Below are positions 1-64,000 of a DNA stretch of 64,000 bases, one piece after another. The first letter of the stretch is position 1, and each line of letters starts with the position of its first letter. A program made the translations under genes and the position numbers. Source of the stretch: a candidate division KSB1 bacterium (GTDB taxonomy: Bacteria; Zhuqueibacterota; Zhuqueibacteria; Residuimicrobiales; Krinioviventaceae); assembly GCA_034521575.1 (NCBI GenBank), contig JAXHMJ010000005.1:62001-126000 (forward strand), written 5' to 3'. Below the pieces are notes generated by a model. That model did not search any database. It saw only the letters and a program-made list of their open reading frames with translations, and had not been told where the DNA came from.

Positions 1-574
1 CTGATCGGCGAGTTCCAGATAACTCAGCGGACGATTATCCTCTTCGACCACGCGTTTCCAGGAGCCCGGATGCATCTCATAAACGGAAAACGGTTTGTCC
101 AAAGCATTGTGTTCCCCGCGTTTCTGCATCCATTCGCTGTCTTGCCACTCGTAATCCAGTTTGTGCACTATGGAAGCGGTTTGCGGCGGTTCTTCGGAGG
201 CAAACGCATAGGGATCTCCCTTGTCCACTTTGTACTGATGGTGCCGGGATTCGATGTGATATTTATACGTCTCCTCCTCTCCCACGCCGGGGATAAATCC
301 CTCCCAGATCCCGGATTCGTCGTCGCGTGGTTTGAGCGGATGTGAATCGGCCTGCCAGTCATTGAATCCGCCTTTGACACTGACCCGCTCGGCATTGGGC
401 GCCCAGACACAGAAAAATGTACCTTGCTTTCCCTTATGAGATACAGGATGCGCCCCCATTTTTTCGTACAATCTGTAATGATTGCCTTTTTTTATCAAAT
501 AGATATCCGATTCTGTCAGCAGACTGATATCGTAATAAACGTTGGTTTGCTTTTTGTGTTTATCGGTTGTCACA
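1..574 (-). CDS. glgB: 1,4-alpha-glucan branching enzyme GlgB, N-terminal part (runs off the window)
   Basis: About 191 N-terminal residues are visible and the gene continues past base 1. The reading frame shows the N-terminal carbohydrate-binding (CBM48) module, with VWAPNAERVSVKGGFNDW around residues 60-77, and then the start of the GH13 barrel (YEMHPGSWKR). GlgB makes alpha-1,6 branches in alpha-glucan. The GTG at 574 is chosen because AAGGTG lies about seven bases upstream; this start sits directly beside the maltokinase stop (TAG at 575-577), so the genes are probably translationally coupled. As last gene of a GlgE-TreS-Mak-GlgB operon, it would branch the linear glucan made by GlgE. The identification is firm; the catalytic domain is outside the window. 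Confidence 0.9.
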
Positions 575-2061
575 CTAATCACCTTTCAAAATAGTATTTA
601 TTCCTTTTATCGGTATGGACAGCCACTCCGGCCGATTGTTCATTTCGTATCCCAGTTCATAAATAGCTTTTTCCAAAAGCAGGACATGCAGCAGGATCTT
701 AAATTCTTCGGGATCATCAGGAACGAACGCTTTTCCGGCCACCGCTTCGCGATACCCTGTCAGAAATAATCCGCTCATGACGGAAAACCAGACATGCGCC
801 CAGGGTTCCAGTTCATCTGTATCCTCTTGACGTATAAAAGACGGGAGCAGCAGCGGTGTATAGGCGGCGTAATGGAAGGAACGGATCATTCCGGCCGCAT
901 CCCGCAGCGCAGAGCGCTTTAATCGGCGTTCGCTTAAAATATGCGCCGGTTCTCCTTCAAAATCAATAATCATAAAATCTTTTCCGGTGTACAAGACCTG
1001 CCCCAGATGATAATCACCATGGATACGTATTTTTTGACCTTTAATTTTTTTCCGGGTAATGCGGTTCAGGTGATTCAGCAGATCATTTTCTGACTCGACG
1101 ATGCCGTTCACCCATTCCTGCGCATCGGCGGGCAGTGATTTGCGGCGTTTATCCGCCTGCTGCAGCGTACGCCGTACCTGATTGCGGATAGCCTGATACA
1201 GAGAACGCTGGTAAAGCGTCGAAAATCCTTCCGGCTTGAAATCCGCTTGATCGGACGGCATGGCCAGTGCGTTGTGCAGCTCTCCGGAGCGCCGGCCCAG
1301 CAGATGCGCCATTTCCAGAGGCAGCGCTTCGATCAGATCCCACAGCAGCGGTTCCAGAGAATCTTTGTCAATCTGAAGCATGCCGGGGGTTTTTGGTATT
1401 TTCTTCAGTTCCGCCCGTCTGGCCAGCACGCGTTCATAGTAACGCGTCACCGCATCCAGCATAAATGACCAGGCATCGCCCTCATTCGGGACAAACTGCT
1501 GCAAAAGACCGATCGCCACCCGGCTGTTATTTTTTTGCCATTCCAATGCGCCGGCAAAGGGCGGAACATGTTGAAATGATGTTTTTTCCGTCAAATATTG
1601 TTCAATTTCCAGATCCGGATTGATTCCGGACTCGATTTTACGGTACAATTTCAGAAAAAATGTATCCTGGTACAATATCGAAGAATTGCTCTGTTGCGCC
1701 TGCAAAACACGTGACGTTTTGTCCGGCATGTCCGTAAACATTGACTTTAACGCACGATTCGGATACGCCACAAGCTGGCCGGTTTCGCCTTTTACTTTTT
1801 TACGGCGCTGTACCATGTCGAGCAGATTTTCGCGGAATCCGGGATTGTAAAGCGCATCGTAAAGCACGCCCTGCCCATCAGGTGTCCTTAATTGAGCAAT
1901 GACCGCCGACGCCTCTTCCTGCCAGATGGATACAGCGGCCTCTGATTTTGCAAATGAAACCGGCAACAGATACGATTCCGACGCACCCTGCTGAAACTGG
2001 ACATTGATCACATTCAATATTGCGGTCGCCTCTTTCTGGCCGATCCTGAATGAATTGTCAA
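575..2061 (-). CDS. Maltokinase domain (C-terminal half of a TreS-Mak fusion, separated by a frameshift)
   Basis: Maltokinase phosphorylates maltose with ATP to maltose 1-phosphate, the donor for GlgE. The aminoglycoside-phosphotransferase-like catalytic loop is clear (HGDYHLGQVLY, then MIIDFEGEP). Reading the same frame upstream of the first TTG (2017) gives IDNSFRIGQKEATAILNVIN, which continues the RWFGSKARKIKRVR motif at the end of the upstream trehalose synthase frame. One base near 2060-2064 separates them, so the native product is probably a single TreS-Mak polypeptide of about 1,100 residues, a known architecture. If the break is real, the kinase would need an internal start without a clear ribosome site. 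It is followed immediately by glgB. Confidence 0.88.
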
Positions 2062-3887
2062 TCGCGTACCCGCTTGATTTTGCGCGCTTTACTGCCGAAC
2101 CAGCGGCAGGTTTTCAGATAGACAGGCAGTACATCCTTGACAAATTCATGCGTGTTGTCAAATACCGAGGTCCAGCTTTTGCGGATGCTGAGTTCCTCGA
2201 GCTCGCCTTCATGTCCGGCCGCTGTATCCGTTTCAATGGGTTCCAGATGCAGCCAATAATATCCATACGGACTCAGTGTCAGGGTATAGGGAGTATCCCC
2301 ATGGATATCGGGAAATTGATTGCGGCTGAACACCTCAACCGGCCTGAAATCGGAATGATCAATATAGAGTTCAGCAACCTGAGCGTGTTTGGACAGATTG
2401 GCGACAATCAGCATTTTTTCATGCTCATATTCACGCAGAAACACAAGAACCTTGGGATTGTCCGAATATAAAAACTTTAATGATCCGCGTCCGAACGCTT
2501 TGTACTGTTTGCGCATGTCGATGATATGACACATCCACCACAGCAGCGATGACATGCTCTTTTCATAGTTTTCCACATTCAGGGCTTCGTAATGATATTC
2601 CGGATCGATGATCACCGGCAGATACAGTTTTTGCGGATTGGTTTTTGAAAATCCGGCATTGCGATCCGGGCTCCATTGCATGGGCGTGCGCACCCCGTCC
2701 CGGTCACCCAGATAATAATTATCTCCCATGCCGATCTCGTCACCGTAATAGATCACCGGAGTTCCGGTGAGTGAGAACAATAGTATATTCATCAATTCGA
2801 TCTTGCGCCGGTCATTATCCAGCAGCGGCGCCAGTCGGCGTCGAATCCCCAGATTGATTCTGGCGCGGGGGTCCTGTACAAAGACCCGGTACATAAAATC
2901 TCGTTCTTCGTCGGTCACCATTTCCAGCGTCAGTTCATCATGGTTGCGCAGAAACATGAACCACTGGCAGGTATCCGGGATATCCGGGGTTTGTTCCAGA
3001 ATATCCATAATGGGAAACCGGTCTTCCATCTGCAGTCCCATAAACAGCCGCGGCATTACCGGGAAATGGAACGCGGTATGACATTCATCGCCGTCACCGA
3101 AATAGGCAGCCGCGTCCTCGGGCCACTGGTTGGCTTCGGCCAGCAGCATACGGTTCTCATATTTTTCATCGACATGCGCGCGCAGCATTTTCAGGAAATC
3201 ATGCGTTTCCGGCAAATTCTCGCAATTGGTGCCTTGTCGTTCATACAGATACGGCACAGCATCGAGACGCAGGCCGTCTACACCCATATCCAGCCAAAAG
3301 TCCAGAGCTTTGACGAGTTCGGTCTGTACTCTCGGATTGTCAAAATTTAAATCCGGTTGGTGCGAATAAAACCGGTGCCAGAAATAGGCATTGGCCACCG
3401 GGTCCCAGGTCCAGTTGGAGGCTTCAAAATCCTGAAAAATAATCCTGGTTTCTTCATACATGTGCGGCGTATCGCTCCATACGTAAAAATCGCGCCACAC
3501 GGTTCCCGGCCGGGACCGGCGCGCCCGCTGAAACCAGGGATGCTGATCGGACGTGTGATTAATGACCAGTTCGGTGATCACGCGCAGATTGCGTTTATGC
3601 GCCTCGCGCAATAGTTTGCGAAAATCGCGCAAACTTCCGTAATCCGGATTGATATTATAATAATCGGAGATATCATATCCGTCATCGCGCAGCGGCGACG
3701 GATAAAACGGCAGCAGCCAGATTGCGGTTGCACCGAGACGTTCCAGGTAATCGAGTTTCTGCACCAGTCCCTGAAAATCCCCGATGCCGTCGTCATTGCT
3801 GTCATAAAATGATTTGATATGCAATTGATAAATGATCGCATCTTTGTACCAAAGCGGATCTGAATCATGATATCCTTTTTCAGTCAT
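2058..3887 (-). CDS. treS: Trehalose synthase (maltose alpha-D-glucosyltransferase) TreS domain
   Basis: GH13 enzyme interconverting trehalose and maltose. ATG 3887 is preceded by GAGGAG and gives MTEKGYHDSDPLWYKDAIIY, the usual TreS N terminus; the longer open frame upstream is spurious and lies over glgE. Catalytic elements are visible: nucleophile Asp in GLRLDAVPYL, acid/base Glu in LLAEANQWPEDAA and transition-state Asp in FLRNHDEL. The frame ends inside the start of the maltokinase domain (FVKDVLPVYLKTCRWFGSKA) at a TGA that a one-base change would remove. It starts eight bases after the glgE stop, in the same operon. Function is confident; the split is probably a sequence error. Confidence 0.92.
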   Translation of the reverse strand: MTEKGYHDSDPLWYKDAIIYQLHIKSFYDSNDDGIGDFQGLVQKLDYLERLGATAIWLLPFYPSPLRDDGYDISDYYNINPDYGSLRDFRKLLREAHKRNLRVITELVINHTSDQHPWFQRARRSRPGTVWRDFYVWSDTPHMYEETRIIFQDFEASNWTWDPVANAYFWHRFYSHQPDLNFDNPRVQTELVKALDFWLDMGVDGLRLDAVPYLYERQGTNCENLPETHDFLKMLRAHVDEKYENRMLLAEANQWPEDAAAYFGDGDECHTAFHFPVMPRLFMGLQMEDRFPIMDILEQTPDIPDTCQWFMFLRNHDELTLEMVTDEERDFMYRVFVQDPRARINLGIRRRLAPLLDNDRRKIELMNILLFSLTGTPVIYYGDEIGMGDNYYLGDRDGVRTPMQWSPDRNAGFSKTNPQKLYLPVIIDPEYHYEALNVENYEKSMSSLLWWMCHIIDMRKQYKAFGRGSLKFLYSDNPKVLVFLREYEHEKMLIVANLSKHAQVAELYIDHSDFRPVEVFSRNQFPDIHGDTPYTLTLSPYGYYWLHLEPIETDTAAGHEGELEELSIRKSWTSVFDNTHEFVKDVLPVYLKTCRWFGSKARKIKRVRD

Positions 3888-3894
3888 AATCTCC

Positions 3895-5891
3895 TCACAT
3901 AAAGTAATCAAAATCCTGTTCGCGCCGCATTCTTTTGCGTATGCGCAGGATATGAGCGGGCACCAGTTTGGGATCGAGTTCGATAAAATTCCATTCACCC
4001 TGCCAGATGTATTTATCATGGCTGAGCAGCTCATCCGCCAGAAACGGACGATCATGCGCAATATCCAGATTATCGAGCGGCACATGCACAAACCCGGCCT
4101 GCGTGTGATAGGGATCCAGATTGACCACCGTGATAATAATATTTTCAAGATCATCGCTGGTCTTGCCGTAGGCCAGCAAATAATCATTGTCCGTTTCGTA
4201 AAACTCGATATTGTAAGTGTCCTGAAGCGCCGGATTATCGCGCCGCACCTGGTTGACCTTTGAAATAAAATCAGTGATATTTCCCGGCTGCTCCAGATTC
4301 CACTGTTTGATCTCGTATTTTTCAGAATCGAGATATTCTTCACGACCGGGTACAGCATCCGTCACACACAATTCATATGCCGGTCCATAGATGCCGTAAT
4401 TGGAAGACAGCGTGGCGGCCAGCACCAGACGCGCTATAAACACAGGACGTCCACCGAACTGTAAATGTTCGGGCAGGATATCCGGTGTATTGGGCCAAAA
4501 GTTCGGCGGCAGTATTCCCGGATTTCGCCACGCGTCAGTTCGGTCAGGTAATCCATAAACTGCTGTTTGGTATAACGCCAGGTGAAATAGGTATACGATT
4601 GGGAAAATCCCATTTTCGCCAGACCGTATTTAACCCGCGGGCGCGTAAACGCCTCGGCCAGAAAAACCGCTTCAGGCTCGACCTTTTTCACCTCTTCAAT
4701 TACCCATTCCCAGAACGGCAGCGGTTTGGTGTGCGGATTATCAACACGGAAAATCGTGACGCCTTTTTCAATCCAGAACAAAAACACCTCTTTTAATGCG
4801 TCCCATAGCTCCCGCCACTGTTCGGTTTCAAAATTCAACGGCAGCACATCCTCGTATTTTTTCGGCGGATTCTCGGCGTGCTGAACCGTACCATCCGGTC
4901 GCCAGTGAAACCACTCCGGGTGTTCGTTCACCCAGGGATGATCCGGCGAGCATTGAAAGGCCATATCCAGCGCCACTTTAATATGGCGCTGTTCAGCTGC
5001 CTGCACAAAATGCTCAAAGTCCTCAATGCTGCCCAGATCAGGATGAACGGATGTGTGCCCCCCTTCTCTGCAACCTATAGCCCAGGGACTTCCGGGCTCT
5101 CCCGGTTCGGAGGTCGGCGAATTGTTACGGCCTTTGCGGTTGGTTTCGCCGATCGGATGAATGGGGGGGAAATAAATCACATCAAATCCCATGTCGGCAA
5201 TGCGCGGGATCATACGTTCACAAGACCTGAACGTACCAGGCTCACCCGGATTTTCCCCGAAGGATCGCGGAAACAATTCATACCAGGCGCTGAACAGCGC
5301 GTGCCGGGGATCAACATCAACCCGCAGTTCACGTTCAAAGGTATACAACAGTTCGGGATCGGGATAGCGAAGCATCAATTCTTCCAGAGGCTCATCCAGC
5401 GCCATATTCGCTGCCGTATCCCGGTTTTGATCATGGAGCGCCCGTGCGTATTCTTTTAATTGTTGAGAATCCGCGTCCTGCGCACGCCCGGCGGCCTCCT
5501 CCGTGAGCCGGGCGGCGATCATCAATTCAACGGCAACATCCTGACCGACCTCGTATTTTTTCTCAAATCCGCGTTTCCAGGTGGCAAAATGATCAATCCA
5601 TCCCTGTATGGTATAATAATAGCGGCCAATTCTGTTCAGCGGGAAACTCGCGTGCCAGCGGTCATTGATTTCAGGCTGCATGAGAATTTTCTGCCACTCT
5701 TTTTCATCCTGAAATCGGAACAGGAGAGCGGCGCGCGCCACATCGTGCCCGTCCCCGAACACATCCGCCTGAACCGTTATTTCTTCACCGGCCACCCGTT
5801 TTGCCGGAAAACGACCGGCATTGATTTCCGGCCTCACATGTTCAATCACAATACGTTTTCTGCCCTTTAATGCCACAGGACCTCCAATCAT
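3895..5891 (-). CDS. glgE: GlgE, alpha-1,4-glucan:maltose-1-phosphate maltosyltransferase (one frameshift)
   Basis: GlgE extends alpha-1,4-glucan with maltosyl units from maltose 1-phosphate. An N-terminal beta-sandwich domain (from about residue 10, RIVIEHVRPEINAGRFPAK) precedes a GH13 barrel. Visible landmarks are AWYELFPRS, IYFPPIHPIGETNRKGRNN, the nucleophile region FRVDNPHTKP and the acid/base region FLAEAFTRP. The frame is lost near 4501-4512 after TRGEIREY; the next frame continues NFWPNTPDILPEHLQFGGRP and runs to the stop at 3895, giving a family-typical length near 665 residues. GTG at 5876, four bases after GGAGG, is an alternative start. It is first in the GlgE-TreS-Mak-GlgB operon. 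Confidence 0.93.
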
Positions 5892-5958
5892 ACTTTAGTT
5901 TTTGATTTATGCAGGGATAATCGCAGTCATATGACCAACAAGAAGGTTACACCTGTTT

Positions 5959-5987
5959 ATATAATAGAAAACAATGCGAAAAGTCAA
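5959..5987 (-). promoter_or_regulatory. Sigma-70-like promoter of the glgE operon
   Basis: On the minus strand TTGACT (5987-5982) is followed after 17 bases by TTATAT (5964-5959); shifting by one base gives TATATA. Transcription would begin near 5951, about 60 bases before the glgE start. This is read from sequence only. Confidence 0.6.
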
Positions 5988-6101
5988 TTATTTCAAGTGT
6001 ATGAAATCAAACCAAACTTGTTCGGATTCAACGAGTTGTTAGACAAATAGCAATAGAGAGACGCATTTTTATCAACTATTTCAGAATTAATAGATAATTC
6101 C

Positions 6102-6129
6102 TTGACTGGATCGATTTTTTAATTATCTT
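6102..6129 (+). promoter_or_regulatory. Putative promoter of the PfkB-LacI-isomerase operon
   Basis: TTGACT (6102-6107), a 16-base spacer and TATCTT (6124-6129) give a start near 6136, upstream of the kinase gene at 6205. It lies in the 313-base gap between the divergent glgE and sugar operons; the rest of this gap is AT-rich and holds no gene. Confidence 0.45.
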
Positions 6130-6161
6130 GAAAAAGTGATTTGTTTTTTTTGCATCAATTA

Positions 6162-6175
6162 CTAACCTACGTTAG
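6162..6175. promoter_or_regulatory. Inverted repeat, candidate operator for the adjacent LacI regulator
   Basis: CTAAC-CTAC-GTTAG is an interrupted palindrome with 5-base arms. It lies about 25 bases downstream of the predicted start of transcription and 30 bases before the kinase start codon. LacI-family proteins bind short palindromes in such positions, and the LacI gene is second in this operon. Binding is inferred; the same motif was not noticed at the divergent promoter near 14.16 kb. Confidence 0.35.
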
Positions 6176-6204
6176 GAACTTTTGCTGAATTGGAGGCTGT
6201 AATC

Positions 6205-7392
6205 ATGTCTCACGTTACTATCGACGCCATTGTAGCCGGGCATATCTGCCTGGACATCATCCCCGCCTTTCCTCCCGGCAAACAACAGCGAATTCAGGAC
6301 ATTTTTATACCGGGCAGGCTGGTTAACGTCGAGGGTGCAGCGGTTTCAACCGGCGGCCAGGTCTCAAATGTTGGTATTGCGCTGCACAAACTTGGCATGC
6401 GCACCCAACTGATCGGAAAAATCGGAGATGATTTTTTCGGCAGCGGTATACTTGATCTGTTAAAAAAGATCAATGCCGACGACGGCATGACAGTGGTTGA
6501 CGGTGAACAAACGTCCTACTCTATTGTTCTGGCCATTCCCGGCATCGACCGCATGTTTTTACACAATCCGGGGGCCAACGATTCGTTCCGGGCTGCTGAT
6601 ATCAATTACGATCTTGTCAAACAGGCCCGTTTGTTTCATTTTGGTTATCCGCCTGTGATGCAGGCTATGCTTCAAAATAACGGTGACGAGTTGGTGAATA
6701 TGTACAAACGCGTGAAAAAAATGGGGGTCACCACATCCCTGGATATGTGTTTTCCGGATATAAACTCGGAATCCGGGCAAATTGACTGGGATGCATTGCT
6801 GCAGCGACTTCTTCCCTATGTCGATATCTTTATTCCCAGCATTGAAGAAACAATTTATATGCTTTATCAAGAACAATACAAAAATCTGAGCCGGGCTGCC
6901 GGAAATAAAGATATATTGGATTATCTGGACATTGATATATTCCTTCCGTTTATCGGAGACAAATGTCTGGATTACGGAAGCAAAATAGCAGCGATTAAAT
7001 GCGGAACCAAAGGCATTTATATCAAAACAAAAGATGCAGCCACCCTTTCCAGCATGGGACACGCCAAACCAGCGGATCCCAGAAATTGGGGAGGCCGGGA
7101 ACTGCTCAAAGAAAGCTATCATATCGAGAGCATTGCCTCGGCAACAGGGGCCGGAGACAGCAGTGTGGCCGGTTTTATCACAGCTCTGCTGGGAGGAGAA
7201 TCCATTGAACGGGCGTTGCAAATGGCCTGTGCAGTGGGAGCCATGAATATTCAGGAATTTGATGCTGTCAGCGGAGTTAAATCAATTAATGAGACACGCG
7301 AGTTTATCCGAAATACTCGGAACTTTAACAAGCTAAATTTCAAAAATTCGAATTGGCACTATGATGAGAAAGCAACGTTATGGACGCTATGA
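6205..7392 (+). CDS. PfkB-family carbohydrate kinase
   Basis: Ribokinase/PfkB-fold sugar kinase of about 395 residues. It shows the substrate-side glycine motif (STGGQVSNVGIALHKLG, then IGKIGDDFFG) and the signature ATGAGDSSVAGF near residue 315, whose Asp is the catalytic base. ATG 6205 is chosen because GGAGG lies at optimal spacing; the TTG 15 bases upstream would overlap that site. First gene of the operon with a LacI regulator and a lyxose-isomerase-like protein. The sugar is not deducible: a ketose such as xylulose or fructose would fit the isomerase, and 2-keto-3-deoxygluconate would fit the GH88-like gene across the locus. The longer-than-usual insert around residues 215-260 is unassigned. 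Confidence 0.82.
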   Translation: MSHVTIDAIVAGHICLDIIPAFPPGKQQRIQDIFIPGRLVNVEGAAVSTGGQVSNVGIALHKLGMRTQLIGKIGDDFFGSGILDLLKKINADDGMTVVDGEQTSYSIVLAIPGIDRMFLHNPGANDSFRAADINYDLVKQARLFHFGYPPVMQAMLQNNGDELVNMYKRVKKMGVTTSLDMCFPDINSESGQIDWDALLQRLLPYVDIFIPSIEETIYMLYQEQYKNLSRAAGNKDILDYLDIDIFLPFIGDKCLDYGSKIAAIKCGTKGIYIKTKDAATLSSMGHAKPADPRNWGGRELLKESYHIESIASATGAGDSSVAGFITALLGGESIERALQMACAVGAMNIQEFDAVSGVKSINETREFIRNTRNFNKLNFKNSNWHYDEKATLWTL

Positions 7393-7423
7393 TTAAGCGG
7401 GTAACATCTCGGGAGGGAGTCTC

Positions 7424-8443
7424 ATGAAACCAACGATGAAGGACATTGCTGAATCGCTGGGCGTGTCGCGCACCACAGTGTCTCTGGTACTCAAGGGTGA
7501 TGGTGATAAATACAATATCAGCAAAAACACCCAAAAGATAATTATGCGCAAAGTAAAGGAACTGAATTATCGCCCCAATTATTTTGCAAGCGCTCTAAAT
7601 CTGAAACGATCCAATATCATTGGTGTGATCCTGCCGAATGTATTTGAAATCTATATGAATGAAATCATTCATGGTATAGAAGACATTTTGTATGAAAACA
7701 GTTACAATATGACCCTGTGCACAAGCCGGTTCAGCACTGGGCTTGAAAAGCGCAATATTGATCATTTGAAATCCTTTGTCGACGGTTTTCTCATCGCGTT
7801 CAATGCTCCTTTCAGCGATACCGAATATGACTATAGTCACCTGCATGAACTGGTAAAAGAGCAACACCCCGTTGTTTTTATTGACAGGTACCTGCCAGAA
7901 TTAAACAGTGCTTATGTGGTACAGGATGATTTTTACGGCGCTTATCAGGCAACGCAATGTCTGGTAGAAAAAGGATGCCGCAATATCGGCTATATCAGCT
8001 TTGATCTGGCCATTACATCAATTCAGGACAGGTATAGGGGGTATTGTGAGGCACTGAAAGATCAAAAGCTCTCCATCCATCAGGACCACATTATCCTGCT
8101 CAAGCAGCAGAATAATCAATCCAATGATCTCAGAGCTGCATTGAAAACATGTCTGGAACGACCGGATAAACCGGACGCATTTTTTGTCACCACAAACGGG
8201 ATCGCTTTGAAAGCATCCTTTATACTGAAACAACGGGGGCATTCTGTTCCTATGGCGCGCTTCGGCATGGATCCAAATTATTTCACATCAAAAATGATCC
8301 TTGTGGAACAGCCGCATATGACTATCGGTAAAAAGGCAGCACAGATGCTTCTCGATCAGATCAGCGGCCAGAGTGGTACAGCAGGAAAAGAAATGCAGCA
8401 GCGGATCAAACCCAGAATTATTGATAAAATCACCCATTCATAA
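7424..8443 (+). CDS. LacI-family transcriptional regulator
   Basis: A 339-residue repressor-type protein. The N-terminal helix-turn-helix reads MKDIAESLGVSRTTVSLVLK, followed by the hinge region (LNYRPNYFASAL) and a periplasmic-binding-protein-like effector domain (IIGVILPNVFEIYMNEII onward). A good ribosome site (GGGAGG) precedes ATG 7424. It sits between the sugar kinase and the isomerase, 31 and 13 bases apart, so it is co-transcribed and probably controls this locus. The ligand is unknown. A candidate operator lies at 6162-6175. Confidence 0.88.
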   Translation: MKPTMKDIAESLGVSRTTVSLVLKGDGDKYNISKNTQKIIMRKVKELNYRPNYFASALNLKRSNIIGVILPNVFEIYMNEIIHGIEDILYENSYNMTLCTSRFSTGLEKRNIDHLKSFVDGFLIAFNAPFSDTEYDYSHLHELVKEQHPVVFIDRYLPELNSAYVVQDDFYGAYQATQCLVEKGCRNIGYISFDLAITSIQDRYRGYCEALKDQKLSIHQDHIILLKQQNNQSNDLRAALKTCLERPDKPDAFFVTTNGIALKASFILKQRGHSVPMARFGMDPNYFTSKMILVEQPHMTIGKKAAQMLLDQISGQSGTAGKEMQQRIKPRIIDKITHS

Positions 8444-8456
8444 TTGGAGGCTCAGG

Positions 8457-9131
8457 ATGAGACGCAGCGAGATCAATCATATTATCAGTCAAGCCAAACT
8501 TTTTTTCAATTCAAGACAATTCCACCTCCCTCCCTGGGCGTTTTGGTCCCCTCAGGACTGGTATGGTAAAGGTGAGATATGCCGGGAGATCATTGATAAT
8601 ATGCTCGGTTGGGACATTACTGATTTCGGTAAAAATGATTACTATTCCTGTGGTTTGCTGCTCTTTACACTTCGCAATGGAAATTTGATCAGAGATAATA
8701 AAGTCTATGGGGAAAAAATCATGATTGCAGAGGAAGGGCAGATAACCCCTATGCATTTTCACTGGTCCAAACTGGAGGATATCATCAACCGCGGAGGAGG
8801 CAAACTTGTCATGAAACTGTATTCATCAACAAAGGATGAATCACTTTCTGAAAATCCGCTGCGCGCCAGAGTGGACGGCATTGAGCGGTCTTTTCAGCCG
8901 GGCGAAGAGCTTGTCCTGCAGCCCGGTGAAAGCGTTTGTCTGGAACCGGGACTGTATCATGAATTCTGGGCCCAGCCGGGCAGCGGTAAAGTCATGGTCG
9001 GTGAAGTCAGCGCTGTCAATGACGACAATACGGACAATCGATTTTATGAAAACGTCGGCCGTTTCCCGGAGATCCAGGAAGATGAACCGCCGCTGCATTT
9101 GCTGGTATCGGATTATTTAAACTATATTTAA
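8457..9131 (+). CDS. D-lyxose ketol-isomerase-like cupin
   Basis: A 224-residue protein resembling the D-lyxose isomerase (YdaE-type) cupin family, which interconverts D-lyxose and D-xylulose and in some members D-mannose and D-fructose. Metal-binding cupin residues are visible in EGQITPMHFHWSKLEDI (His-His-Glu) and later in LEPGLYHEFWAQ (His). Start ATG 8457 follows GGAGG; the longer open frame upstream overlaps the LacI gene and is not used. The gene is last in the kinase-regulator-isomerase operon and is convergent with the SSS transporter only six bases away. The substrate is not certain. Confidence 0.75.
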   Translation: MRRSEINHIISQAKLFFNSRQFHLPPWAFWSPQDWYGKGEICREIIDNMLGWDITDFGKNDYYSCGLLLFTLRNGNLIRDNKVYGEKIMIAEEGQITPMHFHWSKLEDIINRGGGKLVMKLYSSTKDESLSENPLRARVDGIERSFQPGEELVLQPGESVCLEPGLYHEFWAQPGSGKVMVGEVSAVNDDNTDNRFYENVGRFPEIQEDEPPLHLLVSDYLNYI

Positions 9132-9137
9132 AAATCT

Positions 9138-10540
9138 CTAGTTATTCGATAATCGACGTACAGCGCTGGACAGGAGTGTAGCAACCGTCAGATAGAGATA
9201 CAGTACTATTTCTATTCGTAACACACCCAGTTTAGACGGCACAATTCCCGCAATAGAACCTAAAAAAACAAAAAAACCGACGGCAGAAACAACAATGATC
9301 TCTCTGCCCGGCTTTTTCTGTGTCACCGCACACAATACGATCGGCGCCAACATCGACGTGCCTGTAAAACTTCACCCGCGCCAGGAGCGCCAGCTGATCA
9401 CCCATGATTGCAGAAAAGACCAGCACCAGCATGGCAAACACAAACAAGGCGAGTTTGGTTTGATGCATCACTCTTTTTTCACTTCCGGAAAGCAGAGACC
9501 GCAGCTCATTGCCAAGCGCAAATATCTGCGCATTGGTGGTTGACAGACAGGCGGCGAACAATCCCACCACTGCCAGACCGGCTACCGGAGCCAGCTGATC
9601 ATATAAAAGCGCATTCGCCCAAAATTTCTGAGCAGAGGCGCCTGGATATTGCACCGCACCGTAAAAACCGATGAACACCGTGGCCAGAATAATAACAACG
9701 GCGAATAAGCCGACGGCAACGGTCATGGTTTTAAGTGATTTCAGATTGCGCATCACCACAAGCCGGGTAGTCATATGCGGCTGACTGACCGGAATCATAA
9801 CCACGGCAATCATGCTGGCAATGAGAAACTGAGGTGTAAACAGACCATTGGGTCCCGGAATGGACAATAATTCCGGATTGATATCGCGAACCTGCTGCAT
9901 CATTTCTCCCAGTCCGCCGAGTTTTACAATACAGGTTACACTGATAAGCCAGAGCACAACCAACAGGATTGTGCCCTGAATTGCATCACTGTATACAATC
10001 GCTTTGAATCCGCCGATTTCCGAATAAAGAATCATCAAAATCACCAGAATCAAAGCCCAGCCCCAATAGGGAAGAAAATCAGGGAATGCAGCATCAAAAA
10101 ACACAGAAATGCCGCGGACTTGTATTGCGGCATAAGGAATCAAAAAGATAAAAGCGCTGGCAAACATAGCATAACCGGCCCACGGTGTGCCGTAAGAATT
10201 CGACGTTAATCCGGCAACACCTTTAAACCCGAGTTTTTTGGCTTTTTTGCGGATCATTAAACCAAACCACAGGATAAAAAACACCATCACCCCATCGGAA
10301 AACGCCAGAAAAATCCAGGCGCCGATACCATGTTGTCGGAAAAAATCAGGCATCCCCTGGAAGGTAAAGGCGCTGAACAATGCAGCCGAAAATGTCAGAA
10401 AGCCCAGAATAATTCCCAAATTTGATCCGGCAAGCATAAATTCCTGGGGATCACGTCCGCGTTTATAGGACTTTAAAGAGGCCAGAACCAGCAGTAGCCA
10501 TCTGGCGGCGCGAGGATAAAAGAATCACCCAAGCTATCAT
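9138..10540 (-). CDS. Sodium:solute symporter (SSS) family transporter (two frameshifts)
   Basis: Membrane transporter of about 465 residues with many hydrophobic helices, typical of sodium-coupled sugar or organic-acid symporters. Landmarks are FMLAGSNLGIILGFLTFSAA, GGFKAIVYSDAIQGTILL and VVGLFAACLSTTNAQIFALG. The start ATG 10540 overlaps the stop of the small upstream gene (TAATG) and follows AGGAGG. Near 10500 the frame shifts from MIAWVILLSS into WLLLVLASLKSYKRGRDP. Near 9366-9369 one extra A in a run of four moves the end into FTGTSMLAPIVLCAVTQKK and on to the stop at 9138. Both are one-base events. Neighbours suggest a carbohydrate or uronate substrate. Confidence 0.83.
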
Positions 10541-10755
10541 TATTCATCCTCCTGTTCATAGGGTAAAACTCTGCTGCCCAGGAACGTGAGCCCCACCAAT
10601 GCCAGAGTCAAAAAAAATGACAACCACAGGCTGTAGGGCATATTCAGGAAAAACGGATCACTCTGGCCGGCCGGAATGACCACCGGCGTAAACGTCAGGA
10701 CAACAATGACAATAACAGCCGCAACGCACATCATCCAGTATCGTTTGTTTTTCAT
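10540..10755 (-). CDS. Small two-helix membrane protein, probable accessory subunit of the SSS transporter
   Basis: 71 residues with two hydrophobic segments, about residues 8-28 and 42-60, joined by a proline-rich loop, and an acidic tail (YEQEDE). Its stop overlaps the SSS start by one base. Short DUF3311/YhdT-like proteins commonly precede SSS permeases and are thought to act with them. This assignment rests on size, topology and position rather than on a firm family match. Confidence 0.6.
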   Translation of the reverse strand: MKNKRYWMMCVAAVIVIVVLTFTPVVIPAGQSDPFFLNMPYSLWLSFFLTLALVGLTFLGSRVLPYEQEDE

Positions 10756-10781
10756 CGGTCCATCCTTTCAAAATTATAGAA

Positions 10782-11549
10782 TTACAGTCTCTGAATTGTC
10801 AGTCCGCCATCTATTTTAAACACCGAACCTGTCGAATAGGGAAAATCACATTTCGCGAGCGACACCACGGCCCGGGCTACATCAACGGGATATCCCCAGC
10901 GTTTTTGAACCGTAAGCCCCTCCGACAGCAGTTTATCATATTTTTCAGACACCGCAGCGGTCATATCCGTTTTAATAATTCCCGGCTGTATTTCGTAAAC
11001 CGGAATATCATAGTCTCCGAGTCGTGCTGCAAAGAGTTTGGTCATCATGGCAAGTCCGGCTTTACTGATACAGTACTCCCCCCTATTAACAGAAGCCACA
11101 GACGCAGAGATTGACGTAATGTTAATGATACAGCCGCTAAACTCGCTGTCACGGGTTTTGCAGTCAATCATCTGATTTGCCACGGATTGTGTCAGGAAAA
11201 AAGGACCCTGCAGATTGATTTTCAGCAGCCATTCAAAATCTTTTTCATAGACATTCAGAATATCTTTACGGCTGCGGGGCGCAACACCGGCATTATTGAC
11301 CAACACATGAATCCTGGCGAACTTTTTTACAACAGTCTTTAGCAGTCTTTTTCGGTCAGAGGCGCTGCTGATATCACAGGGGCAGTACAATACCTCGCGG
11401 CCGGTTTCCCGTAACTCTTGCAGCATTCCGCTTATCTCGTTTTCCGGCCGACGGCCGCAGAGCGCCAGATTAAAACCAGCTCGCGCCAGTTCCAGGGAAA
11501 TCCCATAGCCGATTCCTCGGCTGCCGCCGGTCACCAGCGCTATTTTCAT
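10782..11549 (-). CDS. Short-chain dehydrogenase/reductase (SDR)
   Basis: Classical SDR of 255 residues. It shows the NAD(P) motif TGGSRGIGYG at residue 7, NNAG near residue 87, catalytic Ser in ITSISASV, Tyr/Lys in YCISKAG and a C-terminal SVFKIDGGLTI. The start overlaps the stop of the flavin oxidoreductase gene (ATGA), so the two are coupled. The immediate redox partner and the SSS transporter suggest oxidation or reduction of a sugar or sugar acid. A KduD-like role (2-keto-3-deoxygluconate dehydrogenase) is possible given the GH88-like gene, but nothing in the sequence fixes the substrate. Confidence 0.82.
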   Translation of the reverse strand: MKIALVTGGSRGIGYGISLELARAGFNLALCGRRPENEISGMLQELRETGREVLYCPCDISSASDRKRLLKTVVKKFARIHVLVNNAGVAPRSRKDILNVYEKDFEWLLKINLQGPFFLTQSVANQMIDCKTRDSEFSGCIINITSISASVASVNRGEYCISKAGLAMMTKLFAARLGDYDIPVYEIQPGIIKTDMTAAVSEKYDKLLSEGLTVQKRWGYPVDVARAVVSLAKCDFPYSTGSVFKIDGGLTIQRL

Positions 11550-12671
11550 TGATGTTTCCTCATTTGCTGATACAAGTTTTTATAGTACAAATTATACATT
11601 GCACATCCATCATGATACTGTGCAAGCATCAATTTCGAGCACATGGAACAGGCCGTACACCAATTGATTGCTCTGTTATTGAGCAATTTTTCCGGCAGCA
11701 ACGGATCAGCAAAGGATTGACGACCCCATCCGATAAAATCAGTATATCCTTTTCTCAACATTTCATCTGCCCGTTCAACTCCCTCGCTCTGCAATACTGA
11801 ATACGCAGAACCAATAACACGCATTTCGGACTGGATGGAATTTAAAACATCTTTTACTGTTTTGGTATAGCGCAAATGATCAAGAGTCAGATGACGGGAG
11901 CCCTTAACGGGACGGGTCAGTTCGGACGTCACACCGGGAATCCCGGCGGACACATTCACAACCTGCATACCCAGTTGATGCAAGAGTCGAATCATGTCCA
12001 GCATTTCTGTGAGGTCTTCAACCAGCTCATCCGGGCCTGCAGTACCGCAGCCGCCGCGTATGCCTTCGTACAAAGAAATTCTGGAGCCCAGCACAAAATC
12101 ATTCGCTGAGCATTCAGACTGGATGGCTTTAACGCATTTCTTCAGGAACCGTGTTCTGTTTGAAAGGTCCACCCCATTTATCATCGCGGGTATTCGCCGG
12201 CCGCAGCATTTCGGCCCCGAAATAGCCATGGCACATTTTAAAATCCACACCATCGGCCCCGGCCCGGTGGGCGAGGAGAGCAGCATTTACAAAAAGATCA
12301 GCAATGCGCTCGATCTCGTCTGAAGAAAGGTAGCGGGCATCCGCCGGTCCTTGTGGACAAATCCGGACTTTTTCACTGAATCCGGGATTGCTGTTTTGGC
12401 CGGCATGCGTAATCTGGAACAGCAACACACAGTCGGGATGGATTGTTTTGACCGCCTGAACCAAACGCTTAAATCCGTCCAGATTTTTTTCATTTATGAT
12501 CATGCCGTGCCGACGGGCCATGGACTGTTGCGTAACAGACAATGCTTCCACCACAATGATTCCCCAGCCGCCGCTGGCAAGGGTTTTGTAACGCTCTATC
12601 GCCCGACTGGACACAGCACCTCCGGAATCGGCATCATTGGCTTCCATGGCCTGAGCAACAAATCGGTTCAA
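11546..12671 (-). CDS. NADH:flavin oxidoreductase (old yellow enzyme type) with C-terminal 4Fe-4S motif, frameshifted
   Basis: TIM-barrel flavoprotein resembling the N-terminal half of 2,4-dienoyl-CoA reductase and trimethylamine dehydrogenase. Visible are the start NRFVAQAMEANDADSGG, FQITHAGQNS, AHRAGADGVDFKMCHGYF and the late FIGWGRQSFADP. A cysteine cluster C-x2-C-x2-C-x11-C (CTACSMC...DGC) near the end suits a 4Fe-4S cluster. The protein stops there, so the FAD/NAD domain of the long members is absent. The frame changes near 12166-12175 after RDDKWGG and resumes LSNRTRFLKK. The N terminus probably extends about 15 residues beyond the TTG at 12671, to the GH88 stop, with no obvious start codon. 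Confidence 0.78.
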
Positions 12672-12722
12672 TGCTGTTTTTGCGCCTATGCTGCATGAAA
12701 TAGAGGTAATGGGGTTTACCGG

Positions 12723-14109
12723 TCAGGTTTCCATATTCAGACAATTAAAAAATGTATAATACGGTTTATTCAGAATTAAATGCTGCGTGTACAAAACGAG
12801 TTCGCGCATATGATAGTCCCCCCACATACAGGATTCGCCGTGAGCAACCGTACCTTTTTCAGGCACATAATCCCAGGCATTGGGCTGATGATAGATAGAA
12901 TGAAGAACAGGCCTAATTTATTACCGCATATACTACGATAGGGTTTATTCGAGCAGGCGATTACAGGAGCGTGAGACCGGCTTGAAAATACCGTTCCCCG
13001 GTCTTTGGCTCACCATTTTGTTTGAGGAAATGTCCGAGCCGAAGCAGGCCCTGGGCGGTAATCGCAGCAGCGGAACTGTCCACGGGTTCATATTTGTTAA
13101 ACGGATCGGCTTTCTGATCGAGATAATCGCCCAATTTATAAAGTTCGGGTGCCCCGGTATCCCAATACGGGATGCCATCTATGGGGTATTTTCGATATAA
13201 AAATCACAGGTCGCTTTGGCAGCTTTTAGCAGTATGGAATGGAATCGTTTTTTTGCGTCGGTATCCTGAAATTCGGAAGCATCCAGTGTATGCAGGAATT
13301 CGAGTTCTTCAGCGAATCCCAAAACCGCCAGGATAAACCGCGCGTCCAGGTGGTAAATCCGGAATACCCCTGCTGACTATTGGGGCAGCGATAATATCAT
13401 CATTGATATTAAATATACATTCATGCGCGGTTCTGCCGTACACACTGACCCAGCGATCACGGCCTTGTCCGTAAAACACGCAATACCGTGCTGTTGATTC
13501 GAGATGTTGAAGCGCACGATTCAATAGCGATATTTTTTCATCGTGCTCGCCGGGCAAATAGTGTCCCAGCGCATGCCCCAACATCAAAATCCGGCAGGTT
13601 CGAACTGTATCCACAAACAATGAATGCGGCCCGTTAAAAGAATACATGAATCCGCCATTCTCAATTTGTGTCCAGCGGCCGGCCTGTACAGCAGCAGAAA
13701 GCTTGAGCGCGAGTTCGTAATACCGGCGTTCCCAGGGATTATACTCGATCTGTTCTTCTGCCATCAGTCTGAGCAGATTACCGAATGTGCTGACAGTATT
13801 AAGATCCATAGTCATAAACGCATATCAACTCACATGGATCGGCATTTTTTCAATGGTATTGGTTTTACCGATCTCCAAAAAGACTGCATCATCCGGCGTG
13901 GTCTGGAGGGCGCTGCCGTATTGAAAGCCCTGGGTCCATTCCGTCCAGCCGCGCGATGTATATTTGCCTTGACGGGTAAAGACCGGAGCTCCCTGCTTTG
14001 TATCTAATTCTTGCTCAATCAACAGGATCTTTTGGGCGGATAACGGCCAAAACCTTTGGATTTTTTCTTGTAAACGAGACAAGATCAGATCATAATCGAT
14101 TTTTAGCAT
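12723..14109 (-). pseudogene. GH88/GH105-like unsaturated uronyl hydrolase, disrupted by several frame breaks
   Basis: ATG 14109, preceded by GAGG, opens MLKIDYDLILSRLQEKIQRF. In successive frames one can read the family landmarks WTEWTQGFQYGSAL, NTVSTFGNLLRLMAEEQIEY, CPNSQQGYSGFTTWTRGLSW, GIPYWDTGAPELYKLGDYLD, DSSAAAITAQGLLRLGHFL, HSIYHQPNAWDYVPEKGTVA and ESCMWGDYHMRELVLY, ending at a TGA at 12723-12725. These are typical of unsaturated glucuronyl/rhamnogalacturonyl hydrolases, which release 4-deoxy-unsaturated uronate from lyase products. At least six indels are needed (near 13825, 13805, 13395, 13325, 13180 and 12900-12960). Motif order and spacing are preserved, so sequencing error is as likely as decay. 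It heads the leftward sugar operon. Confidence 0.68.
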
Positions 14110-14132
14110 AAACAATGACCTCGGAATGATAA

Positions 14133-14158
14133 AGGTATGGTCTTTTTTTGCTATACCT
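14133..14158. promoter_or_regulatory. Inverted repeat over the start of the leftward sugar operon
   Basis: AGGTAT (14133-14138) and ATACCT (14153-14158) are perfect 6-base arms 14 bases apart. They cover the predicted transcription start of the promoter at 14162-14189, a usual place for a repressor. The arms differ from the repeat at 6162-6175, so common control by the LacI protein is not shown. Confidence 0.3.
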
Positions 14159-14161
14159 GTA

Positions 14162-14189
14162 AATATAACAATTTTGTAAAAAAGTGCAA
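14162..14189 (-). promoter_or_regulatory. Sigma-70-like promoter of the GH88-OYE-SDR-SSS operon
   Basis: On the minus strand TTGCAC (14189-14184), a 16-base spacer and TATATT (14167-14162) predict a start near 14154 and a leader of about 45 bases before ATG 14109. Confidence 0.55.
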
Positions 14190-14259
14190 TCTTAATTATC
14201 AAAATGTTAAACACAGCCCGGGTTTAATACGCATTGTCCTACAGATTTGAAAAATGAAC

Positions 14260-14288
14260 TTGAAATTTAGCAAATTCTACCGTATGTT
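14260..14288 (+). promoter_or_regulatory. Sigma-70-like promoter upstream of fni
   Basis: TTGAAA (14260-14265), a 17-base spacer and TATGTT (14283-14288) place a start near 14295, about 78 bases before ATG 14373. Confidence 0.5.
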
Positions 14289-14372
14289 AAAGCAGACTCT
14301 ACAACAAACAGAGAAAACCGCCCCAAAACAACGGCATTGGCCAGTCATTCCCAGAAACAAAAGCGGGATTTT

Positions 14373-15425
14373 ATGACAGATCATGTAAACAAACGCAAAA
14401 TGGAACATATCGACATTATCATGAATGACGGAGGAACTGATCGTGACAAAAGATACTGGGACAATATTCAATTGGTGAACCGGGCTCTGCCGCAGCTTGA
14501 TCTCGACAAAATAGACACCTCTGTTCATTTTTTGAGAAAACGCTGTTCGTTTCCCCTCATTATCTCATCCATGACCGGCGGCGAACATGACCAAATGGAA
14601 ACCATTAACCGGAATCTTGCCAGAGCTGCAGAGTCGACGAACGTCGCTCTGGCTGTCGGATCGCAGCGTGTAATGTTTACCGCGCCCAACTCGAAAAAAA
14701 GTTTTAAATTGCGCAGGAACGCTCCCACCGCGCCGCTCATTGCCAACCTGGGCGGCGTGCAGCTGAATTACGGATTTGATGAGAATCACTGCCGCCAGGC
14801 GGTTGATATTTTAAAAGCAGATGCCTTGTATCTGCACCTGAATCCCCTGCAGGAGGCGGTTCAGCCGGAAGGCGATACGAATTTTGCTCATTTAGCGGAA
14901 AAAATCAGGGAAATCGGCCGGTCTTTACACGTTCCGGTGATCCTTAAAGAAGTGGGCGCCGGGGTGTCCGCCAAAGATGCACAATTGGCCATAGATGCCG
15001 GAATCCGCTATATTGACGTAGCCGGACGCGGCGGCACGTCCTGGAGCCGGATTGAAAATTCGCGTTTTCCCCGTTCCGAACAACTGGGTTTGGTATTTCA
15101 GGACTGGGGGCTTCCGACACCCGCAGCGCTCAGGCAGTTGAAACCGATGCGCAATCAGTGTACGTTGATCGCCTCGGGCGGCATACGCACCGGCATTGAT
15201 ATGGCCAAAGCCGTCATTCTGGGCGCCGGCATGCGCGGTATTGCCGGCCCGTTTTTGAAATATGCCGGCGAATCGGCGGAACGCGTCATCCAATATATCA
15301 ACAAACTGAAAACGGAATTTCAAATTTCCATGTTCCTTCTCGGTCAGGCCTCCGTCTCTGAGTTAAAAGGCAATGAAACCCTGATCGTTTCTGATCCGTT
15401 CAAACAATATGACACAAACAAATAA
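14373..15425 (+). CDS. fni: Type 2 isopentenyl-diphosphate delta-isomerase
   Basis: FMN- and NADPH-dependent enzyme that interconverts isopentenyl and dimethylallyl diphosphate. Visible family motifs are KRKMEHIDI at the N terminus, PLIISSMTGGEHD, ANLGGVQLNYG, LHLNPLQEAVQPEGDTNF, the FMN site region YIDVAGRGGTSWS and IASGGIRTG. ATG 14373 is chosen over a TTG 36 bases upstream; it is preceded by GCGGGA and gives the usual family length of about 350 residues. The polyprenyl synthase at 18.7 kb uses its products. Its stop overlaps the following glycosyltransferase start by 17 bases. Confidence 0.92.
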   Translation: MTDHVNKRKMEHIDIIMNDGGTDRDKRYWDNIQLVNRALPQLDLDKIDTSVHFLRKRCSFPLIISSMTGGEHDQMETINRNLARAAESTNVALAVGSQRVMFTAPNSKKSFKLRRNAPTAPLIANLGGVQLNYGFDENHCRQAVDILKADALYLHLNPLQEAVQPEGDTNFAHLAEKIREIGRSLHVPVILKEVGAGVSAKDAQLAIDAGIRYIDVAGRGGTSWSRIENSRFPRSEQLGLVFQDWGLPTPAALRQLKPMRNQCTLIASGGIRTGIDMAKAVILGAGMRGIAGPFLKYAGESAERVIQYINKLKTEFQISMFLLGQASVSELKGNETLIVSDPFKQYDTNK

Positions 15426-16299
15426 ACCGGCCGATCAGCCGCTGCGGGTTTCCGTCATTATTCCCAGCTATAATCGGTCACATCTGACCGTACAGGCTGT
15501 ATACTGGGTGCTGAATCGAATCCGATCCGGCTGATGAGATCATTGTGGTTGACGATGGTTCCACCGATCATACCGGAGCCGCTCTCTGTAAATTCAGCGA
15601 TCAAATCCGATATTCCTACCAGGAAAACCGGGGCGTCGCTGCAGCAAGAGCAGTCATGGCATTCAAAAGGCTCGACATCATCGGCTGGCATTTCTGGATT
15701 CGGATGATCTATGGAGCGTGGATAAACTGGCGCTACAGCGGCGGGCGCTGCAAAATAATCCCGATTATAAACTATGTTATACCGGCGAACACTGGCTGCG
15801 CCACGGAAAGGCGGTCAATCCGCGCAAGCAGCGGCGAAAATATAACGGATGGATTTATCATCAATGCCTGCCGGCCTGTATTGTGGCGGCATCATCTGTA
15901 CTGATCCATAGACGTGTCTTTGAAACGGTTGGGTTGTTTGATGAAAGCCTGCCCGCATGCGAAGATTACGAATTGTGGCTGCGCATCGCGCTGCACTATC
16001 CGTTCCTGTATCTGCCGCATGCCTGCATTCTGAAACAGCTGGGAAGCTGGCCGAGCCTCTCGACGCAATACGGCCTGGACCGCTACCGCATTCAGGCCTT
16101 GTCCGGTCTGCTGAGCAACCATTTAACGGACCTTCAGAGCGAAGCAACGCGTGAAACACTTTTGCAAAAATGCCGCATTTATGCTCAGGGATGCTCCAGA
16201 CATCAAAAGCCCCGGGAAGCGAAATGGGCCATGACCATTGCATGTAAATCAACCAAAACGGCGGGAAATTTCTATCACCCGTTTCCGGAGCCGGAATAG
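15409..16299 (+). CDS. Family 2 glycosyltransferase (two frameshifts)
   Basis: GT-A fold glycosyltransferase of about 297 residues. The start gives [20 protein letters not shown], followed after a break (about 15513-15535) by [18 protein letters not shown]. After a second break (near 15650) come [18 protein letters not shown] and the acceptor-side motif [19 protein letters not shown]. The VDDGSTD and DSDD motifs bind nucleotide-sugar and metal. No transmembrane segment is seen, so it acts in the cytoplasm or at the membrane face. It overlaps fni by 17 bases and is presumably co-transcribed. Acceptor and sugar are unknown. Confidence 0.82.
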
Positions 16300-16350
16300 T
16301 TCCGCATGTTTTATAATTCAATTCATGTATAACAATTGGAAAGAGAGACC

Positions 16351-17251
16351 GTGAAATATTTTACATTGACACTTTTTTTACTGGGTACAAGCCTTTCGAC
16401 AAAAGCAAAGCCTGAAATCCCGCAATATACCTGGGGCGATCTGTCGGCGCAACGTCAATACCCGAAATCCTGCAAACTTTTAGCGGATAACGGGGTGACC
16501 TGGTGCCTGTTTGTCTCCAATTATTTAGGATTCTACGAATTTTGGGCTGCAAACTCGACGGACGGCGAGAACTGGAGTCAGGCGCTGTACACCGGCATCC
16601 CTCTTCTACCTCGGAAAAATATCTCTGCCCGGGTCACGCTCCCGCATTTCATTGTCCAGTATGACAGCGTCGAAAAGCGTCTTTCCTATCTGGATTATTT
16701 GCGAAACGGTTCAAATGCAGATACAAAAATGTTCAGAGTAACCAAATCGGCATTGCTCGGCGATTCGGATTTGGACGGTTGGAGCGATCTGGTTGAGAGC
16801 CGCATCTGGACGGACCTGCAAAACGCGGACACGGACGGGGACGGCGTCATTGATCGCTTCGACAGCAATCCTCTGGCGGCCGAACCGGACACCTTGACCC
16901 TGGAACAAAGACTGCACAAATATATCATAGAACAGGAACTCGGGTTATACGACACGCATCAGCTGGTCATTGTCGAACAAACCCACGGCAGCATGCAGTA
17001 CAAACGGCAATCCGGTCTGATTCTCAGTCTGCCGCCGGAAGACTGCGATGAATGGATTCAGCTTTACGGTCCGGGGGTTCCGATTATTACATGCCATGTG
17101 GGAAGGCATCAATAAAAAGATGTACAATGTCGAATTTCAATTTTATGTGGATAAAGATGATGCCTGGGGGTATAAAGCCGGTTATCGAAGGATTGAACGC
17201 ATTGATGAATGGTTCGAGTGGAGGCGTCGTGAATGGTTTGCCGAACCGTAA
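16351..17251 (+). CDS. Exported protein with a thrombospondin type 3-like calcium-binding repeat (frameshifted)
   Basis: GTG 16351 after GGAAAGAGAG gives a signal peptide (VKYFTLTLFLLGTSLSTKA). The N-terminal 120 residues resemble sialidase/exo-repeat beta strands (FWAANSTDGENWSQALY) but no firm family is recognised. A calcium-binding motif DSDLDGWSDLVE...ADTDGDGVIDRFDSNP lies around residues 140-175. The frame is lost near 17085-17092 and continues LHAMWEGINKKMYNVEFQFY to the stop at 17251. A calcium-stabilised secreted protein is a reasonable reading; the function is unknown. Confidence 0.6.
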
Positions 17252-17326
17252 AATCTGTGCATATTATTAAAAGTTATGTATAGATCGTAATCCCGTTATT
17301 CACTTTCATCGTTGGCTTTGGATTCC

Positions 17327-18498
17327 TCATCCCGCCTGGCGGCTGCCGGCATAGAGTTCGTATTTCAGCAGCCGTGATTCAATATCCCCGTTGAAAAACA
17401 CGTATTTTCTTTGCGGTTTCAGACCGATCTCGGGCGCCAGTTTTAAATTACCGGTAAACACATAGCCGCTATATCCGGCGCAATTTTGTTTCATAAAATC
17501 GCCGATGCGTTTGTACAGGGATTTGAGCTGATTTTGCTGCTGCAAACGCATGCCGTAGCCGGGATTGAAACACGATACATCCTTTACCCGGAGGAATGGG
17601 GGTTTCTGCAAAGTCACAAACCTGGAACTGGAGCAAATGATCCACACCTGCGTTCCTGGCATTTTTTTCAGCGGCTTTAACGGCGTGCGCGTCCCGATCG
17701 GACACAATAATCTTGTTTGGCAGAGTTTCTTGAATGTCCTGTTTCAGGGAATCGCACAATGCGTTGTAATGATCGCGGGTAAATCCTTTAATATGCTGAA
17801 AGCCGAAATTATCACGAGTCAATCCCGGCGCTTTGTTCGCCGCTTTGAGCGCGGCTTTCAATAGCCAGGGTCCCGCTGCCGCACATAGGATTGACGAACG
17901 GCTCGTTGATATCCCATCCGGTGGCGGAAACCACTGCAGCGGCCAGAGATTCCTGCATCGGCGCCTTGAGCGGAATTTTTCGGTATCCCCGTTTTGTCAA
18001 CGGCTCTCCGGACGTGTCCAGGTAAATTGAATATGAATTGTCGTGCCAGTATAAAAAGACAACCGTCCGGTCGCGCGACGGCCCGGAATCCGGACGCCGT
18101 CCATAGATCTGTTTCATGCGATCAACGATTGCATCCTTTGCTTTCATATTGGCAAAGCGTGTGTCCCGAATGGACGGATGCATGACTGATGACGTGACAC
18201 TGATATACCCATCCACATCCAGATAATTCTCCCATTTGACCTGCCTGACCGCCTGATACAGATCATAGGGAGATTGGGCGGTTCCGGACTCTAACTGCAG
18301 CAGCACCCGGTAAGCGGTGCGCAGTTTCATATTCAGCAGAATCGCATCTTTGAGCGTGCCGCGGATGAAAACGCCAAGTTTGAGTTCCTCGTCGATGTGG
18401 TATCCGAGACCGCGAAGTTCTGCGGCCAGCCAGGGCGTTACAGCTTTGGCGCAGGTAATCAACAGAGGAGCGTTTTTATAATACAAATGATTTTGCAT
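17327..18498 (-). CDS. THUMP-domain 23S rRNA (guanine-N2) methyltransferase, RlmL-like (two frameshifts)
   Basis: An N-terminal THUMP RNA-binding region (about residues 50-170) precedes a UPF0020-type methylase. Visible are PFVNPMCGSGTLAIE (SAM binding), IIVSDRDAHAVKAAEKNA and a catalytic NPGYGMRL in place of the usual N-P-P-Y-G. Two extra bases, in AAA at 17856-17858 and in TTT/AAA at 17568-17570, break the frame; removing them gives one protein of about 390 residues ending at 17327. Its target is expected to be a guanine of 23S rRNA. Length and domain order fit RlmL without the C-terminal RlmK half. It shares a strand and close spacing with the polyprenyl synthase pair. Confidence 0.8.
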
Positions 18499-18510
18499 GA
18501 CATGATTCCA

Positions 18511-18729
18511 TTAACGATTACTGACAATATGCAGCAACAACAAGTACAATAGCCAGATCACAACAAACAACCGCATCCCCAGCCACAGGGTTTTGCCGCT
18601 CTCTTTGATCTCTTTTTTAAACGCGCCCTCTTCGAACAGCTTTCCGCGAAGTATCAGAGAAATGAGCCGCGAAGCCATAAAGGCCATTAACAGCAGAATA
18701 AGAATCCAGAAAAAATAACGCATAATCAA
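18511..18729 (-). CDS. Small membrane protein of unknown function
   Basis: 72 residues with two hydrophobic helices (about residues 4-28 and 48-68) joined by a charged segment (KLFEEGAFKKEIKESGKTL). The start overlaps the stop of the polyprenyl synthase gene (TGATTATG), and 12 bases separate it from the THUMP methylase. No family is recognised; it is supported by start/stop coupling and a membrane-like composition. Confidence 0.5.
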   Translation of the reverse strand: MIMRYFFWILILLLMAFMASRLISLILRGKLFEEGAFKKEIKESGKTLWLGMRLFVVIWLLYLLLLHIVSNR

Positions 18730-19706
18730 AAAGTACGATGTTCAATGAGTTTCACCAGATCTTCCAGCGACTGTCTGGCTGAGTTTAACGGAAAATGGTA
18801 CAGGGCCTGTTTCGCATCCACGAGAGCGGTCTGTATTTCCGACTGGGCGGCTTTGATCGTTCCAATGTCCCTGAGAATATCATAAACTTTACGAATACTG
18901 TTCGGATCCGAGTTGAGAGCATCCAGCGCCGGAGTCATTTGCCGGCGCTGTTCGCTGTTCATATTCTCGTTCATGTGCAGTACCAGAAATGTCTTTTTCC
19001 CGTTGATCATATCGCTGCCCACATCTTTTCCGAGCACAGACTCTTCAGCAGAGACATCCAAAAGATCATCCTGTATCTGAAACGCCCGACCGATCGCCAT
19101 ACCATACTGGTGCATGGCATTTTTTTGCTCGGATGACGCGCCGGCCAGATAAACACCGCTTTCGCAGGCAAGTGCAAAAAGCCGCGCGGTTTTCTTGTCA
19201 ATCATATCAAAATATTCCAGCAATGTCACATCATCACGCGTTTCGAATGACATGTCCATCATCTGGCCTTCACAAATCGCGAGAATCGCGCGGGAAAAGT
19301 CAAACATCAAGCCAGGCAGGAGTTTAGAAGACACAAAGGAAAGGGCTTCATAGCACTTGACCAGCATCGCATCACCGGCCAGAATCGCCACATTCTCATC
19401 CCAGCGTTTATAAACGGTTTCTTTTCCGCGCCGCAGTTCATCCCGGTCCATAATATCATCATGCACCAGTGTAAAATTATGCAAAATTTCCACAGCGGCA
19501 GCGGCATCGAGCACGCTCTGATCCGGGTCCGAGAGCAGCTGATATGTCAGATACAGGAGAACCGGACGCAGGCGTTTTCCGCCGGTATCCAAAGCATAAT
19601 GCACAGGACTGTACAATAAAGTGCCTTGTTCCGACTGCAGACGTTCAAATATTTGCGCTTGTATCGCAGTTTTGATAAATTCTACAGTATCTTTAAAATC
19701 TTTCAC
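18726..19706 (-). CDS. Polyprenyl diphosphate synthase (geranylgeranyl/octaprenyl type)
   Basis: Trans-isoprenyl diphosphate synthase of 326 residues. The first aspartate-rich motif is HDDIMDRDELRRGKETVY around residue 90 and the second is FQIQDDLLDV around residue 215; GGKRLRP near residue 40 binds diphosphate. It condenses isopentenyl units into the side chain of quinones or carrier lipids. The residues before the first aspartate motif, which set chain length, were not interpreted. The downstream membrane protein and THUMP methylase are in the same orientation. The 200 bases upstream to the efflux operon hold no gene but contain a hairpin at 19877. Confidence 0.9.
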   Translation of the reverse strand: MKDFKDTVEFIKTAIQAQIFERLQSEQGTLLYSPVHYALDTGGKRLRPVLLYLTYQLLSDPDQSVLDAAAAVEILHNFTLVHDDIMDRDELRRGKETVYKRWDENVAILAGDAMLVKCYEALSFVSSKLLPGLMFDFSRAILAICEGQMMDMSFETRDDVTLLEYFDMIDKKTARLFALACESGVYLAGASSEQKNAMHQYGMAIGRAFQIQDDLLDVSAEESVLGKDVGSDMINGKKTFLVLHMNENMNSEQRRQMTPALDALNSDPNSIRKVYDILRDIGTIKAAQSEIQTALVDAKQALYHFPLNSARQSLEDLVKLIEHRTF

Positions 19707-19876
19707 AAAAGGTCCTTGTTTTTAAGATGTAAAGTTACAATACACAGAGGAGAGAATCAAGCCTTTATTGGAGGGAATTGTAAAGACGGAACGAGAAATA
19801 ACAGATCATGAGACGGTAAGATGAGAATGGATACGGGTTGATTGAAATATCGAATCAAAAAAGACAGGCTAAAGGC

Positions 19877-19899
19877 GCTTGCCGGTAAAACCGGCAAGC
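19877..19899 (-). terminator. Hairpin after the efflux operon
   Basis: GCTTGCCGGT and ACCGGCAAGC form a perfect 10-base stem around a three-base loop, nine bases beyond the stop of the last permease gene. No strong U-tract follows, so efficiency is uncertain. Confidence 0.55.
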
Positions 19900-19907
19900 T
19901 GAATATT

Positions 19908-21129
19908 TTATTCATACCTCAGCGCATGAATGGGTTCCAGTTTCGAAGCCTTGGTAGCGGGATAGACACCAAACACAATCCCGACCACGGAACAGAATAA
20001 CAGTCCCAAAATCACCGTGCCGGTGGGAATTGCGGCAGGCACCGGAGCGCTCATTTCGACAACTTTTCCGATGAGAATTCCGAGTAAAATGCCGACCACG
20101 CCCCCGACCTGGCTCAACACCACAGCTTCCACCATAAACTGCCAGAGAATATCCCGGCGTTTGGCTCCAATGGCTTTTCGAATGCCGATTTCCCGGGTGC
20201 GTTCGGTGACCGATACCAGCATGATATTCATAATGCCCACGCCAGCGACAATCAAAGAAATGGATGCAATAGCGATCGCAACAATTCGCACATATTTGGT
20301 CATATTGTCGAAAAAATCAATCAGCATATCATTTGTGCGTATTTCAAAATCATTTTCCCGGCCCGGTTCAACTTTACGGGACGCACGTAAAATACCAATC
20401 GTTTGATTCATTGCCGTATCGAAAAGCTCCGGACTCTTTGCCTTGACCGTAATATTAATCGAACGCTCTTTGCCGAATATTTTTTCAAACCGGGTAATGG
20501 GAATGATGGCCCGGTTGTCACGCGTATTGCCCAGCACATCGCCCATTTCCTCCAACAGGCCGACAACCAAAAAGCGTTCGCCGTGAATTTTAATTTCTTT
20601 TCCCATGGGATCGCTGTAGGGAAACAATTCATTCAGCACATCAACACCGATAATGGCCACATTACGGCTGTAATCCACATCCATTTCAGTTAAAAACCGT
20701 CCGCGCTGCATCACATAACCATTGTTTTGCAAAAATTCGGGCGTCCCGCCTGCCAGAGTGATCGTAGGCGGAGTTTTTTTATCCGCATGCTGAATTTCCT
20801 GCCCAAACTCCCATACCTCGGCGCCCACAGCTTCAACAGCTGTAGCAAACTGACGCACCGCATCGGCGTCTTTGCGCGTCAGATCTTTGCGATTGCGATA
20901 TTCCCGCCGATCATAGTTGCCAACCGGCGGATACTTTTGTACCTGGAAAACATTTGAGGTTAAAACGCTCAATTCACTGGTAACACTGTTGCGCAGTCCG
21001 GTGATCAGGGACTGCATGGCAATAATGGTCATCACACCGATAATAATACCGAGCAGCGTCAATGTGGACCGCATTTTATTCATACGAATGGCGGTTAATG
21101 CCATTCCGAAACTTTCCGATAAATTCACA
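19908..21129 (-). CDS. MacB-type ABC transporter permease (second of two)
   Basis: FtsX/MacB-like permease of about 405 residues. An N-terminal helix (MRSTLTLLGIIIGVMTIIAM) is followed by a large periplasmic domain of about 220 residues and three C-terminal helices, with the conserved ERTREIGIRKAIGAKRRDIL coupling region. GTG 21129 is preferred because GGTGGAGG lies just upstream and the result aligns with the N terminus of its paralogue at 22377; the longer reading begins inside that paralogue's end. Together with the ATPase it should form an efflux or lipoprotein/peptide export pump. Last gene of the operon, followed by a hairpin. Confidence 0.85.
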
Positions 21130-21142
21130 AAACCTCCACCGT

Positions 21143-22377
21143 TATTCATAACGCAGGGCATCAATGGGATTTAATCGGGCAGCCTTACTCGGCCGGATAC
21201 AACCCGAAAAAGATACCAATGGTAAAAACAAACACCAATCCAAGGATCATCACCCAGCCGGTTACCTCGGCCGGCAGCGGTGTTGAAGACTCGATCAGCC
21301 TGGCAAGGCCAAGCGCCAGCCCAATTCCGATCAGCACCCCGAGCGCGCAGATCATGACAGATTCGATAAGGAACTGCACCATAATATGTGAACGACGTGC
21401 GCCGAGCGCTTTACGCACCCCGATTTCCCGTGTGCGTTCGGTGACCGATACCAGCAAGATATTCATAATACCGATCCCCCCCACCAACAACGAAATGGTG
21501 CCCACTCCAATTGCAACAGCCCACAAACTCTTTGTGATATTATTATAGGTATCCACCAGAGTGCTCTGCTGATTGATATTAAAATCATTTTTTTCTGACG
21601 GCGGCAAACCGCGTATACGCCGCATCAATCCGGTGAGTTCAATTTCCGCATCCTCTATCAGTTCAGGAGAATCTACCTGTACTTCGATAGAAACAGACCG
21701 CCAGCGGGCGCCAAATACCGATTGAAACACACCCATGGGAATAATGGCCACCTGATCCTGGCTTTCCCCGAACATTTTACCCTTGCGTTCTGAAACGCCA
21801 ATCACGGTGAAATTACGTCCCCCAGATTCACCCGTTTGCCGAGGGGGTCGGTATAAGGAAACAGTTCATCCACCACATCCTGACCCAGTACACAGACCGC
21901 CCGACGATGATCCACATCAACGGAAGACAAAAAGCGGCCTTTTTCCGGAAACGTATTCGAAGTCAGCAGATAATCCGCGGTGGTGCCGATAATCGAAACA
22001 TCCTTGATGCTGCGTTCTCTGTATTTGGCATTTCTGCGCGTATCCAGAGTCGGCGCCACAGCAGCGGCATATTGCGACCAATCTTTGATTTTTTCCGCTT
22101 CTTGCATGGTGATATTCGGGCGGTTGCGCACCCTGATCCATTCTTCCTGACTCATAATGACCCAGGGATATTTATTGATATAAAGCGTATTGGTTCCAAT
22201 GGAAGACAATTCGCTTTTAAAGGCAGTGTTCAGTCCCTGCACCAGAGTGACAATCGTAATAACCGTGGTCACACCAATTACCACACCCAGAGTCGTGAGA
22301 GTGGAACGCATTTTATAAGACCGCAGGGCTTGGAACGCGATCTTTAGACCTTCACCGACATAGATTAAAAAATTCAT
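21143..22377 (-). CDS. MacB-type ABC transporter permease (first of two; two frameshifts)
   Basis: Paralogue of the next gene, with the same layout: N-terminal helix (KMRSTLTTLGVVIGVTTVIT), MacB periplasmic domain and three C-terminal helices with ERTREIGVRKALGARRSHIM. Loss of one G in the GGGGG run at 21819-21823 breaks the frame after KRVNLG; the correct frame reads GRNFTVIGVSERKGK. A second break near 21188-21194 hides the normal end SKAARLNPIDALRYE, whose stop is at 21143. With both repaired the protein is about 411 residues. Two different permease genes next to one ATPase suggest a heterodimeric MacB-like transporter. Confidence 0.85.
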
Positions 22378-22398
22378 AAGACCTCTGAATCACGTTTA

Positions 22399-23115
22399 TC
22401 AGGTATTTGCTCCGGCATTCACTTTGCCTTGTTTTTTCTGATTGACACCATCATGATCGATGAATCCGTCTTTGAGACGCAAAACGCGATTGGCGTGCTC
22501 GGCCAATTCTTCCTCATGTGTGACCAGTATAATGGTGTTACCGGCTTTGTGCAGATCGGCGAAAATCTCCATAATCTCCTCACCGGTTTTACTGTCCAGG
22601 TTTCCTGTGGGCTCATCGGCCAAAATGATCGAAGGGTTATTGACCAGCGCCCGGGCAATGGCAACGCGTTGACGTTGGCCGCCGGACAGTTCATTGGGTT
22701 TATGATCCATACGATCCGCCAGACCGACCCGCTGCAGAGCTTGTTTCGCCAGTTCACGGCGTTTGACGGCAGGCGTGCCGTTGTAAATTAAAGGCATCTC
22801 TACATTATGCAGGGCATTGGCACGCGGAAGTAAATTAAAGGTTTGAAATACAAATCCAATTTCCCGGTTTCTGATTTCAGCAAGTTCATTATCCGTCATA
22901 TTGCTCACATTGGAATTGTTCAAATTGTACAGCCCGGACGACGGGGTATCCAGACATCCCACAATATTCATCAACGTCGACTTGCCGGACCCCGAGGGCC
23001 CCATGATAGCCACATACTCGTTACGGTTGATATTCAAACTGATTCCCTGGAGAGCCGGAACGGTGACTGTTCCGATTTCGTATATTTTTTTAATATCCTT
23101 AAATTCGATCAACAT
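22399..23115 (-). CDS. MacB/LolD-type ABC transporter ATP-binding protein
   Basis: Complete ATPase domain of about 238 residues: Walker [20 protein letters not shown]-loop [20 protein letters not shown], signature [15 protein letters not shown], Walker [14 protein letters not shown] and switch His in [11 protein letters not shown] 23115 ([15 protein letters not shown]) is used because GAGTGAGG sits at proper distance; a GTG 12 bases upstream lies inside that site. It energises the two adjacent permeases and follows the membrane-fusion protein gene by eight bases. Confidence 0.93.
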
Positions 23116-23123
23116 ATCAAACC

Positions 23124-24308
23124 TCACTCTTCTGAATTATCATTTTTTTCAGGGCTTTTTTGGATATTGACGGCATCACCGCCCTTCAGCGTCTGTGAAA
23201 TCACTTTGTAGCTTCCGGTAACCACCTGATCGCCCTCTTGCAGTCCGGTCAAGACCTCAATGTCTGTTTCGCTGCTGATGCCTGTCGTCACCGGTGTGAG
23301 CTGTACTGTATCCGCTTGCACCACAAAGACCACTTTTTGTTTTTCCTCTTTATCCTTTGGGCGGGATGTGGAATCCTGATCAACCTCCCGCATTGTTACA
23401 CATTGAATGGGCACATACAGCGTCGAATCCCTTGTTTCCGTTTCAATGTCTACTGTGGATGACATTCCGGGTCTGAGCGCTTTGAACGGGGTGGTAATGG
23501 CGATTTTTACTTCAAAATTGGTCACCTGTTCCTGGGTTCCGCGTCCGAGTGTTGTAGCCGTATGGGCAATTTCCGAGACTGTGCCTTCCAGCGCCGTATC
23601 GGGAATCGCATCCACTTCGATTTTAGCAATATCATCCAATTCCACGAGCACAACATCATTTTCATCAATTTCAGCCAAAACCTCCATTTGACTCAAGTCA
23701 GAGACAGTCATAATAGGATCGGCCTGAAATTCAGACCCCACCGCAATTTCGCCTTCTTCCTTGTTGAGTTTGGTCACAACACCGTTGATCGGAGCAACAA
23801 GCCGGGTTTTGGCCAGGTTGTCCCCGGCTTCACGCAGAGAGGCGCGCGTCTGCTGCAGCTGACTCTTTGCCAGCATCATATCAGCTTCCGCGGCATCCAG
23901 TTCAGCCTGAGATTTTAAATCCTGATCATATAACTGTTTAATGCGGTTATAATCAGCCATTGCTTTTTTCAATGTTGCTTCGGCAGAAAGCACTCCCGAC
24001 TCGGCGCGTTCCAGGAGAGCTTCATAACGCTGCCGGTCCAGATCAACCAAAAGCTCACCTTTCTTAACGGTATCCCCTTCTTTGATATGAATTTCTATAA
24101 TCTCTGCGGAAATTCTTGCGGAAATTTCCACGTCCAATTCCGGCTGTATATATCCGGAACCGGAGACGGATTCAGTGATTGAGCCTTTTTTGACTTTGGT
24201 AACGGTGACTTTGGTAACATCACCGTGGCGTTTTCTCAGGTTCACAAACACCATCGCACCAATAACCAGTAAAAGTACAACTCCTATGATGATTTTCTTT
24301 TTTGACAT
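23124..24308 (-). CDS. HlyD/MacA-type periplasmic adaptor (membrane fusion protein)
   Basis: One N-terminal membrane anchor ([20 protein letters not shown]), a biotinyl-lipoyl-like barrel ([20 protein letters not shown]), a long coiled-coil hairpin around residues 100-175 (alanine-, glutamate- and arginine-rich) and beta-barrel domains ([20 protein letters not shown]). ATG 24308 follows AGGAGA; an earlier possible start lacks a site. It links the inner-membrane pump to the TolC-like protein encoded two genes upstream. The order TolC, lipoprotein, adaptor, ATPase, permeases is one transcription unit. Confidence 0.9.
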
Positions 24309-24335
24309 TTGCAATCTCCTGTTATACGTTGGCAT

Positions 24336-24794
24336 TTAGGCATCCAGCCAGAATGTATAGCTTCGGATCAAATAACCATTTAGGTAAATCTCAGCCAGCC
24401 ATTGTCCCACAGGCGCTGATGAGGACGTATCGATCCAGAAATAGATGGTATAAAATCCGCTTTCGGATGTAAACGTTTGTGTCTTTTCTATGATATCATT
24501 ATCAGGATCAACCCACAAGACGCGCATGGAATGATCACCCTGTACATTTTCCCAGTGCATCCACAGATAGATGGTTTCATCGACAAAAAACTGATTATCG
24601 ATACCCAGAGGCAGATTATCCTGCACGTCCGCGCATGTAAATGCCTCCAGAATTCTGGGTTCACTGCTGCTGGGAGAGACGCCGCCGCTTCCTTCGCCTT
24701 CTGTTTTCTCGCATGCGATGACCGTGATTAAAAGCAGACCAATGAAAATGAGTGATATGGGAGTTCGATACTCGTGCATGGATTTTTTCCTCAT
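24336..24794 (-). CDS. Lipoprotein of unknown function inside the efflux operon
   Basis: About 150 residues with a lipoprotein signal (helix ISLIFIGLLLITVIAC, lipobox Cys near residue 28), a Gly/Ser linker and one beta-rich domain. That domain has repeated aromatic strands (YLWMHWENVQGDHSMRVLWV, then GFYTIYFWIDTSSSAPVGQW) of the immunoglobulin-like kind. The gene lies two bases from the TolC stop and 27 bases before the adaptor start. No named family is recognised. Being embedded in the pump operon, it may be an outer-membrane accessory part of the efflux complex. Confidence 0.6.
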   Translation of the reverse strand: MRKKSMHEYRTPISLIFIGLLLITVIACEKTEGEGSGGVSPSSSEPRILEAFTCADVQDNLPLGIDNQFFVDETIYLWMHWENVQGDHSMRVLWVDPDNDIIEKTQTFTSESGFYTIYFWIDTSSSAPVGQWLAEIYLNGYLIRSYTFWLDA

Positions 24795-24796
24795 GA

Positions 24797-26148
24797 TTAT
24801 TGCTCAATAGTTCCAAGAGCGGCCTGGAGATGCGCTTCGGCAATTTTTGTATTATAGCGGGCGCGCACCAGCGTTTCTTTAGCGTTCACCAATTCAACCT
24901 GCGCCTGCGTCACTTCAAGTTCTGTTCCGGAACCGACACGGCGTTTTTCTCTCTGCAGTTTCAAGTTTTCCTCATAGGCTTCAATATTCATTTGATTGAG
25001 TTCAATAATATCTTTGAACGCTTTGAGCTGCAGAAAGTACTGTTTCACATCCGTCAAAAGCAGACGTTTCTCCTCGCGCAGGCGCTCCAGCGCATTTTCT
25101 TTGTTCAGAATTTGACGCTGGATCGCGGTTTTATCAGCCAGTCCATTGAAAATATTAAAATTAAAGTTTGCACCGATGCTTATTGCATAGTCTTCATCCA
25201 GATTTTTCGTGTACACACGCCCGGCATCAGTATTCATCCGGTTGTAGGAAGCGCCACCGCTGATCACGGGGTAATAACGCGCTTTGGCCTGACGGATTGC
25301 AAATTCCTCGGCTTTGACCTGTAAATTTAGGGCCTTTAAATATTCATTATTTTCCAGTGCAATCTCGACGGCATTTTCAAAATCATAGTCAGGAAAGACC
25401 GGCGCGACATCTCTTTGAGGAATTTCAAATGGTGTTGAAGGATTACGCCCCATTGAATTATTCAGGGCGGCTTTGGCAAATTGAATTTCATTCTGCGCAT
25501 TGATCAGGTTTGCACGCTGATTGCTGATATTTACTTTGGCCTGATAGATTTCCGCCTTGGACATTAATCCGATATCCATCATGGATTCATGATAGTCCAT
25601 ATTTTCTTTGGCAGCCTTGACAGCCTCTACATACACATCCTTTACCTCACGCGCCTTTAAGAGGTCAAAATACGCTTTTTTCACGTTAGCGATAACCTGA
25701 TGCCGCTGACTGATCAGTCGGTGCTGATCTGCTTTCTGAATGGCTTTTGCCGTGCGGATCGAATTTGTCGTACGGCCGAAATCATACAGAGTCTGATCCA
25801 GAGACACTCCAAAAGAGTATTGATTCCACTCTGTTTTGCTCTGGTTGATCTGTCGTTGTTCATAAATAACCCTGCCCGTTTCCGGATCGGTTGCCACCGG
25901 TACATTCTCTTTCAGGGAGCGCGGTCCCTGAATGGTTTTTCCGGCCCCGAGCTGAGTCCGACAGTCGGCAGCCAATTTGAGCGCGCGCTGACAACCTGAG
26001 TGCCGGAAATGTCCACCTGGGTCTCGGCTATTCGAAGCTGAGAATTATTTTGCAGGGCGATATTAATACATTGATCAAGGTCAAGAGTTTCCTGTGCAGA
26101 CAGAACAGAGCAGCACAGGACGATCATCAATAGAATTCGTTTCTTCAT
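24797..26148 (-). CDS. TolC-like outer-membrane efflux protein (one frameshift)
   Basis: Outer membrane factor of about 450 residues: signal peptide (MKKRILLMIVLCCSVLSA), then two repeated alpha-helical barrel halves with characteristic NNSQLRIAETQVDISGTQVV and ENNEYLKALNLQVKAEEFA. The first about 65 codons and the rest are in different frames; loss of one G in the GGGG/CCCC run at 25945-25948 explains it. ATG 26148 is the signal-peptide start. It provides the outer-membrane channel for the adaptor and MacB-type pump encoded downstream. Confidence 0.88.
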
Positions 26149-26176
26149 GATAGGGTCTCCATATTTACGTTTTCGC

Positions 26177-26887
26177 TTATTGACCAAATGCGGTTCCCAG
26201 GCCGGCTGCAGCCAGATAATAAATCAGAAAAAGCGCTGCCACCCAGGGCCAAACCTTTTTAACATCTGCCCGGGTAATCACCGCAAGTCCGATGCACAAT
26301 ACAGCGATCGACCAGATGTTAAAGACTTCAATATTTGCCAGAAATTTGTATAAAAATCCAGAGCTGGCGTCAGACGGCATAAACGTAGCCAGACTGAAAT
26401 GCACGTCCATACTGTTCTTTGACAGCATAATCGGCAGTTTTATCAGACCTCCCAGGGAAATAATCAGGTACCGGTAGACATTTAATCCCATGGCCTGATG
26501 AAAGGTCATACTGCTGGCCAAAACGGTATTACCGACAAACAACCAGACCAGGCCTCCTGCAGCCAGCATCATAGCCACACCGATCAAAGCAGACGGATAG
26601 ACGAAAAGTCCGGACCATTGCCGGGCCTTTTCCAGGGCTTGATCCATTTCCTGCTGACTCATTCCCATTTTTTCATATTGCTTGATCATGGCTTCTTTCT
26701 GCATGTCTGCAATGACCGGCTGCAGCATAAAAGTTGTAAACAAGCCGATTAAGAGAATAAGAATGAATGGAATGATCCATTTTGGTTTCTCGCGGACTGC
26801 AGTAAAGGTGGCTGTCGGCGCCAGAAAAACATTAATAATTCTCTGAAAAACATTCATATCCTTTTCCTGTGATTGTACATTACTCAT
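26177..26887 (-). CDS. Yip1-domain integral membrane protein
   Basis: 236 residues with about five hydrophobic helices in the C-terminal 200 residues and an amphipathic N terminus (FQRIINVFLAPTATFTAVRE), the signature of Yip1-family bacterial proteins, followed by KPKWIIPFILILLIGLFTT. A charged loop between helices one and two is Met- and Gln-rich. First gene of the efflux operon, about 130 bases from the predicted transcription start. Yip1 proteins are often found beside MacB-type pumps; the role in bacteria is not established. Confidence 0.72.
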   Translation of the reverse strand: MSNVQSQEKDMNVFQRIINVFLAPTATFTAVREKPKWIIPFILILLIGLFTTFMLQPVIADMQKEAMIKQYEKMGMSQQEMDQALEKARQWSGLFVYPSALIGVAMMLAAGGLVWLFVGNTVLASSMTFHQAMGLNVYRYLIISLGGLIKLPIMLSKNSMDVHFSLATFMPSDASSGFLYKFLANIEVFNIWSIAVLCIGLAVITRADVKKVWPWVAALFLIYYLAAAGLGTAFGQ

Positions 26888-27008
26888 TGTTCCCTCTTTC
26901 CATTTTGTTCTGGTTTACGTGAATTCATTTTGAATGTTTCGTTAATTCCAATAAATCGATGAAACCGAAATACGGAGAACCCCTACCGATGATGCATTCT
27001 ACGATGGA

Positions 27009-27027
27009 TGGTCTGTGGAATAGACCA
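27009..27027. promoter_or_regulatory. Inverted repeat, likely TetR operator
   Basis: TGGTCT-GTGGAAT-AGACCA has perfect 6-base arms and a 7-base spacer. It abuts the -10 element of the leftward efflux promoter and covers its predicted start. Size, symmetry and position fit a TetR-family operator; binding is inferred. Confidence 0.5.
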
Positions 27028-27056
27028 ATATACATATATTGATACACACAAGACAA
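27027..27056 (-). promoter_or_regulatory. Promoter of the efflux operon
   Basis: On the minus strand TTGTCT (27056-27051), an 18-base spacer and TATATT (27032-27027) face the Yip1 gene. The elements interleave with the rightward promoter at 27039-27067. Confidence 0.5.
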
Positions 27057-27067
27057 GGAAATATTTG
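27039..27067 (+). promoter_or_regulatory. Promoter of the tetR-like gene
   Basis: TTGATA (27039-27044), a 17-base spacer and TATTTG (27062-27067) predict a start near 27074, about 85 bases before ATG 27159. Confidence 0.45.
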
Positions 27068-27158
27068 CATCAATTTCAATTTCATTTTGTTTTTTCACCA
27101 TTTGTTTCCTATATTTGAACATTATTCAGAATATTTAGTAAATGGAGGAAGCGAGTAT

Positions 27159-27740
27159 ATGAATGAGTCCAAACGCACTCGTTTGTTAAAGGCTGCCATC
27201 AAGGTCTTTGCGCGCCATGGTTTTTTTAAATCCAAAGTCGAGGATATCGCCAAAGAAGCAGGTGTTGCCACCGGCACGACTTATTTATATTTTGAAAACA
27301 AGGACGATCTGCTGATATCGATTTTTGAAGAAGAGATGGCCCCTATTATTGAACGAATCAGAACTCTGATGCAGGAAAAAAGCACAGCAACGGAAAAAAT
27401 CATTACATTCATTGAACAGCACTTTGAAATCGTCAAAAACAATCCCGACCTGGCGGTGCTCTTTGAAGTCGAGCTGAGACAGAGCAACAAATTTTTGCAT
27501 AATTATCACGGAACACGTTTCAAGGAATATCTGGATATCATCGGCACTGCCTTTTCACAGGGTCAGGAAAAGGGAGAATTTCGCACGGATATCCATCCCA
27601 GCATTTTCAAACAAATCGTATTTGGTGCGGTCGATCATATATCCTCCAATTACGCGCTTTCAGCGAGTAAAAATCTGGATCTCAATATTGCGGCCCAAAT
27701 GATCAGCGATACGGTACTGAATGGTGTGGTCGTTAAATAA
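27159..27740 (+). CDS. TetR-family transcriptional regulator
   Basis: 193 residues. The N-terminal helix-turn-helix reads AAIKVFARHGFFKSKVEDIA and AGVATGTTYLYFENKDDLL, as in the FadR/AcrR-type branch, followed by a helical ligand domain. ATG 27159 follows GGAGGAAG; the open frame extends 40 codons further upstream but over the promoter region. It is divergent from the seven-gene efflux operon, with overlapping promoters and a palindrome between, so it very probably represses that operon and itself. The ligand is unknown. Confidence 0.88.
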   Translation: MNESKRTRLLKAAIKVFARHGFFKSKVEDIAKEAGVATGTTYLYFENKDDLLISIFEEEMAPIIERIRTLMQEKSTATEKIITFIEQHFEIVKNNPDLAVLFEVELRQSNKFLHNYHGTRFKEYLDIIGTAFSQGQEKGEFRTDIHPSIFKQIVFGAVDHISSNYALSASKNLDLNIAAQMISDTVLNGVVVK

Positions 27741-27809
27741 AAAAGGGTGATGAAATCATCCCGCATTGAAAATTTTGCAATCAATAACTTTGCTATTGTT
27801 TAAATAACA

Positions 27810-27836
27810 ATCCGGCCTGAAAAACGCCGGATTTTT
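27810..27836 (+). terminator. Rho-independent terminator after the tetR-like gene
   Basis: ATCCGGC and GCCGGAT form a 7-base stem with a 9-base loop, followed directly by TTTTT. It separates the regulator from thiI. Confidence 0.8.
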
Positions 27837-27854
27837 CATATCAGGAAAAGAATA

Positions 27855-29039
27855 ATGTCGGAACACGCAACCCCCTGTATCATCATTCATCACAGTGAAA
27901 TCAGCCTGAAAAAGGGAAACCGCGGCTTTTTCGAAGCCCGTTTGCGCGACAACATCAATCATGCTTTAAACGGTTTGCCCGGTTGCCATGTCAAAATGGA
28001 TTACGGACGTTTTTTGCTGTTTTTCAATCACATGGATCAGACGCAGGAAATACTCGACCGCCTGCAACACGTGGTCGGTATTGCCTATCTGCGGCCGGCC
28101 TATCCCGGATCGCGCGATCCTGACACATTAAAAGACCAGGTTTTCGACATCGTAAAGTCCATGTCTTTTAACACATTCCGCGTTGACACGAGGCGCGCTG
28201 ACAAACAGTTTCCCCATACATCGGTCGAAATCAACCGGATCGTGGGTTCGAGAATTCACATGCAACTCGGCAAACCCGTAGATTTGAGCGATCAGGCGGA
28301 TTTGACCATTTCCATTGAAATTTTCAATAAAAAAGTATTTTTTTCCGTGAACAGCATCCGCGGCATCCGCGGACTGCCGGTCGGCAGTACAGGCAAAGTC
28401 GTCAGTATGCTTTCTTCCGGTATCGACTCACCGGTTTCCTCGTTCATGATGATGACACGGGGATGTCAGAATATTTTCGTCCATTTTCACAGTTATCCCT
28501 ATACGGAAAAATCCTCTATCTACAACGCGCAAGCTTTGGTACGCCATTTGACCCGCTATCAATATCGTTCAAAACTGTACCTCGTTCCACTGGCCTCTAT
28601 TCAGCGAGCTATTATTTCAGGCGCACCGGAAAAGTTCAGGGTTATTTTATACCGGCGCATGATGTACAGGCTGGCACAAAAAGTGGCTGAAAAGGAAGGC
28701 GCGCGGGCCCTGGTTACGGGGGACAGTCTGGGACAGGTGGCTTCACAGACATTGGAAAACATCGCCGCGATTGACGACGCCATCACCATGCCGGTATTGC
28801 GTCCGTTATCCGGGCTGGACAAGGACAGCATTATTAAAAAAGCACGCGACCTGGGCACCTTTACGACGTCCATTGAGCCGCATGATGACTGCTGCAGTTA
28901 TCTGGTACCGCAACGTCCGGAAACCAAGGCAAAAATGGACCAGGTTCACAAAGCCGAATCGGGAGTCCCGGACTGGCAGGCCCAAATCAAAGACGCGCTA
29001 AAGAAAACAGAACTCGAAAAATATACCTGGTCAGTATGA
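27855..29039 (+). CDS. thiI: tRNA 4-thiouridine synthase ThiI, without rhodanese domain
   Basis: 394 residues: N-terminal ferredoxin-like and THUMP domains (to about residue 175) and a PP-loop ATP pyrophosphatase with SMLSSGIDSPVSSFMMM near residue 190. It adenylates uridine 8 of tRNA for sulfur insertion. The protein ends at about residue 394, so the C-terminal rhodanese domain with its catalytic cysteine, found in enterobacterial ThiI, is missing; many bacteria have this short form and use other sulfur carriers. Start follows AGGAAAAG. Its stop overlaps the start of the next gene (ATGA). Confidence 0.92.
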   Translation: MSEHATPCIIIHHSEISLKKGNRGFFEARLRDNINHALNGLPGCHVKMDYGRFLLFFNHMDQTQEILDRLQHVVGIAYLRPAYPGSRDPDTLKDQVFDIVKSMSFNTFRVDTRRADKQFPHTSVEINRIVGSRIHMQLGKPVDLSDQADLTISIEIFNKKVFFSVNSIRGIRGLPVGSTGKVVSMLSSGIDSPVSSFMMMTRGCQNIFVHFHSYPYTEKSSIYNAQALVRHLTRYQYRSKLYLVPLASIQRAIISGAPEKFRVILYRRMMYRLAQKVAEKEGARALVTGDSLGQVASQTLENIAAIDDAITMPVLRPLSGLDKDSIIKKARDLGTFTTSIEPHDDCCSYLVPQRPETKAKMDQVHKAESGVPDWQAQIKDALKKTELEKYTWSV

Positions 29040-30082
29040 TACAGAAAAAACTCACAGATCTTTTAAAAACAGCCCCGGAAATACAGATCGCGGATCAGGA
29101 TAAAATTTTATTCCTGAGTGACCTGCACATGGGCAATAACAAACGGCGCGATGATTTTAAAAGAAACTCAAAACTGTTTACCACGGTTCTGCGCGATTAT
29201 TATTTGAAACAGGATTATCGACTTGTGCTGAATGGTGATGTGGAGGAACTGCATAAATTCCGCCTGGGGAAAATCATGGAGACCTGGTCAGATGTTTTTG
29301 ATCTGTTTGACCAGTTCAAGGCAAGGGGGCGTTTGCATAAAATGATCGGCAACCACGATTATCTTTTGTCGTACCGGCAAGATTATCGTTACTCTGAGAA
29401 TCTGCACCATGCTATCAAGTTCATCTATCATTCTGATGTGTTTCTTGTTTTTCATGGCCACCAGGGGACTACAAGATTCGACAAATACAATACGCTGTTT
29501 GGATTTTTGCTGCGGCACATTGTAAAACCGCTGGGCTTGAAAAATTTATCCAAAGCTTTGGACAATGAAAAAAAGTACAGCATTGAAAAAAACATATACG
29601 AATTTTCCAGCAAGCAGCACATTGTCTCCATCATCGGGCACACCCATCGACCCCTGTTCGAATCTATGAGCAAGGAAGATACCTTAAAATTCAAGATTGA
29701 AAACCTGGTGCGTCTGTATCCTCAGGCATCTGAGCAAGAGAGACAGGAGATTATCATAGATATTGAAGCTTATAAAAAAGAGCTACACCGGGTTACAGAG
29801 AGCGAACCGACCATGGGCAGTCATTTGTATAACAGTACCTTGCTGATTCCCTGTATTTTCAATTCCGGCTGTGTGACCGGAAAACGCGGTATCACAGCCC
29901 TGGAAATTCATGACGGTAACATTTACCTGATTTATTGGTATGATGATCGCCGTAAGCAGAAAAAAGTCCGGATATATGACTCGGGTCCCGAGCGGCTTGG
30001 CAACTCTCATTACAAACGGATTGTATTAAAACACGACCAGCTGGAGTACGTATTTACACGCATTAAACTTTTAACACAATGA
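29036..30082 (+). CDS. Calcineurin-like metallophosphoesterase
   Basis: 348 residues with all five metal-binding blocks in order: FLSDLHMG (Asp-His), LNGDVEEL (the usual Gly-Asp block), MIGNHDYL (Asn-His-Asp), HGHQGT (His) and SIIGHTHRP (Gly-His-x-His). The closest general resemblance is to LpxH-like and UDP-diacylglucosamine-type phosphatases, but the C-terminal 120 residues are longer and no lipid A genes are nearby, so the substrate is not assigned. Translation is coupled to thiI through an ATGA overlap. Confidence 0.8.
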   Translation: MIQKKLTDLLKTAPEIQIADQDKILFLSDLHMGNNKRRDDFKRNSKLFTTVLRDYYLKQDYRLVLNGDVEELHKFRLGKIMETWSDVFDLFDQFKARGRLHKMIGNHDYLLSYRQDYRYSENLHHAIKFIYHSDVFLVFHGHQGTTRFDKYNTLFGFLLRHIVKPLGLKNLSKALDNEKKYSIEKNIYEFSSKQHIVSIIGHTHRPLFESMSKEDTLKFKIENLVRLYPQASEQERQEIIIDIEAYKKELHRVTESEPTMGSHLYNSTLLIPCIFNSGCVTGKRGITALEIHDGNIYLIYWYDDRRKQKKVRIYDSGPERLGNSHYKRIVLKHDQLEYVFTRIKLLTQ

Positions 30083-30122
30083 TTGAAATCGGCTCTAAAT
30101 AATGCCGTGGCCGGAAAAAACC

Positions 30123-30151
30123 TTGACTATCACTGTTAAAACATTTATATT
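30123..30151 (+). promoter_or_regulatory. Strong sigma-70-like promoter directly before dus
   Basis: TTGACT (30123-30128), a 17-base spacer and TATATT (30146-30151). The predicted start, about 30158, coincides with the TTG start codon at 30160, so the message may be leaderless. Confidence 0.6.
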
Positions 30152-30159
30152 CGCCCGCC

Positions 30160-31245
30160 TTGAATATTTGTGGTATAGACATAAAAAACCCAACTGCACT
30201 GGCTCCACTGGCCGGTTGGTCTGACCCTCCGTTTCGCAGATTGTGCCGAACATTTGGTGCGGGACTCCTTTGCACTGAAATGATCAGCGCAGATGGTACG
30301 ATCAGACATCAGGCCAAAACACTGGCTCTTGCCGAATTTTTCCAATCAGAAGGTCCGGTTTCTGTTCAGCTATTCGGAGCCGAACCAGATATTATAGCTG
30401 ATGCGGTTCAAATTATTGCGGAAAAACAACCTGATTTTATCGATTTGAATTTTGGCTGTCCGGCCAAAAAAATCATAAAACGCGGAGCCGGTTCCGCTCT
30501 GTTACGGGATCTGCCGCGTCTCACGGCAATAGCACGCGCTGCGGTTAGCGCCACATCTATTCCGGTGACGGCAAAAATCCGCAGCGGCTGGGATCATCAG
30601 TCCATTATCGCAGTTGAAGCCGCGCGGCGCCTGCAGGATACCGGCATTGCTGCAATCGCACTGCATCCCAGAACCCAGACCATGGGGTTCACGGGACACT
30701 CGGACTGGAATTTAATTGCCAAAGTCAAACAGGCTGTGCAGATCCCGGTCTTTGGTAACGGAGATATCCACACCGGTCAGGACGCCCGTGATATGTTTGA
30801 TCAGACCGGCTGCGATATGGTTATGATCGGACGCGCCGCCATGGGCAATCCCTGGATTTTCCCGCAAATTCATACAGCGCTCAACGCTCATACAATTCCG
30901 GAGCATCCCTCCTTCGCTGAACGTCTTGACATCTGTCTGCAGCACCTTGATTATGCAGTGGACTGGTACGGTGCTGACCGTGCCATACTGAAAATGCGCA
31001 AACAGCTGTCTCAGTATCTGAAAGGCTTGCCGGATAGTTCGAAAACAAGACGACAACTTTTTAACACAACGGAACTTGATGATGTAAAACGCATCTTGAT
31101 CGAAATGAAAAAGCAACTGCAGCAAGATACAGAAATTAAATATGTCAATAAAAACAGCTTGAATGAGCCAGATGACACAAATCCGACAAAATGGAGGAGC
31201 TATGAAACCCAAGCACGTTGTCATTATGGGAGCAGCAGGACGTGA
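30160..31245 (+). CDS. dus: tRNA-dihydrouridine synthase (DusB-like)
   Basis: FMN enzyme that reduces uridines in tRNA. Motifs seen are ALAPLAGWSDPPFRRLCR near residue 15, DLNFGCPAKKIIKRGAGSAL (catalytic Cys), ALHPRTQTMGFTGHSDW and VFGNGDIHTG with MIGRAAMGNPWIF. The only usable start aligned with the family N terminus is TTG 30160; an in-frame stop precedes it and no ribosome site is visible. The last about 14 codons overlap the next gene and its ribosome site. It opens the dus-GTPase-korDABC cluster. Confidence 0.88.
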   Translation: MNICGIDIKNPTALAPLAGWSDPPFRRLCRTFGAGLLCTEMISADGTIRHQAKTLALAEFFQSEGPVSVQLFGAEPDIIADAVQIIAEKQPDFIDLNFGCPAKKIIKRGAGSALLRDLPRLTAIARAAVSATSIPVTAKIRSGWDHQSIIAVEAARRLQDTGIAAIALHPRTQTMGFTGHSDWNLIAKVKQAVQIPVFGNGDIHTGQDARDMFDQTGCDMVMIGRAAMGNPWIFPQIHTALNAHTIPEHPSFAERLDICLQHLDYAVDWYGADRAILKMRKQLSQYLKGLPDSSKTRRQLFNTTELDDVKRILIEMKKQLQQDTEIKYVNKNSLNEPDDTNPTKWRSYETQARCHYGSSRT

Positions 31246-32512
31246 TTTTCACAATTTCAACACATTTTTCAGAGGCAATGATGAGTATAATGTCGTCGCC
31301 TTTACAGCGACACAAATCCCCAACATCGAAGGCCGGCGATATCCGGCGGAATTGGCTGGCGGCTTGTATCCTGAGGGCATCCCTATTGTTCCCGAAGACG
31401 AACTGGGTAATCTGATCACATCCCAGCAGGTGGATGAGGTATTTTTTTCTTATAGTGACGTGCCGCACGAATATGTTATGCACAAGGCCTCGGAGGTGAA
31501 TGCACTGGGGGCCACGTTTTCTCTTCTGGGCCCGCGTCACAGCATGTTGAAATCCAAGGTTCCGGTGGTGGCTGTGTGCGCTGTCCGAACCGGCTGCGGA
31601 AAAAGCCAGACCACACGCCGGGTGGCTGAAATTCTTAAACAAAGAGGCAAAAAAATTGTCGCCATTCGTCATCCCATGCCGTATGGAGACTTGACCGCCC
31701 AAAAAGCACAGCGGTTTGAAACGCTGGATGATTTGGTCGCTCATAACTGCACCATTGAAGAAATGGAAGAATATGAACCGCATATCGATCGCGGATCCAT
31801 TGTCTACGCAGGGGTGGATTATGAAGCGATTCTGCGCCAGGCGGAACAGGAAGCGGATGTCATTCTCTGGGACGGCGGCAATAACGACACCTCTTTTTAC
31901 AAACCGGATGTGTTGATCACCGTCGTGGATCCTCTGCGTCCGGGACATGAAACCAGCTACTATCCCGGTGAAACCAATCTGAGAACCGCTGATATTATCG
32001 TCATCAACAAAGAAGAAACCGCGCAAATCGAAGACATTGAAAGTGTACGCAGAAATATTGAACGATTGAATCCCGGCGCTGTGGTGGTCGATGCAGCCTC
32101 GCCGATATCCGTTGATTCTCCTGAATGGGTCAAAGGCAAACGGGTCCTGGTGGTTGAAGATGGTCCGACTTTGACGCATGGCGAAATGAAATTCGGAGCC
32201 GGTATCATGGCAGCGCGGAAACTGGGGGCGGCGGAAATTGTGGATCCGCGGCCATTTCTGCGCGGGACCTTGACGGAAACATTTCAAAAATATCCGAAAA
32301 TCGGCACACTTTTACCTGCGATGGGATACGGCAAAAAGCAGATGAAAGATCTGGAAGCCACGATCAATCACACCGATTGCGATGCTGTGATTATAGGAAC
32401 GCCAATCGATTTGAGACGTATCATCAATATTAAAAAGAAAAGTGTGCGGGTTACCTATGATCTGCAGGAAATCGGAAAACCCGATTTGACTGAACTCTTG
32501 CAGTCGATCTAA
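31202..32512 (+). CDS. Cyclic 2,3-diphosphoglycerate synthetase-like GTPase
   Basis: 436 residues. ATG 31202 follows GGAGG (MKPKHVVIMGAAGRDFHNFN). It has an N-terminal Rossmann-like domain and a P-loop domain with CAVRTGCGKSQTTRRVAEIL near residue 130, DVILWDGGNNDTSFYKPD and the base-specificity-like VINKEE. The family (COG2403) includes the archaeal cyclic 2,3-diphosphoglycerate synthetase; most bacterial members are uncharacterised. It lies between dus and four genes of a ferredoxin-dependent oxidoreductase, all in one direction with short gaps, which hints at a role linked to 2-oxoacid or acyl-CoA metabolism. The exact reaction is unknown. Confidence 0.78.
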   Translation: MKPKHVVIMGAAGRDFHNFNTFFRGNDEYNVVAFTATQIPNIEGRRYPAELAGGLYPEGIPIVPEDELGNLITSQQVDEVFFSYSDVPHEYVMHKASEVNALGATFSLLGPRHSMLKSKVPVVAVCAVRTGCGKSQTTRRVAEILKQRGKKIVAIRHPMPYGDLTAQKAQRFETLDDLVAHNCTIEEMEEYEPHIDRGSIVYAGVDYEAILRQAEQEADVILWDGGNNDTSFYKPDVLITVVDPLRPGHETSYYPGETNLRTADIIVINKEETAQIEDIESVRRNIERLNPGAVVVDAASPISVDSPEWVKGKRVLVVEDGPTLTHGEMKFGAGIMAARKLGAAEIVDPRPFLRGTLTETFQKYPKIGTLLPAMGYGKKQMKDLEATINHTDCDAVIIGTPIDLRRIINIKKKSVRVTYDLQEIGKPDLTELLQSI

Positions 32513-32546
32513 TCCCGTATGCTGTCTTTCAGACCCGAGGATGCTT

Positions 32547-32765
32547 ATGAAAAAAGTAAAGCGCATAGAAATCAAGGAATCATGGTGCAAAGGCTGTGAA
32601 ATTTGTGTGGCATTCTGCCCCACAAATGTTCTGGCTATGGAAAACGGCAAAGCCGTTGTTAAAGACCTGGACAAATGCACGGCCTGTATGATGTGCGAAC
32701 TGCGATGCCCGGATTTTGCGATCAGCGTTATAACAGAGGCAGAAAAAACAGCGGTGAATTCCTGA
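32547..32765 (+). CDS. korD: 2-oxoacid:ferredoxin oxidoreductase delta subunit (2x4Fe-4S ferredoxin)
   Basis: 72 residues with two C-x2-C-x2-C-x3-C-P motifs (CKGCEICVAFCP and CTACMMCELRCP), each binding a 4Fe-4S cluster. ATG 32547 is eight bases after GAGG. It is the electron-carrying subunit of the complex encoded by the next three genes, one base from korA. Confidence 0.9.
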   Translation: MKKVKRIEIKESWCKGCEICVAFCPTNVLAMENGKAVVKDLDKCTACMMCELRCPDFAISVITEAEKTAVNS

Positions 32766-32766
32766 T

Positions 32767-33906
32767 ATGAATACAAACACGCGAGTGCTCACAGGTAACG
32801 AAGCCTGTGCCGAAGGCGCCATGGCGGCGGGCATGCGGTTTTATGCCGGCTACCCCATTACCCCGTCTTCGGAGATTGCCGAAGTTTTGTCCGGCTTGCT
32901 GCCCAAGGCAGGCGGGGTCTTTATCCAGATGGAGGACGAAATTTCATCCATGGCCGCCATTATCGGCGCCTCCTTGACCGGCACGAAATCCATGACAGCC
33001 ACATCCGGTCCGGGGTTCTCGCTGATGCAGGAGAACATTGGATATGCGGTTATGGCCGAAGTTCCGTGTGTGATTGTGGATGTGATGCGCGGCGGACCCA
33101 GCACGGGATTGCCCACCAATTCATCCCAGGGCGATATCATGCAGGCCGCCTGGGGTACGCACGGCGATCATCCCATTATTGCATTAGCCCCCTCCAGTGT
33201 ACGTGAAGCATTTGATCAGACCATAGAAGCATTTAATCTGTCCGAGCGTTACCGGACCCCCGTCATCCTGCTGATGGATGAAATTATTGCCCATCTGAAT
33301 GAAAAAGTGCGGATGCCGGCGCCGGATGATTATGCTGTGATCAACCGGGTCAAACCCAACGGCCCGGGGGAGGATTATCTGCCCTACGCATTCACGGATA
33401 CGGATGTGCCGCCTATGGCTGACTTTGGCTCCGGTTACCGTTTTCATGTCACCGGCCTGACACACGATCCGACCGGTTTTCCGTCCACCAGCCATGACAA
33501 TGTACAGGCTTTGTATGAACGGTTTGACCGAAAAATCAACGGACGCCGGGATGAAATTGTCTCTGCGGAATACTTTTACATGCAGGACGCGGAAGTGGTT
33601 GTCATTGCCTACGGATCCGTGGCCCGTTCGGTCCGACATGTGGTGAAAACCGGCCGCGTTCAAGGAAAGAAAATCGGGATGCTGCGATTAAAAAGCATTT
33701 GGCCGTTTGCCGACAAGCTTGTCAGCGACGCCACCTGCAACGCGCGCGCCGTTCTGGTTCCGGAAATGAATATGGGACAGATTGTCCGTCAAGTGCGGGC
33801 TGTGGTACACGGCGTGCCTGTATTTGCTTTTAACAAAATAAACGGTGCGCCCATTACTCCGCAGGACCTTGAGAAAGAGATCGGAGAAATCTATGATCAA
33901 TTATGA
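32767..33906 (+). CDS. korA: 2-oxoacid:acceptor oxidoreductase alpha subunit
   Basis: 379 residues. NEACAEGAMAAGMRFYAGYP and ITPSSEIAEVL at the N terminus are typical of KorA. These are followed by EDEISSMAAIIGASLTGTKS, SGPGFSLMQENIGYAVMAEV and RGGPSTGLPTNSSQGDIMQA. The order D-A-B-C and separate alpha and gamma subunits match 2-oxoglutarate or 2-oxoacid:ferredoxin oxidoreductase, which cleaves a 2-oxoacid with CoA to acyl-CoA, CO2 and reduced ferredoxin, or runs in reverse. The exact 2-oxoacid cannot be told from sequence. It overlaps korB by 14 bases. Confidence 0.92.
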   Translation: MNTNTRVLTGNEACAEGAMAAGMRFYAGYPITPSSEIAEVLSGLLPKAGGVFIQMEDEISSMAAIIGASLTGTKSMTATSGPGFSLMQENIGYAVMAEVPCVIVDVMRGGPSTGLPTNSSQGDIMQAAWGTHGDHPIIALAPSSVREAFDQTIEAFNLSERYRTPVILLMDEIIAHLNEKVRMPAPDDYAVINRVKPNGPGEDYLPYAFTDTDVPPMADFGSGYRFHVTGLTHDPTGFPSTSHDNVQALYERFDRKINGRRDEIVSAEYFYMQDAEVVVIAYGSVARSVRHVVKTGRVQGKKIGMLRLKSIWPFADKLVSDATCNARAVLVPEMNMGQIVRQVRAVVHGVPVFAFNKINGAPITPQDLEKEIGEIYDQL

Positions 33907-34711
33907 ACAATATCTGCGCACTGAAAAGCTGCCGCTTATCTGGTGTCCGGGATGCGGACACGGGATCGTCATGAAAGCGCTGCTGCGCGCCGTGCATGAA
34001 GCTCAGCTGGACAAGGACAAAGTATGCATGGTATCCGGCATCGGATGTTCCAGCCGGCTGACCGGTTACGTGGACTTTAACACACTGCATACGACGCATG
34101 GACGAGCCATTGCGTTTGCAACCGGGATCAAAATGGCAAGGCCGGAGATGCACGTGATTGTCATAACCGGTGACGGCGACGCCAGCTCTATCGGCGGCAA
34201 TCATCTGATTCATGCCGCCCGACGCAATATTGACCTGACCGTCGTTTTATTCAACAACCAGATCTACGGCATGACCGGCGGACAGGTCTCTCCGACAACG
34301 CCGTATAACGCGTACGCCAGCACGGCTCCGTACGGCAGTTTCGAAAACAATTTTGATATTCCTCAACTGGTTGAGGCGGCCGGCGCCTCATTTGTGGCGC
34401 GCGGTACCGCCTATCATGCGATGCCGCTTACAAACTATATTGTAAAGGCCATAGACCGCAAAGGTTTTTCACTGGTTGAAGCCCTGTCCCCCTGCCCGAC
34501 GACATTCGGACGCCGGAACAAACAGGGAGACGGTGTAAAGATGCTGCAGCGGCAAAAAGATCACACTATTTCTCAACGTAAAGCTGAATCCATGCCGGAT
34601 TCAGAGCTGAATGATAAAATAATCACCGGAATCTTTGTAGATATTCAAAAACCTGAATGCCGGGAAGAATATCAAAAACTTATCGACCACAAAAAAGGGA
34701 AAGGAGCTTAA
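33893..34711 (+). CDS. korB: 2-oxoacid:acceptor oxidoreductase beta subunit (TPP-binding)
   Basis: 272 residues. WCPGCGHGIVMKALLRA holds cluster or structural cysteines; the thiamine diphosphate and Mg site is GDGDASSIGGNHLIHAARRN, followed by NNQIYGMTGGQVSPTTP. ATG 33893 lies inside the end of korA, after GGAG. The C-terminal 60 residues are the variable tail of the family. Works with the alpha, gamma and delta subunits. Confidence 0.92.
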   Translation: MINYEQYLRTEKLPLIWCPGCGHGIVMKALLRAVHEAQLDKDKVCMVSGIGCSSRLTGYVDFNTLHTTHGRAIAFATGIKMARPEMHVIVITGDGDASSIGGNHLIHAARRNIDLTVVLFNNQIYGMTGGQVSPTTPYNAYASTAPYGSFENNFDIPQLVEAAGASFVARGTAYHAMPLTNYIVKAIDRKGFSLVEALSPCPTTFGRRNKQGDGVKMLQRQKDHTISQRKAESMPDSELNDKIITGIFVDIQKPECREEYQKLIDHKKGKGA

Positions 34712-34713
34712 TT

Positions 34714-35256
34714 GTGAGCTTTAGATACGAAGTCCGCCTGAGCGGAGAAGGTGGGCAGGGATTAATGCTGGCGGGCAAGATTCTCGCAGAAGCAGCTGCA
34801 ATCTATGACGATCTGAACGCCACGCAAAGTCAGTCTTATGGACCGGAAGCACGCGGCGGCGCCAGCCGTTCTGAAGTCATTATTTCCGACAAAGATATAG
34901 ATTACCCCAAAGCCGTTGAAATCGATCTGTTTCTCGCGTTAACCCAGGAATCTGTTGACCGTTATATTGATGACCTTAAAGCTGACGGGATTCTGGTCGT
35001 GGATCAGGATACGGTGAAAAATATTCCCAAAGGCTCGTTCAAACTCATCAAAGCTCCCATCATTGAAACGGCACGAAAAGAACTCGGGCGCAGTATTGTG
35101 GCCAACATCGTCGCTCTGGGAATTATTGCAGGTATCATCGATGTTGTCTCGGTTGAGGCACTCGGCAACGCAATCCGGGCGCGGGTACCCAAAGGAACAG
35201 AGGAAATGAATTTAAAGGCTTTTCATTTAGGCCTGGAACACGCAAAGAACCTGTGA
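34714..35256 (+). CDS. korC: 2-oxoacid:acceptor oxidoreductase gamma subunit
   Basis: 180 residues, GTG start at 34714 behind AAAGGAG. The family motif GEGGQGLMLAGKILAEAA is at residue 10, and QSQSYGPEARGGASRSEVII follows. It completes the four-subunit complex. After its stop about 170 AT-rich bases lead to the yceD promoter, without another gene. Confidence 0.92.
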   Translation: MSFRYEVRLSGEGGQGLMLAGKILAEAAAIYDDLNATQSQSYGPEARGGASRSEVIISDKDIDYPKAVEIDLFLALTQESVDRYIDDLKADGILVVDQDTVKNIPKGSFKLIKAPIIETARKELGRSIVANIVALGIIAGIIDVVSVEALGNAIRARVPKGTEEMNLKAFHLGLEHAKNL

Positions 35257-35375
35257 GTTAAAAACGTGCAATATACACGTCTGACTTGAATCGATAAGCA
35301 ACACAGAACTTGCGCTCTTTAGCCAAAGAGTTCTGATGTGCTATGAACAAGATTCATAAATTCGGCATTTTTATC

Positions 35376-35404
35376 TTGACTATTAGTACTTTAATTGCTA
35401 ACTT
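35376..35404 (+). promoter_or_regulatory. Promoter of the yceD-rpmF-plsX-fab operon
   Basis: TTGACT (35376-35381), a 17-base spacer and TAACTT (35399-35404) put a start near 35411, 22 bases before ATG 35433. Confidence 0.55.
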
Positions 35405-35432
35405 TTAATTTGGCCTTTGGAGAAAATGAATT

Positions 35433-35937
35433 ATGCTCAATTTTGATATTTCTAATCTCAATGAAGGTCTGTCTGTAAGAAATGTAGACATTTTACCCAG
35501 GACTGTTGATCTTGGCGATACTTTTGAATTTCAGGACGAAATTCAACTGCATTACAGAGATCAACAAAGTTGGGCATGAGATTTTTGTAAAAGCAACATT
35601 TAAAACCCGGTGTACTCTGGAATGTGACAGATGCCTGACGCACTTTAGCTTTGACATTGAACAAACCATTGATTTGGTGCTGACCAGCGATGAACACATA
35701 CTGGATAAAGAGGAAGAAGATATATACATGATTACAGAGAGCAAGACAACAGTAGATATTACAGAATCCATCAGACAAAATCTATTATTGTCACTGCCGG
35801 TCAAGCAGGTATGTTCTTCGAATTGTAAGGGGCTTTGCCCCCAATGTGGTCAAAACCTCAATGTAAACACATGCAATTGCACACATGAGACCATAGACCC
35901 TCGCTGGGAAGTTTTGAAACAAGTAAAATTTAAATAG
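35433..35937 (+). CDS. DUF177/YceD family protein (one frameshift)
   Basis: Start ATG 35433 gives MLNFDISNLNEGLSVRNVDI. After a one-base shift between about 35540 and 35565 the frame continues INKVGHEIFVKATFKTRCTL and ECDRCLTHFSFDIEQ, with a second cysteine pair CSSNCKGLCPQCGQNLN near the end. These cysteines are typical of the family, linked to 23S rRNA metabolism and ribosome assembly and nearly always encoded before rpmF, as here. Intact length would be about 168 residues. Confidence 0.8.
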
Positions 35938-35954
35938 ATAAACAGAGGATAAAA

Positions 35955-36137
35955 ATGGCACTACCCAAACGAAGACAATCAAGATCAAGACAAGGAAATC
36001 GACGTTCCCAATGGAAAGGAAAAACACCAACGGTTGTTGAATGCCAAAACTGCCATCAGCCGACACTGCCGCATCGGGCCTGTCCGAACTGCGGTTATTA
36101 CAAAGGCAGATCTGTATTTCTTCCGAGAGAATCTTAA
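35955..36137 (+). CDS. rpmF: 50S ribosomal protein L32
   Basis: 60 residues: basic N terminus (MALPKRRQSRSRQGNRRSQW) and a zinc ribbon C-x2-C...C-x2-C (CQNC and CPNC), ending GYYKGRSV. Intact zinc-type L32. Position between yceD and plsX is the classical order. Confidence 0.95.
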   Translation: MALPKRRQSRSRQGNRRSQWKGKTPTVVECQNCHQPTLPHRACPNCGYYKGRSVFLPRES

Positions 36138-36193
36138 TCCCTCCAAAAAGAATTGATATTACAAGCATTCATATATTTATACCGGAGTAAACG

Positions 36194-37210
36194 TTGATTA
36201 AAATTGCCTTAGATGCGATGGGAGGAGATAACGCGCCGCATGATGTGGTGCATGGCGGAATTGAAGCCGCCCGTTCTTCAAAGGATCAGTTTAAAGTGGT
36301 TTTTGTCGGCGACGTCGATAGAATAAAAGAAGAAGTGGGTCGGCATTTTCATACCCAGAATCTTCCCATTTCGTTTCAGGCTGCATCTCAAGTGGTATCG
36401 ATGCATGAACAGCCGTCTACTGCTCTGAAACAGAAACCCGATTCTTCTATAGCAGTCGGCATTCAACTGCACGCGGACGATCAGGTACAGGGATTTGTCA
36501 GTGCCGGGAATACCGGAGCTGTCATGGCCAAGGCGCTGTTTGGTCTAAAACGTCTTCAGGGAATCCGGAGACCGGCCATCGGCTCCATGCTGCCGACAGA
36601 AAATGGAACGTCCACTCTGTTAATCGATGCCGGCGCCAATCTCGACAGCCGGCCCGAGGATCTGTTTCAATCAGCCATTATGGGAAGCATTTACTATAGC
36701 CGTCTGTACGATATCGAATCACCGTCCGTCGGTCTGTTGAGTGTCGGACGTGAGGCGTCCAAAGGCAAAAAACTGGTATTGCGAGCGCATGCTTTGCTCA
36801 AAAACAGCCACCTGAATTTTATCGGCAATATCGAAGGCAATGATATTCTGCATGGTGTATGTCAGGTGACGGTATGCGATGGATTTACCGGCAATATCGT
36901 ACTTAAAACGGCCGAAAGCCTGCACCCCCTGCTCAAAGTCAGCATCAAGCGCCTGATCCATCGGCAAATTTTTTCGCAAATCGGAGCCGCTCTCATGAAA
37001 CCGACATTCGACGGTATGCGAAAACTGTTTGATTATCAGGAATACGGCGGCGCTCCTTTGCTCGGTGTAAATGGATCCTGCATCATTGCACACGGGAAAT
37101 CCACACCGAGAGCGATACGCAACGCTATTCTGGCGGGTTACAAGATGATTAAAGAAAATGTCAATGAGCATATTCGCAGAGAGATATCAGCGAACGAAAA
37201 GAGTCAATAA
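36194..37210 (+). CDS. plsX: Phosphate acyltransferase PlsX
   Basis: 338 residues: MIKIALDAMGGDNAPHDVVH at the N terminus, GNTGAVMAKALFGL, IDAGANLDSRPEDLFQ and CDGFTGNIVLKTAE. It converts acyl-ACP to acyl phosphate for phospholipid synthesis. The start is TTG 36194 behind GGAG at good spacing. Followed by fabH in the same operon. Confidence 0.95.
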   Translation: MIKIALDAMGGDNAPHDVVHGGIEAARSSKDQFKVVFVGDVDRIKEEVGRHFHTQNLPISFQAASQVVSMHEQPSTALKQKPDSSIAVGIQLHADDQVQGFVSAGNTGAVMAKALFGLKRLQGIRRPAIGSMLPTENGTSTLLIDAGANLDSRPEDLFQSAIMGSIYYSRLYDIESPSVGLLSVGREASKGKKLVLRAHALLKNSHLNFIGNIEGNDILHGVCQVTVCDGFTGNIVLKTAESLHPLLKVSIKRLIHRQIFSQIGAALMKPTFDGMRKLFDYQEYGGAPLLGVNGSCIIAHGKSTPRAIRNAILAGYKMIKENVNEHIRREISANEKSQ

Positions 37211-37240
37211 AACGAGAGCACCGAAGCGAAAGGAAACTCT

Positions 37241-38230
37241 GTGACACAACCTATCCATTCCATGATAGCCGGAGCAGGAGTCGGAATTCCCAAAAACAGA
37301 TTAACCAATCATGACCTTGAAAAAATGGTGGATACCAGTGATGAATGGATCCGCACCAGAACCGGGATCGAAAACCGGTTCATTGCTGATAAAAATCAAA
37401 CCACCTCAGATTTGGCAACACAGGCAGCCCAAGAAGCCATAAAAGCAGCCGGCGTAACCGCAAAAGATATAGACACAATAATTATCGCTACGGTTACAGG
37501 TGATATCGGATTCCCTTCCACAGCGGTTCTGACTCAGAAAAATCTCGGCGCTGTAAATGCAGCGGCTTTTGATATAGCAGCGACGTGTTCCGGTTTCTTA
37601 TATGGTCTGGAACTCGGCGATTCACTGATTGGTATCGGAAGAGCCGAAACCGTACTGGTTATCGGCGCCGAAACGTTATCAAAGATTACAGACTATACAG
37701 ACCGCAACACCTGTGTTCTGTTCGGAGATGGTGCCGGTGCAGTGATACTGCGTCCATCCGACGGTAAACGCGGTATTTTGGGCACATTCACAAAAAGTGA
37801 CGGCCGACTGAATAAACTTTTGATTATGGAAGGGCTGGGCACCAAATATCCGCCGACCCATGAAAACGTAGATAAAAAACTTCATTACATCACCATGCAG
37901 GGACGCGAGGTGTTTAAACATGCCGTGACCTGTATGGGCGATGCCGCTGAATACATTCTCGAAAAATCAGGATTGACCAGTGATCAAGTCGATTTGCTGA
38001 TCTCACATCAGGCAAACAAGCGCATCATCGATGCGACCGCCAAACGGATCAATCTGCCTCCGGAGCGTGTCTTCGTCAATGTTCATAAATACGGGAATAC
38101 GTCCGCCGCATCAATCCCCATTTCAATATACGAGGCCTTGCAGGAAGGACGACTCAAAGAGGGCAGTCTGGCTGTACTCGCTGCATTTGGCGGCGGTTTC
38201 ACCTGGGCCAGCTGTGCCATCCGGATATAG
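37241..38230 (+). CDS. fabH: 3-oxoacyl-ACP synthase III FabH
   Basis: 329 residues, GTG start after AAAGGAAA. It condenses acetyl-CoA with malonyl-ACP to start fatty acid synthesis. Catalytic Cys in AATCSGFLYGLELG, His in LLISHQANKRII and Asn in NVHKYGNTSAAS are all present. TSDEWIRTRTGIENR near residue 32 is typical. Confidence 0.96.
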   Translation: MTQPIHSMIAGAGVGIPKNRLTNHDLEKMVDTSDEWIRTRTGIENRFIADKNQTTSDLATQAAQEAIKAAGVTAKDIDTIIIATVTGDIGFPSTAVLTQKNLGAVNAAAFDIAATCSGFLYGLELGDSLIGIGRAETVLVIGAETLSKITDYTDRNTCVLFGDGAGAVILRPSDGKRGILGTFTKSDGRLNKLLIMEGLGTKYPPTHENVDKKLHYITMQGREVFKHAVTCMGDAAEYILEKSGLTSDQVDLLISHQANKRIIDATAKRINLPPERVFVNVHKYGNTSAASIPISIYEALQEGRLKEGSLAVLAAFGGGFTWASCAIRI

Positions 38231-38240
38231 AGGATAATTT

Positions 38241-39179
38241 ATGACTTTAGCTGAAAATAATTATTTTTTATTTCCAGGTCAGGGCTCTCAATTTGCCGGG
38301 ATGGGCAAGGATCTTTATGATTTCTTTGATGTGGCCCGCAGTATGTATGAACAAGCGAATCATATTCTCGGCTTTAAATTGACTGAACTGTGTTTTAACG
38401 GCTCGGATGAAGATTTAAAGAGTACGGATATCACACAGCCGGCTATTTTCACTCACAGCCTGATCGTGTTCACTTTGCTCAAACAGCACGGCATCTCTCC
38501 CACGGCGGTGGCCGGCCACAGTCTGGGCGAATATTCCGCCTGTGCTGCTGCCGGTGTATTTGATTTTCAAACCGGATTGGGCCTGGTTCGTGAGCGCAGC
38601 CTGCTGATGAAAAACAGTAACACGGAAACCGGTTCTATGGCCGCTATCATTGGACTGCCGATTGGTACCGTTGAATCCATCTGCAAACAGGTTTCAGGCG
38701 ACGGATATGCCGGAGTCGCTAATTACAATTCACCCGAGCAGGTAGTCATCACAGGCAACGCCGGGAACATTGAACAGGCTTGCGAACAAGCTCTGGCGCT
38801 GGACGCAAAACGCGTCATTCCGCTGCAGGTCAGCGGCGCCTTTCACTCCCCGTTAATGCAGCCGGCTGCTGAAAAGTTTATCCACATCCTGAAAAACACA
38901 TCCTTTCAGGATGCGCAACTACCGGTCTACAGCAATGTTACCGCGGATGCTTCTACTGACAAGGACGAAATGAAGAACCGATTGCAGCATCAACTGACTC
39001 ACCCGGTTTTGTGGACGCAAACCATAGAAAATATGATAGCAAACGGAGCGGATGCGTTTTATGAAATCGGCCCTGGCAAAGTGCTCAGCGGACTTTTACG
39101 CCGGATTAATAGAAAATACAAGGCCGTACCAATAGGAACAGCTGAACACGTATCAAAACACGCGGGAGATTCAAATTGA
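38241..39179 (+). CDS. fabD: Malonyl-CoA:ACP transacylase FabD
   Basis: 312 residues. FLFPGQGSQFAGMGKDLYD at the N terminus, active-site Ser in AVAGHSLGEYSACAAAG and His in SGAFHSPLMQPA. It loads malonyl groups onto the acyl carrier protein encoded two genes later. The stop overlaps the fabG start. Confidence 0.95.
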   Translation: MTLAENNYFLFPGQGSQFAGMGKDLYDFFDVARSMYEQANHILGFKLTELCFNGSDEDLKSTDITQPAIFTHSLIVFTLLKQHGISPTAVAGHSLGEYSACAAAGVFDFQTGLGLVRERSLLMKNSNTETGSMAAIIGLPIGTVESICKQVSGDGYAGVANYNSPEQVVITGNAGNIEQACEQALALDAKRVIPLQVSGAFHSPLMQPAAEKFIHILKNTSFQDAQLPVYSNVTADASTDKDEMKNRLQHQLTHPVLWTQTIENMIANGADAFYEIGPGKVLSGLLRRINRKYKAVPIGTAEHVSKHAGDSN

Positions 39180-39919
39180 TTCAATTACAGGATAAAATTG
39201 CGCTTGTTACAGGTTCAGCCCGGGGCATTGGAGCCGAAATTGCCCGGAGTCTGGCTGATGCCGGATGCCATGTTGTGGTATCTGACATTGATGAAAGCGG
39301 CGCCAACCAAACGGCTGAACAGGTTAAAGCCAAGGGCCGTAGAGCTCTGGTCGTTAAAGCCGATGTATCCGAGATGGATCAGGCGATGCATCTGATTGAA
39401 GCGACCGTCAAAGAATTTGGACGGTTGGATATTCTGGTTAATAATGCCGGAATCACACGCGACAATCTGCTGATTCGAATGAAAGAGGCTGAATGGGATG
39501 CCGTGATCAAGGTGAATCTCAAAGGCACATTTAACTGCATCAAGGCCTCAACCAAAACGTTCATGAAACAGCGGACCGGTAAAATCATTAATTTGGCCTC
39601 GGTGGTCGGAGTTATGGGAAATGTCAGCCAGGCCAATTACTCTGCCTCCAAGGCGGGAGTGATCGGGTTGACCAAAAGTGTCGCAAAAGAACTGGGCGCC
39701 CGGAACATAAAAGTCAATGCTCTGGCGCCGGGGTATATCGAAACAGAAATGACAAAATCATTATCAGATACCGCCAAAGACGCATTCATGACAGCAATCC
39801 CGCTCAAGCGGGCCGGTATACCCAAAGATGTAGCCAATGCTGTTCTGTTCCTGTCCAGTGATCTTTCTGATTATATCACAGGACAAGTGCTGAATATCGA
39901 TGGCGGCATGGTTATGTAA
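39176..39919 (+). CDS. fabG: 3-oxoacyl-ACP reductase FabG
   Basis: 247 residues, TTG start overlapping the fabD stop. SDR motifs: TGSARGIGAEIARSLA, NNAGITRDNLLIRMKE, catalytic Ser in INLASVVGVMGN, Tyr/Lys in YSASKAGVIGLT and NIDGGMVM at the C terminus. It reduces 3-oxoacyl-ACP with NADPH. Better matched to FabG than the SDR at 10.8 kb because of the RDNLL motif and the fab context. Confidence 0.95.
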   Translation: MIQLQDKIALVTGSARGIGAEIARSLADAGCHVVVSDIDESGANQTAEQVKAKGRRALVVKADVSEMDQAMHLIEATVKEFGRLDILVNNAGITRDNLLIRMKEAEWDAVIKVNLKGTFNCIKASTKTFMKQRTGKIINLASVVGVMGNVSQANYSASKAGVIGLTKSVAKELGARNIKVNALAPGYIETEMTKSLSDTAKDAFMTAIPLKRAGIPKDVANAVLFLSSDLSDYITGQVLNIDGGMVM

Positions 39920-39961
39920 AATCAAACACATAAATAATTAATTTTCAGGAGGATAACAAAT

Positions 39962-40195
39962 ATGTCTACGCAAGATCGTGTCAAAGAGATTATTGTAGAG
40001 CAATTGGGCGTTGATGCAAATGAAGTAACTCCGGAAGCATCATTTATTGATGATTTGGGAGCTGATTCATTGGACACAGTCGAACTGGTTATGGCATTTG
40101 AAGAAGAATTCGGTCTTGAAATTCCGGACGAAGAGGCCGAAAAGCTTCAGACTGTTGGTGACGCGCTGAATTACCTCAACAAACAAAAGGGTTAA
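39962..40195 (+). CDS. acpP: Acyl carrier protein
   Basis: 77 residues with the phosphopantetheine site [20 protein letters not shown] (Ser 37 or so) and an acidic, helical composition. Excellent ribosome site AGGAGG. A terminator follows directly. Confidence 0.97.
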
Positions 40196-40210
40196 TTCCT
40201 GATTTGTAAC

Positions 40211-40234
40211 AGGGCGGCCTATGCTGCCCTTTTT
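40211..40234 (+). terminator. Intrinsic terminator between acpP and fabF
   Basis: AGGGCGGC and GCTGCCCT form an 8-base stem (one G-U pair) around CTAT, followed by TTTT. Leaky termination here would make acpP message more abundant than fabF, as is common. Confidence 0.8.
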
Positions 40235-40290
40235 CAAAAATCCAGCGCTTCAGGATCAGTATTATTAATAAAGGTGTTAAAGAGGAAATA

Positions 40291-41533
40291 ATGACGGAAA
40301 AACGAGTGGTTGTTACAGGAATGGGACTAGTCACCCTCTGGGTGAAAATCTGGATACATCTGGGAAAATATTGTTAATGGTAAAAGCGGTATCGGTCCTT
40401 TTACTTTGATTGACCCTGAACCGCATGCCACAAAAATTGCGGGCGAGATCAAAGACTTTGATCCGACAAAATACATCGAGCGCAAAGAAGTGCGGCGTAC
40501 CGACCGTTTTACCCAGTTTGCTATGGCAGCTGCTGATCTTGCGGTCAGTCATTCCGGTATCGATTTCTCCAAAACAGACCGCGAACGCATCGGTGTCATT
40601 GTCTCTTCCGGCATTGGCGGCATGACCACGTTTGAAAACCAGTTTGAAAATTTTCTCAAATCAGGTCCCCGCCGGGTCTCACCTTTTTTCATCCCGATGC
40701 TGATTCCGGACATATCAGCAGGTCGTATTTCAATACGACACGACTTGAAAGGAATCAACCACTGTACGGTCACTGCCTGTGCATCGGCTTCACATGCGAT
40801 AGGTGAATCGTTCAATGCGATTCGCGAAAACAGAGCGGTTGCCATGCTTACCGGCGGCAGTGAAGCGCCGATCACCCGCATGGGAGTTGCCGGCTTTAAC
40901 GCTGCAAAAGCAATATCCACCCGCAATGATGAACCGGAAAAAGCCAGCCGGCCGTTTGATGCAAATCGTGACGGTTTTGTAATGAGCGAAGGCGGGGCCG
41001 TATTGCTGCTTGAAGAGCTGGAACACGCCAAGGCACGCAATGCACAGATTTATGCTGAAATTTGCGGTGCAGGATTTACCGGTGATGCCTATCACATCAC
41101 AGCACCCTCGGAAGATGGCAACGGTGCGGCCCGTGCCATGAAGATCGCAATCCAACAAGCCGGTCTCACGGTTGAGGATATTGATTATGTCAATGCGCAT
41201 GGAACATCAACACCGCCAAATGACAGAATAGAAACCCTGGCTATAAAAACAGTGTTCGGCGAACATGCTTACAATCTGCACGTCAGTTCGACAAAGTCGA
41301 TGATCGGACACATGCTGGGTGCTTCCGGTGCGGCTGAAGCCATTGCGACCGTGCTCTGTATCAAAAACCACATGATCCATCCGACTATTAATTACGAGAC
41401 GCCGGACCCGGATTGTGATCTCAATTATGTTCCCAATAAAGCTATAGAAAAAACAGTTCGTGCAGCAATCTCCAACTCTTTCGGGTTTGGCGGACACAAT
41501 GCATCGCTTGTTTTTAAATCATTTACGGAATAG
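40291..41533 (+). CDS. fabF: 3-oxoacyl-ACP synthase II FabF (two frameshifts near the N terminus)
   Basis: ATG 40291 after AGAGGA opens MTEKRVVVTGMGLVT. One base is missing in ACCCTC (about 40334-40336) and one near 40359-40361; with both restored the protein reads LGENLD, then WENIVNGKSGIGPFTLIDPE and continues intact to 41533, about 413 residues. The active-site Cys is in TACASASHAIGE, and the two His are in NAHGTSTPPND and SMIGHMLGASGAAEA. It elongates acyl-ACP. Two losses within 27 bases of an essential gene point to sequence error. Confidence 0.93.
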
Positions 41534-41538
41534 CTGCC

Positions 41539-42290
41539 GTGAAACTCAATCCGTTCAAACGTTTATTTAATAAAAATGAATGCTCCGGGTTTGAAAAATC
41601 GGATTACTCGATGACCTTTGCAATCGTTTGGACTATAAATTCGAAAACAAGAAATTACTCTACCAGGCTTTAAAGCACCGTTCATATCTCGCCTACTCCG
41701 GTGAATGCAGAACAGCGTCCAACGAACGACTGGAACTATTGGGGGATTCGGTTTTAGGGCTTGTGGTGACTGAATTTTTATTCGATAAATTCCCCAAAGA
41801 AACCGAAGGTATTCTGACCAACTATAAATCTCTACTGGTCAGCGGCCGATTACTGGCCGAGATTGCCAAAGACTTTGACCTGGGTGGATTTCTATTGCTG
41901 AACGATTCAGAAGAGCGGACAGGCGGAAGAAAACGGCGTTCTCTGCTGGCTGATGCGGTAGAGGCCATCATTGGAGCTATCTATCTGGACGGCGGCCTCC
42001 CCCCTGCAAAAGAATTTATTCACCACAATATCACCTGGCGGCTGGATTCTCTATTAAAAAACGGCCAGTTGCGCAACAACAAAAGTCTGCTGCAGGAGCA
42101 TTGCCAAAGTCTTGGTTTATGCGGACCGTTTTACAAAATCGAACATGAAGAGGGGCCGGATCATAAAAAGCATTTTACCGTTTCAGTCACGGTTGACAAA
42201 AAAAAGCTGGGGTATGGCGAAGGCACTTCCAAAAAACGCGCCGAGCAGAAAGCGGCCAGTGAAGCTCTTCAGCGCTTAGATCTGATCTGA
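41539..42290 (+). CDS. rnc: Ribonuclease III (one frameshift near the N terminus)
   Basis: Starts at GTG 41539, five bases after fabF. The first 23 codons (KLNPFKRLFNKNECSGFEKS) are followed by a one-base loss near 41608-41610, then DDLCNRLDYKFENKKLLYQA. The catalytic signature ERLELLGDSVLGLVV and a second acidic patch LLADAVEAIIGAIYLDGG are intact, as is the C-terminal dsRNA-binding domain (KSLLQEHCQSLG to KRAEQKAASEAL). It processes rRNA and other double-stranded RNA. fabF-rnc linkage is typical. Confidence 0.93.
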
Positions 42291-42308
42291 TTGTCTACTG
42301 AATATCTA

Positions 42309-42587
42309 TTATGATGTTGCAGCACTGGTTGCTGCGATCGTACCGGCTGCAGCGGCACCTGTGATAAGTGCTGCCTGGATGGCTTTAATTGATTTAATCG
42401 TCTCGCCCAGCAATTCCCCCTCTGTTATCCGTTCGATGCGGTCTTTGCGCTTTTTGAGTTCCTTGCGGTCAAAATGATAATGCAAAAGGTTTGTCACATC
42501 AGCCAGAGAAATTAACAGCGCTGTTCCTTTTTCATCCCGTAAAATTAAAAGCAATAATTGTTGGTGCAAATATAATTGTTCCTTCAT
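42309..42587 (-). CDS. Small protein with a GPP34-like N terminus
   Basis: 92 residues, ATG 42587 with GGAG ten bases upstream. LYLHQQLLLLILRDEKGTAL resembles the first helix and strand of GPP34 (Golgi phosphoprotein 3-like) domains, which read roughly EELLLLALDDEKGT. The middle is charged (FDRKELKKRKDRIERITEGE) and the C terminus is a small Ala/Thr-rich hydrophobic stretch. Full GPP34 proteins are near 220 residues, so this is a short or degenerate relative, or the likeness is chance. It is convergent with rnc and upstream of the AEC carrier stop. Confidence 0.45.
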   Translation of the reverse strand: MKEQLYLHQQLLLLILRDEKGTALLISLADVTNLLHYHFDRKELKKRKDRIERITEGELLGETIKSIKAIQAALITGAAAAGTIAATSAATS

Positions 42588-42608
42588 ACCAGAATCTCCG
42601 ATTAAAAA

Positions 42609-43561
42609 TCAGATTAACTGTAAATATCCCAAAACTGTAATTCCCAGAAATATAGTCACCATGGCCCCCAGAGTCGTCACGAGGATGATATTACCGGCCA
42701 GACGGCCGTTCGCACCCAAAGCCTCCGCCATCGGGTAACTGGCGATGGCCGTTGGAGATGCGGACAACAAATAAATAACACCCAGATCAATTCCGCGAAA
42801 TCCAAGCAGGAATGCAACAACAGTATAAGCGAACGGCATCAGCAGCAGTTTATTCACCGCGGTTAAACCGGCCAGTTTGGCGTCCACTTTAAAACTGCGG
42901 CAGGTCAACTGACCACCTATGGCAATCAATGCCAGCGGCAGAGTCAGATTTGATAAATAGCCCAGTGTTTTGGCTAACAGCATCGGCACCGGAATATGCC
43001 ATACGGAAAAGGGCAGCGCCACAGCCGCTCCGAGGACCAATGGATTGCTGAGAATATCCTTCATTGTCTGAAACGGATGGATACTTTTTCCTTATGCTGC
43101 GGCAAGGTGAGCGCCAGAATAGCAAGAATATTAAAGACCGGCATCAATACCGCCAGGATAATGGCCGCCTTGCTCAAGGCTGTATCTCCCAGTACATTAT
43201 ATATCAGGGCCATGCCGATAATGGCAAAATTACTGCGATAGCTTCCCTGAATAAAAACGCCGGTGTCCCGGCCATCGCACTGGAGCAGGATCGCATACAC
43301 CGTCATCAGGAGGGTCCAGAGCAATGTGGCGGCCAGCACAAAGCCGATCAGTTTGCCGTTAAATACCTCGGAGAACTCTGTAAAAGCGATTCGCTCGAAT
43401 ACGAGGGCGGGCAAGGCCACACGAAAAACGACGAGCGAGCCGGTGCGGTTAAAGGTGTCATTGGTGACATTCCATTTTTTAAGGGCAATCCCCATAAACA
43501 CCAGAAAGAAAACCGGCGCCACAGCATTGACCGTAAATCCGAATTGCTGTATCAAATTCAT
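42609..43561 (-). CDS. AEC-family (auxin efflux carrier-like) transporter (one frameshift)
   Basis: Membrane carrier of about 317 residues with around ten hydrophobic helices. The N-terminal half (FGFTVNAVAPVFFLVFMGIA, then LKKWNVTN) and the C-terminal half (LSNPLVLGAAVALPFSVWHI to PTAIASYPMAEALG) lie in different frames that meet at 43064-43068. There FRQ-stop and TMKDIL overlap by one base, so one extra base joins them. AEC proteins move small organic acids or amino acids. ATG 43561 lies right after the rlmB stop. Substrate unknown. Confidence 0.78.
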
Positions 43562-43562
43562 A

Positions 43563-44321
43563 TTATGTATTCGACCGCATTCTCTGCCGCCTTGCTTCAA
43601 ACATGCAAAGTGCGGCAGCTACAGAAACATTTAACGAATTAATGTGACCATGCATGGAAATGGAAGCGATAAAATCACAGGAATCCCGGACCAGCCGGCG
43701 TATTCCCCGCCCCTCACTTCCCATTATCAGCGCGGACGGTCCGCACCAATCTATATATTCAAAGGTCTGCTCTGCATCCTGATCCAGACCGGTAATCCAG
43801 AGCCGGCGCTGCTTGAGCTCTTTGATCGTGCGCACAATATTAGTGACCTGCACAACCGGGCAGTAAGCCGCAGCGCCTGCGGACGCTTTTACAGCCGATG
43901 CCGTGAGACCTGCAGCCTTGTCTTTGGGAATAATGACACCGTGCACACCGGCGGCGTCTGCGGTTCTGAGAATCGCACCTAAATTATGGGGGTCCGTAAT
44001 GCCGTCCAGTATCACAATCAGCGGCGCCTCATCGCGCTTTTCCGCTTGCCTAAAAAGCTCATCCAGTTCAACATATCCGGGCAGCTCCACGCGGGCTGCC
44101 ACATTCTGATGTTTATGAGTACCGGTAATCCTGGAAATATCGTGCGGGGAAACGCGCTGTAGCGGCACAGATTTTTGATCACAATAGCGTAAAATATCGC
44201 GGACAGGTTTTTGTCCGGCATCGCGTGATATATAAACAACTTTGATCCCCAACCCGCTGTCAATCCATTCCAGTATCGGATTGCGTCCGTAAATGAGACC
44301 TGTGTGCTTTTCTTTTGTCAT
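43563..44321 (-). CDS. rlmB: 23S rRNA (guanosine-2'-O)-methyltransferase RlmB (SpoU family)
   Basis: 252 residues. N-terminal L30e-like substrate domain (GLIYGRNPILEWIDSG) and SPOUT knot methylase with the three motifs LDGITDPHNLGAILRTAD, IMGSEGRGIRRLV and SLNVSVAAALCMFEA. It methylates ribose of a guanosine in 23S rRNA; the RlmB target is expected but TrmH-type relatives look similar. Sits between ddl and the AEC carrier on the same strand. Confidence 0.9.
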   Translation of the reverse strand: MTKEKHTGLIYGRNPILEWIDSGLGIKVVYISRDAGQKPVRDILRYCDQKSVPLQRVSPHDISRITGTHKHQNVAARVELPGYVELDELFRQAEKRDEAPLIVILDGITDPHNLGAILRTADAAGVHGVIIPKDKAAGLTASAVKASAGAAAYCPVVQVTNIVRTIKELKQRRLWITGLDQDAEQTFEYIDWCGPSALIMGSEGRGIRRLVRDSCDFIASISMHGHINSLNVSVAAALCMFEARRQRMRSNT

Positions 44322-44325
44322 ATTA

Positions 44326-45486
44326 TTATTCTTTAAACCAATCTGTTTTCGGTGTATAATTTACCTGCAAGTCACGCCGGGTACGATGGCGTTCGACAGC
44401 AAGATCAATCAAATGATCCAGCAGTGTCTGATAAGGTATGCCCGAGGCATCCCACAGTTTGGCATACATGCTGATCTCGGTGAACCCCGGTATCGTGTTC
44501 AGTTCATTGAGATAATAAGCGCCGGTTTTCGCATTCAGCAGAAAATCCACCCGGGCCATCCCCCGGGTATCCGCAGCCAGAAAGCTTTTTACAGCGGTTT
44601 GCTGTATCTGTGTTTGCAGATTTTGATCAAGCGGCGCGGGGATATTCAGAACGGATGCATTATCCACGTATTTGGCATTATAGTCATAAAACTCATTGGA
44701 CGGCACCACTTCACCGGGCACACTGGCTCGGGGACGCAGATTGCCGAGCACGGCGACTTCAATTTCCCGGACATTGGGCACTGCCGCCTCGATGAGTATT
44801 TTTTCATCAAACCGGATGGCTGTATCCACAGCGGTGAGCAATGTATTCCGATCATGAGCCCTGGAAATGCCCACACTGGAGCCCAAACCCGCCGGTTTGA
44901 CAAAAACGGGATATCCCAGATGTTCTTCCACGGCGCGGCAATAGTCGGCATGCGACGGACAGACCACCTGGCCTTGAAGAAGCTGATCGCTGTTCGCAGA
45001 TTTCTCCTGCCAATCCTGTTTGTAAAACCAGAGATAATCCGGTACCGGCAAGCCGGATTGCCGGCAGATCTGTTTTTGCCAGATTTTATCCATGCACAAG
45101 GAAGATCCGAGTACTCCGGCCCCGACATAGGGCACATTCATGCATTCGAGCAATCCCTGCACGGTGCCGTCCTCACCGTACGTTCCGTGCAGCGCCGGAA
45201 ATACCACATCAATGGGTAGAGATACAGACTGATCGTCTGTAAAAATGCGCGGGTGCTCCGGATCAATCGCCGGATACACCTGGGCCGGCGGCTCGCCCTT
45301 GCCCGATTTCATGTACTCTATCACCCGGTCACCATAGAGCCATTGACCGGATTTTGAGATACCGACGGGAATCACATTATATTTCTCTTTATTCAATGCA
45401 GAGATCACAGACTGTCCCGAGACCAGCGACACCTGATGTTCAGTGGAACGCCCACCTACGAGCACGGCAATATTGAGTAAAGACAC
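44326..45486 (-). CDS. ddl: D-alanine--D-alanine ligase
   Basis: 386 residues, ATP-grasp ligase making D-Ala-D-Ala for peptidoglycan. Motifs are NIAVLVGGRSTEHQVSLVSG, FPALHGTYGEDGTVQGLLE, FVKPAGLGSSVGISRA and DFLLNAKTGAYYLNELNTIP with GFTEISMY. Tyr in the omega loop region (TEISMY followed by lysine-free text) fits the D-Ala rather than D-Lac specificity, though this was judged by eye. Upstream gene is the DoxX fusion, 66 bases away. Confidence 0.93.
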   Translation of the reverse strand: MSLLNIAVLVGGRSTEHQVSLVSGQSVISALNKEKYNVIPVGISKSGQWLYGDRVIEYMKSGKGEPPAQVYPAIDPEHPRIFTDDQSVSLPIDVVFPALHGTYGEDGTVQGLLECMNVPYVGAGVLGSSLCMDKIWQKQICRQSGLPVPDYLWFYKQDWQEKSANSDQLLQGQVVCPSHADYCRAVEEHLGYPVFVKPAGLGSSVGISRAHDRNTLLTAVDTAIRFDEKILIEAAVPNVREIEVAVLGNLRPRASVPGEVVPSNEFYDYNAKYVDNASVLNIPAPLDQNLQTQIQQTAVKSFLAADTRGMARVDFLLNAKTGAYYLNELNTIPGFTEISMYAKLWDASGIPYQTLLDHLIDLAVERHRTRRDLQVNYTPKTDWFKE

Positions 45487-45552
45487 AAAACTCTCCGTTT
45501 TTTGAATATTAAAATAATAAACTTTTGGCTAACAATCAAAGGGAATGTACGA

Positions 45553-46989
45553 TCAGGGTTTGAGGTTTGTGTATGCCTGCACATATTCGGGTATTTGAAC
45601 GTCAAAAGCAGACACGGCCATAGCTCCCGGATTGCCCCGACGGGCAAATTCAAATCCGCCCTGGATGGGCAATCGGCCCGCGGCAAGAACATGAGAAGCA
45701 ATCCAGGGTTGCTCCAGTGTCCGCATATAGCGCAGCGTCTCCTCGGGATCCGGACACCAGACCGGATTATCACGTGTAAGCTCGGCGTTGCCGGTATTGC
45801 AGGTTTTCAGCCAGAAATCGGGTTGAATACGATGATTCAGGCACCATTTGACCGCCTGTGTTGAATGGGCGGCGATCCCTGCCGGAACACCGTATTGTTT
45901 CACCTGATCGACAAAGGCACGAATCAATTGATAGCGTCCGTGCGCCAGCAGATAATCGGCCGGCATTACACAGGCCGCGGCGCCCTGTCCGATAAGCTGC
46001 TCGGCACGTGCCAGCGCCTCATCCCAGGGACAAAGCGCAATATACTGCAGTGTTCTGCCTTCAGTTCGCCGGAATTGCTGCAGCGGACCGAGTGTAGACG
46101 GGAAGCCGATGATCGTACGCATGCCGGTGAGTTGCGCCAGCTTTAGGGTGGCAAATATGCGATCCGAATCGTAGCTGCTCCTGATAAGCGGATTCAGGTG
46201 TTCTGTGGCACGATCATTTGCCTCGCCGAGGAACAAATCTGTTAACAAACAGAGAGAACTGATTTTTAAAGAACCAAGGGATGCCGGTTGTATCTTTTTT
46301 TGCAGATATGCTGCGGTGACAATCAGTGAACCCGGTTCGTTTTTTTTCTGTTTTTCCGGGAAAAGATTCAAGCGGCTGAGCAAAAATCCGCCAATTCCCC
46401 AGAACGGAATAATCATAGCATGTTTCAGGATCTGACGTCTTGTCGCTTTGTCTTCGGCAGTTGGACGGCTGCTGCGTTTCTTGCCGGTTTTGCGGGCACC
46501 GGAACGCTGCAACGCGTCGAGAAGCGCATCCACGCCCCAGTACGCTCCAGTGGGAAACAGAATTATGGTGAACAAAAAGAGCAACTGTAACAAATCAATG
46601 CTGAACAACTGTATTGCATACTCTGGGGACAGCAATGAAAAATACGGGTTTTCCAATAAATAAAACAGCAGAGAAAACAAAAGAGCTGTTAATGCCGCAA
46701 TTCGAGAGAACAGTCCCAGCATCAGCAGCAGTCCGGCAAATAAAAAGCCCCAACTGAAAAACACAGTTAGCAAGGCGCACAACCACGGCCAGGCGGCAGC
46801 CGTCCGCAGGAACGACATTATTTCCATATCCAGCAGCATGGCCTGAATATCCTGACCGCCGCCGGTTAAATGACTCAATCCGAGCAGGAACAGCCAGAGC
46901 CCGATCGTCATACGAATCAGAGTTAATCCGATTTTATGAACCCGGGTCAGGCTCTCACCAGATAGAGTTGTCTTTTTCTTTCTATGCAT
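45553..46989 (-). CDS. DoxX-like membrane domain fused to an aldo/keto-like TIM-barrel domain
   Basis: 478 residues from ATG 46989. Residues about 15-155 contain four hydrophobic helices of DoxX/terminal quinol oxidase-like type (LTLIRMTIGLWLFLLGLSHL; GFLFAGLLLMLGLFSRIAAL; ending LFPTGAYWGVDALL). A basic linker then leads to RRQILKHAMIIPFWGIGGFL, resembling a twin-arginine signal without full consensus. The last 260 residues form an alpha/beta domain (LAQLTGMRTIIGFP, IALCPWDEALARAEQLIG, ACVMPADYLLAHGRY, IAAHSTQAVKWCLNH) like the TIM barrels of uncharacterised aldo/keto-reductase-like proteins. The fusion suggests a membrane-tethered redox or sensor protein, with the barrel possibly outside. 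Function unknown. Confidence 0.6.
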   Translation of the reverse strand: MHRKKKTTLSGESLTRVHKIGLTLIRMTIGLWLFLLGLSHLTGGGQDIQAMLLDMEIMSFLRTAAAWPWLCALLTVFFSWGFLFAGLLLMLGLFSRIAALTALLFSLLFYLLENPYFSLLSPEYAIQLFSIDLLQLLFLFTIILFPTGAYWGVDALLDALQRSGARKTGKKRSSRPTAEDKATRRQILKHAMIIPFWGIGGFLLSRLNLFPEKQKKNEPGSLIVTAAYLQKKIQPASLGSLKISSLCLLTDLFLGEANDRATEHLNPLIRSSYDSDRIFATLKLAQLTGMRTIIGFPSTLGPLQQFRRTEGRTLQYIALCPWDEALARAEQLIGQGAAACVMPADYLLAHGRYQLIRAFVDQVKQYGVPAGIAAHSTQAVKWCLNHRIQPDFWLKTCNTGNAELTRDNPVWCPDPEETLRYMRTLEQPWIASHVLAAGRLPIQGGFEFARRGNPGAMAVSAFDVQIPEYVQAYTNLKP

Positions 46990-47056
46990 ATAATGCCTGC
47001 CATATTTTTTATTACGCCTGATCAATTACCGCTTTTTAAACACTTTTTTAGTATGA

Positions 47057-47705
47057 TTAGAATGACATACCAAACCACACATCAAAGGATTCGTTTTGTA
47101 CAGAATATTGTAAAAGGTTAATACCAGAATCTGTAAAATCCTGGTTGTACCTGAATTCTATGCTTATCTTTTTACGTTGAGAAAAAGGAAACTGGATCCC
47201 GGCGGCGACACTTCCGCCCCAGGTCGTCGATTTCAAATGTTCAGCAAATTGATCCGTTACCAGTTACAGAAGAAAACAGCCATTTCCCTCTTCTGTATTC
47301 TGTCAAATAATCAATACGCGGCCCGGCCTGAATGAAAGGTGTGATGGATTTAGCAGGTACTTTTAGTTGCAGAAAGACAGGCAGTGATACATAATCCAGT
47401 CGGGTGTTTGCCCGAACTGTATTGATTCTTTTTCCGGTTTCACTGGTTTCAACTTGATCGTGAATAAACCCTCTTTGAGCGTATTCCAACTGTAAAGCGA
47501 GTGAGATATGATCAAAAATTTCTTTTTCCGCATACACGGCAACATTTAATCCGGAACGCCAATCTCTGGAATCAAAAAATCCGTCAATATCAAGCCTGGA
47601 ACGAGTAAACGCCATCTTTGCACCATAATCAAATCCGGTTTTCGCCTGTATAACGACAGGAAAGGCGCAAGCTATAACAAAAATGGCAATTATTTTTAGT
47701 CTCAT
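47057..47705 (-). CDS. Outer-membrane beta-barrel protein (PorT/OMP_b-brl_2-like), one frameshift
   Basis: About 215 residues. Signal peptide MRLKIIAIFVIACAFPVVIQA, then strands of an eight-stranded barrel: FDYGAKMAFTRSRLDIDGFF, ISLALQLEYAQRGFIHDQ and PVFLQLKVPAKSITPFIQAG. The frame breaks at about 47255-47268; the correct continuation is DQFAEHLKSTTWGGSVAAGI and onward to a final aromatic strand FDVWFGMSF with stop at 47057, ending in Phe as outer-membrane barrels do. Members of this group are common in the FCB phyla. Last gene after porin and FMN-binding protein. Confidence 0.72.
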
Positions 47706-47798
47706 AACTCGTCTCCTATAACATAAAAATGCAAAAGATTCATTTTATACCCTGGAAGAATGCAGGTTTAAATTAAATGAATTAATCTATAAATGCAA

Positions 47799-48350
47799 TC
47801 AAAATTGAGATGAATCAAGCAGGGTTTCCTGATTTTTATAGAGCTCATCCACAAAAATCAACCAGCGTCTCACACCCCGACTCACGGCATTTGAAGAACT
47901 CGTTGCTCCGGAGATTGCGTCAATCTTCCGGTCCAGAGATTGCTCCGAATCTATGGATACCCCGTAAAATTGCTCAAACCAGCGGCGGTCTATTATTTGC
48001 CTGCCGTAATGACCATGATAGTTCAATATGTCCATATACACCACAGTGCAGCTTGAATCGATAACAATCAGAGTCGAAATCAAGGCGGATCGTGCGCGAA
48101 CGGCATCTGCTATGGCAAATGCAGAAAACCCTTGTTTTTCCAACGTCCAGAGATAGACAAAATCTTGTAAAAATTTCTGACTACTTTTTTTCTCAATATC
48201 AGATTCAAGTGCTTGCGGCAGAGTGTATCTTTTAAATAAAACGTCAAGATCCGAGTCCCAAGTCATGAGTTTTTGTTCTGCTTTTTCTTGCAAACCGGCA
48301 AAAACAGAATGAGTTATCAGTAAGAACACAAAAACAAGTATCGCTTTCAT
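47799..48350 (-). CDS. Exported FMN-binding domain protein (putative covalent flavin carrier)
   Basis: 183 residues with signal peptide (MKAILVFVFLLITHSVFA). The C-terminal FMN-binding domain contains YHGHYGRQIIDRRWFEQF and KIDAISGATSSSNAVSRGVR. The SGAT motif preceded by Asp matches the site where ApbE attaches FMN to threonine in NqrC/RnfG-type domains. No heme-binding motif is present. It lies between a porin-like gene upstream and a beta-barrel gene downstream, so it would act in the periplasm or at the outer membrane, probably in electron transfer. No apbE gene is in the window. Confidence 0.75.
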   Translation of the reverse strand: MKAILVFVFLLITHSVFAGLQEKAEQKLMTWDSDLDVLFKRYTLPQALESDIEKKSSQKFLQDFVYLWTLEKQGFSAFAIADAVRARSALISTLIVIDSSCTVVYMDILNYHGHYGRQIIDRRWFEQFYGVSIDSEQSLDRKIDAISGATSSSNAVSRGVRRWLIFVDELYKNQETLLDSSQF

Positions 48351-48401
48351 GATTGATCTCCAAAATCAGGGGATGGCTCCGGCGGAACCATCCCCTTTGA
48401 A

Positions 48402-49469
48402 CTAAAACATGTATCCAACGCCCAAATTCAGCAGTTTCGTATCTGTTTCCTCCAGTTGATCGGTTTTGACAGCAAAATCCAATTTGAATACAACCGAGTC
48501 AATGGGTTTCACAGAAATGCCCATGAGCCATTTTTGATAGTGATATTGGCTTTCAAGTTCAGTAGGGTTTAGAGCTGAATGAACTGTATTATAATCCGTC
48601 CATCGAACCCAGGGTATAATTTCAGTATTCAAATTCCAAAACCGGCCAATATTATAACCAAGATCGATATAATAACCGACTGATGATTCGATTTCGGCTT
48701 CTGGTAAAGTATATTGATCGTAAAGAATGGTTCCATACTCTGCGGTCGCATAAATTCCATGGCGCTGATAGCGTCCGTGAAGTTCATACAACTGAAAGCC
48801 TACAGGATCTGCATCATTACGATAGGCATCATTGATCGACCAGGAAAATCCCACCCGGGCTCCGGCGATACCAGTATAATCCAGCCTGATGCTTTTCAGG
48901 AGATCATCGGCGTTGGCCTTGTACCCCTTTTGTCGGCCGCCTCTCAGCCCCGATTCAGGAGAAAATCCATCTGCATCGAGTCCTTCCATCAATGTCATAT
49001 TGTATTCCAGGTCCCGAAACACTCCGTAAAAAGACATACCATTTCCAAACCAGGTTGTAGGGATGATTACTTTGGCGTAATCAGGCCGTTCCACACTTAA
49101 AAAAGTGGGGGGCTCATGTACCAGATTGAATATTCCGACAGGAGCTAAAACCACTCCCGCCCGAAATCCAAAACGCGGATCCGGATGAAAATCAACATAG
49201 GCCTGTTCAAGCTCAAGTTCTCCCTGTCCGCTTTTCACTAAATTGTGTTCAAGTTCCACCTCGGAATTGAAAGACCAAATGGGTGTCCATTCATGCCGGT
49301 AAAAAAGAATAAACCTGTGAAAGTCCAAAGTCCGGGTTTCCTGTGTGCGGTCCATATTATAATGCAACTCACCATATCCTCCAATGGAGGAAGTGGGTGA
49401 AAAAAATTCGTTTTGCCCCCGTACAACAACGGAGAGCAAAAGTATGACCAAAACAGTAAAAAACTTCAT
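48402..49469 (-). CDS. Porin-like outer-membrane protein
   Basis: 355 residues. Signal peptide MKFFTVLVILLLSVVVRG, then alternating beta strands rich in aromatic residues (IGGYGELHYNM, FHRFILFYRHEWTPIWSFNS and EVELEHNLVKSGQGELELEQ, AYVDFHPDPRFGFRAGVVL) and a final strand LLNLGVGYMF ending in Phe. The EQAYVDF and RAG segments resemble phosphate-selective (OprP-like) porins and related barrels. First gene of a three-gene outer-membrane operon with its own promoter at 49587-49615; leader about 110 bases with AGGAG before ATG. Solute not known. Confidence 0.75.
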   Translation of the reverse strand: MKFFTVLVILLLSVVVRGQNEFFSPTSSIGGYGELHYNMDRTQETRTLDFHRFILFYRHEWTPIWSFNSEVELEHNLVKSGQGELELEQAYVDFHPDPRFGFRAGVVLAPVGIFNLVHEPPTFLSVERPDYAKVIIPTTWFGNGMSFYGVFRDLEYNMTLMEGLDADGFSPESGLRGGRQKGYKANADDLLKSIRLDYTGIAGARVGFSWSINDAYRNDADPVGFQLYELHGRYQRHGIYATAEYGTILYDQYTLPEAEIESSVGYYIDLGYNIGRFWNLNTEIIPWVRWTDYNTVHSALNPTELESQYHYQKWLMGISVKPIDSVVFKLDFAVKTDQLEETDTKLLNLGVGYMF

Positions 49470-49586
49470 ATTAAAACTCCTTTTTGTTTAAGATTAAAAT
49501 TCATGGAAAATAACCGCAAAACATTGTTTTCCATCCAGATCATTGCGCAGCTGTCAAAGAATTGGTACTGCACATATGAACGGAAT

Positions 49587-49615
49587 AATATACACGTATT
49601 TTCATACGCAATCAA
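49587..49615 (-). promoter_or_regulatory. Promoter of the porin operon
   Basis: On the minus strand TTGATT (49615-49610), a 17-base spacer and TATATT (49592-49587) predict a start near 49580. The rest of the 207-base gap up to the LuxR gene holds no other feature. Confidence 0.6.
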
Positions 49616-49676
49616 TCGCATGAAACAGTGATTTTTAATCGGATTTTATCCCTGTAAATGGGGATTAATCAAAGTA

Positions 49677-50264
49677 TTATTGAACATCAAGATAATCATC
49701 AACATCAATAATATTGTTAATCACTTCCATAATAGCCAGACCGGCAATGGATTTGATGCCCAATTTTGCGGAAATATTCTTTCGGTGGGATACAACGGTG
49801 TGAACGCTAATGTGAAGCGCTGCGGCAATTTGTTTGTTGGGATACCCTTTAACCAATAGTTTCAGCACATCCAGTTCGCGATTGGACAAGGATTCATTTC
49901 GATTTGCTGTTTCCGAGTATGTAAATTTGCTTTTTACAATCTTTTCAATAAGCGCACTGCTATCCGACAAATAAATCAAATCATCAAAAATATTTTCCTG
50001 CTCACGGTTGAAAAAATGAGTTATCAAACCAACCTTTTTTACAGACGTCTGGTTTTTAAAAACATTAAGAAATCCTTGTTTTAGCAATTCGGTATTTACA
50101 ATGATCAATTTGGGCATACCAGTTGCAATACGAGATTCAAATTCCTTAAATGAAGCAAGACAAACAATCTGGAATTCAGGCAGGGCCCGTCTCACTATTC
50201 GGATCAATCCCTCCTGAATAATTTCCGAGGATTCGATGATAACAATTTCAGATTCGGCATTCAT
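49677..50264 (-). CDS. LuxR/NarL-type regulator with an atypical receiver domain
   Basis: 195 residues. Residues 1-115 fold like a response-regulator receiver (EIVIIESSEIIQEGLIRIVR), but at the phosphoacceptor position the strand reads KLIIVNTELL, with Asn where Asp is expected; the conserved lysine is not obvious either. Residues 130-190 are a clear LuxR helix-turn-helix (LSNRELDVLKLLVKGYPNKQ, then VHTVVSHRKNISAKLGI). It is therefore probably controlled by something other than aspartyl phosphorylation. The start directly follows the stop of the RIC-like gene, so the two are co-expressed. Confidence 0.8.
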   Translation of the reverse strand: MNAESEIVIIESSEIIQEGLIRIVRRALPEFQIVCLASFKEFESRIATGMPKLIIVNTELLKQGFLNVFKNQTSVKKVGLITHFFNREQENIFDDLIYLSDSSALIEKIVKSKFTYSETANRNESLSNRELDVLKLLVKGYPNKQIAAALHISVHTVVSHRKNISAKLGIKSIAGLAIMEVINNIIDVDDYLDVQ

Positions 50265-50947
50265 TTATTCAGTTTCCATATGTTCTACAATGGGAATCAG
50301 TATGTGATTCTCGATAAAATCATGAATATTAATATCCTGTTCAAGATCAAACAAATCAAACGACATTTTCTTCTCACTACCGAATCATAATCTGGTGGTA
50401 TATGTTTAAACAGGAGGTTTTTACGGGATTATCGATTTATCTTCAATATCTGGTATGATGTTTTTTAAAACTATGCAATACTGTATTCATATTTTTCAGA
50501 ATGTCCATTCAAAAGCGCTTTTATATACGGAAAAACAATATCATTTTCATAGTTGATATGATCATACACTTCACTTGAATAATCCTGTAAAAATTTACTG
50601 ATCAGCACAGAATATTTGTCAGACGCATCTTTTAGTTTTCGATTTAGCAAATTTTGCAGTCCTGGAATTTTCTCATACAAGAAATAACTGTGAGAATTTT
50701 CAAGAAATACCAGAATCTGCCCAGCGTCCGTATGGTCAAACTGTTCTGTCTTTATCGAGGTATTTTCAGGACAGCAGTAAAGCCGGGCAATAAACAGGAA
50801 AAGTGGTTCGTTCAGACCGTTGGCCAGACACAAGCCATGCACCGTCTGGTTTCCAAAACCAAACGGAACACCGAAATGCTCGAGCACCAAAAGCATGCGC
50901 GGATTAACAGATACAATATCAAACATTTTTGATTTAGCATTTAGCAT
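50265..50947 (-). CDS. RIC/ScdA/YtfE-like di-iron (hemerythrin-type) protein, frame broken near the C terminus
   Basis: ATG 50947 follows GGAG. The N-terminal 45 residues (FDIVSVNPRMLLVLEHFGVP) resemble the ScdA_N domain, but the usual cysteines are absent. Then comes a hemerythrin-like helical bundle with metal ligands in LENSHSYFLYEKIPGLQN (His, Glu) and VYDHINYENDIVFPYIKALL (His, Glu). After SIA-stop (50471) further bundle text can be read in other frames: FKHIPPDYDSVV, FDLEQDINIHDFIENHIL and IPIVEHMETE, ending at 50265. At least three indels are needed in 50270-50470. RIC proteins repair iron-sulfur clusters after nitric oxide or oxidative damage. Confidence 0.65.
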
Positions 50948-51081
50948 GGATTATTCTCCAAGGAAATATCCTGAAAGCCATTATTTAACATTCAATCCAT
51001 TACACGTTTGCAGAACTAGTCAACAGGACTCTATGGGTTCAACACAGCTCACCCGGAATTGTTCATTTTATTACTTTTTTT

Positions 51082-51284
51082 TTACTCCAATGTTTCAAGC
51101 AAATTCCGAATTTGAGTATCTGCATCCTTTATTATCGGGTCTCCATGTCCGCAATAAAGAATATCAATCGGTCATTCTGTCCAGACCGGTTATCCACAAG
51201 AGTTAATTCATTATTCGAGACCAGTAAATAAACATTGCAGCCGTGCACACCGTCTATTCTGTAAATACTCGGCAAAATTTCCAT
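51082..51284 (-). pseudogene. Metallo-beta-lactamase-fold hydrolase remnant with internal deletion
   Basis: From ATG 51284 one reads MEILPSIYRIDGVHGCNVYL then LVSNNELTLVD, the usual start of glyoxalase-like MBL hydrolases; removing one A gives VDTGLDRMTD. Immediately after, in another frame, the family's C terminus appears: DILYCGHGDPIIKDADTQIR and NLLETLE-stop (51082). The intervening about 130 residues, including the HxHxDH metal site, are missing. This looks like a true internal deletion, or a collapsed assembly. Confidence 0.6.
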
Positions 51285-51696
51285 AGTCTGTTCCTGCCAT
51301 TTTAAAGAGACCCCATTCGAGGATCGTAACTCGCTTTGCCATATTTCATTCCCTTGTCAACAGCTATGTAACTTTGACCGACGAGTTTATTGGTTGATCC
51401 AGTGCATACCGTTTCCAAAATTCAGAGATTATTTCATTCACAGATTTATACATAACAACCGTCCCCCTTTTTTCGTTCATATTTGCTTTTACACACTCAA
51501 TAATTAAAGATTTTTTGCTGCAAATCCAAGAGAAAAAGAGACAATGAGGCTTGTTGAATAGCGTTTTTTTAATAAAAACAAAATCAGACCGGTTTCCACT
51601 TTTATTTTTCACGAAAAACCTTATATTTTAAAGAACACATTTAAATGGATGTGCATTTTACTAAAACACAAAAAGTACAAAATCAAGGAGATCCCT
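51285..51696. other. Non-coding or unassigned stretch before the GH3 gene
   Basis: A minus-strand reading frame (51364-51453, starting MYKSVNEIISEFWKRYALDQ) is preceded by GGGGG and could be the start of a broken small gene, but it ends at 29 codons and nothing recognisable follows. The part near 51640 is an AT-rich upstream region of the GH3 gene. No clear promoter was fixed. Confidence 0.3.
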
Positions 51697-53946
51697 ATGT
51701 CCAGATTTAGCACTTTCCTGTTCATCTACATATTAATCAGTGTGTTAACGGCACAATCTTCAGAGTATCCATTTCAAAACCCTGAACTCCCGACAGCTGA
51801 TCGCATTGATGATCTGGTTTCGCGTCTGACCCTGGAGGAAAAAGTCAATCAGCTGCTTTACAATGCGCCTGCCATACCGCATCTGGACATTCCCGCTTAT
51901 AACTGGTGGAGCGAATGCCTGCACGGTGTGGCGCGTAACGGCCGCGCCACGGTTTTTCCCCAGGCTATTGGTCTGGCGGCAACGTTCGATACGGACCTGA
52001 TGTACCGTATCGGAGCTGTGATCGCCACGGAAGGGCGGGCCAAGTACAACGCCTGTTCGGCGCAGGGATACCGCGGTCAGTATCAGGGGCTGACCTTCTG
52101 GTCGCCGAATGTGAATATTTTCCGCGATCCGCGCTGGGGCCGCGGCCAGGAAACCTATGGAGAAGACCCATATCTGAGCAGCCGAATCGGTGTAGCGTTT
52201 GTAAGGGGATTGCAGGGCGATCACCCGAAATACATCAAAGCCGCGGGCTGCGCCAAGCATTATGTGGTGCACAGCGGTCCGGAGGGATTGCGGCACGAAT
52301 TTGACGCCAAAGTATCCCGGAAGGACCTGTGGGAAACCTATATGCCGGCATTTGAAGCTCTGGTCACCGAAGCCAAAGTGGAAGGTGTGATGGGCGCCTA
52401 CAACCGCACCAACGGAGAGCCCTGCTGCGCGCATCCGTATTTAATGCAGGACGTTCTGCGCGGTCAGTGGAATTTTGACGGTTATTTTACCTCGGATTGT
52501 TGGGCCATACATGATTTTTATGAAGGACATAATGTGGTGGAAACGCCGGCTCAGGCCGCCGCTCTCGCACTCAACACCGGCTGCAATTTAAACTGCGGAA
52601 ATACCTATCCGGAAATACTCAATGCCGTTGATCAGGGTCTGGTCACAGAAAAAACAGTGGATCGGAATCTCAAGGAACTGCTGGGAACCCGGTTCCGCCT
52701 TGGTTTATTCGATCCGCCGGGCACCGTACCGTTTGACTCGATTTCCACTGACGTCATCAACTGCCCTGAACATCAGGCATTGGCCCTGGAAGCTGCGCAA
52801 AAATCCATTGTACTGCTCAAAAACAGCGACAACCTGCTGCCGCTGGACAAGAATTTGCGCAAAGTCTACATCACCGGGCCGCTGGCAACGGATTTGCAGT
52901 GTCTGCTGGGCAATTATTACGGACTCTCGGACAATATGATCACCATGATGGAAGGGATTACGCACTCTTTATCGGATCATACTGCGATTCAGTATCGCCA
53001 GGGCGCTTTGTTGAACCGCCCGAATGCCAATCCCATCGACTGGTTCAGCGGCGTGGCTGCAGCATCGAATGTAACCATCGCCTGCGTGGGAATCAACGGA
53101 CTGCTGGAAGGTGAAGAGGGAGAATCCATTGCCTCGCCGAGCAAGGGAGACCGGTTTGATATTTCCCTGCCCCGGAGTCAGATGAACCTGCTGCAAAGCC
53201 TTCGCCAAAGCACGGATTCGCTGGTGGTCGTGCTGACCGGCGGCAGCCCATTCACCTGTTCCGAGGTGTATGAACTGGCGGATGCTTTGGTCTTTCACTG
53301 GTATTCGGGTGAACGCGGCGGACAAGCGGTGGCCGACATTCTGTTCGGGGATGCCGTACCCTCCGGACGCCTGCCGATCACGTTTCCGAAATCCCTGGAC
53401 GATCTTCCGCCTTATGATGATTACAGTATGCCGGGACGCACTTATCGATACATGGAAAAAGACGCGTTGTTTCCGTTCGGATTCGGATTGAGCTATACGA
53501 CGTTTGAATATCAAAATATAACCACCGCACAAGCAGCCATTCAGCCGGGAGAATCCACAACGGTTAGCGTGATGGTGACCAATACCGGGAGCATTGCAGC
53601 GGACGAGGTGGTGCAATTGTATATCCGGGATGACAAGGCATCTGTGCGCGTGCCGTACATTTCACTCAAAGACATGAAGCGAATTACTCTGAATCCCGGC
53701 GAACAGCGTAGCGTCTCCTTTGCCATTACCCCGGACCTGCTCAAGCTGGTTAACGAAACGGGCGAACGGGTACTGGAATCCGGCGACTTTACGCTTTTTA
53801 TCGGCGGCGCCCCTCCCCTTTCCCGCAGTCTGGAGCCTGGGAGCAGCGCAATGGCAGGAAACTCTAATAACGGTTCAATAAAAAATATTCTTATACAAAA
53901 CCGAAAACTCTGCTTGGAACGGCGCCCGATTGTCTACGGCTTTTGA
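51697..53946 (+). CDS. GH3 family beta-glycosidase (beta-xylosidase/beta-glucosidase type), exported
   Basis: About 750 residues. ATG 51697 follows AAGGAGA; signal peptide MSRFSTFLFIYILISVLTA. N-terminal GH3 barrel with NWWSECLHGVARNGRATVFP and QAIGLAATFD, SPNVNIFRDPRWGRGQETYG, GCAKHYVVHSGPEGLRHEFD and nucleophile Asp in FDGYFTSDCWAIHDFYEG. Then come the C-terminal sandwich (QKSIVLLKNSDNLLPLDKN; SGRLPITFPKSL) and a fibronectin-like domain (TNTGSIAADEVVQLYIRDD). It resembles the plant/bacterial beta-xylosidase branch. Near 53838 a one-base shift would give GAAQWQETLITVQ and a stop at 53881, a more normal end, before the hairpin at 53923. It probably releases sugars from oligosaccharides in the periplasm. 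Confidence 0.88.
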   Translation: MSRFSTFLFIYILISVLTAQSSEYPFQNPELPTADRIDDLVSRLTLEEKVNQLLYNAPAIPHLDIPAYNWWSECLHGVARNGRATVFPQAIGLAATFDTDLMYRIGAVIATEGRAKYNACSAQGYRGQYQGLTFWSPNVNIFRDPRWGRGQETYGEDPYLSSRIGVAFVRGLQGDHPKYIKAAGCAKHYVVHSGPEGLRHEFDAKVSRKDLWETYMPAFEALVTEAKVEGVMGAYNRTNGEPCCAHPYLMQDVLRGQWNFDGYFTSDCWAIHDFYEGHNVVETPAQAAALALNTGCNLNCGNTYPEILNAVDQGLVTEKTVDRNLKELLGTRFRLGLFDPPGTVPFDSISTDVINCPEHQALALEAAQKSIVLLKNSDNLLPLDKNLRKVYITGPLATDLQCLLGNYYGLSDNMITMMEGITHSLSDHTAIQYRQGALLNRPNANPIDWFSGVAAASNVTIACVGINGLLEGEEGESIASPSKGDRFDISLPRSQMNLLQSLRQSTDSLVVVLTGGSPFTCSEVYELADALVFHWYSGERGGQAVADILFGDAVPSGRLPITFPKSLDDLPPYDDYSMPGRTYRYMEKDALFPFGFGLSYTTFEYQNITTAQAAIQPGESTTVSVMVTNTGSIAADEVVQLYIRDDKASVRVPYISLKDMKRITLNPGEQRSVSFAITPDLLKLVNETGERVLESGDFTLFIGGAPPLSRSLEPGSSAMAGNSNNGSIKNILIQNRKLCLERRPIVYGF

Positions 53947-53956
53947 CAATCGGGCG
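53923..53956 (+). terminator. Long hairpin after the GH3 gene
   Basis: CGCCCGATTGTC and GACAATCGGGCG form a perfect 12-base stem with a 10-base loop (TACGGCTTTT). No U-tract follows. It lies inside the last codons of the uncorrected GH3 frame, which supports the earlier stop at 53881. Confidence 0.6.
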
Positions 53957-54071
53957 GCGGTTCACCTGAATCCGCAAAGATCACGGAACCGGAATATCAT
54001 GCAAAATATGTCACCGGGAGATTCAGAAACTAAATTATCAGTTTGAGACCATCCAATAAAAAGGGATTAAC

Positions 54072-54695
54072 ATGTTTCTCATTGCAGGGCACCCTCGCAG
54101 CGGCACGCACTTTACCAAGGAATTGTTGTCGAAATTCGGTCTGGACATCCGGGGAGAGAAATATGGCAGAAAGCAGAGTTTGCAAGAAGAAGATAATGTC
54201 GACGGTATTGTATCCTGGATGCATGTCTACTTGTTCCCGGAGGAATTTCCGGTGGTTCTTCATCAAATCCGGCACCCGCTTCAGGTCATTGCATCCTCAC
54301 AAACATTGTATAACAATGCCTTTAGACGCATGTTTCGTCAAATCGATGCGCCCAAACGGTGGCTGTTATTCACGCACTTGCGCAGAAAAATCCCTTTTCC
54401 GCAGGAAACCGTGACCCGCTGGGCCATGTACACCTGGTTATACTGGAATGAATGGATCGAAACCGATTCGCGGGTCAAACATCAATATCGGGTGGAAAAC
54501 ATCGAAAACGAATGGTACAGTATTCTGGATATACTGGATATTCCGCCTTTGCCGATGCCGGAGTTGAACACGACTGTCAATACGCGCAAGGGACGGTTTC
54601 AATCCTTAACCTGGGAGCAGTTGTACGGGATCGATCCTGAATTGACCGACCGTATCCGGGAAAAAGCAATTGACTATGGATATACTCTAGAATAA
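54072..54695 (+). CDS. Sulfotransferase-like protein
   Basis: 207 residues. The N terminus FLIAGHPRSGTHFTKELL is the PAPS 5'-phosphosulfate loop and HQIRHPLQVIASS carries the Arg and Ser of the 3'-phosphate site, so a P-loop sulfotransferase fold is likely. It is shorter than most (250-300 residues), and the acceptor-binding middle part is compact with several Trp and Arg residues. No signal peptide or membrane segment, so it acts in the cytoplasm. It follows the GH3 gene by about 190 bases; the acceptor is unknown. Confidence 0.7.
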   Translation: MFLIAGHPRSGTHFTKELLSKFGLDIRGEKYGRKQSLQEEDNVDGIVSWMHVYLFPEEFPVVLHQIRHPLQVIASSQTLYNNAFRRMFRQIDAPKRWLLFTHLRRKIPFPQETVTRWAMYTWLYWNEWIETDSRVKHQYRVENIENEWYSILDILDIPPLPMPELNTTVNTRKGRFQSLTWEQLYGIDPELTDRIREKAIDYGYTLE

Positions 54696-54828
54696 TCCAT
54701 AAAAAATCGGACATACCTTTGCAGCATGATCATTTTCTATACATTCAGGATTGGTTATCGTTCGTCAAGTAACATGCAATGTGCATGCCAGGTAGCAAGC
54801 TTTTTTTATGTTATTGATATTTATTTAC

Positions 54829-54857
54829 TTGCAAAAAATGGGGCGAACCGTTATAAT
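54829..54857 (+). promoter_or_regulatory. Consensus-like promoter of the PAS-SpoIIE gene
   Basis: TTGCAA (54829-54834), a 17-base spacer and a perfect TATAAT (54852-54857) put a start near 54864, leaving a leader of about 200 bases before ATG 55062. The leader holds no gene; CAGCCG and CGGCTG within it are complementary. Confidence 0.65.
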
Positions 54858-55061
54858 CAGCCGGGACCGAATATTTTTCATCCTCACGAGAATTTTGCGC
54901 ATTATTTTTTCGGCTGCCTGCAGTATCATACCAGGAGATATTTGAAATATATATTGTATTCTGTTTGTTATGATTATTCTTCAAATCGTTATTTTCGAGT
55001 TGGACACCAAAGACCTTACGGTTGCAATGTTGCTCACCCTTAATCGTTTTCAAAAGGACAC

Positions 55062-56948
55062 ATGGACAATAAACTTGAAAATCTTCAACAGGAGATAGAT
55101 ACACAGCGCACTATTTTGAACAATCTTACGGAGGGTATCATCGTTGCTGACACAGACGGACAATTTATTTATTTCAATCCTGTTGCGGAAAAAATTCTGG
55201 GGATTGGTGCGCAAAACATCAAACCTTCTGAATGGACGCCTGTTTATGGTTGTTACTATCAAGACACAACGACCCCCTATCCCTCTGAACAGTTACCTCT
55301 GGCCAGGGCATTGCGCGGTGAAACCGCCCATGACCAGCTTTATATTCACAACACAGCGCGGACAGACGGGGCACATATTGATATTACAGCATCTCCCCTG
55401 CGCAACCCAGCCGGCGAGATCACCGGTGGCATGGTCATATTTCGTGAAATTACACATGATGTTCATTCCCAAAAGCTGATTCGTGAAAGCCGCGAACGCC
55501 TTCAGGCCCAATTCAAGGGAGTGCCGATTCCAACATTTGTATGGAAATATACAAATAATGATTTCACACTCCTGGATTGCAACAAGGCCGCCGAATCTTT
55601 TCTGACTGACCATATAGAAAATTATTTAGGGGCGAAATTGAGTGAAATGTATGCAAATTACCCGGAGGTACAAGATGACTTTGCGCGCTGCTACCTTGAA
55701 AAAGCTACATTCAAACGCAAAGTCAGGCATTATTTTAAGGGAATCGGAGAAACCCGGGACCTGTGGGTTACCTATGTTCATGCTGCAGCTGATATTGTCA
55801 TGGTTCATACTGAAGATGTGACTGAACAATTAAAAGCACAACATGAACTGGAAAAATATTTCAATGCCGTCAAACAAACCGCCGACTCTGTGATGATTAC
55901 CAATCTCCGGGGAGTGATTGAATATGTGAATCCGGCGTTTGAAGAAACAACCGGATACAGCAGTGAGGAAGCTGTTGGAAACACACCCGCCATGCTGCGT
56001 TCCGGGCTGCATGACAATGAATTTTACCAGAATTTATGGGATACCATAACAAACGGTCAACCTTTTCGCGCTACGATTATCAACAAGAAAAAGAACGGTG
56101 AACTGTTCTGGTGTCAGCAGACCATTTCCTGCATGAAAGACAATGACGGGAATATCAGCCATTTTGTCTCAGTGACCAAAGACATTACCCATTTAAAAGA
56201 AAAGCAGGAAATGGAATTCCGCCTGCGGGTGGCGCACGAACTGCAGCAGCGTATGGCCAAAAGCGTCAGACCGGTCAAAGGTTATGACATTGCCGGGCGA
56301 ACCTTTTCAGCGGTTGAGACATCCGGCGACTTTTTTGATATTATCGACATGCCCGATGGTCAGACAGGGATTGTCATCGCCGATGTGTGCGGACACGGAA
56401 TCGGCGCCGCCATGATCATGGCGGAGACCCGTGCGTTTCTGCGTGCCTTTGCCCATAGTGAAACCGACCCGGCCACGATACTCGAACGTCTGAATCGTGA
56501 GTTGGTGATTGATCTGAACGCAGAGCATTTTGTCACACTGGTTCTGGCGCGTATTGATCCGGATAAACAAACTCTGGTTTATGCCAGCGCCGGTCACGGC
56601 AAGGCATATCTGTTAAATCGAAACGGATCCGTGCTTGCCGAACTGGCAAGCACCGGCATCCCGCTCGGGTTTATGCAGGACGTGGACTATACCAACAGTG
56701 TAACATACAATCTGTCTGCGCAGGATATGCTTGTTCTGTTGACCGATGGGGTGTCTGAAGCACACAACAGCAAAGAGATACAGTTTGGGGATAAAAGAGC
56801 GCTCGAGGTTATAAAAAAACACAGAAACGAATCCTCCGCATCAATCATTGAAACACTTTATACCCAAGTAGGCACATTCACAGGCAGACAGGCGCCGGAA
56901 GATGATATGACAGCCGTGATCTGCAAAGTGAATCCGCAGACAGCCTGA
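55062..56948 (+). CDS. Multi-PAS sensor with SpoIIE-type PP2C serine phosphatase domain
   Basis: 628 residues without membrane segments. PAS 1 (about 15-130: ILNNLTEGIIVADTDGQFIY), a second PAS-like region (about 150-260) and PAS 3 (about 265-380: GVIEYVNPAFEETTGYSSEE with following FWCQQTISCMKD). From about residue 395 comes the SpoIIE phosphatase with metal residues in SGDFFDIIDM, IADVCGHGIGAAMIM, LTDGVSEAHN and EDDMTAVICKV. RsbU-type proteins of this kind dephosphorylate anti-sigma-factor antagonists. No partner kinase or antagonist gene is next to it. Start follows AAAAGGA. Confidence 0.88.
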   Translation: MDNKLENLQQEIDTQRTILNNLTEGIIVADTDGQFIYFNPVAEKILGIGAQNIKPSEWTPVYGCYYQDTTTPYPSEQLPLARALRGETAHDQLYIHNTARTDGAHIDITASPLRNPAGEITGGMVIFREITHDVHSQKLIRESRERLQAQFKGVPIPTFVWKYTNNDFTLLDCNKAAESFLTDHIENYLGAKLSEMYANYPEVQDDFARCYLEKATFKRKVRHYFKGIGETRDLWVTYVHAAADIVMVHTEDVTEQLKAQHELEKYFNAVKQTADSVMITNLRGVIEYVNPAFEETTGYSSEEAVGNTPAMLRSGLHDNEFYQNLWDTITNGQPFRATIINKKKNGELFWCQQTISCMKDNDGNISHFVSVTKDITHLKEKQEMEFRLRVAHELQQRMAKSVRPVKGYDIAGRTFSAVETSGDFFDIIDMPDGQTGIVIADVCGHGIGAAMIMAETRAFLRAFAHSETDPATILERLNRELVIDLNAEHFVTLVLARIDPDKQTLVYASAGHGKAYLLNRNGSVLAELASTGIPLGFMQDVDYTNSVTYNLSAQDMLVLLTDGVSEAHNSKEIQFGDKRALEVIKKHRNESSASIIETLYTQVGTFTGRQAPEDDMTAVICKVNPQTA

Positions 56949-57035
56949 CGGTAAACTCGGCATGATTATAAAAGTCGCACCTCGCCATCCAACACAAATA
57001 GTTTCATGATACCGAAAAATTGGTTACAAATTTTT

Positions 57036-57582
57036 GAACATTAACCTGCGATCCAGCAGAACGCGACGCTCTCGACCATTTTGTCATTGTGGGCGGCGGA
57101 CCTACGGGGGTGGAACCGGCGGAATTCAAGCGCTATATCCTGGCAAAAGATTGCCACGAGACTCAATCCGACAGGATGATAATTTATTGAATTGAAACGC
57201 TACCAAATCCATTGCCGCAATGGTCAGCGACAGCCGAAACAGCCATCCCATGCTCGCCGCTGTTGCCATACAGCAGGGAGTAACTTGGCAAACAATTGAT
57301 GCGATTGACTTCCAACCCGGAGCAATGTGAACCGTTCCGATATAAAAACAAAGGCATGCTCCCAACTATCGGCAAGACCAGATCTGTGGCAGACATCAAA
57401 CGACTGAAACCAAGCGGTCTGCCTGCCTGGATGATCTGGGCAAGCGTACATTTTTACTTTATGGGGGGATTAATAATAAACGTTTGGCACGATTGAGCTG
57501 GTTTTATCATTACCTCACAGATGATAAAGCCAATCGGCACATTTTGAGAGGAATTAAAGCCGAGCCGCAAAAGGAACCCTGA
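57036..57582 (+). pseudogene. Type II NADH dehydrogenase (NDH-2) remnant
   Basis: Frames can be pieced into recognisable NDH-2 text: DPAERDALDHFVIVGGGPTG (NAD motif), VEPAEFKRYILAKD with four residues missing after VE, then HPMLAAVAIQQG, QLMRLTSNPEQCEPFRYKNK, TIGKTRSVADIKRLKPSGLP and AWMIWASVHFYFMGG. It ends WFYHYLTDDKANRHILRGIK before a stop at 57580-57582. The N-terminal FAD domain (about 150 residues) and about 100 residues of the middle are absent, and several frame changes occur. This is a decayed respiratory NADH dehydrogenase gene. No start codon or ribosome site can be defended. Confidence 0.65.
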
Positions 57583-57615
57583 ACAGAAAATGAGTCCAAC
57601 CCCGTACACAGAATT

Positions 57616-57639
57616 CTTCCCGGACAGAAATCCGGGAAG
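57616..57639. terminator. Hairpin between convergent units
   Basis: CTTCCCGGA and TCCGGGAAG form a perfect 9-base stem with a 6-base loop, about 20 bases beyond the stop of the leftward sorting-domain gene; TTCTGT follows on that strand. It may serve both directions. Confidence 0.6.
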
Positions 57640-57660
57640 GATATCACAGTTTTCGCCTGG

Positions 57661-58745
57661 TTATTTTACTTTGCTGATTTTCTTGACGCATGCATAGCCA
57701 CCCGCCGTGACCAATCGCACCAGATAAATACCACTGGATACCTGGAACCCCATCGCATCCGTTCCATCCCAGAGCAACAGATGCGCCCCTCTATCCTGAA
57801 CACCGCGAAACAGCGTTGTTACTCGTTGACCCTGCTGATTGTAAATATGTAGTTCAATTTCCTGCGTTTTCTGTAATTGATATGAAACTCGGGTTAAAGG
57901 ATTGAACGGATTGGGGTAAACCGATAAAACCGCAACAGATTCCGGCTGCAAATTTGCAGTTACCCGTGTTCCGACAGTGTAATTTACCGGCCCGTAAAAC
58001 ACAGATTCACCGGTGATATATATTTCCTCAAGTTTATACCAGTATACAATTTCCGGGACAGCAGGTATATCAGCAAATTCATACAAGCGTCCACAATCGC
58101 ATCCTGTATTTGCTGCAATGATGTTTTCAGTAAGAGAAACATAGCCTGAATACTGCTGTGCACTGCGCCATATCCGGAATCCGGCAACATTGAGACTGGA
58201 TTCGAGCTGCCATTGAACCACAGGAAACGCGTGGTCGTTAGTGCTGACAGACAATGACTGCAAAACAACAGCGATGGGCTCAGAGGTGGATGCGCCTTCG
58301 GTCACTTCCATGCAGGCGCTGGTTTCCAAAGCATCGTTGCCATCTCCGTCATCGCGATGACGAATTTCTATCACATAGGTTTTGCCGCCCGTCAGGGATA
58401 CCGTGCCGGTCAAACTGCCGCTGCCGTTATCATCATTTGAATAATACCTCAATAAATCCGTACCGTCATATACAATATTTGATTCATTTCCATGCTCATA
58501 AACGTAGATATCATAGGCTGCGTCATTGGTCTCCTGATTGGCATGAGAGGTAAATTGTGATTGTACAAAATAGTCGGTATTGCTGGACGGGCTCACAGTT
58601 GTACTGATAACCGGTTCAAGCGTAGCTCCACTACTAGTCCCCACATACCCGTCACTGCATTGGGAATCGATATTAAAAAACTGACATCTGAAAAGACAGA
58701 TGCGGAAAAAAACATCAAAATAAAAACAGTTATCAAGCTTTTCAT
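57661..58745 (-). CDS. Secreted protein with FlgD-like/type IX-like C-terminal sorting domain (one frameshift)
   Basis: About 360 residues. ATG 58745 opens a signal peptide (MKSLITVFILMFFSASVFS). A one-base loss in the run at 58675-58680 separates it from the body, which begins NIDSQCSDGYVGTSSGATLE. The first domain is a beta-sandwich with YVIEIRHRDDGDGNDALETS and a PA14/CBM-like look. Then VVQWQLESSLNVAGFRIWRS marks a fibronectin-like repeat. The C-terminal 85 residues (YPNPFNPLTRVSYQLQ, WDGTDAMGFQVSSGIYLVRL and KKISKVK) are a T9SS type A-like sorting domain. Expected on the cell surface or secreted; ligand unknown. Confidence 0.78.
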
Positions 58746-58866
58746 ACCTGTCCCCTTTTTAAACGTCCGACTGAAGCAGAGATAATTTTCAGCAACACAT
58801 TTTTTTCTCCTAGTGGGTCGGAGAAATCAAATTGTTTACCTCGAGACCTTTAGATATGTAACATCT

Positions 58867-59835
58867 TTACAATATCGTAAATTCCGAGGTATCCGTCAAA
58901 TATTCCGCCTTGAATCCGATATCTCTCAAATAGTGTGGAAATGATTTGGCCCCGTGTGTCGTGAACACATGCTGAGGATCAACCTGGCGGACGAAATCAA
59001 GCAATTCCTGAAAATCTGCATGATCACTGAGGGGAATGGCGTGGTCGCAGCGGAAATGCGGTCCGCCGTCACGGCCGGCCCAACCGGAAAGCAGGACCTT
59101 GCGGTTGCGCGGCGGCAAATTTTGCACTTTTCTGAATCGCAGCAGATGCGGCGGGATTAAAAGCACTTCGTTCGGTTCCACCGGTTCATCTTTCCAGGGC
59201 GTGCAGCGCTCAAAGGTGACGCCGTATCTGCGGTAAATTTTGGCGATTTCCCACGCCGCACGATGAACCCGGATGCGGTATCCGCCGTTTTCCAGGATTT
59301 TCATGGCTTCCTGGGCTTTTCCCAGACTGTACCCCATAACGATCGGCGTGACACCGATTTTAAAACAATCCTCGATGAACCCGTACAGCTCCTGTTCCAG
59401 ATGCCCTTGCGGATGATCATAGACATATTCAGGGCTGCCGAATGTGGATTCCATAATCAAAAGATCAGCCTTTGGAATTTCGATCTGTCTCGCGGTAAGG
59501 CTGGGTTTCACTTTAAAATCTCCGGTATACAGCAACGACACTCCTTGTACCTCAATCCGGATCATCGCTGAACCCAGTACATGTCCGGCGGGATAAAGCT
59601 CGATACAAATATCGCCCAAGTCGTATTTCTCACCAAACTCCAGTTCAATAACCTGTTTTTGCCGGGCACGCAACGCGTGGAACGCAGCGGTGACCGGAGT
59701 GGCCAGAATTTTATCATGATTTTTCAGGTGATCGGCGTGTCCGTGAGACACAAAAGAGTAGGTGGTTTTTCGGTGGGCGTCCAGCCATAGCTCATGGCGA
59801 TGGAGTTTGATGCCCTTTGGGTCATAAAAAAACAT
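58867..59835 (-). CDS. Metallo-beta-lactamase/beta-CASP-like exonuclease-type protein
   Basis: 322 residues. MBL metal motif in FVSHGHADHLKNHD (HxHxDH), further His in YPAGHVLGSAMIRIE and Asp in LLYTGDFKVKPSL. Then GVTPIVMGYSLGKAQEAMKI, as in beta-CASP nucleases, a late AIPLSDHADFQELLDFV and VFTTHGAKSFPHYL. It resembles the SNM1/CPSF-like DNA exonucleases, including the ligase-associated group, but no ligase gene is here. The start overlaps the pdxT stop (TGATG), placing it in the pdxST operon, which is unexpected. Nuclease function is inferred. Confidence 0.75.
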   Translation of the reverse strand: MFFYDPKGIKLHRHELWLDAHRKTTYSFVSHGHADHLKNHDKILATPVTAAFHALRARQKQVIELEFGEKYDLGDICIELYPAGHVLGSAMIRIEVQGVSLLYTGDFKVKPSLTARQIEIPKADLLIMESTFGSPEYVYDHPQGHLEQELYGFIEDCFKIGVTPIVMGYSLGKAQEAMKILENGGYRIRVHRAAWEIAKIYRRYGVTFERCTPWKDEPVEPNEVLLIPPHLLRFRKVQNLPPRNRKVLLSGWAGRDGGPHFRCDHAIPLSDHADFQELLDFVRQVDPQHVFTTHGAKSFPHYLRDIGFKAEYLTDTSEFTIL

Positions 59836-60413
59836 CAGGGTCTGTCCAGTTTATTGATGAAATATTCGTGTACTCTGAGATCAAGAGTTAATTCCGGATG
59901 AAACGTTGCAGCCATAAGATGTCCTTGTTCCACCCAAACAACATGTTCGCCAAGCCGCGCCAGGACCCTGACCGTACCGGTGATTTTTTCGATTTTGGGA
60001 GCACGGATAAAAACACCTTCAAACGGCTCGGTATCCTGTTCCAATTGGATATCATCAATAAAAGAATCGACCTGACGTCCATAGGCATTGCGCCGGACCG
60101 AGATATCCATTACCTTCAGGCTGTCACGGTCATCATTACAAATTTCTTGGGCCATGAGTATACATCCCGCACACGTCCCGAAAACAGGATGGGTCTCGGC
60201 GAACACTTTTACAGCATCCCAGAGATCATGTTTTTTCATCATATACCGGAGGGTGGTGGATTCTCCGCCCGGAATGATCAGGCCGGAGCATTCCCGCAGC
60301 TGCTGCGGATTGCGCACCAAAACAGCTGCAGCTCCCAGGCGTTCCAGCATGCGCTGATGTTTTTCAAAATCTCCCTGAACAGCCAGTATGCCGGGATTCT
60401 TTGAATTTACCAT
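59835..60413 (-). CDS. pdxT: Pyridoxal 5'-phosphate synthase glutaminase subunit PdxT
   Basis: 192 residues. [19 protein letters not shown] at the N terminus, [17 protein letters not shown], nucleophile Cys in [13 protein letters not shown] and the His-Glu pair in [17 protein letters not shown]. It releases ammonia from glutamine for PdxS. The ATG overlaps the pdxS stop by seven bases. Confidence 0.95.
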
Positions 60414-61291
60414 CCGCGATTGGCCATCCGCTCTTCTTCGGGCAGTGTGTCAATATTTATCCCAACCATAGCCTCACCCAATCCTTCGGAGACACGGGCG
60501 ATCAGATCAAAATCCATATAATGCGTGGTTGCGGAGACAATGGCTTCTGCGCGTTTTTGCGGATTTCCGGATTTGAAAATACCGCTGCCCACAAACACGG
60601 TTTCCGCGCCCAGCTGCATCATTAGAGAAGCATCCGCCGGTGTGGCAATACCGCCGGCAGAGAAATTGGGGACCGGTAATTTTCCGGATTTCTTGACCTC
60701 CCGGATCAGGTCGACCGGGGCGCCCAGATTTTTGCCTTCATCAACCAGTTCCTGGTCAGTGAGCTGTGTGATACGGCGTAGGCCGCTCTGCACAGCACGC
60801 ATATGCTTGACCGCTTCGACAACATTACCGGAGCCGGCTTCACCTTTGGTGCGGATCATCGCAGCGCCTTCAGCGATACGGCGCAGGGCTTCTCCCAAAT
60901 CACGGCAACCGCAGACAAACGGCACTTTAAACTCCCATTTGTTCACATGGAACGACTCATCCGCCGGTGTCAGCACTTCACTTTCATCAATAAAATCAAT
61001 ACCCATCGCCTGCAGTAACTGAGCCTCTGCAAAATGTCCGATTCTGCATTTTGCCATAACCGGAATCGACACAGCTTCTTTTATGGCATTGATGACCTGA
61101 GGGTCCGACATGCGCGCAATACCGCCATGCGCGCGAATGTCAGCCGGGATACGTTCCAGAGCCATGACAGCGACAGCGCCGGCATCCTGCGCAATTTTTG
61201 CCTGCTCAGAGGTGGTGACATCCATGATCACGCCCCCTTTGAGCATTTCAGCCAGCCCGACTTTTAACTTTAGATCTTTTGCATCTTTCAT
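60407..61291 (-). CDS. pdxS: Pyridoxal 5'-phosphate synthase subunit PdxS
   Basis: 294 residues from ATG 61291, seven bases after GGAG (a TTG-type longer frame is not used). Motifs are [40 protein letters not shown], the Schiff-base Lys in [40 protein letters not shown] and [19 protein letters not shown]. It makes pyridoxal 5'-phosphate from ribose 5-phosphate, glyceraldehyde 3-phosphate and ammonia. First gene of pdxS-pdxT-MBL. Confidence 0.97.
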
Positions 61292-61327
61292 AATAAACTC
61301 CATCAATTAAGCTCCCAAGAAGCATTC

Positions 61328-61356
61328 AATGTAAAGAAAATCAAAACAAATATCAA
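61328..61356 (-). promoter_or_regulatory. Promoter of the pdxS-pdxT-MBL operon
   Basis: On the minus strand TTGATA (61356-61351), a 17-base spacer and TACATT (61333-61328) give a start near 61321, 30 bases before ATG 61291. Confidence 0.6.
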
Positions 61357-61451
61357 TACATTTTTCAGCAAATAGTGCCGGCATATAGCGTGAGTCTATA
61401 ACCCGTCAGTAGCTGGATTCGTTCCCCGGTTTTTAAGACTCGGAATATATT

Positions 61452-62111
61452 CTAATCAATATATTCAATAGCCCGGTCGGATGTGATTCTGAAATTATCT
61501 GTTTTTAGGGAAAAGGTTTTATCTCCCAGTCCCAGCAAATTCAAAGCAGTTTGCCAGATAGAACCGGAATGGCCTGCCCCCCGGCGCTGGGACTCGTTCG
61601 ATTCCGGCAACACCCCTCGTATTGCATCATACGTATCCACGGACAGAGGCGCAAATTTTACACGGATGGTGATACAGTACTGAGCATCCGGTTCCAGGTC
61701 ATTAACAGGAATCAGTTCAATCTCCTGCATTTGTGTGCATTTCTTTCGAATGGTTTCTAAATTAGAAGTGAGTCGGTCTTCCCCCGGCATCTGAATTCTG
61801 AACTTGTGTTCCCAGTTGTCATAGGACAATTGAACGGGATATTCATATTCGCGTACAATATTATTGATCAGCGGCCGGTCTCTCCATACCTGAATTTGAT
61901 GCGACAAGCGGGTAATCGCACCGCGTTTCAAACTATTGACGGTGTTATCATCCAGTACAGGTTTCAGATGATAGGACATGACCAGCATTCCGTCGCGTAC
62001 GACCAGCGTATCCACCACAGGATCAGCCGGGAATCCCCTGCGAGGCAGGACCAGCATCAACCCGGTCAGGATAGCAAACAATAAAAGATTTTTAGCATCC
62101 GGTTTATACAT
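61452..62111 (-). CDS. DUF4390-like exported or membrane-anchored protein
   Basis: About 220 residues from ATG 62111 (a TTG at 62138 is possible). The N-terminal hydrophobic segment NLLLFAILTGLMLVLP may be a signal or anchor. The body has VVDTLVVRDGMLVMSYHL, GAITRLSHQIQVWRDRPLIN and LSYDNWEHKFRIQ, the pattern of DUF4390 proteins. Their function is not known. Encoded downstream of prmA on the same strand. Confidence 0.6.
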   Translation of the reverse strand: MYKPDAKNLLLFAILTGLMLVLPRRGFPADPVVDTLVVRDGMLVMSYHLKPVLDDNTVNSLKRGAITRLSHQIQVWRDRPLINNIVREYEYPVQLSYDNWEHKFRIQMPGEDRLTSNLETIRKKCTQMQEIELIPVNDLEPDAQYCITIRVKFAPLSVDTYDAIRGVLPESNESQRRGAGHSGSIWQTALNLLGLGDKTFSLKTDNFRITSDRAIEYID

Positions 62112-62188
62112 GCTCCACTTTCTCAAGACCAGTCTCAATGTACTAAAGAATGAAAAAAATCACAAGTTTTGTTTAAACGGATACAAGA

Positions 62189-63058
62189 TCAGTTCTTGAC
62201 GGTTTCGAACATCAGCCACTCATCGCGCTGACGGACCTGTCTCACCTGCAATCCGGCTTGATGACAGGCTTGGGTAAAGAGACTGCGCTCTGTATCCAGA
62301 ATACCGGACAGTAAACACATTCCGCCGGGATTTAAATAGTCTGAAAAACGCGCCAACAAAGGTAAAAGCTGGGTACGGTTCACATTTGCCAGGATCATAT
62401 CAAATCCGGATTTCCGCACCGTATCCATCGTTCCGGTAACCACCTGAATGCGGACCCCTTGCCCGTTTTTATCCGCATTGCGCCGGGTGGTTTGAGCGGC
62501 AACCGGATCCATATCAAACGCAAAGACAGACGCGGCGCCGAATTTCAGCGCTGCAATCGAAAGAATCCCGGTTCCGCACCCCACATCCAGAACCCGGCAG
62601 CCGGGATGAATCAAATGTTCCAGCGCTTTTAAAATGAGAAACGTTGTTGCGTGAGTGCCTGAACCAAAAGCCATTTCCGGGTCTATTTCTATCACATGTT
62701 CGGGGACCGTTTGAGGCAGATCACACCAGCTTGGTTTGATCAGCAGCGATTGTCCCACAGGAATCGGCTTTAAATCTTTTTTCCACTCTGATCTCCAGTC
62801 TTTAACCGGACATTCGATGATCTCAACATCAATATCGACCGGCATATTTATACGCGTGCGCAAAGCATGCAGGGATTCCGATATCTGTTGCGCCAAAGAT
62901 TCTACATTGTCGTCATGTTGAAAAAAAGCCAGCAAATGCGTATCCATATCCTGGATACCGGATGCGCCCAGTTCGAATAATTCATTGCTGATCCATTCGC
63001 TGTTTTCGGGAGTAACCGCTGCATTAACCTGAATATAAAATTCCTGGTTTTGGCCCAC
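62189..63058 (-). CDS. prmA: Ribosomal protein L11 methyltransferase PrmA
   Basis: About 289 residues. GTG 63058 is preferred because GAGGAG lies eight bases upstream; ATG 63073 would overlap the M28 stop. N-terminal substrate domain (FYIQVNAAVTPENSEWISNE), then DPEMAFGSGTHATTFLILKA, SAM motif VLDVGCGTGILSIAALKFGA and MILANVNRTQLLPLLARF. It trimethylates ribosomal protein L11. Confidence 0.92.
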   Translation of the reverse strand: MGQNQEFYIQVNAAVTPENSEWISNELFELGASGIQDMDTHLLAFFQHDDNVESLAQQISESLHALRTRINMPVDIDVEIIECPVKDWRSEWKKDLKPIPVGQSLLIKPSWCDLPQTVPEHVIEIDPEMAFGSGTHATTFLILKALEHLIHPGCRVLDVGCGTGILSIAALKFGAASVFAFDMDPVAAQTTRRNADKNGQGVRIQVVTGTMDTVRKSGFDMILANVNRTQLLPLLARFSDYLNPGGMCLLSGILDTERSLFTQACHQAGLQVRQVRQRDEWLMFETVKN

Positions 63059-63059
63059 T

Positions 63060-63956
63060 TCAGTACTCCTCATAAAGAATAGCGGTCACAACCTTTCCCA
63101 CCTGTTCCAGACTGTACGGACTGCAGTATTCAGGAGTGTCATTGACCGTGTGCCATTGCGGATAATAAAAATCAATGATATCCACACAGGGTATGCCGGC
63201 CTGCAGCAAGGGAATGTGATCATCATAAACCGCATATTCGGGCTGCGGTATAAATGCGGACATGCCCAGCTCTGCTGCTTTATTCCAGATCCGATCCACC
63301 AGGAATCCGGCGTACTTTACAGAGTACTGTTCCTGATAGACCGTCAAATCCGCATCGCCGATCATATCCAAAAGAATACCATATCGGGGCGCAAACCGGT
63401 TGGCGTATGTTTTTGCAAACGCAGCGGAGCCTCTCGCCCAACTCTCTGTGTCCTCATGCTGCCCCGCGTCTTCAGCATCAAAAAATACAATATCAACCCC
63501 TATAGCTACGGGAAAATCCGATAATAGTTCCGCCAGGTGCATTAAAACGGCGACACCCGAGGCGCCGTCATTGGCGCCCAGCACCGGTTTGTCGTGATTG
63601 GACGGATCCGGATCGCTGTCCGCCCAGGGCCGGGTGTCCCAATGTGCGCAAAGCAACACGCGGTCACTCGTTTGCGGCTGAAATCTGGAGATCACATTAA
63701 CCGCCCGGACCGTGCGCTGTGGTTTGCCGAATGAGAACATAAAATCCTGGGTAAAAACCGTATCCGCGCGCTGTTTCATGAATTCAAGAAAATAGTTCAG
63801 ACATTCGGCATGTCCTTTTGAACCCGGCACGCGCGGACCAAACTCGCATTGTTTCTCAAGATATTCAAACGCTTGTGTTCCGCTGAAATCCGGGGGGGTG
63901 GAGAACACCGGAACAGCGAATAACAGCCAGGCGCTGCACATGATCCTGATAACCAT
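63060..63956 (-). CDS. M28-family zinc peptidase / glutaminyl-peptide cyclotransferase-like
   Basis: 298 residues with signal peptide (MCSAWLLFAVPVFS from about residue 6). Zinc-binding residues are visible in LLCAHWDTRPW (His), LGANDGASGVAVLMHLAELL (Asp), FFDAEDAGQ (Glu-Asp) and a late YPQWHTVNDTPEYCSPYSL (His). The overall pattern FGPRVPGSKGHAECLNYFLE is close to bacterial glutaminyl cyclases, which form N-terminal pyroglutamate, as well as aminopeptidases. Start ATG 63956 follows GGAG. It is coupled to prmA. The 44 bases beyond, to the window end, are too short to assign. Confidence 0.85.
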   Translation of the reverse strand: MVIRIMCSAWLLFAVPVFSTPPDFSGTQAFEYLEKQCEFGPRVPGSKGHAECLNYFLEFMKQRADTVFTQDFMFSFGKPQRTVRAVNVISRFQPQTSDRVLLCAHWDTRPWADSDPDPSNHDKPVLGANDGASGVAVLMHLAELLSDFPVAIGVDIVFFDAEDAGQHEDTESWARGSAAFAKTYANRFAPRYGILLDMIGDADLTVYQEQYSVKYAGFLVDRIWNKAAELGMSAFIPQPEYAVYDDHIPLLQAGIPCVDIIDFYYPQWHTVNDTPEYCSPYSLEQVGKVVTAILYEEY

Positions 63957-64000
63957 TATATTTCTCCAGAGATACGCAATTAATTGCCGCGAATCGCGAT

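Follow-up and report, generated by a model that had tools for sequence, protein, structure and literature searches.

The locus

The window, a stretch of 64,000 nucleotides from a candidate division KSB1 bacterium, carries on its minus strand a single unbroken reading frame of 478 aa at 45553-46989, with its ATG at 46989. Codon usage in this frame is coding-like and resembles that of the neighbouring genes (0.077, against -0.14 and -0.08 for the other frames). An earlier note on this DNA read the gene as a DoxX membrane module joined through a twin-arginine-like segment to an aldo/keto-like barrel. This architecture is borne out by a Pfam match, an invariant arginine pair, a structural model and a fold match.

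The N-terminal part (residues ~16-167; 46489-46944, minus strand) holds four membrane helices. It matches Pfam DoxX (PF07681) with 19.5 bits and E 0.0016, which is under the gathering score of 23.6. Because the DoxX profile matches 61 of the 64 family members at E <= 0.01, the domain is, judged by its relatives, DoxX-like by descent despite the low score. In an AlphaFold2 model built from a 64-row alignment the helices lie at residues 16-42, 68-91, 95-113, 131-144 and 178-206. The fifth, together with R184-R185, forms an internal Tat-like segment (46372-46440, minus strand). The arginine pair is invariant across the 64-row alignment and stands straight before the last helix, with the other four helices ahead of it in the model.

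After a linker comes a (beta/alpha)8 barrel (residues 231-478; 45556-46299, minus strand); the C-terminal 250 residues are modelled with pLDDT mostly 88-98. The closest structure is a putative aldo-keto reductase (AKR), 4exb_F, with Z 20.1 and 2.8 A over 220 residues, and the barrel of a canonical relative (L041) scores Z 20.8 against aldo/keto reductases. At the sequence level, no convincing match between the family and any solved structure was found. The window barrel has no match to Pfam Aldo_ket_red (PF00248) at E <= 1, and that family is absent from those matched by the 64 members at E <= 0.01. The model confirmed the fold, but judged by strand position no D-Y-K-H tetrad is seen at the ends of strands 2, 3 and 4 in the window protein or its family. 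Since the tetrad was not seen and there is no Pfam match, the label AKR refers here to the fold only, and the barrel is not filed as an AKR enzyme.

A widespread fusion with modular parts

One scan of genome contigs gave at least 522 confirmed loci for the fusion of DoxX and barrel, spread over many phyla: KSB1/Calditrichota, Bacteroidota, Acidobacteriota, Planctomycetota, Verrucomicrobiota, Hydrogenedentota and others. The best 80 of these were kept for study. An architecture that recurs in hundreds of genomes is far from a chance event, and the suspicion that the two parts might be separate genes in all relatives, or the second half no barrel, has fallen away. The combination had also been called little described. 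No paper describing the fusion was found, but the fusion itself is not rare.

The genome that contains the window also holds an intact fusion (L002), two fusions split by frameshifts (L003/L006 and L004/L005) and a stand-alone DoxX. The frameshifts in these paralogues lie at L127 ~5119-5144 and L128 ~5210-5252, and one ApbE gene of the same genome (G000:C5:1410096-1410813) is also split; all three may be either assembly errors or real damage.

Each part of the fusion can be found independently. Barrels without DoxX exist, and their N-terminus is often of Tat type (L021, L033, L035, L161-L163). DoxX also stands alone, adjoining a Gfo/Idh/MocA protein with a Tat anchor; the N-terminus of this protein, RRDFLQGLAGVPVLGAF, looks like the RR-helix of the fusions. 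Thus the set is modular: DoxX, a tether formed by the RR-helix and an outer domain with an oxidoreductase fold, encoded in one gene or in two.

No conserved gene neighbourhood of the fusion emerged: no cluster occurred in more than 9 of the 80 loci, and the Pfam content was diffuse.

A flavinylation-like motif in the tether

Ordinary members of the family carry the motif D-A-x-[TS]-[SG]-A-[TS]-x-K between helix 5 and the barrel. This is the new observation here. Two surveys of flavinylation (PMC8238504, PMC11334425) do not mention DoxX in their main text, nor does a study of dual Sec/Tat proteins (PMC5449189) mention DoxX fusions in its own. The openly licensed literature yielded nothing relevant linking DoxX to flavinylation or ApbE, to aldo-keto reductase or to MocA/Tat, although an earlier description is possible.

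Of 79 fusions, 55 have the form D..[ST][GS]A[ST], as a rule 31-33 residues ahead of the barrel GGN, and 22 have the strict form Dxx[ST]GA[ST]. Among 510 neighbouring proteins, the G/S form matched twice and the strict form once, a background of ~0.005 per 520 aa. All 63 aligned relatives have Thr or Ser at the acceptor position, and in 51 of them the motif starts with D. The corresponding residues of the three paralogues in the window's genome are DAMTSAS, DARTGAT and NAISGAT.

The motif recognised by ApbE is D-x-x-[S/T]-G-A-[S/T], and its seven residues are sufficient; changing G to A still leaves ~50% flavinylation (PMC12052999). Two features count against equating the family's motif with it. 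Position 5 is S, not G, in 40 of 63 copies, and some Acidobacteriota members read VASAT.

Independent support comes from an unrelated fold with DoxX as its partner. In 10 of 11 parsed homologues of a Tat-type Gfo/Idh/MocA protein, DA[VI]TSA[TS] occurs near the C-terminal end, and several of the motif-bearing proteins directly adjoin a stand-alone DoxX. Because of this C-terminal position, a signal-peptidase site was rejected as the meaning of the motif. All eight barrels found without DoxX lack it (L160, with a truncated frame, was left out of this count).

Association with ApbE

In three loci, from at least two phyla, the fusion has ApbE as its immediate neighbour. At L091 it is 8 nt downstream on the same strand and is the sole ApbE of that genome; at L057 it is next to the fusion, again on the same strand; and at L110 it is convergent to the fusion, inside a 678-aa frame. 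Assuming ~2 ApbE genes per genome and ~144 adjacent slots, ~0.07 such adjacencies would be estimated by chance. Mere presence of ApbE in a genome says nothing, since it occurs in 62 of 63 genomes of the class, and this test was set aside as uninformative. The L110 frame (7555-9591, minus strand) ends with the ApbE domain, and its first 370 residues have no Pfam match.

In five genomes of the class (G000, G010, G014, G018, G021), no more than 4 kb separates a stand-alone DoxX from ApbE. A conserved cluster (L126 at G000:C5:1404000-1416000, and L130-L133) combines ApbE and the stand-alone DoxX with a Tat-type Gfo/Idh/MocA protein, a galactose-binding-type protein and a PMT_2-like membrane protein; the copy in the window's own genome adds a protein that looks by eye like DUF1080. 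No protein of the cluster has a flavin motif. Its absence from the Gfo/Idh/MocA proteins counts against a flavin explanation, as does the fact that many fusions have no conserved neighbours.

Divergence of the window copy

The window gene is an outlier within this family. Where a position is conserved to 90% or more in the family, the window protein agrees in 42% of cases, whereas each of the 63 other members agrees in 91% or more. The tree nests it among the fusions, with a terminal branch 9.14 changes per column long against a median of 0.25; with a branch of such length its exact place is unsure. The 63 genomes of the class hold no close orthologue (best score 180 bits, against 1086 for self).

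At the aligned position of the motif (residues 222-228; 46306-46326, minus strand) the window protein reads LIVTAAY, so that the flavin motif is missing. Also lost are W-H-x-x-Y-E-G...K of DoxX helix 1 and most of the barrel pocket motifs GGN, AHxRD, KTLHHxxYWSA, AFK and GMYDFQ. RR, R260, C320, D345, H375, K395, D463 and Q465 are retained, and in the model the topology of helices, RR and barrel is kept. From the alignment, the window copy is probably a re-purposed paralogue outside the family's flavin-linked reaction, with a shifted function or a binding role as a pseudoenzyme. It could instead still catalyse a reaction of the family's kind on a new substrate, a free or docked cofactor taking over from the tethered FMN. 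The seven residues kept besides RR, the barrel fold and a frame that has stayed open despite extreme divergence speak for such an enzyme, but the joint loss of GGN, AHxRD, KTLHHxxYWS, the flavin motif and the WHxxYEG of DoxX makes it rather unlikely.

Proposed mechanism

Four known systems resemble parts of the fusion. Dual Sec/Tat polytopic proteins, among them the Rieske, MoCo and polyferredoxin families of actinobacteria (PMC5449189), have the same order of parts: helices in even number, RR, one more helix, positive charges after it and an outer redox domain. By this likeness, the four helices, invariant RR, fifth helix and positive charges of the family suggest that the barrel lies outside the cytoplasm and that its export is Tat-dependent. 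Carriers flavinylated by ApbE (NqrC/RnfG, FMN_bind, DUF2271 and DUF3570; PMC8238504, PMC11334425) likewise have an extracytoplasmic Dxx[ST]GA[ST]-like motif and a membrane partner, with apbE adjoining in some loci. Unlike them, the fusions have no FMN_bind, DUF2271 or DUF3570 domain, and the window copy lacks the motif as well.

Thiosulfate:quinone oxidoreductase DoxDA (DoxD/DoxX plus DoxA) also combines a four-helix membrane part of DoxX/DoxD type with an extracytoplasmic domain, and quinone binding by DoxX may be expected by analogy. Unlike DoxDA, the fusion has no DoxA-like domain, its outer domain being an AKR-fold barrel on a Tat-type helix. DoxD and TQO profiles match the window protein weakly; NCBIfam TQO_large_DoxD gives 18.1 bits against a cut-off of 300. 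With the aldo/keto reductase superfamily (4exb, YghZ, Kv-beta) the barrel shares its fold, at Z ~20 over 220 residues. It differs in having no Pfam Aldo_ket_red match and no tetrad seen at the matching strand ends, and in being predicted to be extracytoplasmic and tethered to the membrane.

Taken together, we consider it on balance probable that the family consists of flavinylated membrane oxidoreductases, of which the window gene is a strongly diverged paralogue with a shifted or binding function. In ordinary members, Sec would insert the four DoxX helices, and Tat would export the AKR-like barrel, already folded, by means of the RR-preceded fifth helix. ApbE would then attach FMN to the Thr or Ser of D-A-x-[TS]-[SG]-A-[TS] in the tether. 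The tethered flavin could shuttle electrons between the periplasmic barrel and quinone at DoxX, while a substrate, perhaps a sugar or polyol, would be oxidised or reduced in the barrel. The linker is modelled poorly (pLDDT ~39), which makes any placing of the flavin tentative. A broader form of this mechanism is plausible but somewhat more doubtful: DoxX would be the membrane partner of widespread periplasmic oxidoreductases, of AKR or Gfo/Idh/MocA fold, that are flavinylated by ApbE at a DAxTSAT-type motif and pass electrons to quinone, with the window copy freed from the cofactor.

AKR and Gfo/Idh/MocA folds are classically NAD(P) binders, and periplasmic glucose-fructose oxidoreductase holds its NAD(P) tightly bound. 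DoxX might therefore be a mere anchor or assembly partner for a Tat-exported barrel with tightly bound NAD(P), and the DAxTSAT loop might be structural. The type B Gfo proteins adjacent to DoxX and the stand-alone Tat barrels, all without the motif, fit such a role, as does the frequent S at motif position 5. An anchor of this kind seems distinctly unlikely because it leaves unaccounted for a seven-residue motif that two unrelated folds share, each at a position of its own and each with DoxX as partner, and the ApbE genes that adjoin the fusion in three loci.

The earlier note had suggested that the fusion could link redox chemistry at the membrane with an active site in a soluble domain. For the family, the flavinylated mechanism retains this idea, as an ApbE-type motif lies between the two halves. 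Such coupling is least likely in the window copy itself, where the motif, the polar residues of DoxX helix 1 and most pocket residues are gone. Decay to a pseudogene, which the very long branch, the lost motifs and the two frameshift-split paralogues might suggest, is very unlikely, since 478 codons are open where stops would normally be expected after decay to ~28% identity, codon usage is coding-like, and RR and the fold are kept.

DoxX proteins are abundant and poorly understood. If the broader form of the mechanism is true, the oxidoreductases partnered with DoxX would be a new class of ApbE substrate and DoxX would gain a role. The recurring pairing with Tat-anchored, apparently flavinylated oxidoreductase domains makes this role concrete and testable. 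It also offers a possible route by which many uncultured phyla re-oxidise exported oxidoreductases of sugar type. As the window gene illustrates, a cofactor site can be lost while fold and topology persist.

Neighbouring genes

Upstream of the fusion, at 47241-49469 on the same strand, lies a trio of genes for a porin O/P-like outer membrane protein (48402-49469), an FMN_bind protein with the strict motif DAISGAT (47799-48350; Pfam FMN_bind E 2.6e-7) and an OMP_b-brl protein. The trio is possibly a flavin-linked envelope module that happens to lie near the fusion. A conserved operon of the fusion with the FMN_bind and porin genes was rejected, because FMN_bind relatives occur in only four other genomes of the class, all without a DoxX-barrel fusion.

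Downstream on the same strand (43566-45486), a gene for D-alanine--D-alanine ligase (44326-45486) begins 66 bases past the fusion stop and is followed by rlmB; the three genes possibly share one transcript. Also near the locus are a LuxR-type regulator (49677-50264, minus strand) and a glycoside hydrolase family 3 protein (51649-53946, plus strand).
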